21,319 bases of DNA from a virus: positions 1-21,319 of the IMG/VR virus record IMGVR_UViG_3300050821_006147, one strand, 5' to 3'. Made by a program: the position numbers and the translations under genes. Below, in pieces: positions 1 to 21,319 of the stretch; within the stretch, counting starts at the first letter, position 1; each line of letters starts with the position of its first letter. The notes beneath the pieces were generated by a model. The model was not told the origin of the DNA. It did not search any database and saw only the letters and a list, made by a program, of their open reading frames with translations.

Positions 1-5
1 GTCAC

Positions 6-203
6 CTAGTAGCTCCGGTGCTTGTTGAGAACCATCTCTATGAAATCGGCAAGCGGTTTTTCGGCATAGCCACAACCAGCTCGCTCCGGATTTCTCCCAT
101 GCATGAACTGGATACGAGTAACCTTTTCGCCATCCAAGCGAGCGCCACCAATCTCGAATATCTCCTTGGCAATGATCGCTGCGAGTTCCTTGTCATCGAC
201 CAT
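6..203 (-). CDS. Small conserved phage hypothetical protein (65 aa)
   Basis: Last leftward gene in the window. The start is the ATG at 203, which follows an AGGAG box and overlaps the end of the preceding gene. A longer frame reaching position 362 would run through the coding region of the zinc-finger gene and is not used. The protein opens MVDDKELAAIIAKE and ends FIEMVLNKHRSY. It looks soluble, mixed alpha/beta, with one cysteine and no signal or membrane segment. I do not recognise a family, so function is unknown. The leader acaggagccgagc is almost the same as that before the 193-366 gene, which suggests matched translation rates. Confidence 0.65.
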   Translation of the reverse strand: MVDDKELAAIIAKEIFEIGGARLDGEKVTRIQFMHGRNPERAGCGYAEKPLADFIEMVLNKHRSY

Positions 204-366
204 GCTCGGCTCCTGTGTCGGCAGGAGGACGCCGGTTCCATTGCTCTCGCGTGAGATTGGCCATGTACGCGCCGCAGTCCTGATCAGAGCAACCATAATG
301 CGCGGGCCACCTAGCCCCTTCCTCCGCAGGTGATCCGCAGAACGGGCATGGCAAAAGATCATTCAT
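193..366 (-). CDS. Lar-like (restriction alleviation) zinc-finger protein (57 aa)
   Basis: The protein begins MNDLLPCPFCGSPAEE, continues with a CSDQDC pair and ends near REQWNRRP. The order CPFCG, then CxxxxCGA, then WNRR is the signature of the Lar/restriction-alleviation-like zinc-ribbon family common in phage early regions. Lar proper modulates type I restriction, but most phage relatives are uncharacterised, so only the fold is called with confidence. The start is the ATG at 366, six bases after AGGAG. It overlaps the stop of the 57-aa gene at 359-532, and its own stop lies inside the start region of the 6-203 gene. Confidence 0.75.
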   Translation of the reverse strand: MNDLLPCPFCGSPAEEGARWPAHYGCSDQDCGAYMANLTREQWNRRPPADTGAEHGR

Positions 367-532
367 GCTTGGCTCCTGTTTCAGCCTGCAACCGCTCATT
401 CAGCACCGTCAGCTCGTAGGCACTCGGCGTGAACTTGCGCTCGGTCTTCTCCATGGCCGCTTCGGCGGACAGCCCCTCGCCCAACTTGATCTTGTAGAAG
501 CGCAACATGCGCTCGGCTTTGTCCTGGATCAT
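359..532 (-). CDS. Small hypothetical protein (57 aa)
   Basis: An open frame of 58 codons beginning MIQDKAERMLRFYK and ending ETGAKHE. It fills the stretch between its neighbours exactly. Its ATG shares an ATGA overlap with the stop of the 529-714 gene, and its stop overlaps the start of the Lar-like gene. The protein is charged and helical with no cysteines, membrane segment or signal. No family is recognised. Support comes from gap-free packing and coupled start/stop pairs on both sides. Confidence 0.65.
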   Translation of the reverse strand: MIQDKAERMLRFYKIKLGEGLSAEAAMEKTERKFTPSAYELTVLNERLQAETGAKHE

Positions 533-714
533 TTGTCACCTATTTCAGACTCGGTTCCATAAAAAGACCTGATCGGACGCCCGCAGCGGATACAAACCAG
601 CATCCCCGTTTCCTCTGGTGTCCTCACCAATATATCCAGGGTCTGCCCGCAATCGGTCTCCCACCCGTCGACGCTCTCGATCCAATCGCAGACCTCATCG
701 AAGCGGTTCAACAC
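529..714 (-). CDS. Small cysteine-containing hypothetical protein (61 aa)
   Basis: Begins at a GTG (714) inside the end of the integrase gene, which stops at 695; a TTG at 711 is an alternative. It carries C9, C21 and a CIRCG motif, so a single metal-binding site is possible. Its stop forms an ATGA overlap with the next gene. No family is recognised. Position directly behind integrase and the tight overlap indicate co-translation with it. Confidence 0.6.
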   Translation of the reverse strand: MLNRFDEVCDWIESVDGWETDCGQTLDILVRTPEETGMLVCIRCGRPIRSFYGTESEIGDK

Positions 715-1543
715 GGCGCATTGCTCTGTCGTAAACGCGGCGAGTCATTTTCACGTCCATGTGCCCAGCCAGCAGATACGCGGCGTCCAGGTTCTTGTTG
801 TCGGAAATGCACTTCGCCCGAATATCGTGAAAATGAAAGCGCTCGTTACCCAACCTGACCCACTTTTGCTGCGTCCGCTGCCACAGTGCCCTGAAGCCAT
901 CTGGCGTGTAGCGCAAACCTTTCTTCTTCAGATTCTTGGGGTTAGTACGGATCACGTACTGGTGCGGCCACATGGGCTCCATGACCCTGGCGCGCTTCAG
1001 GACGGTCTCAATTGCCGGCGAGATCATGATGGCCAGCTTCTTGCCGGTCTTCCCTTGGGTGATCTCAATTCGCCAGTCGGCTCGCGGAACTCCAACCGTC
1101 TTTACCTGCTTCCAGGTCAAGCCGATGATATCTGACTGCCGCTGGCCGGTGAGGAGCGCCAAGTCCATCGCAATCTGTACCTGCGCGCACGCGATAGCGC
1201 GACAGCCGTTGAACTCATCGTCTGTGATGTATCGGTCTCGAGGCCGCGTCGGCCAGCGCTCGACCGCTGAGCAGGGGTTCACCAGGTCGTCGCTGATGCA
1301 CCACCGTCCGATTGCCTTATAGAAAACCATCGATAGCAGCATCACCATTCGGTTGCGGTGAATGCGGCCTTTTTTCACATCGAGGAATGCGGCAACGTGC
1401 CGGGGCTTGATCTCGTGAGGGTCGAAATGGCCAAACTGCTTGCGCAATAACTGGAAGATTCCCAAGTAATCGCGCTTCGTGCGGGGCTGCAAATCTTCCA
1501 TGCACTCTGCGATATAGCGGTCGAAAAGCTCATTCATTGTCAT
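695..1543 (-). CDS. int: Tyrosine-family site-specific integrase (282 aa)
   Basis: Catalyses integration of the phage genome into, and with an excisionase release from, the host chromosome. The catalytic residues are all visible, numbering from the start at 1543: R135 in LTGQRQSD, K165 in TQGKTGK, H239 and R242 in FHFHDIRAK, H261 in LAGHMD and the nucleophile Y271 in RRVYDRA. Residues 1-100 form the SAM-like core-binding domain. A longer frame reaches 1660 and an ATG at 1573 is possible, but the ATG at 1543 has GGAG six bases upstream and gives a normal phage-integrase length. That GGAG lies in a perfect hairpin (1547-1566). Unusually, the gene lies inside the leftward operon with small genes on both sides. 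No att site is identifiable. Confidence 0.93.
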   Translation of the reverse strand: MTMNELFDRYIAECMEDLQPRTKRDYLGIFQLLRKQFGHFDPHEIKPRHVAAFLDVKKGRIHRNRMVMLLSMVFYKAIGRWCISDDLVNPCSAVERWPTRPRDRYITDDEFNGCRAIACAQVQIAMDLALLTGQRQSDIIGLTWKQVKTVGVPRADWRIEITQGKTGKKLAIMISPAIETVLKRARVMEPMWPHQYVIRTNPKNLKKKGLRYTPDGFRALWQRTQQKWVRLGNERFHFHDIRAKCISDNKNLDAAYLLAGHMDVKMTRRVYDRAMRRVEPLR

Positions 1544-1546
1544 TGT

Positions 1547-1566
1547 GATCTCCGTGGTAGGAGATC
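1547..1566 (-). promoter_or_regulatory. Hairpin sequestering the integrase Shine-Dalgarno
   Basis: In the mRNA sense, GATCTCC is followed by a six-base loop and GGAGATC, a perfect 7-bp stem. The GGAG of the stem is the only Shine-Dalgarno for the ATG at 1543, and the stem ends three bases before that ATG. In a folded leader the ribosome site would be closed. The pairing is seen directly; regulation is inference. Confidence 0.55.
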
Positions 1567-1577
1567 GAAGCATACCC

Positions 1578-1677
1578 GCAACCTCTGGTTGCCGAAACAC
1601 TGTAAATACAGATGTTTCATTAAGTTTATGCTCATGCGGTTCGTGGCGACGTAGAAGCATTGATTATGTCTGCTTCT
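1578..1677 (-). promoter_or_regulatory. Structured integrase leader with three more inverted repeats
   Basis: The stretch between the upstream gene and integrase holds three further inverted repeats. They are 1578-1592 (GCAACC, 3-base loop, GGTTGC), 1594-1618 (a 10-bp stem GAAACACTGT/ACAGTGTTTC with one bulged A and an AAAT loop) and 1653-1677 (AGAAGCA, 11-base loop, TGCTTCT). None has a following T tract in the mRNA sense, so they do not look like ordinary terminators. They could be RNA structure controlling int, or integrase/excisionase arm sites in DNA. Confidence 0.45.
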
Positions 1678-1682
1678 CGGAG

Positions 1683-1961
1683 TCACTCGATGCGTGCAAT
1701 GCTTTCAGGCTCGACGATCGATTTGTCATCAAGCGGATTGATCGGCATAAGGCACTCATCTGGGCACAGATCAAACCAGCCTCCAGGACCATCCTTACTG
1801 CCGACATGAATTTTCCTGTCTATCCGCCACCAAGGCCTATGGCTCACTAGATTGTTGGCGAATGGTCCAGAGTAGAACTCTAGGCATCTAACTACGATGC
1901 CATTCTGTTTGCCTTCGATAGTCTTGACGATCATGGCCAAATCGCCCTGCTTGCAGTTCAT
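1683..1961 (-). CDS. Conserved phage hypothetical protein (92 aa)
   Basis: Begins MNCKQGDLAMIVKTIEG and ends SIVEPESIARIE. The start pattern (C..GDLA.I......N.G..V.C) resembles a small conserved protein of proteobacterial phage early regions, probably a beta-barrel of SH3 type, with no known role. The ATG at 1961 makes a TGATG overlap with the stop of the upstream gene; a GTG three bases further up is the alternative. No membrane segment or signal is seen. Confidence 0.7.
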   Translation of the reverse strand: MNCKQGDLAMIVKTIEGKQNGIVVRCLEFYSGPFANNLVSHRPWWRIDRKIHVGSKDGPGGWFDLCPDECLMPINPLDDKSIVEPESIARIE

Positions 1962-2173
1962 CACTTCACTCTCCGGTCAGAAGCAGCGTCCTTGCGCAGA
2001 CATTCGAGAAATTCAATCACGCCAGCCTCGGACTCGGCGGTCGCCACCGCGCCATTCCCCATGTCGATGTCATAGGTGATTGCCAGTTCTGCCTTCTCCA
2101 ACGCGGGCAACTGCGAGACCTGTTGAAACCTAGTCGCATCGATCTTCGCAATAACCCTTAATTTCAGGCTCAC
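1961..2173 (-). CDS. Small hypothetical protein (70 aa)
   Basis: Begins MSLKLRVIAKIDATRF and ends RKDAASDRRVK. The GTG start at 2173 shares a GTGA overlap with the stop of the 2170-2526 gene. The protein is soluble with an alternating beta/alpha look and a single cysteine. No family is recognised. Overlaps at both ends support it. Confidence 0.65.
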   Translation of the reverse strand: MSLKLRVIAKIDATRFQQVSQLPALEKAELAITYDIDMGNGAVATAESEAGVIEFLECLRKDAASDRRVK

Positions 2174-2526
2174 TTATCATCTCCTTTGATTTTCTGAGCT
2201 AAGCGTGCCGCCAGCCCGCACGAACATGGGTAATGGCCGGCGTACATCATTTGTCCCCAGCTATTGCACCCTGGGTCGTGCTGTTCCGCTCCCGTTTCCG
2301 CAGTAGCCGTCCCCAAAAACGCCGCGATCTGCCCGCGCAACCAGTCGCTCACGCCGTCCTGAGTGCAGGTCAGCAGGTTCTTGGCGGCTGCCAGCTCGGC
2401 GGCGAGGGCGGCATTACGCGCGCGATAGCCGTCCACTTCCTTCGCTGATTCGATATCCTCAGCCTCCAGTTGCGCGATACGCTCGCGCAGATAGACTTCG
2501 TGCGCGGTCAGCTTGATGTCGCTCAT
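2170..2526 (-). CDS. Coiled-coil phage hypothetical protein (118 aa)
   Basis: Residues 8-50 are heptad-like and charged (VYLRERIAQLEAEDIE, then an alanine-rich AALAAELAAAK), suggesting a coiled coil. The C-terminus carries HDPGC and PCSCG motifs, a possible metal site of the kind seen at the ends of other phage accessory proteins. ATG start at 2526. It is separated by 28 bases from the end of the 2555-2995 gene. Role unknown. Confidence 0.65.
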   Translation of the reverse strand: MSDIKLTAHEVYLRERIAQLEAEDIESAKEVDGYRARNAALAAELAAAKNLLTCTQDGVSDWLRGQIAAFLGTATAETGAEQHDPGCNSWGQMMYAGHYPCSCGLAARLAQKIKGDDK

Positions 2527-2554
2527 TTAGGCTCCGAGGCGTTTTGCAGTGCTG

Positions 2555-2995
2555 TCATTTCCGAAACTCCACAACCCGCTGGCTATTGTCTGGAGCCGGT
2601 AGTACCCCGGCAGACTGTGCGGCATCGATCACGCGGCGACCATCAGGTAAGACCATGTGCGGCAGGAACGCCGTCTCGAAGCTCAATACGCCGCACTCTA
2701 CGGCGGTCGTCTGCCCCTTAACCCAATCCCGCAGGATCGAATAGACCGCCCGTCTGGCGTGCTCTAATGCGGCGTCGCGCTTCCAGCCGCTCTTGGTCAC
2801 GAGTGCCTGCGCGTAGCCGGCCCAACTCGCCTCAAGCTGCACCTGGCGTTCCCGCCACTTGAACATGACGATGGCAACTTGCCGGTCGTTGTCGGTCATC
2901 GTGCCGAAGGACTGGCAACCGAAGGCGGCGAGAATCTTCTGGATCTCGCGCATGGCATCGGTGCCGGGCCTGACTTTTTCGTAGGGAATGCCCAT
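2555..2995 (-). CDS. Conserved phage hypothetical protein (146 aa)
   Basis: Begins MGIPYEKVRPGTDAMREI and contains DRQVAIVMFKWRERQVQLEA. It is helical and soluble, with a basic middle, and resembles an uncharacterised protein found in phage early operons. The ATG at 2995 lies three bases after the stop of the upstream gene. No catalytic motif is visible, and no function is proposed. Confidence 0.7.
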   Translation of the reverse strand: MGIPYEKVRPGTDAMREIQKILAAFGCQSFGTMTDNDRQVAIVMFKWRERQVQLEASWAGYAQALVTKSGWKRDAALEHARRAVYSILRDWVKGQTTAVECGVLSFETAFLPHMVLPDGRRVIDAAQSAGVLPAPDNSQRVVEFRK

Positions 2996-2998
2996 GGG

Positions 2999-3235
2999 CT
3001 ACGGTTCCTTTGCAGGAGGTGTCAAAGCAGCGAGCAACGCATCGGCGTACTCGACAGCCTGACGCGCGGCCGACGTTGGAATCCAACCGCCGTCTTCCTC
3101 GTGAGCTGCGAACCCCTGTAGTGCCATCGCGGCGAAATACTCGCGCTTCGTGATGCCCTGCTCGGCATAGAGCGAGCCCTGGGCATCGCTCGATTGGATC
3201 GGAAATGCAGCGTAGTCGCCCGGTTTAATGTCCAT
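2999..3235 (-). CDS. Conserved phage hypothetical protein (78 aa)
   Basis: The segment GITKREYFAAMALQG matches a small protein widespread in phages of enteric bacteria and Burkholderiales, whose core is G-(I/L)-(S/T)-x-R-x-(Y/W)-(F/L)-A-(A/G). Its function is not known. The ATG at 3235 follows AGGAG with eight-base spacing. After 3235 there is a 96-base gap up to the exported-protein gene, in which I see no gene. Confidence 0.75.
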   Translation of the reverse strand: MDIKPGDYAAFPIQSSDAQGSLYAEQGITKREYFAAMALQGFAAHEEDGGWIPTSAARQAVEYADALLAALTPPAKEP

Positions 3236-3331
3236 TTTGTTTTCTCCTGATACACCTGAATACCCATGTAAACCCCTAAAATTCAGCTTCTTTTCCCGTA
3301 GTAGATGCGGGTGTCAGTCCCCGCCTTACAG

Positions 3332-3736
3332 TTACTGAACCAGCGTTCCGCTTGCGATGTATCGAGGGGCCCGCGGGAAGACGCAGACACGTCCCCCATG
3401 AACACACGGACCTGTTACTTCGCCACCCTCAAAAGTGAGCGTGGCGTAAAGGACGGCGCCCTCACTGTCGTATAGGGGCACGTTGACAAGAACGTCGGAG
3501 CCGTTGCGCGGCAACGCCCAAATACCCGAATCCCAGAAGGTGGAGTTCACGTAGGCGACAAGGCGCCCGTACTGCTTCGCGTAGACCACCAAGATGCTAT
3601 CGCCAGCGTCGTTGGCGACCGGCGAACAGTACGACGCCTGGTCGCACGCGGACTGCTCGAGCGTCACCGTGCCTGCGTTCGCTATCCCCCAACCAAATGA
3701 TCCCATCATCATCAATCCAAGTAGTAAACCCTTCAT
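3332..3736 (-). CDS. Exported small protein with signal peptide (134 aa)
   Basis: The start is the ATG at 3736, eight bases after AGGAG; a longer frame to 3859 overlaps two other genes and is rejected. Residues 1-22 form a signal peptide: MKG, a hydrophobic run LLLGLMMMGSFGWGI, then ANA before GTVTLEQ, consistent with signal peptidase I cleavage after ANA. The mature part is beta-rich with four cysteines in two pairs (CDQASYC and CVHGGRVC), which could form disulfides in the periplasm. It is the only clearly exported product in an operon of DNA-metabolism genes. A role in altering the cell envelope or excluding other phages is speculation. No family is recognised. Confidence 0.75.
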   Translation of the reverse strand: MKGLLLGLMMMGSFGWGIANAGTVTLEQSACDQASYCSPVANDAGDSILVVYAKQYGRLVAYVNSTFWDSGIWALPRNGSDVLVNVPLYDSEGAVLYATLTFEGGEVTGPCVHGGRVCVFPRAPRYIASGTLVQ

Positions 3737-3870
3737 CGAATCACTCCTTTTGTTGAAAACTGAAATCCATATTCGTAGCCGTGCATCGCTTTGAATCGCT
3801 CGGCGGTCGCCGCGCAGATCGTTTCGCCGGATGGCAGCGTGATCAGTGGCCGCCCGCATTCGCAGTTCAT
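3733..3870 (-). CDS. Tiny cysteine-containing protein (45 aa)
   Basis: Begins MNCECGRPLITLPSGETIC and ends QFSTKGVIR. C3, C5 and C19 suggest a partial metal site. The gene is fixed by overlaps on both sides: its ATG shares ATGA with the methyltransferase stop, and its stop overlaps the start of the exported protein. The end of the gene carries the AGGAG used by that next gene. Function unknown. Confidence 0.65.
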   Translation of the reverse strand: MNCECGRPLITLPSGETICAATAERFKAMHGYEYGFQFSTKGVIR

Positions 3871-5375
3871 GCGACCTCCGCTGTTTGGATTTGTTGCTCG
3901 ATCACATTCGATTTGACGAGCGCCTCAGCCATCACGGGCGGCACGGCGTTACCGATCATCCAAACCTGATCCGTCTTCGTCAGTGGTTTGCCGTTGTAGA
4001 TTGGATCGAGAATGTAGGAATCCTTGAAGCTCGTTGCGCGGGCGAGTTCGCGCGGCTGCAGCATTCGCATTGCGATGTCGGCGATGCGGTACGTCTCTCC
4101 GCGCACCACGACCAGGCCGAAACGATCTTTGCTGGTGATGGTATCGAGCGGACGTTCTAGGCCGGGATTCTGGTCAGTCCCATAATATTTCATCAAAAAG
4201 GCGCGAACTTCCCCGAAGTGCGTACCTTGGGCGCTGAGAGTTTGAAGCGGCTCATCGACGCTCTGCCCGACATTGTCGCCGCGCAATTTCACGATGTGCG
4301 AAGAAACTAGCGCGTGATGATCTTGCGTCGTGATAGTGAAGAGTGGGGACTGCATGGGTTGGCCGTCGTTCTCGTGGCCGCCGTAGTGACGAGCGAGGAA
4401 AGCGGCGACCAGCGCATGCTTCTGGCCGCCACCTACCACGGTACCCAACGGCTTGTGCAGATCGAGTGTCCGCGGGGCCTGGCCGTCTCGCTCGCCGTAA
4501 CCAGTCTGGATCAGTGTCGGCGATATGAGGGCCAATTCACCGCGATGGGCGCCCGTGATTGTGGGCAGTGGCTCATCCATCATATGCGCTCTGCGGTCGC
4601 CCTGATGCGTCAGCGGCACGATGAAGGGACTGGCTGAGTTCACCACATAGCGCATAATGCCCCGCGCGATCCGGCGTAAGGTCGCATCGGCAAGGGGCTT
4701 ATCGCGCTCGAATATCGATGGGCATGGAAGCGACCAGTCGATGCATTCCGCGGCAGTGCGATAGGGGAGGGCGCCCGGGCCATGCGAACTCTCGGGGAAT
4801 ATGATCTCCCGGCCATCGCAGCGCGCGATAACGAACAGCCTTTTGCGCGAGGTCGGCGCGCCGTAGTCGCATGCCCTGAGTTCCCGCATATCGACCTGAT
4901 AGCCTAGATTCTCTAACTGGCGATGCCACTTGCGGAACGTCATACCGCGGCGAACCTTGCATCGCGTGCCATCCGGCAGCAGCGGACCCCAGTCTTTTAG
5001 CTCCGTAACATTTTCGAGCATAATGACGCGCGGTCGCCGCATCTTGGCCCAGTGGGTCACCGTCCATGGCAGCCCACGGACGCGACGTGCGCGGTTGACA
5101 TCCCTGAACGGCTTGCCGCCGCGAGCGGAACTGAAATAGGTGCAGTCTGGCGAGAACCACGCCAAGCCAATGGGGCGGCCCGGCCCCACCGTGCGCGGGT
5201 CCAGGTTCTGCATATTCTCTTGCAGATGGACCGTGCGCGGATGATTGGCCTTGTGGACGGCAATCGCCTTTGCGTTATGGTTGATGGCGTAATCGACAGG
5301 CTTGCCAAGGGCGGTCTCAATACCCTCGCTCGCCCCGCCGCCGCACGCAAAATTGTCGACGTTGATCTCAATCAA
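3867..5375 (-). CDS. C5-cytosine DNA methyltransferase (502 aa)
   Basis: Transfers a methyl group from S-adenosylmethionine to carbon 5 of cytosine in DNA. Motif I is FACGGGASEG (residues 9-18), motif IV is SPDCTYFS with catalytic C78, motif VI is ENV (about 121-123), motif VIII is SRKRLFVIAR (about 177-186) and motifs IX/X end in GNAVPP (475-480). Between VIII and IX there are five PLxT(I/V/L)(T/S/V) repeats at about 269, 309, 344, 376 and 409, spaced 32-40 residues, probably building the target-recognition region. There is no ATG before motif I. The TTG at 5375 is chosen because it sits eight bases after GGGAG and makes a TTGA overlap with the reverse transcriptase stop. No cognate restriction enzyme is visible, so protection of phage DNA from host restriction is the likely role. 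Confidence 0.92.
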   Translation of the reverse strand: MIEINVDNFACGGGASEGIETALGKPVDYAINHNAKAIAVHKANHPRTVHLQENMQNLDPRTVGPGRPIGLAWFSPDCTYFSSARGGKPFRDVNRARRVRGLPWTVTHWAKMRRPRVIMLENVTELKDWGPLLPDGTRCKVRRGMTFRKWHRQLENLGYQVDMRELRACDYGAPTSRKRLFVIARCDGREIIFPESSHGPGALPYRTAAECIDWSLPCPSIFERDKPLADATLRRIARGIMRYVVNSASPFIVPLTHQGDRRAHMMDEPLPTITGAHRGELALISPTLIQTGYGERDGQAPRTLDLHKPLGTVVGGGQKHALVAAFLARHYGGHENDGQPMQSPLFTITTQDHHALVSSHIVKLRGDNVGQSVDEPLQTLSAQGTHFGEVRAFLMKYYGTDQNPGLERPLDTITSKDRFGLVVVRGETYRIADIAMRMLQPRELARATSFKDSYILDPIYNGKPLTKTDQVWMIGNAVPPVMAEALVKSNVIEQQIQTAEVA

Positions 5376-6607
5376 GAGCAAATCTCCCGAAGATATGGAA
5401 ACTCAGAATGGAAGCGCTCCAGTAACCTCCGGCTGTTCGCGTGCCGAAAATGGCCGCGGTAGCTCGCCCAGATTGAGCGGAGCGATTCCCCGCGGGCTGC
5501 GCGTAGCTTCTGTCGCGCATGCCCGATCACGCGGCGGCGGACCACAGAATGTGTCGGATAGATGACGTAACCCAGGAAATCGCAGCCAGCGCTCAGGGAT
5601 TTCAGCTTAATATCGGCCTTGAGTTCCAATCGGAGCCGCTGTCGCAGAAAGGCCTCTATCTGAGCCTGCCAGGCTTGCAACTGCTCACGGCTCTTGTGCA
5701 CGATGACAAAGTCGTCTACGTACCGAACATAGCGCTGGGCCCGTAGGTCGTGCTTCACGAATTGATCTAACGCGTCCAGGTAGACATTAGCGAAGAACTG
5801 GCTGGACAGATTGCCGATAGCGAGACCACAGCCGGGCGCGGCATTCTCCAGTCGCTTATGTGCCGGTACCTGCGCAAGCTCGGTAGCCGTCCCGACATAG
5901 TGAACGCCGTGGGCGATGGGTGAATTCCGCAGCAGAGCGTGCGTGGCGCGGCGTGCGGTCTCGGGAAGTGCGTAACGCTCCATCCGCTTCTTGAGCATGG
6001 CGTAGAGCGTCGGACGGTGAATGCTGTTGAAGAAATTGCGGATGTCCAGTTGCAAATACCATCCGCCACCCTGGCCCGAATGCACCTGGCGAATGAACCC
6101 GCGCAGCCGATCTACCGCTGCGTGGGTGCCCTTGCCGACTCGGTTCGAGAAGCTGTCATGGATGAATGAGCGCTCGTAGATTGCTTCCAGTTGCGGCACC
6201 AGCCAGTGATGCACGACGCGATCTAAGAGCGGTGGCGCGTGGATCTCTCTGGCTTTCGGCGCTATGGCAACAAAGCATGTCGGCTTCCCCGGCGTCCACG
6301 TCATGGCGTTCAACTGCCGCTGCAGAGCCAGCAGGTTGTCCATCCAGCGACTGTCGAAGGTCAGTTGATCGGTACTTGGCTTCTTTCCGCGCCGCGTCCG
6401 GCGCCAAGCGGTGTGGAGGGAGCGGAAACTGACCGTTGCGCGACACTCACCGGCACGGACCGCGCGGACGAAATTGTGATTGCTCTGATGATTCCGATTG
6501 GAATTGCCATCGTTGAGGTAGACCATCCACGCGTAGTCCGAGGGAGACGCTATCTCGGGTACTTTCGACCCCGCCTCACATCCAAATGGGTAGAGAGGCA
6601 TCGTCAT
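5372..6607 (-). CDS. DGR reverse transcriptase with TR-encoded N-terminus (411 aa)
   Basis: Error-prone reverse transcriptase that copies the TR RNA into cDNA for insertion into a VR. Core motifs are LQLDIRNFF (185-193, first catalytic Asp D188), IGNLSSQ (264-270) and YVDD (296-299). SQ in place of the SP of retroviral and intron enzymes is the DGR-RT hallmark. The thumb region has GCDFLGYVIYPTH (341-353). Similarity to the Bordetella phage BPP-1 enzyme starts near residue 60 (SFRSLHTAWRRTRRGKK), but residues about 20-55 are the translated TR. The ATG at 6607 has GAGG seven bases upstream and an ATGA overlap with avd. No in-frame ATG, GTG or TTG occurs between the TR and the conserved box, so the TR seems to be translated as part of the protein. 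Confidence 0.95.
   Translation of the reverse strand: MTMPLYPFGCEAGSKVPEIASPSDYAWMVYLNDGNSNRNHQSNHNFVRAVRAGECRATVSFRSLHTAWRRTRRGKKPSTDQLTFDSRWMDNLLALQRQLNAMTWTPGKPTCFVAIAPKAREIHAPPLLDRVVHHWLVPQLEAIYERSFIHDSFSNRVGKGTHAAVDRLRGFIRQVHSGQGGGWYLQLDIRNFFNSIHRPTLYAMLKKRMERYALPETARRATHALLRNSPIAHGVHYVGTATELAQVPAHKRLENAAPGCGLAIGNLSSQFFANVYLDALDQFVKHDLRAQRYVRYVDDFVIVHKSREQLQAWQAQIEAFLRQRLRLELKADIKLKSLSAGCDFLGYVIYPTHSVVRRRVIGHARQKLRAARGESLRSIWASYRGHFRHANSRRLLERFHSEFPYLREICS
6446..6548 (-). repeat. DGR template repeat (TR)
   Basis: About 103 bp that align without gaps to VR1 (7060-7162) and VR2 (7654-7754). In the coding sense it has 21 adenines in the 100-bp core, concentrated in six AAY codons plus GAC, TAC, ATG, CAT, CAG, AGC and CAC. 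Every VR difference in the core falls on one of these adenines. The last 25 core bases (6449-6473, coding FVRAVRAG) contain no adenine in the coding sense and are identical in all three copies. At 6448 the TR has C (+ strand) where both VRs have G. No single or combined adenine change in the TR can produce a stop codon. It lies inside the reverse transcriptase reading frame. Confidence 0.96.
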
Positions 6608-7029
6608 GGTATTGCCTCATGGGCGACCCGAGAACTCAGTATCTGGGCGCGCTGGGTAGGTGATGCCTTCCCATTCTGGCCCTTCGCAACCGAATTCAGC
6701 CACCCTCCACACCGCGCGCCCAACTCATTGACGAGGCGTGCAACCGCCTCGAATTCCTTGAAACTACCAAAGGCATTGACATCCTTACCTAGCTGCACCG
6801 AGTCCTTGAGTTCATCGATTGCTGCTGAAAATTCGCGCACGCGGTCATGCCTCTGTTGGCTATCCCGCCACGCTCGGACAGCCGAACGAATCACCAGCCG
6901 CGCGTCCGCCCGCAGGTCGGCCCCGATCGAATATTTGTGATATCGCGGAAAGCGCATCACAGCATTCTCGATGGCGGCACCGACGCGCTGCGCGAGACGA
7001 ACGATTTGCGGCAAGTTCCTAAACATCAT
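6604..7029 (-). CDS. avd: DGR accessory variability determinant, Avd-like (141 aa)
   Basis: In characterised DGRs Avd is a basic pentameric four-helix-bundle protein that binds the reverse transcriptase and nucleic acid and is needed for template-primed cDNA synthesis. This protein is of matching size, helical and basic. It shows the family's marks FPRYHKYSIG (27-36), IDELKDSVQLGKDVNAF and, near residues 100-111, NELGARCGGWLN. It lies between the first target and the TR/RT, the usual place. The start has two successive ATGs (7029, 7026), nine bases after the target stop and without a clear Shine-Dalgarno, so translation may be coupled. The stop shares ATGA with the reverse transcriptase. Confidence 0.9.
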   Translation of the reverse strand: MMFRNLPQIVRLAQRVGAAIENAVMRFPRYHKYSIGADLRADARLVIRSAVRAWRDSQQRHDRVREFSAAIDELKDSVQLGKDVNAFGSFKEFEAVARLVNELGARCGGWLNSVAKGQNGKASPTQRAQILSSRVAHEAIP

Positions 7030-7038
7030 CGGTTCTGC

Positions 7039-7605
7039 TCAGAGGCCAAGGGCCAAAGGCTGACCGGCACGGACCGCGCGGACGAAAGCGTGATTGCTCT
7101 GAGGAGCCCGAAGGGAATAGCCATCGCCGAGGTAGACCACCCACGCGAAGACCGAGGGAGACTTGGCAAGAGTGCTGGTCCAACTCCAGCCATGGTCGCC
7201 ATCAAAGTAGGCCGTATCTAACGCTGGCTCATACCGCTCGTAATCAACAATCGACAATTGCTCGCGTATTGTCGGGGCACGCCAATCGCTCTTGCCGAAT
7301 AGACGCATATTGCCGGCTGCCTTCATGGCGTCGGCCCAGGGCACTGCGCCGCAGTCGAGGACCTTGCGGGTCCATGTCAGATCGTGCGCGCTGTCGTATA
7401 CCGCAACCCAGTCGGTAACAGAATCCGCGACATACTGACCGTGCAGATCAATCTTTGTGAAACGCGGCCGGACAACGGTTGACGGGCGGGTGATCCGATC
7501 CTCGTTGGCGCAAATCGCGCTCGCCAGCGCAAGCATGTCGGCGGCGGAGGCGTGGGCGAGGCGTTGCGTGATGAGAGCTCGGATATCGGTAGCAAAAGCG
7601 TTCAT
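7039..7605 (-). CDS. DGR target protein 1, DUF1566-type variable domain (188 aa)
   Basis: Residues 1-45 form a helical N-terminal segment (DIRALITQRLAHASAADM) not present in target 2. From residue 65 the protein follows the DUF1566/Lcl C-terminal pattern: AVYDSAHDLTWTR, DWRAPTIREQLSI, then WSWTSTL and, at the end, FVRAVRAG. In DGR systems this C-type-lectin/FGE-like fold displays the variable residues on a ligand-binding face. VR1 encodes residues about 149-182. Seven residues follow the VR. There is no signal peptide or membrane segment, so the protein is cytoplasmic unless it goes into virions. ATG at 7605 follows AGGGA. Confidence 0.92.
   Translation of the reverse strand: MNAFATDIRALITQRLAHASAADMLALASAICANEDRITRPSTVVRPRFTKIDLHGQYVADSVTDWVAVYDSAHDLTWTRKVLDCGAVPWADAMKAAGNMRLFGKSDWRAPTIREQLSIVDYERYEPALDTAYFDGDHGWSWTSTLAKSPSVFAWVVYLGDGYSLRAPQSNHAFVRAVRAGQPLALGL
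7060..7162 (-). repeat. DGR variable repeat 1 (VR1) in target 1
   Basis: Aligned to the TR core over 100 bp it has 13 differences, all at TR adenines (coding sense). The + strand differences are at 7088, 7089, 7103, 7106, 7107, 7112, 7113, 7119, 7127, 7128, 7140, 7148 and 7151. They change D24, Y25, M28, N32, N35, N37, N39, H40 and N45 of the TR peptide to V, F, V, G, Y, L, A, P and A. The adenine-free 3' end is unchanged. Downstream in the coding sense lies a short GGCC/GGCC inverted pair with a 3-base loop, too weak to call as the hairpin known from other DGRs. Confidence 0.95.
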
Positions 7606-7647
7606 GTCTTAGTCCCTGTTGGGTTGGGTGTGGGAATGCCAAAAAAC

Positions 7648-8076
7648 CTAGAACTGACCGGCACGGACCGCGCGGACGAAATCGTGATAGCCCTGATGAG
7701 CCCGACCGGAATAGCCATCGCCGAGGTAGACCATCCACGCGTAGCCCGAGGGAGGGGAGGCATCTAGTGTCGAGGTCCAATTCCACTCGTACCCAGCAAA
7801 GTCCGGGAAGAAGCTCGGATCAATCGCCGGATACTTGGCGCGATCGGGCAGGAAAAATGATTCTTCGACAGTCGGCGCGCGCCAGGCCCAGCCGTTGATA
7901 TCCAAGCTCTCGGCCCATTTCATGGCTTGCTTGTAAGTCAACTCTTTCGGCGAGTGATACGCCGTGAAGATGAGCGGCTTGGCGAGCAGAGGATGCTCGA
8001 TGCGCACGGCTTGGTGTCCGGTGGCGTCAGCCGATAAGTCCGTGCCGTCCGCGCCGAGTTTCGTATAGGTAGTCAT
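7648..8076 (-). CDS. DGR target protein 2, DUF1566-type variable domain (142 aa)
   Basis: A shorter target, almost entirely the lectin-like domain: VRIEHPLLAKPLIF, LTYKQAMKWAESLD, AWRAPTVEESFFLPD, YEWNWTSTL and the terminal FVRAVRAGQF. VR2 encodes residues about 107-141, ending two codons before the stop. It lacks the helical N-terminus of target 1, and the two are clearly diverged outside the VR, so they are not a recent duplication. The ATG at 8076 forms a TGATG overlap with the stop of the Ref-like nuclease and has AGGAG eight bases before it; a TTG one codon upstream is possible. No signal peptide. Confidence 0.9.
   Translation of the reverse strand: MTTYTKLGADGTDLSADATGHQAVRIEHPLLAKPLIFTAYHSPKELTYKQAMKWAESLDINGWAWRAPTVEESFFLPDRAKYPAIDPSFFPDFAGYEWNWTSTLDASPPSGYAWMVYLGDGYSGRAHQGYHDFVRAVRAGQF
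7654..7754 (-). repeat. DGR variable repeat 2 (VR2) in target 2
   Basis: Aligned to the TR core over 98 bp it has 11 differences, all at TR adenines. The + strand differences are at 7683, 7689, 7692, 7700, 7701, 7706, 7707, 7713, 7721, 7722 and 7745. At the protein level D24, N32, N35, N37, N39, S42, N43 and N45 of the TR become G, G, Y, G, A, G, Y and D. It ends two codons before the stop of target 2. Confidence 0.95.
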
Positions 8077-8393
8077 CAAATCGTCTCCTGTGTTGAAATC
8101 ATTCCATTGACCTTCGCCAGCAATTCGCGCTGGCTGCCGAAGAACGCATGGAACGGTTTTGAACCGTCAGCGAGCGAGGGGCCGAAAAAGCTATTGCCGT
8201 TGCCGTTGCCGCGGTGGTGAAATTCACACAGACAAAGCGTGCTCTTGTTGCCGCCGCTCAGTCGCCGGTAACCCTTATCGACGATGTGGTGAATGTCGCC
8301 AGGGACGCCGGGGATGCCCAGTATCAAGCAGCAGATGCAGCCGATGTCTTGCAGCTTGCGGTAGCGGGCGAGGTCGGCTTTGGAGGCGCTCAT
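8076..8393 (-). CDS. Ref-like RecA-dependent HNH nuclease (105 aa)
   Basis: The pattern C19-IC-C22, IHH (34-36), LCLCEFHH (53-60), RGNGNGN and, near the C-terminus, FHAFFGSQRELLAKV matches the phage P1 Ref family (recombination enhancement function). Members are HNH-type nucleases that cut DNA at RecA-coated D-loops or displaced strands. H35/H36, C54 and H59/H60 are the likely metal and catalytic residues. The ATG at 8393 (MSASKADLAR) is chosen because it shares ATGA with the upstream stop; a longer frame to 8432 would run back into that gene. Its stop overlaps the start of DGR target 2. Loss of one expected zinc ligand cannot be excluded by eye. Confidence 0.72.
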   Translation of the reverse strand: MSASKADLARYRKLQDIGCICCLILGIPGVPGDIHHIVDKGYRRLSGGNKSTLCLCEFHHRGNGNGNSFFGPSLADGSKPFHAFFGSQRELLAKVNGMISTQETI

Positions 8394-8710
8394 ATGTTCC
8401 CGCGCTTGCTCGCACTGAACTGGCTGCGCCACACTTCGATGGTCATCTCGGCAGCATCGCGCTGCGCCCTAAGCGTCTCGGCATCGGCGACCGCGTTTTG
8501 CAGACCCTCAAGCCCCGCCAGGTACTCACCGGAGGCATAGGCGGCGGCTTCCCTGTCCACCCCTGACCCAGGCTTGCCGACCATTTGCAGCGCCTTCACG
8601 CGACGCAGGTTCCCTTCGCAGAAGGCAACATGACCGCGAGCTTTGCCGTAGGCTTTGGCCGTATCGCGCATGAACTCGACGGCCTTTTCGACGCGCTCCT
8701 CGGCGATCAT
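8390..8710 (-). CDS. Conserved phage hypothetical protein, helical (106 aa)
   Basis: Begins MIAEERVEKAVEFMRDTAKA and ends IEVWRSQFSASKRGNI. The opening, the central EYLAGLEGLQNAVADAE and the terminal TIEVWRSQ match an uncharacterised helical protein commonly found beside phage recombination genes. The ATG at 8710 overlaps the stop of the HTH gene; a longer frame to 8806 would cover that gene and is rejected. Probably a coiled-coil partner of the recombination proteins, by position only. Confidence 0.75.
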   Translation of the reverse strand: MIAEERVEKAVEFMRDTAKAYGKARGHVAFCEGNLRRVKALQMVGKPGSGVDREAAAYASGEYLAGLEGLQNAVADAETLRAQRDAAEMTIEVWRSQFSASKRGNI

Positions 8711-8877
8711 CGCGGACACCCCGTATACCCACCGCGCCGAAGCGCTGCGTTGTATATCGTCTTGGTGGAAGCGCCGACCATGCGGCCCATCACCTTGACG
8801 GACCACTTGCGATCAACCCACCACGCATCGATCTGGCGCAACTTGGGAAAGGTCAGTTTGGGATTCCGGCCGGCCAT
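8707..8877 (-). CDS. Small helix-turn-helix-like protein (56 aa)
   Basis: Begins MAGRNPKLTFPKLRQIDAWW and contains KVMGRMVGASTKTIYNAALR, which reads as a helix-turn-helix (MVGASTKTIYNAA) followed by a short basic tail. Size and layout resemble small phage DNA-binding proteins with a resolvase-type HTH. The ATG at 8877 has a strong AGGAG eight bases before it. The stop overlaps the ATG of the next gene. Role unknown; likely DNA-binding. Confidence 0.7.
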   Translation of the reverse strand: MAGRNPKLTFPKLRQIDAWWVDRKWSVKVMGRMVGASTKTIYNAALRRGGYTGCPR

Positions 8878-8889
8878 TACGATGCACTC

Positions 8890-9189
8890 CTAAAACGGCA
8901 AGTCATCGCATGCCCCCTCGTGCCCTGCCGACAAGCAGCAGTAGGGGGATCCGCAAACCGGTGTCAGCGGCGGCGATGCACTGGCCTTTGCGTCGAGCGG
9001 AAGCAGCAGCGCGCCTTCGTCAGGACAGTTAGGGAACCATGCGTAATACCCCGCCGGCATCATCTCGCCATCGCTACTGTTGGCGTCTGGCCGCTCATGG
9101 TCGATGTAATCGATGGTCACTTCGGATTCGTCATCCGAGTCGACGAAATCCAGTAGCCGCTTGATTTGGTAGCCGTTGAGCGTAATCAC
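8890..9189 (-). CDS. Conserved phage hypothetical protein (99 aa)
   Basis: Begins MITLNGYQIKRLLDFV, has an acidic segment DSDDESEVTIDYI, a central PAGYYAWFPNCPDEGAL and a cysteine-rich end (CGSPYCCLSAGHEGAC). The layout resembles an uncharacterised early phage protein. The GTG at 9189 shares GTGA with the upstream stop and follows GGAGG by eight bases; the longer frame to 9276 is rejected for that reason. The C-terminal cysteines and histidine may bind a metal. Confidence 0.7.
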   Translation of the reverse strand: MITLNGYQIKRLLDFVDSDDESEVTIDYIDHERPDANSSDGEMMPAGYYAWFPNCPDEGALLLPLDAKASASPPLTPVCGSPYCCLSAGHEGACDDLPF

Positions 9190-9602
9190 GACGCCTTGAC
9201 CTCCGTCAGGTGTTGCGCAACCCACGCGCGCATCCTTTCCCACCGCGCCTCTGGCGTCTCTTCGATCACGCCCCAAAATCCCTCGTCGTTCTCGTATTCG
9301 ATTTCGCGCGCCAACGGTTCAGCGATGTTGAATTCCCGCGCGGCCACCACATAGTCTTCGGGGTCGATGGAATGCATGTCCTTACCCTGCGCGCGGCCCA
9401 GGGCGCCGAGAGCGCAGACCTCGCCATCCTTCTCCAGTTCCGCGGCGATGAGCCGCTTCTGGGGCATCGCATCCAGCGCAGTGAGCAATTCCCTCAGCAT
9501 TGCCTGGCCGCGCTTTCCGCGAATGGAACTCATAACCGCGCCGCGGCGGAGGGCCAGCGGGTACTCGCTGTCGCAATCGTCCGTGTAACAAGCTCGGCTC
9601 AT
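9186..9602 (-). CDS. Conserved phage protein with MSRACY start (138 aa)
   Basis: Begins MSRACYTDDCDSEYPLAL and contains SSIRGKRGQAMLRELLTAL, DGEVCALGALG and the terminal ETPEARWERMRAWV. This is a recognisable but functionally uncharacterised family in phages of proteobacteria, usually near the exonuclease/annealing genes. The ATG at 9602 shares ATGA with the coiled-coil gene, so the longer frame to 9644 is rejected. No membrane segment. Confidence 0.78.
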   Translation of the reverse strand: MSRACYTDDCDSEYPLALRRGAVMSSIRGKRGQAMLRELLTALDAMPQKRLIAAELEKDGEVCALGALGRAQGKDMHSIDPEDYVVAAREFNIAEPLAREIEYENDEGFWGVIEETPEARWERMRAWVAQHLTEVKAS

Positions 9603-10762
9603 GACGCCTTCACCTGAAAGCCCCAGTCGATCTTCAGCACCCACTGCAAAGCTACCTTCTCGGTAACCCCGTAGTGCTGTGCGATCACCGCCACAATCTC
9701 GATCCCGCTCGGTGCCTTGCGCGGTTTCGGCTTCGGTAGATTCGCAATGCGCAGTTCTTCCTTCTGCCTGTCGATTTCGACCTGTTGCGCGGCGATGCGC
9801 GCAGCCTCGGCGGCGTACACGGCATTGAGGCGTGATTCCTCGGTAGCGATTCGCTCGCGCTCCGCCCTGATTTCCTCCGCATGAACTCGCGCCGCTTCAA
9901 CCTGTTTCTCACGCTCCGCGTCTCGCTCAGCCCTGGCGACAGCCTCTAGCCTGTCACGTTCGGCTTTTGCGAGTAGTTCCAGCCTGTCACGCTCTGCCTG
10001 CGCTTCCGCATCGCGCTTGTCCTGTTCGGCTCGCAGCTTGGCCAACTCGGCGCGCTGCTGTTTGATGAGCTCCTGTTCTTCCTGATGGGCAACCGCAGCA
10101 ACGTGCAGTTTCCACAGCTTCAACAGGGCGGTTGCTTTGACGTCAGCGGCTTGGGACTGGAACTCGGCGAAGCTGTCGTCGACTTGGGTGCGCTCCAGGT
10201 CGTTGATGTGGTCCATGATGAGACCGGCGCCGCTGGTGGGGCTGAGCGTTTGGCAGCCGCGCAGTTCGGCGATGCGCTCTTGGATGGCGGCTACCCTTGC
10301 CACTTCGGCCGCAATTTTCGCTTCGCGCTCTCTCTCTTTGATGGCATCCCAATCATCGCGGATCTTGGCGAGGCGCGTTTCCTCTGGGGTCATCAGGGCC
10401 ACCAACTCATTCTCAATGGAGATGACCGCTTTCGAGTATCTGACCGCCTCTTCCCGACCGACCTTCCCGGCCTTCTGCGTCTCAATCCGCATGTTCCGCA
10501 GGGCCATCAGCGCATCGTGGCAAACCTCGCGGCTGGCCGCATCCGTGACCGCTACGATGGGCTTGGACTGCTCGACCAACTCCTTGATGCGGATCTCGAC
10601 TTCCGCCTTGCTCAGGGCCTTGGATGCGCGCTCGACGAGCGACATCGGCTTGACCGTGACGGCGACAAACTCGCCGCACAGGAGGCATTCGCCGTCGTCG
10701 CCCGTATTAGTGTGGGTGCATGCGACGACGAGGCTGCTGTAGTTTTCATCGACGGCGAACAT
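9599..10762 (-). CDS. Long coiled-coil protein of the recombination cluster (387 aa)
   Basis: The N-terminus has a possible zinc site (C15, H17, CLLCG at 26-30). Residues about 50-200 are helical, and about 215-340 form a long charged coiled coil with imperfect repeats (AERDRLELLAKAERDRLEAV and AERDAEREKQ). The DNA repeats the matching 33-bp unit near 9948 and 9979. The C-terminus after PKPKPRKAPSG is a small domain (EIVAVIAQHYGVTEKVALQW) that looks like an HTH. It starts with a TAATG overlap with the exonuclease stop. By position it may be a partner of the exonuclease/annealase pair; no enzymatic motif is visible. Confidence 0.78.
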   Translation of the reverse strand: MFAVDENYSSLVVACTHTNTGDDGECLLCGEFVAVTVKPMSLVERASKALSKAEVEIRIKELVEQSKPIVAVTDAASREVCHDALMALRNMRIETQKAGKVGREEAVRYSKAVISIENELVALMTPEETRLAKIRDDWDAIKEREREAKIAAEVARVAAIQERIAELRGCQTLSPTSGAGLIMDHINDLERTQVDDSFAEFQSQAADVKATALLKLWKLHVAAVAHQEEQELIKQQRAELAKLRAEQDKRDAEAQAERDRLELLAKAERDRLEAVARAERDAEREKQVEAARVHAEEIRAERERIATEESRLNAVYAAEAARIAAQQVEIDRQKEELRIANLPKPKPRKAPSGIEIVAVIAQHYGVTEKVALQWVLKIDWGFQVKAS

Positions 10763-11370
10763 TAGGCGGCCCTCTTGTAGTTGCGGATTTTGGCGACCTT
10801 GGCGTCGAGCTCGGTGATGAAGTCATCGACCTCGACTTTGATTCGAGCGATGTACGCTTCGTCGCGGACAACGCGCTTAACGAACAACGGTAGGCTCGGA
10901 CAATAAGAAACGAAGTCCAGCCATTCGCGGCCTGAAACCCACAAGCCGCCTTGGCACTGCTGAACGTGTTCGCTCGGCACCTTGTCGGCTTCCAGGCATT
11001 CAATATGCAGATGGTCAAGCTTCGTCTTGATTTCCACCAAACCAGCGGTGCCGACCAGTCCATCAGGGCTGTACCCGGCACGCCCGCGCCTCATGAACCC
11101 GATCTGCTGCACCTCGTTGTCGGTTATGAACGTGTACAGATTGCGGGCCTCGTCTTCCTCGGTATGCCCGCGGTCCATGTGATCGTTGGTGTAGCGCTCG
11201 AACGGCTGGCCGCGCACGATCTCGCCCGCCAGCGTGCGCATATACTTGGCGCGCGTCTTGCCCTCGCCCTTGGCCATGACGGATTTCAGTTCCGACGCCG
11301 TTACCAGCCCGAGCCGGCATTGCAGCCATTCAGGGCTTCCCTGGAGACAATCGAAAATCTGGAGTTCCAT
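10762..11370 (-). CDS. YqaJ/lambda-type phage exonuclease (202 aa)
   Basis: Degrades one strand of double-stranded DNA from ends, producing single strands for the annealing protein. The family layout is visible: GSPEWLQCRLGLVTASE (11-27), RGHTEEDEAR (67-76), catalytic D103 in GYSPDG, E113 and K115 in LVEIKTK, and QQCQGGLWVSG (137-147) as the following helix with conserved Gln. The ATG at 11370 overlaps the stop of the ERF gene (TAATG). A frame to 11640 exists, but its extra 90 residues are antisense-like and lie inside erf, so it is rejected. Together with ERF this is a two-component single-strand annealing system like lambda Exo/Beta. Confidence 0.9.
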   Translation of the reverse strand: MELQIFDCLQGSPEWLQCRLGLVTASELKSVMAKGEGKTRAKYMRTLAGEIVRGQPFERYTNDHMDRGHTEEDEARNLYTFITDNEVQQIGFMRRGRAGYSPDGLVGTAGLVEIKTKLDHLHIECLEADKVPSEHVQQCQGGLWVSGREWLDFVSYCPSLPLFVKRVVRDEAYIARIKVEVDDFITELDAKVAKIRNYKRAA

Positions 11371-12125
11371 TATTTGGGCCTCTTCGATTCGAGAGCCGAC
11401 TTCGCCGTGGCGTAGCTGGCCACCAGGATCTTGTCCAGAGAATCGACCTTGAGGAATGTCAGGAACTTCGCTTTGTCCGCGCCGACAGCCGTGATGAGCG
11501 TTTCGAGTTCCTTCAACTGACCGGGGCCGATGGTTTCCGGTTTGTCGTCGTCTCCATCGGTGCGGTCGTCGGCATCCGGTAGATCGGCTGAGGTAAGCCC
11601 AGTCGCGGCGATTAGCGTGTACCGCTGCAGGAGCGTACATGTCGACGCGACCGCTTGAATCGCGCTCTTGCTACCGGAGTCATCCGGCGGTGCGGTCATT
11701 GCGACGGAGTCGGAGTGCCCTAGCGCATGCGTGATAACGCACGTCACGGTGATGAGTCCCTTGTCCTGCACGATGTTCCAGCGGTGCGAGAGCCCGTGCT
11801 GACCGAGGGCACCAGCAATCTTCTCGACTACCTCGCTGTGGGTCGCGTGGTCGTATTCGGTGAGTCCCCCGCTTTTGTTGCGGAACGCGACATGCTTGTT
11901 TTTGAATATCTTCGGCGGGTCGGCTTTGAACGCCGCCATCGCCACCATGTACGCCTTGCGCGCCTCGGTCGCTTCCCATCGCTCCTTGACCTCGAGCAGC
12001 TGCATCAGTCGCGCCGGGTCGAAGTTCGGATCGGTGGCGGCACGATCAATGATCGCCATCAGCGCGCCGACGTCGGAGGCTGGCGGCTGGGGCCTGGGTT
12101 CTATCTTGGTCACTGCGTTACTCAT
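11370..12125 (-). CDS. erf: ERF-family single-strand DNA annealing protein (251 aa)
   Basis: Anneals complementary single strands during phage recombination, working with the exonuclease encoded next. The ERF core runs from FKADPPKIFKNKHVAF through GGLTEYDHATHSEVVEKIAG, a glycine-histidine segment (LGQHGLSHRW) and ITVTCVITHALGHSD to the conserved SAIQAVASTCTLLQRYTL. The C-terminal 60 residues are acidic then helical. ATG at 12125 follows GAGGGA; a GTG at 12155 that overlaps the upstream stop (GTGA) is a possible alternative start. Confidence 0.92.
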   Translation of the reverse strand: MSNAVTKIEPRPQPPASDVGALMAIIDRAATDPNFDPARLMQLLEVKERWEATEARKAYMVAMAAFKADPPKIFKNKHVAFRNKSGGLTEYDHATHSEVVEKIAGALGQHGLSHRWNIVQDKGLITVTCVITHALGHSDSVAMTAPPDDSGSKSAIQAVASTCTLLQRYTLIAATGLTSADLPDADDRTDGDDDKPETIGPGQLKELETLITAVGADKAKFLTFLKVDSLDKILVASYATAKSALESKRPK

Positions 12126-12151
12126 AATTCCCTCGTCGTTGTTGTCGATAA

Positions 12152-12325
12152 TCACTTGACGTCAGATCCCACGTTGAAACGCGGGGTAATGCGATACCTG
12201 TAAAGGTCTTTGTTCGAAATGAATTTCTCTGATCGCGAAGAGACGTAGGTGTATGCCCAGACGATCGCACCGAAGACGAGCGCGCAGAGAATCAAGGCGG
12301 CTTGCCAACCCATGTCACCGTTCAT
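12152..12325 (-). CDS. Small single-span membrane protein (57 aa)
   Basis: Begins MNGDMGWQAALILCALVFGA, with a single hydrophobic segment (about 8-25) followed by a basic, polar tail ending PRFNVGSDVK. An N-out or N-in orientation cannot be decided. The ATG at 12325 shares ATGA with the stop of the 12322-12492 gene, and its stop overlaps a GTG upstream of erf. The function is unknown. It is one of four tiny membrane proteins in this operon. Confidence 0.65.
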   Translation of the reverse strand: MNGDMGWQAALILCALVFGAIVWAYTYVSSRSEKFISNKDLYRYRITPRFNVGSDVK

Positions 12326-12492
12326 GGCAGCCCCGCCTTGGCGAGCGCGGCGGCGGCCGCTACGCGAAATCGCTGTCGGCTGTCGAGCGTTTGCAACTCA
12401 CTATCGGCGGCGTAATGGCGAAGCACGTCGGCCAACTCTTGCGCAGCATCTCGCAGCTTCGTTTCGGCTGCCGTGTGAAGCGTGACGTTCAC
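12322..12492 (-). CDS. Small alanine-rich helical protein (56 aa)
   Basis: Starts at the GTG at 12492, which shares GTGA with the upstream stop; a frame extending to 12540 is rejected. The product (VNVTLHTAAETKLRDAAQEL..., ending AAAALAKAGLP) is helical and charged, with no cysteine or membrane segment. No family is recognised. Overlaps at both ends support it. Confidence 0.6.
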   Translation of the reverse strand: MNVTLHTAAETKLRDAAQELADVLRHYAADSELQTLDSRQRFRVAAAAALAKAGLP

Positions 12493-12701
12493 TTGCCGCA
12501 CCTCAGAAGCAGCAGGATGAAGCCGACCAGGGCGACCCAAATGAGCGCTTCCTTGACGTAGGAGCCGATGAGAGGCCAGACCGATTCGTCGGGCGCGTGA
12601 TCGTCAGATTCCTCCAACTCCTGCAGAGAGCGCATGAAGGCAATCTCGTGCTCACAGCCTGCACAACGGCAGTCCTCACCGTGACTTTGCCAGGCGGTCA
12701 T
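12489..12701 (-). CDS. Small membrane protein with N-terminal Cys cluster (70 aa)
   Basis: The N-terminus has CRCAGCEHE (C11, C13, C16), an acidic linker (ELEESDDHAPDE) and one C-terminal membrane segment (ALIWVALVGFILLLL) ending RCGK. A tail-anchored cytoplasmic metal-binding domain is the likely topology. ATGA overlaps at both ends. No known family. Confidence 0.68.
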   Translation of the reverse strand: MTAWQSHGEDCRCAGCEHEIAFMRSLQELEESDDHAPDESVWPLIGSYVKEALIWVALVGFILLLLRCGK

Positions 12702-12991
12702 GATTGCACCTCGGGCGCTTTGAGATCCGCGAGCAACCGGCGCAACCCGTGTTCGCGCGCAGCCTTGGCCAGCGCGTGCTCGTTCAACGCGGCGTAGAGC
12801 AAATCGCGGGTGGACAGCGGCAGTTCTTCAATCTGCACATCGTCGGCCAGCAAAATCTGGTGCTCGGGGTCGGCGAAGATTTCAATGTGCTTGATATCCC
12901 ACTGCTGCTCATTGGGCACATAGTGAAAAATTAAATGAACGGGGAACAGATCGCTGCGGCTCGCCAGTTCGATTGAGCGAATGCGGGTCAT
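12698..12991 (-). CDS. Small hypothetical protein (97 aa)
   Basis: Begins MTRIRSIELASRSDLFPVHL and ends RRLLADLKAPEVQS. The first half is beta-like, the second (from LSTRDLLYAALNEH) helical. No cysteine, signal or membrane segment is present. The ATG at 12991 and the stop at 12698 take part in ATGA overlaps with both neighbours. Function unknown. Confidence 0.68.
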   Translation of the reverse strand: MTRIRSIELASRSDLFPVHLIFHYVPNEQQWDIKHIEIFADPEHQILLADDVQIEELPLSTRDLLYAALNEHALAKAAREHGLRRLLADLKAPEVQS

Positions 12992-13368
12992 GATTGCTCT
13001 CCGGCGCCGTGGGTGAAATCTGGATCGGCGTGCTTCATGCGCCAGTTAACCAGCGCGCATTTGAGGGTCGGGTGCCTGGCGTACATATCGCCGTTGCGGC
13101 CGTGGCGCTTCCAAATGCAGATTCCGACACGACCGGGGCCGCCCTGGCAGACCTCGACCCGCACGCATTTGTCATGAGCCAAAAACACAAGCCGCGTGAG
13201 GCCGTCGAAATCGAACGTGGCGAGGCTCCCAGCGTATGCGTTCACCTTCCAGCCGCGCCCGAATGGCTTTACGTCGCTCGGAATGTGATGCTCGCCGAAG
13301 TACAGTATCGAGAAGAACTCGACCGCTTCCTCTTTGGTCATCGGCGCTCGTTCGACCACGGCGTTCAT
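12988..13368 (-). CDS. Hypothetical protein (126 aa)
   Basis: The ATG at 13368 follows GGGAGAG and overlaps the stop of the 38-aa membrane-protein gene (ATGA). A longer frame to 13569 covers two other genes and is rejected. The protein begins MNAVVERAPMTKEEAVEFFS, has HHIPSDVKPFGRGWKVNAY and a middle beta-rich part ending in NWRMKHADPDF. No motif or family is recognised. Confidence 0.68.
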   Translation of the reverse strand: MNAVVERAPMTKEEAVEFFSILYFGEHHIPSDVKPFGRGWKVNAYAGSLATFDFDGLTRLVFLAHDKCVRVEVCQGGPGRVGICIWKRHGRNGDMYARHPTLKCALVNWRMKHADPDFTHGAGEQS

Positions 13369-13481
13369 ACAAAACTCTCCCAGGCAACGACGGCGATGAA
13401 ACCGGAGGCCATGAGCACCCCAACACCGCAGAGAATTACCATGCGGGTGAGGAACCGCTGCTCGACGCGAGAGCCGGTCAT
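13365..13481 (-). CDS. Tiny membrane protein (38 aa)
   Basis: Reads MTGSRVEQRFLTR followed by one hydrophobic segment (MVILCGVGVLMASGFIAVVA) and WESFV. A basic N-terminus before the membrane segment predicts an inside N-terminus. The gene is defined by ATGA overlaps at both ends. It is far too short for a holin with more than one span; role unknown. Confidence 0.6.
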   Translation of the reverse strand: MTGSRVEQRFLTRMVILCGVGVLMASGFIAVVAWESFV

Positions 13482-13720
13482 TTGGAGTGCACCAGGCGAA
13501 GGGCGGGCGGCATGCGAACCAGCGCATCGAACGCGGTTCGCACCTGGTGGCCTTTGGGCTCGTCGACAATCGCTGTCGCCGCTTTCACCACAGCCAAGCG
13601 GATGGCAGCCTTGTACGACTCGTCGTAGTGCTTCGATGCGCGACGGGCCTGGAGGAGGAAATCGACGTGCGCGATGGCGGCGTCGATATCGGCTTCTTGA
13701 GATGGTGAGCGCTGGCTCAT
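13478..13720 (-). CDS. Small helical hypothetical protein (80 aa)
   Basis: Begins MSQRSPSQEADIDAAIAHVD and ends PPALRLVHSK. It is helical and basic toward the C-terminus, without cysteine or membrane segment. The ATG at 13720 shares ATGA with the 13717-14028 gene and its stop shares ATGA with the tiny membrane gene. No family is recognised. Confidence 0.65.
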   Translation of the reverse strand: MSQRSPSQEADIDAAIAHVDFLLQARRASKHYDESYKAAIRLAVVKAATAIVDEPKGHQVRTAFDALVRMPPALRLVHSK

Positions 13721-14028
13721 GACTTTGCCCTCGTGATGGCGGCGCGAGTCTTGGCGATTTCACGCTGTACGATCTGGAGGCTTTCCCACGGTAGTGATGC
13801 GCGCTCAAGCTCGCACAGGGCGGTGAGATTGGCGCTCAGCGCATCCTGCATCGCTTGCGCCCGGTCAGCCCATTGGGTGAGCTGTGAATCACGGCCTCGC
13901 GTTTCCTCGGCGCCGTCGATGGCGTCGAGAATGTCGGAACTGAGGCTGTTGGCCTCGACGGTCGCGGGCGCATAGGCGCGGAGGATCTTCTGAAAGATGG
14001 GATGAAGGTGGTTGTTCACGGCGCTCAC
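13717..14028 (-). CDS. Helical phage hypothetical protein (103 aa)
   Basis: Begins MSAVNNHLHPIFQKILRAYA and ends EIAKTRAAITRAKS. Long helices such as RDSQLTQWADRAQAMQDALS suggest a helical bundle or coiled coil. The start GTG (14028) shares GTGA with the 29-aa gene and has no clear Shine-Dalgarno, so translation is probably coupled. No family is recognised. Confidence 0.65.
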   Translation of the reverse strand: MSAVNNHLHPIFQKILRAYAPATVEANSLSSDILDAIDGAEETRGRDSQLTQWADRAQAMQDALSANLTALCELERASLPWESLQIVQREIAKTRAAITRAKS

Positions 14029-14114
14029 CAGTACTTCGAGATGAAGTGGAAGATGACGTACACGAGGCTGAGTTGAACCAGCACCGCGATGAGTACGAGC
14101 AGGATGCTTTTCAC
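14025..14114 (-). CDS. Tiny membrane protein (29 aa)
   Basis: MKSILLVLIAVLVQLSLVYV followed by IFHFISKYW: almost wholly one membrane segment with a basic start and an aromatic end. The GTG at 14114 shares GTGA with the HTH gene stop, and its own stop shares GTGA with the next start. A non-coding filler would not be expected to fit so exactly between two overlaps. Confidence 0.5.
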   Translation of the reverse strand: MKSILLVLIAVLVQLSLVYVIFHFISKYW

Positions 14115-14344
14115 GTTTGATCGCTCCCGTAGGCTAGGAATTGCAGGCTCACGCCGAGAACGGCCGCGAGTTGGAGGAACGTTTTGAGCTTGATGCCCGC
14201 GCCGTTACCGGCTTCCCACTGGACGACGGCGCTTTTGGTAACGCTGCACGCAACGGCCAAGGCGCCCTGCGACATATCGAGCGCTAAGCGCTGGCGGCGG
14301 ATGCGCGCGCCCATCTGGGTGAAGAGGTCTTTGTCGGTGAACAT
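14111..14344 (-). CDS. Small Xre/Cro-type HTH regulator (77 aa)
   Basis: Residues 10-68 form an HTH_3 domain: GARIRRQRLALDMSQGALA, CSVTKSAVVQWEAG and FLQLAAVLGVSLQFL. It contains the pattern of a recognition helix after SQGALA, as in C1/Cro family regulators. It is the second gene of the leftward operon and may be a Cro-like or delayed-early regulator distinct from the repressor at 14935-15615. ATG at 14344. Confidence 0.88.
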   Translation of the reverse strand: MFTDKDLFTQMGARIRRQRLALDMSQGALAVACSVTKSAVVQWEAGNGAGIKLKTFLQLAAVLGVSLQFLAYGSDQT

Positions 14345-14350
14345 CGCGGC

Positions 14351-14590
14351 CTACCACTCGCCGTACGTGCACACCGGGCCGCAGCCGCCCGTCGTATGCT
14401 TGTGGCTGGCGAAGTGCGCCGAGATGTCGATGGAGCGGCCAGCCTCGGCCTGGGCGCGGCTGGTGAAGTTCCAGACCACCGGCTTGGCGCCAGCGATCAT
14501 TTCATCGCAGCGGGGGCAGCCTGCCGTCTTGCGACCGAAAACCGGACCACCGCATGTGTGCTTCGTCGTCGTCGATTTCGTCCAGGCCAT
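14351..14590 (-). CDS. Small zinc-binding conserved phage protein (79 aa)
   Basis: First gene of the leftward operon. The protein has CGGPVF near residue 13, CPRC (25-28) and a terminal CGPVC with histidines (AHFASHKH), enough for one or two metal sites. The pattern KHTCGGPVFGRKTAGCPRC looks like an uncharacterised phage zinc-ribbon protein. ATG at 14590, six bases after GGAGAG, about 20 bases from the predicted transcript start. Being first in the operon is the position of an antiterminator in lambda, but no N-like arginine-rich motif is seen. Confidence 0.75.
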   Translation of the reverse strand: MAWTKSTTTKHTCGGPVFGRKTAGCPRCDEMIAGAKPVVWNFTSRAQAEAGRSIDISAHFASHKHTTGGCGPVCTYGEW

Positions 14591-14616
14591 TTCGCTCTCC
14601 AGTTGCTGTGAGAGCT

Positions 14617-14645
14617 AAGTTACTCAAAAAGTAACCAGAGCGCAA
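14617..14645 (-). promoter_or_regulatory. Leftward early promoter (PL-like)
   Basis: Minus strand: -35 TTGCGC (14640-14645), 17-bp spacer and -10 TAACTT (14617-14622). The -10 is weak by consensus, but the arrangement is the same as the rightward promoter at 15673-15701, including an operator in the spacer. Predicted start near 14610, giving a 20-base leader containing GGAGAG. Confidence 0.6.
14619..14635. promoter_or_regulatory. Operator OL, 17-bp palindrome
   Basis: GTTACT, a 5-base centre, AGTAAC: a perfect inverted repeat overlapping the spacer and -10 of the leftward promoter. Its reverse complement differs from the OR site at 15683-15699 at one base of 17. Presumed binding site of the C1-type repressor and/or Cro. 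A degenerate second copy may lie at 14654-14670. Confidence 0.75.
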
Positions 14646-14934
14646 GGGGTATGATTACTTTTTTTACAAATAAGTATTTGACCCCACAGAAAGGCGGGAA
14701 TCCCGGCGGCGAAGTTGTTGCTTTTACAATAACGGCGCGATATGTACGGCAGCGCACATAACCGATTGAAAATCAGGGGAATCCCTACGCGATATCTACA
14801 ATTGTTAACTTGCTTTCTGGCTCGGCAGCGCGATTACGGTAACGATGTAGATATTTCAAATTCGTGACGCGGCGCACGATTTCGGAGCGCTGGCACGGCT
14901 ATCCGTGTGTGCCAGCGATCACGCTTTTGGTTGC
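14646..14934. other. Noncoding region between leftward promoter and repressor end
   Basis: No gene is supported here. Visible elements are two copies of the palindrome GGGAATCCC (14696-14704 and 14777-14785), an inverted pair ATATCTAC/GTAGATAT (14792-14799 and 14847-14854), TTACGGTAA near 14835, and a strong hairpin at 14888-14917 described separately. The stretch could hold a small RNA or further regulator sites; I found no convincing promoter. Confidence 0.5.
14888..14917 (-). terminator. Hairpin after repressor gene, possible terminator
   Basis: CGCTGGCAC and GTGCCAGCG form a perfect 9-bp, GC-rich stem 18 bases past the repressor stop (14935). On the minus strand no T tract follows, so it is not a canonical intrinsic terminator; on the plus strand CTTTT lies close by. 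It may separate repressor transcription from the leftward operon. Confidence 0.4.
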
Positions 14935-15615
14935 TTACCGCCTCGAGCTGGGCGGAACAATCGTCGTGACTTGCACGACGCGCCCAATGATTTGGGCATC
15001 CTCCGGTAGCGGGGCTATCGGATAGCGGGTATTGAGCGGCTTCAAAAAGCGCTGCTGCCCGTCGAATTCTAGAATCTTGAAAACGGCGTCCGCTGCCGTC
15101 GCCAGAAGCACCACTACCGCGTCGCCTGGCTGCGTCTCCGCGGTGGGATCGACCACAATGATGGCTCCATCGGGGTAGCCGGTACCGGTCGCCGTATCGA
15201 CCATGCTATCGCCCCTCACGCGTAAGCCGAATGCGCCAACCCCTACAGAATCCGAAGCAAAGATAACAACCGTATCCTCCATAGGATCATCGAGAATTGA
15301 TTCCATTCCGCCTCGCCTCCTAACCTGATCCCATCTGATGACCGGCACTCGACGAGTGCGGCCGACACCGGGATCGGTGTTGGTTGATGACGGCGAGGAG
15401 GAGTGATCGAGATCCATCCAACCCGCCGGCCGTTTCATGACGGCTTCGATACTACGCGCTGTTTTGTATCCCATGGGACGGGGGGCACGCGTGCCGGGGG
15501 TGTGAATCTGGGACAGGTAGTTCGGTTTTTTGCCGAGCGCGCGGGACAGGTCCGCCTTGCTGATCTCCTTGAGCAACGTCTCTAAATTCGCCAGGCGGAT
15601 AGTGCGGATGTCCAT
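14935..15615 (-). CDS. C1-type repressor, HTH plus S24/LexA-like domain (226 aa)
   Basis: Maintains lysogeny by binding operators at the two early promoters. Residues 1-65 hold an HTH domain (KADLSRALGKKPNYLSQI); 85-226 form an S24 peptidase-like domain with GDSM (catalytic S137) and K180 in DAVFKIL, plus the motif YPDGAIIVVDP. About 34-37 residues before S137 the expected Ala-Gly or Cys-Gly cleavage pair is replaced by a RRRGGM stretch, so the cleavage bond is unclear. The ATG at 15615 is used; a frame to 15933 would overlap the control region and cro. No strong Shine-Dalgarno precedes it. Confidence 0.92.
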   Translation of the reverse strand: MDIRTIRLANLETLLKEISKADLSRALGKKPNYLSQIHTPGTRAPRPMGYKTARSIEAVMKRPAGWMDLDHSSSPSSTNTDPGVGRTRRVPVIRWDQVRRRGGMESILDDPMEDTVVIFASDSVGVGAFGLRVRGDSMVDTATGTGYPDGAIIVVDPTAETQPGDAVVVLLATAADAVFKILEFDGQQRFLKPLNTRYPIAPLPEDAQIIGRVVQVTTIVPPSSRR

Positions 15616-15633
15616 ATGTCTATCTTCGCCGAC

Positions 15634-15650
15634 ATTACTTTTCTCGTAAA
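15634..15650. promoter_or_regulatory. Second operator near repressor start
   Basis: ATTACT, five bases, CGTAAA: a degenerate copy of the 17-bp operator, centred 27 bases before the repressor ATG. It would overlap a possible minus-strand repressor promoter (TTAAAC, 17 bases, AGTAAT), allowing autoregulation. Recognised by comparison with the sites at 14619-14635 and 15683-15699. Confidence 0.5.
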
Positions 15651-15672
15651 TTGGCTGTTTAAGTAATGCTGC

Positions 15673-15701
15673 TTGCGTCGTAGTTACTTTTTGAGTAAGC
15701 T
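15673..15701 (+). promoter_or_regulatory. Rightward early promoter (PR-like)
   Basis: -35 TTGCGT (15673-15678), 17-bp spacer, -10 TAAGCT (15696-15701). Predicted start near 15708, only about four bases before the Cro ATG at 15712. Its layout matches the leftward promoter base for base over most of the spacer. Confidence 0.6.
15683..15699. promoter_or_regulatory. Operator OR, 17-bp inverted repeat
   Basis: GTTACT, five bases, AGTAAG. It overlaps the spacer and -10 of the rightward promoter, and matches 16 of 17 bases of the reverse complement of the OL site at 14619-14635. Presumed repressor/Cro site. Confidence 0.75.
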
Positions 15702-15711
15702 GCTTCCCCTT

Positions 15712-15963
15712 ATGAAGCTCCACGAATATCTCAAGTCCCTCTCCGAGGCCGAATTTACCGCCCTCGCCGAGCGCGCAAAGATCGCGCCCAGTTACCTCAT
15801 TCAGTTGAGGTGTCATACCGAAAACCAGAAGCGGCTTGGCAAGCACCCTTCGGCAAAGCTCAGCGTGAAGCTCGCCAGTCTCACCGGCGGTGCCGTGACT
15901 CTCGCAGAGCTTCGCCCCGATCTCTGGGGCCATGGCGTTGCTCGCCTGATCGAGAGCGCATGA
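15712..15963 (+). CDS. Cro-like YdaS-type HTH protein (83 aa)
   Basis: Opposes the repressor and starts the rightward operon. Residues 14-60 show the helix pattern ALAERAKIAPSYLIQLR followed by HPSAKLSVKLASLTGGAVTL and LRPDLWG, typical of the YdaS/Cro family of phage antirepressor-like proteins (A.. PSYL.QLR....PSA.L...IE...G.VT...LRPD.W). The ATG at 15712 is chosen over an upstream start at 15673, which lies in the promoter. No Shine-Dalgarno is visible and the predicted transcript starts only a few bases before, so translation may be leaderless. Confidence 0.88.
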   Translation: MKLHEYLKSLSEAEFTALAERAKIAPSYLIQLRCHTENQKRLGKHPSAKLSVKLASLTGGAVTLAELRPDLWGHGVARLIESA

Positions 15964-16277
15964 AGCTGGCGACGCTCATCTATCAGGTTCGCGCCGCTCA
16001 CCAGCGCAGGAGCTACCTCGAATACATGAGGCCCTTCTACCCAGTCATGTATTCCCACATGGCGATCATGCAGCGCCGCGCTACATGCGCAGTTTTCCAG
16101 GCCATCAAGCAAGGGAAGCTTGCGCGGCCCTCGGCCTTCGCTTGCGCCGACTGCGGTAAACCGGCGACGCAATACGACCATCGTGATTACTCCCGGCCGC
16201 TGCACGTCGAACCGGTCTGCGGTTCCTGCAACAAGCTGCGCGGTCCAGGGGAAACCTGGGCATCGGGTCCGCAATGA
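15960..16277 (+). CDS. Phage zinc-finger/HNH-like small protein (105 aa)
   Basis: Begins MKLATLIYQVRAAHQRRSYL. The C-terminal half holds CADCGK, DHRDYSRPL and VCGSCNKLRGP, a CxxC...DHR...CxxCN..RGP arrangement found in small phage proteins with a degenerate HNH or zinc-ribbon fold. The DHR is reminiscent of the HNH His-Arg, but no complete nuclease motif is certain. Starts with ATGA overlap after cro. Likely nucleic-acid binding. Confidence 0.75.
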   Translation: MKLATLIYQVRAAHQRRSYLEYMRPFYPVMYSHMAIMQRRATCAVFQAIKQGKLARPSAFACADCGKPATQYDHRDYSRPLHVEPVCGSCNKLRGPGETWASGPQ

Positions 16278-16351
16278 GTATCTCTGCAATTCCATCGATT
16301 TCCCCTTCTTTTTTTCATTCTCGTTAAGCAAACCCCTTAGGGCTTTCCACT

Positions 16352-16804
16352 ATGCCGCCATTTAACAGAAAGCTTGACCAACAAAGCGAGTCAAATGTTT
16401 TAGCGCAAGTTGGGTTGAGACTCAGAGAGCGCGAACCGGTCAACGTGGATCTGGCTGCAGTCACGCGGCAATCCTCGCTAAATGCAGCACTTGTGTACTG
16501 CGTGGGCGCCTCAGGGTTGGACCGCAAACAGGTCTACACGGCGTTGGGTATCGATGCCGCCACCTGGTCGCGTATCGAATCCGCGCAAGCCCATTTCCCG
16601 CTCAACAAAATCGAAGGGCTGATGGATATCTGCGGCAACGAAGCGCCGCTCATGTGGCTCTTGAATGCCCGCGGCTACGACTGGGCCAGCGTGCGCGAGA
16701 AGCAGACCGAGATGGAAAGGCGGGTCGCGGACCTTCAGCAAGAGAACTCGGACCTGAAGCGACTGTTCCGGCTGCAATCGCAGTTAGGGACCGCGCAGGC
16801 GTGA
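16352..16804 (+). CDS. Phage regulator with HTH and C-terminal coiled coil (150 aa)
   Basis: Residues 40-85 hold an HTH-like segment (SGLDRKQVYTALGIDAATWS, then RIESAQAHFP), and 110-148 a coiled coil (EKQTEMERRVADLQQENSDL). The order HTH then coiled coil, and a position two genes after cro, correspond to the lambda CII place, and Xre-type CII-like regulators of this shape occur in proteobacterial phages. It may be an activator of lysogeny genes; no target site was recognised. ATG at 16352 after a weak AGGG; 74 bases with no gene precede it. Confidence 0.72.
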   Translation: MPPFNRKLDQQSESNVLAQVGLRLREREPVNVDLAAVTRQSSLNAALVYCVGASGLDRKQVYTALGIDAATWSRIESAQAHFPLNKIEGLMDICGNEAPLMWLLNARGYDWASVREKQTEMERRVADLQQENSDLKRLFRLQSQLGTAQA

Positions 16805-16986
16805 CCGCGATCATCATCCCGCGCGCCGACGCGCCCCGCGTCATGAAGCAACTCTACGACGCTCTGAAGTCTAGTGGCTCCTGTCGCTGCGTATGGGCGT
16901 GGAGCAAGACGGGCTACGGCCCGGTGACTGAATGCCCCATGTGCGCCGCGAAAGCCGCGTACGAAGCTTTGACGGAGGTTTTGTGA
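16801..16986 (+). CDS. Small cysteine-rich protein (61 aa)
   Basis: The GTG at 16801 shares GTGA with the upstream stop. The protein begins MTAIIIPRADAPRVMKQLYD and carries GSCRC and CPMCAAK, a possible single zinc site. A longer frame from 16654 is the antisense-like extension and is rejected. No family is recognised. Confidence 0.65.
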   Translation: MTAIIIPRADAPRVMKQLYDALKSSGSCRCVWAWSKTGYGPVTECPMCAAKAAYEALTEVL

Positions 16987-17198
16987 GCGCAGCTATCCCT
17001 TTAGACCGTGACGCCATTTTGGAAGCCCAGATTGACGCAGCGTACGAACTGATGGTTTCCGCAAAGACCGATGAGGGGTCGAAGGAAGCGTTCCACGTGA
17101 TGGCTCGGTTGATTGCGCAAAGGTCGCCGCAAAGGATCCAGAAGATGGAGCTCGAGCGACGGCTGATGCTCAAGCTGGCGAGAGAGGCGGCGCGTTGA
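16983..17198 (+). CDS. Small helical hypothetical protein (71 aa)
   Basis: GTG at 16983, overlapping the previous stop as GTGA. Sequence starts MSAAIPLDRDAILEAQIDAA and ends LMLKLAREAAR; all-helical with a basic end (RIQKMELERRLMLK). No motif. Its stop overlaps a TTG start of the next small gene. Confidence 0.65.
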   Translation: MSAAIPLDRDAILEAQIDAAYELMVSAKTDEGSKEAFHVMARLIAQRSPQRIQKMELERRLMLKLAREAAR

Positions 17199-17314
17199 AA
17201 CACTGGTCTACCTGTGCATGCATGGCGTGCGACACGCGTTATTCGTGGCTGGTCCGCAAGTTCGGACACCGCTTCCCGAATTGGTTGCTGAACATGCTCA
17301 CGAAGGCGCGTTGA
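17195..17314 (+). CDS. Tiny cysteine-rich protein (39 aa)
   Basis: A TTG start at 17195 shares TTGA with the previous stop; the stop makes TGATG with the initiator start. The product MKHWSTCACMACDTRYSWLV...KAR has C7, C9 and C12, then aromatic and basic residues. Overlap at both ends supports it, but a TTG start and short length leave doubt. Confidence 0.5.
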   Translation: MKHWSTCACMACDTRYSWLVRKFGHRFPNWLLNMLTKAR

Positions 17315-18036
17315 TGGCTGGGTACACCCCTGTTTTCGATACCGTGCTAGACGGCACGCTCTACGGTAAGTGGCCCCATACGGGCATCTGGGTTTGCCTC
17401 CTGTCACAGTGCGACCGTCGCGGCCACATCGATGTCGTTCCGGCGCTCCTCGCCGCCAAGATCGGCGTGCCGATTGAAACCCTCCTTGCATGCATCTCTG
17501 ACTTCATGCAACCGGACCCCGGCTCACGCACCGGAGACCTCGAAGGGCGTCGCCTCGAATTGATCGATCCGTCGTCCCGCGAATGGGGATGGAAAGTCAT
17601 CAATCACTCAACGTACCGCGAAAAGGCCCGAAAATCGGCCTACGACAAAGAGCGCACCGAGTCGGGTAGGGATGCTGAACGGAAGCGTAAAACAAGTACT
17701 CCCGCGAAGTCCCGCGAAGTCCCGCGAAGTCCCGACACCACCCGCGCTCTCCCGCTCTCAGAAGCAGAAGCAAACAATAAGAAGGTCGCTGCCGCTCCCG
17801 ACTCCATTCCCGGCCTCGATTTGGAGACGTGGAACACCTGGCTTGCCTACCGCGCCGACATCAAAAAACCGATCAAGCGGCCATCCATGGAAGCGGCGAT
17901 GAAGGACCTCGCATCGTACGGCGATCTGCAGGCGCTGGTGGTGGGCCAATCCGTCGCCAACGGCTACCAGGGTCTTTTCCCCCTCAAAGGCGGACCGAAA
18001 CCCAGGACGCCAACCGATAGGTTCAAGACCGCATGA
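17314..18036 (+). CDS. Replication initiator / DnaT-like replisome organiser (240 aa)
   Basis: Residues 15-110 look like a winged-helix DNA-binding domain (LYGKWPHTGIWVCLLSQC, HIDVVPALLAAKIGVPIETL). A low-complexity basic linker follows (110-160). The C-terminal region ETWNTWLAYRADIKKPIKRP to VVGQSVANGYQGLF is the conserved module found in phage replication proteins that load the replicative helicase. The linker DNA contains three tandem decamers at 17701-17734, a position where lambda-type initiator genes hold origin iterons. Starts at ATG 17314 with TGATG overlap. It precedes HNH and primase-helicase genes in one operon, fitting this role. Confidence 0.8.
   Translation: MAGYTPVFDTVLDGTLYGKWPHTGIWVCLLSQCDRRGHIDVVPALLAAKIGVPIETLLACISDFMQPDPGSRTGDLEGRRLELIDPSSREWGWKVINHSTYREKARKSAYDKERTESGRDAERKRKTSTPAKSREVPRSPDTTRALPLSEAEANNKKVAAAPDSIPGLDLETWNTWLAYRADIKKPIKRPSMEAAMKDLASYGDLQALVVGQSVANGYQGLFPLKGGPKPRTPTDRFKTA
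17701..17734 (+). repeat. Tandem decamer repeats inside initiator gene
   Basis: CCCGCGAAGT occurs three times in exact head-to-tail order, then a partial CCCG. Unit length 10 is not a multiple of three, so the three copies are read in different frames and the protein has no repeat (PAKSREVPRSPD). That points to selection on DNA, such as origin iterons, or to recent slippage. A purine- and A-rich stretch follows at about 17758-17785. Confidence 0.8.
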
Positions 18037-18611
18037 AGACGCGCAGCAGACGCGACGATGGGGTTTTCGCAGCGGAAGGGGCAGCGGCGGCGAAAGCGGC
18101 TGGCGAGAAGCATTACGTTTCAAATCGACCGTGCCCACAGGGCCACATCGGCAAGCGATTCGTTTCCAACAACGGGTGCGCCGAATGCCTCCGTTCGCAG
18201 TGCAAGCAGTACTACCACCGCAACCACGAGGTAATGCGAAGGAGAAATAGCGAGTGGGCGAAGAAAAACCCCGCCAAAAATTGCGCCCGCGCTCGCGCTT
18301 GGTATCACAGGTCACCAGAAAATAAAGCCAAAACCTTTGTGTATCGCGACCAATGGCGCTTGGAAAATCCCGAGCGCGTCAACGCGTCTAGTCGGCGCGC
18401 TTCCGCCCGTCGGCGGTGCAGGACCGTTACCCCGGCATGGGCGGACAGGGCGGCGATCGACAAGATTTACGCAGATTGTCCGCCAGGCATGGAGGTCGAT
18501 CATATCGTGCCGATTCAGGGCAAGAACGTGTGCGGACTCCATGTCGAAACCAATTTGCAGTACCTAACAAAATCAGCAAATTCAAGCAAGGGGGCGAAGT
18601 GGGAGCCTTAA
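18033..18611 (+). CDS. HNH endonuclease-type protein (192 aa)
   Basis: An N-terminal zinc-knuckle-like region (CPQGHIGKRFVSNNGCAEC, followed by C and H residues) precedes a basic helical part. The HNH core lies at the C-terminus: MEVDHIVPIQG, GLHVETNLQYLT and N..KG. The DHIVP...N..L...N.xK pattern is the ββα-metal nuclease motif. ATG at 18033 shares ATGA with the initiator. Phage HNH genes at such positions may be homing or free-standing nicking enzymes. Its last 13 bases overlap the start of the primase-helicase. Confidence 0.85.
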   Translation: MKTRSRRDDGVFAAEGAAAAKAAGEKHYVSNRPCPQGHIGKRFVSNNGCAECLRSQCKQYYHRNHEVMRRRNSEWAKKNPAKNCARARAWYHRSPENKAKTFVYRDQWRLENPERVNASSRRASARRRCRTVTPAWADRAAIDKIYADCPPGMEVDHIVPIQGKNVCGLHVETNLQYLTKSANSSKGAKWEP

Positions 18612-20374
18612 AGACTTGGGCTGATTTCGGCATTGATATCCCATCCGGAAGATCCGGCGAGATTGATTTGACGTGCCCGAAGTGTTCGCCGCAACGCAAA
18701 AAGAAGAATGCCCGCTGCCTCTCAGTGAATGTGGAGAAAGGCGTATTTTCGTGCGCCCACTGCGGTTTTTCTGGTGGATTGCTCGAGGGCGCCCACCAAA
18801 ACGAGCCAGCCTGGCGCAAACCGATCTATCGCAAACCCTCCGCGTTCAAGCCCAAGGAGGACGGTGGCGTTTTCGAATGGCTGCAAACCCGCGGTGTCTC
18901 GGAAGCCATAGCCAAGCGCAACGGCGTCACGGCTGCGCGCGTGTACATGCCTCAGGTGGAGGAGGAAGTCACCGCCATGGCGTTCCCGTACCACCGCAAC
19001 GGCGAACTGGTGAACGTCAAGTACCGTGATCGCCAGAAGAACTTCCGCATGGAGGCCGGAGCGGAGCGGATCCTGTACGGCTTCGATGACATCGACGACG
19101 AGCGGTGCGTCATCGTTGAGGGTGAAATCGACAAACTGTCCATTGAGATGGCCGGCATTACGAGCTGCGTCAGCGTTCCGGATGGAGCCCCCACCCCCAA
19201 CACGAAGGACTACGCCAGCAAGTTCGTTTTCCTGGACAACGACTGGGAGCGCCTAGAGCGGGTCAAGCAATGGGTCATAGCCGTCGACAACGACCCCCCT
19301 GGCTTGCGGCTTGAGGAGGAGCTTACGCGCCGCCTAGGCATCGAGAACTGCCTGCGGGTCACATGGTCGAGTGATTGCAAAGACGCCAATGACGTGTTGC
19401 GGTCCTTCGGTCCGGCGGTACTCGCGGAGTGCATCGCAAATGCCCAGCCGTACCCGATCAAGGGCGTCATCACGGTCGGCGACATCTCCCGCGAGATCGA
19501 CCGGCTATACGCCGAGGGCGTCAAACCCGGCTGTTCGACGGGTTGGAAGTCGCTCGATGAGTATTACACCGTCCGCCTGGGCGAGATGACCGTAATTACG
19601 GGCGTTCCAAATTCCGGAAAAAGCAATTGGCTGGACGCGCTGCTGGTCAATCTGGCTCATCAGCACGAATGGCGCTTCGCGATTTTCTCCCCCGAGAACC
19701 AGCCGATCCAGAACCATATTTCGCGGCTGATGGAGCACCACTCCCGCATGCCGTTCCGCGACGGCCCGACGCCGCGTATGGACTTCGCGCGGATGACGCT
19801 CGAGAAGGAATGGTTGGCCGCTCACGTGCAATTCATGTTGCCCGAGGACGAGTCGGACTGGTCGGTCGAGTGGATCCTGAAGACCGCGGCAATCCTTGTG
19901 CGGCGCACCGGCATCAACGCTCTGGTGATTGATCCCTGGAACGAGATCGAGCAGCAGCGGCCGAAGGGCATGACCGAAACCGACTACGTGTCCTCATGCC
20001 TGCGCAAGATTCGCCAGTTCGGCCGGCGCACCAAGACGCATATTTTCATCGTCGCGCATCCGCAAAAAATGTACCGCGACAAGTCCGGAGAGTACCCGGT
20101 CCCGACTCTCTATGACATATCCGGATCAGCTCACTGGAGGAATAAAGCGGACAACGGAATCGTGGTGTTCCGCGACATCAACGAACCCGATAAGCCGGGC
20201 GTTGAGATCCATGTGCAGAAGATTCGCTTTCGTGAAATCGGCAAAGTTGGAGGTGTCGAATTGAAATACGACAAAGTGACCGGCGGTTACTACGACTGGA
20301 TCCGCCCCAAGTCCCTGCCATCGCAGGCCAATAGGGAAACGGATGAGGAGAAACCAGCGTGGTGGAACCAGTGA
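18599..20374 (+). CDS. Bifunctional primase-helicase (591 aa)
   Basis: Synthesises primers and unwinds DNA at the phage fork. The N-terminal zinc domain has CPKC (26-29) and CAHC (52-55). A TOPRIM fold follows, with CVIVEGEIDK (170-179, E174) and AVDNDPPG (228-235). The DnaB/T7 gp4-type helicase has Walker A GVPNSGKS (335-342) and Walker B ALVIDPWNE (441-449), then HIFIVAHPQK and the arginine-rich end of the ATPase. The GTG at 18599 follows AGGGGG and gives a protein of gp4-like size; the longer frame from 18416 lies within the HNH gene and is rejected. It overlaps the HNH stop by 13 bases. Confidence 0.93.
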   Translation: MGALKTWADFGIDIPSGRSGEIDLTCPKCSPQRKKKNARCLSVNVEKGVFSCAHCGFSGGLLEGAHQNEPAWRKPIYRKPSAFKPKEDGGVFEWLQTRGVSEAIAKRNGVTAARVYMPQVEEEVTAMAFPYHRNGELVNVKYRDRQKNFRMEAGAERILYGFDDIDDERCVIVEGEIDKLSIEMAGITSCVSVPDGAPTPNTKDYASKFVFLDNDWERLERVKQWVIAVDNDPPGLRLEEELTRRLGIENCLRVTWSSDCKDANDVLRSFGPAVLAECIANAQPYPIKGVITVGDISREIDRLYAEGVKPGCSTGWKSLDEYYTVRLGEMTVITGVPNSGKSNWLDALLVNLAHQHEWRFAIFSPENQPIQNHISRLMEHHSRMPFRDGPTPRMDFARMTLEKEWLAAHVQFMLPEDESDWSVEWILKTAAILVRRTGINALVIDPWNEIEQQRPKGMTETDYVSSCLRKIRQFGRRTKTHIFIVAHPQKMYRDKSGEYPVPTLYDISGSAHWRNKADNGIVVFRDINEPDKPGVEIHVQKIRFREIGKVGGVELKYDKVTGGYYDWIRPKSLPSQANRETDEEKPAWWNQ

Positions 20375-20571
20375 AAGTCATCGACTTCTACGAAGGCGCC
20401 GCTAAAACGCTCGGCTTCGAAAGCCTGGCGGCGCTTGAGGATGCCTGCTTGGCTTCATTCGATATCGAGACGGAGCGGCTACAGGCAGCCTGCAGACATC
20501 TGCACGTCGCTGACGAACTCGAAACGTGCGGCGACTGCGGGAAGCCTTTCGCGCTGAGGGCTCAAACATGA
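20359..20571 (+). CDS. Small zinc-binding hypothetical protein (70 aa)
   Basis: Starts at GTG 20359, eight bases after GAGGAG, inside the helicase end; GTG 20371, making GTGA with the helicase stop, is the alternative (66 aa). Product MVEPVKVIDFYEGAAKTLGF... is helical, with CGDCGKPF near the C-terminus and C46, H48. No family is recognised. Confidence 0.65.
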   Translation: MVEPVKVIDFYEGAAKTLGFESLAALEDACLASFDIETERLQAACRHLHVADELETCGDCGKPFALRAQT

Positions 20572-20756
20572 ACGGCCACTCCACCCATATTCTCGCGGAA
20601 CACATGGTCAAGACCTTCGAGAATTTGCAGTTCTCCCTCTCATCGACCTGCAAGTGCCTCAGTTGCTTCACGTGGAAGCTCGAATACGACGGAGTGATTA
20701 AGCACGAAGCGGAGACCTTGGAAGGGCTGATTCAGACGCTGGAGGGGGCGGCATGA
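20568..20756 (+). CDS. Small hypothetical protein with Cys triad (62 aa)
   Basis: ATG at 20568 shares ATGA with the previous stop. Protein begins MNGHSTHILAEHMVKTFENL and contains TCKCLSCF, a possible metal site, then an acidic helix. A longer frame from 20526 overlaps the upstream gene and is rejected. No family is recognised. Confidence 0.65.
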   Translation: MNGHSTHILAEHMVKTFENLQFSLSSTCKCLSCFTWKLEYDGVIKHEAETLEGLIQTLEGAA

Positions 20757-21163
20757 TGCAGCACCAGGTATACCCGGAAGCGCCTTCGATACAGCGCGGC
20801 CGGCAAACCATCCTAACGCTGTGGGCGTGTGCCGAATGCGGACGCACGAAATACGCCAATTGCGTGCTACGGAAAAAGAAATATTGTAGTCGTCGCTGTT
20901 TTGGGTTAGCGCATTCCAGGCACATGGCCGGCGCTAAGAGCCCCCTCTATACGGGTGGCCAAAAGCTCAAAAGGGAGGGGCGCACTGATCGCCTGTACAC
21001 GCGCATCCCCGCATACAAAGTGAGGGCAGTCATGCAGTGGGTCGATGCGCGCGATGCTCTCGGTACTGCCGATGATGTAGCCGAACGCCTCCGCCTACCC
21101 AAGCAGGCCGTCTATCACACGGCTTCCCACTACCGACGAAAATTGAGGATGGCAACCACATGA
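20753..21163 (+). CDS. Zinc-ribbon plus HTH protein (136 aa)
   Basis: Residues about 24-52 contain CAECGR, NC and CSRRC, a treble-clef-like zinc site. Residues 90-130 hold an HTH (QWVDARDALGTADDVAERLR, then LPKQAVYHTASHYRRK). The ATG at 20753 (ATGA with the previous stop) is preceded by GGAGGGGG; a second ATG follows at 20756. Its HTH is closely related to that of the next gene, so the two are tandem paralogs. Probably DNA-binding. Confidence 0.72.
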   Translation: MMQHQVYPEAPSIQRGRQTILTLWACAECGRTKYANCVLRKKKYCSRRCFGLAHSRHMAGAKSPLYTGGQKLKREGRTDRLYTRIPAYKVRAVMQWVDARDALGTADDVAERLRLPKQAVYHTASHYRRKLRMATT

Positions 21164-21319
21164 GCATTGCAACTCCCGCACGTCGAATCGATTCAGTCGT
21201 GCGCCGCCGTTACCAGCAGTTGACCGCGCCGAAAGCCAAGGCGATAGCCGACTGGGTTGCGGCACGCCAGGCATTGGGGACCGCAGCCGACCTCGCCAAG
21301 CGTCTCGGGATTCCCGTTC
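21160..21319 (+). CDS. HTH protein, N-terminal part only, cut by window edge
   Basis: Starts at ATG 21160, overlapping the previous stop (ATGA), and is open to the right edge. MSIATPARRIDSVVRRRYQQ is followed by AIADWVAARQALGTAADLAK, which mirrors AVMQWVDARDALGTADDVAE of the preceding protein. It lacks the N-terminal zinc site. Too short to say more. Confidence 0.6.
   Translation, partial: MSIATPARRIDSVVRRRYQQLTAPKAKAIADWVAARQALGTAADLAKRLGIPV

Follow-up and report, generated by a model that had tools for sequence, protein, structure and literature searches.

A phage diversity-generating retroelement with two small lectin-fold targets in the early operon

The window, a 21.3-kb IMG/VR virus fragment (21,319 nt) analysed over its whole length, carries a diversity-generating retroelement (DGR) in the leftward early operon of a temperate phage, between the CI-like repressor and the integrase. 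The phage is probably a Xanthomonadales phage. The usual explanation of phage DGRs is that they diversify tail fibres. The DGR of the window belongs to a large, actively mutating family in temperate Xanthomonadales phages that has relatives in phages of Pseudomonas, Burkholderia and Shewanella. The targets of this family lie outside the virion module and lack export signals, suggesting that another selection acts on their hypervariable binding surfaces, probably inside cells. Our tentative reading, held at slightly less than even confidence, is that the targets are early-expressed, non-virion, cytoplasmic variable binders for host-phage or phage-phage conflict. Several members of the family are isolated phages, so that the binding of non-tail DGR targets is directly testable. 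The features of the window are as follows.

695 to 1660, minus strand: tyrosine integrase (Pfam Phage_integrase, 1.2e-11)
3867 to 5381, minus strand: C5 cytosine DNA methylase, downstream of the reverse transcriptase (Pfam DNA_methylase, 3.3e-22)
5372 to 6607, minus strand: DGR reverse transcriptase (RT) frame, true start codon uncertain (phrog_1423, E 4.9e-98)
6446 to 6546, minus strand: template repeat (TR), 101 nt
6604 to 7029, minus strand: avd, accessory variability determinant (phrog_3206, E 2e-14; Pfam bAvd 9.4e-8, below its cut-off)
7039 to 7605, minus strand: target 1 (T1), 188 aa, N-terminal helical hairpin and lectin fold (Lcl_C)
7060 to 7160, minus strand: VR1, variable repeat of T1
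7648 to 8076, minus strand: target 2 (T2), 142 aa, nearly bare lectin fold (Lcl_C)
7654 to 7754, minus strand: VR2, variable repeat of T2
8076 to 8432, minus strand: Ref-like RecA-dependent nuclease, directly upstream of T2 (Pfam RecA_dep_nuc, 1.4e-11)
10762 to 11640, minus strand: YqaJ-type exonuclease, start uncertain (Pfam YqaJ, 5.3e-21)
11370 to 12155, minus strand: ERF single-strand annealing protein (Pfam ERF, 3.7e-11)
14111 to 14344, minus strand: HTH protein
14935 to 15933, minus strand: CI-like repressor, start uncertain (Pfam Peptidase_S24, 1e-16)
18416 to 20374, strand opposite to the minus-strand DGR operon: replication genes Toprim/DnaB

The 101-nt repeat is present in three copies, starting at 6446 (TR), 7060 (VR1) and 7654 (VR2), and the two variable repeats differ from the TR almost exclusively at its adenines (13 of 14 mismatches in VR1, 11 of 12 in VR2). 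The sole non-adenine mismatch is the same G>C close to the 3' end of each VR, as expected for IMH versus IMH*. No third VR was found in the 21.3-kb window. Both VRs lie at the 3' ends of genes whose products have a lectin fold according to Lcl_C matches, AlphaFold2 models and a fold search, and the RT, which is accompanied by Avd, groups with known DGR RTs. The element is thus a real DGR, and the adenine-specific mismatches confirm T1 and T2, which fill the span given in the earlier note (7039 to 8076), as its targets. Assignment of the RT as an antiviral reverse transcriptase (DRT) was rejected, the best DRT score being 47.3 bits against an NCBIfam cut-off of 200. The RT match starts at about residue 57 of its frame, past the TR. 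The frame stays open across the TR in 58 of 59 loci, and TR and VR share a reading frame in all 50 loci scored. In the window, where the frame starts on the avd stop codon, translation of the RT might include an N-terminal segment encoded by the TR.

The minus-strand order is CI-like repressor, HTH protein, ERF, YqaJ, several small genes, Ref-like nuclease, T2, T1, avd, TR, RT, C5 methylase, small genes and integrase. The ATG start of T2 overlaps the Ref stop codon (TGATG), T2 and T1 are separated by 42 nt and T1 and avd by 9 nt, and avd overlaps the RT frame, which begins on the avd stop codon (ATGA). The DGR genes and targets therefore share a strand with ERF, YqaJ, Ref, the methylase, the integrase and the CI-like repressor. 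Lambda-like phages have their leftward early operon at this position. A promoter scan of the window gave no promoter-like site and terminator counts were lower than in shuffled sequences, leaving the transcript borders unplaced; the early-operon assignment is based on strand, spacing and neighbours. The DNA-metabolism location that had been claimed for the targets agrees with the strand shared with ERF, YqaJ and Ref and with the overlap between T2 and Ref, and this layout suggests that T1 and T2 are co-transcribed with the recombination genes. Further along the operon, downstream of the methylase, an internal start in the frame of a small protein (3332 to 3859, minus strand) gives MKGLLLGLMMMGSFGWGIANAG, a likely signal peptide. 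This protein has no Pfam, PHROG or NCBIfam match and is possibly an exported lysogeny factor.

Both targets match Pfam Lcl_C (PF07603) above its gathering cut-off of 34.9 bits (T1, E 1.5e-23, 83.7 bits; T2, E 5e-12, 46.6 bits). The structure prediction that the earlier note had proposed was run with AlphaFold2, and the models agree with its description of an extra N-terminal helical part on T1 and a nearly bare lectin-like T2. In the T1 model (pLDDT 91.5), helices 2-18 and 21-37 form a hairpin and the lectin fold begins at about residue 49, and the T2 model (pLDDT 95.1) is an almost bare lectin fold. The closest solved structure in the fold search is the C-terminal domain of Legionella Lcl (PDB 8q4e), with a Z score of 13.0 and an r.m.s.d. 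of 4.4 over 119 residues for T1, and 12.2 and 3.0 over 115 residues for T2. T1 also matches the DGR variable proteins Mtd (Z 9.1) and TvpA (Z 9.0). A search of PADLOC-DB with T1, T2 and Avd gave no match at E 1e-3. An alignment of 57 proteins showed a conserved lectin core (e.g. W142, W155, V178 and R179) and a variable N-terminus, which is helical in the nearest kin of the window and, judged by eye, strand-like in many others. The helical extension may make T1 multimeric. A bare target and a longer, N-terminally extended target occur together in 18 of the 27 scored multi-target loci, with the gene order swapping between lineages. The pairing hints at a hetero-oligomer or a two-part function; a rule of always one bare and one extended target was rejected on the same count.

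Searches with T1 gave no close homologues in viral contigs (peptide patterns) or in named phages (tblastn), and relatives were therefore gathered with the RT as bait. The RT search returned 67 viral-contig loci and 27 genome loci, the closest genome loci being those of Dyella, Rhodanobacter, Stenotrophomonas, Xanthomonas, Pseudoxanthomonas, Lysobacter and Arenimonas. Most of the loci have one to four targets with adenine-specific VRs, the target frames being assigned by similarity. Homologous targets with at least 90% identity outside the VR were compared in 56 pairs, which are not independent because loci recur among them. Differences affect 830 of 1285 TR-adenine positions (65%), compared with 10 of 4809 positions elsewhere in the VR (0.2%) and 1383 of 19882 in the rest of the gene (7%). 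This very large contrast is seen for both target types. Judged from this natural variation, both targets are actively diversified in the relatives.

No tail genes were seen in the window, and the claim that the targets do not lie with tail genes was examined in the relatives. Terminase was found in 22 of 45 contigs, always on the strand opposite to the DGR (22/22) and 10.5-29 kb away, as the claim would have it. Tape-measure or sheath genes lie 19-30 kb away and on the opposite strand in 20 of 21 cases, the sole same-strand exception being a contig that carries three integrases. The median distance between integrase and DGR is 6.2 kb, and the neighbours of the DGR are repressors, recombination nucleases, methylases and integrases. 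The recombination genes near the DGR vary between relatives while the targets stay. Twenty-five contigs, many near full length, were scanned for VRs in pieces with their own TR, some contig ends not being covered, and all VRs detected are on the strand of their TR and upstream of it, within ~7 kb; in two further contigs the TR was absent from the pieces fetched. In more than ten contigs and in Burkholderia phage Magia, an extra target is detached from the cassette by 1.3-5.4 kb or more and still lies in the early region, so that the targets themselves seem to be tied to the early region, beyond their linkage to the cassette. A target among tail genes in a late operon, as for Mtd, was not the arrangement in the relatives, where targets lie on the opposite strand and far from terminase and tail genes. 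The non-tail, early/DNA-metabolism placement is thus well supported as a conserved property of a large family. The C5 cytosine methylase (window 3867-5381) recurs beside the DGR in relatives. One relative, locus L044, encodes downstream of its RT (5192 to 7003, plus strand) a 603-residue protein with collagen-like Gly-X-Y repeats, notable in that Lcl_C takes its name from an adhesin of collagen-like type.

The early layout is also found in six named isolates, Burkholderia phage Magia, Shewanella phage QDWS and Pseudomonas phages Cruim01, Haboob, phPA-G and LPPA56, all of which have two or three small targets. The gene order of QDWS runs targets, avd, RT, cytosine methylase, host nuclease inhibitor and integrase, and a DNA methyltransferase is annotated in QDWS, Cruim01 and Haboob. 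Gp46 of Magia (10807 to 11271 of locus L073) is a third VR target that is not marked so in the annotation. In tail-type DGRs (BPP-1, VP58.5, ACA1, BalMu-1, ZX4290, phiARM81mr and 1F273_PE002), a single larger target lies next to tail genes. The RT tree places nine of ten tail-type RTs in one branch (100/98), the early type of the window in a second (100/99) and the early type of Pseudomonas, Burkholderia and Shewanella in a third (100/99); the tenth tail-type RT, that of Bacteroides F2, has a very long branch. The position of the root decides between one and two origins of the early-type DGR.

Export signals were sought in 101 targets, comprising T1, T2 and 99 homologues from 53 loci including the window. 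None has a membrane-like 19-mer near the N-terminus, a lipobox or a twin-arginine (Tat) motif. A looser signal-peptide screen was added because the 19-residue hydrophobicity test alone misses short signal peptides; both are simple screens, the looser one having seven positive controls (six E. coli signal peptides and one from the window). It flagged T1 and three related T1-type homologues, only for helix 2 of the predicted hairpin, in which the uncharged run is 10 residues compared with 15-18 in the controls. None of the 101 targets thus carries a convincing signal peptide or membrane anchor, in line with what had been noted for T1 and T2, and this suggests that the targets are intracellular. 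From such sequence features, we consider a cytoplasmic location probable.

In the mechanism that we propose, the RT and Avd would mutate TR copies at adenines, and the mutated copies would overwrite the ends of the two tandem genes. The products would be small soluble lectin-fold proteins, one bare and one with the N-terminal helical extension, presumably made early or on induction alongside the recombination genes and remaining in the cytoplasm rather than becoming tail parts. The pair of binding surfaces would then differ from one phage or lysogen clone to the next, and selection would favour surfaces that hold on to a rapidly changing partner, for instance an anti-phage factor of the host or a protein from a rival phage. 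These two kinds of partner are our leading guess because a hypermutated binding face pays mainly when its partner changes. That the partner is a conflict protein we hold with a little less than even confidence. The repressors, recombination nucleases and methylases beside the DGR are also the neighbours of counter-defence genes such as lambda gam and ral. Counting against our overall reading, the targets match no PADLOC model, their fold is shared with extracellular adhesins and Mtd, early genes can encode virion proteins, and the transcript borders are unplaced.

Were the targets virion proteins, they would be synthesised early and join the particle during assembly as small decorations or tail-tip adaptors with a lectin fold, and the DGR would tune adsorption as in BPP-1. 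Mtd and TvpA share the fold of the targets, some viral Lcl_C/DUF1566-like structures belong to tail fibres, and phage DGR targets of known role are mostly tail proteins (PMC8144416). However, in practically every contig the targets are distant from the virion genes and on the other strand, and they have no tail-attachment domain, while separate tail fibre genes are present elsewhere. The tails themselves differ among the contigs, with a contractile sheath in two, a tape measure of another family in 19 and siphovirus-like tail genes in one checked contig; a single target family accompanying both siphovirus-type and myovirus-type tails argues against the targets being a tail part. A decoration role is thus less likely, indeed unlikely in our estimate, and we think it likely that the targets are not virion receptor-binding proteins.

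The targets could instead leave the cell by an unrecognised route or at lysis and act outside, for example by coating cells or capturing other phages. The nearest fold, the Legionella Lcl adhesin domain, and the mostly surface-located cellular DGR targets (PMC8144416) would fit, but the 101 targets lack signal peptide, lipobox, Tat motif and membrane segment, the hydrophobic stretch of T1 being part of its hairpin, and we judge such a role improbable. Coupling of the targets to Ref, ERF and YqaJ, downstream of a CI-type repressor, would suit adaptors of Ref, ERF or the repressor that act on the phage's own recombination or regulation and not in conflict, and regulators are reported among cyanobacterial DGR targets (PMC7517822). 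Yet conserved own proteins would not reward near-complete randomisation of a binding face, with 65% of sites differing between close relatives, and the persistence of the targets beside changing recombination genes also speaks against this role, which we regard as distinctly improbable. Cytoplasmic variable binders for conflict remain our preferred reading. A broader proposal, which we put forward as doubtful, is that an early-operon DGR is maintained by temperate phages from two or more RT lineages and gives each lysogen clone its own cytoplasmic variable binders, often one bare and one extended. Such clonally diversified recognition would be directed at competing phages or the defences of the host and would be a phage-borne analogue of variable-receptor immunity.

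In published descriptions, viral DGR targets are mostly tail proteins, with no function known for many (PMC8144416; PMC6199706), and the open-access literature searched, which leaves out most subscription journals, holds no description of an early-operon, non-virion class of phage DGRs. The Mtd DGR of Bordetella phage BPP-1 resembles that of the window in its target-avd-TR-RT order, its adenine-specific VR at the gene end and its lectin-fold target. However, Mtd is one larger tail protein encoded beside tail genes, whereas the window has two small early-operon proteins, and the two RTs are on separate branches. The Magia DGR (PMC7883833) has, like that of the window, early-region lectin-fold targets with RecT/exonuclease, avd, RT and integrase, but its RT belongs to a different branch (100/99) and its targets have no recognisable sequence identity to T1 and T2. 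Magia is a myophage, and its authors noted the short targets and proposed a host-range change without a test (PMC7883833). The DGR of Stenotrophomonas sp. SKA14 shares with the window several DUF1566 (Lcl_C) targets and a Xanthomonadales host; it was reported as a genome DGR, and the portion of that report available to us discusses neither an early-operon prophage location nor a function (PMC6642488). Legionella Lcl, whose C-terminal domain (PDB 8q4e) is structurally closest to T1 and T2, is a secreted collagen-like adhesin, whereas T1 and T2 have no export signal or collagen part. DGR-based immunity has already been proposed (PMC10053308; PMC10907252), and the cellular DGR antigen sensors and immunity systems put forward there resemble the role proposed here in that DGR-made diversity would serve conflict, not adhesion. 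Those systems are mostly cellular and tied to NACHT-type or other immune domains, whereas no defence effector was seen in the family of the window, whose targets are small stand-alone proteins in prophages. It is the early-module location together with small soluble targets, usually two, that sets the DGR of the window apart from tail-type DGRs.
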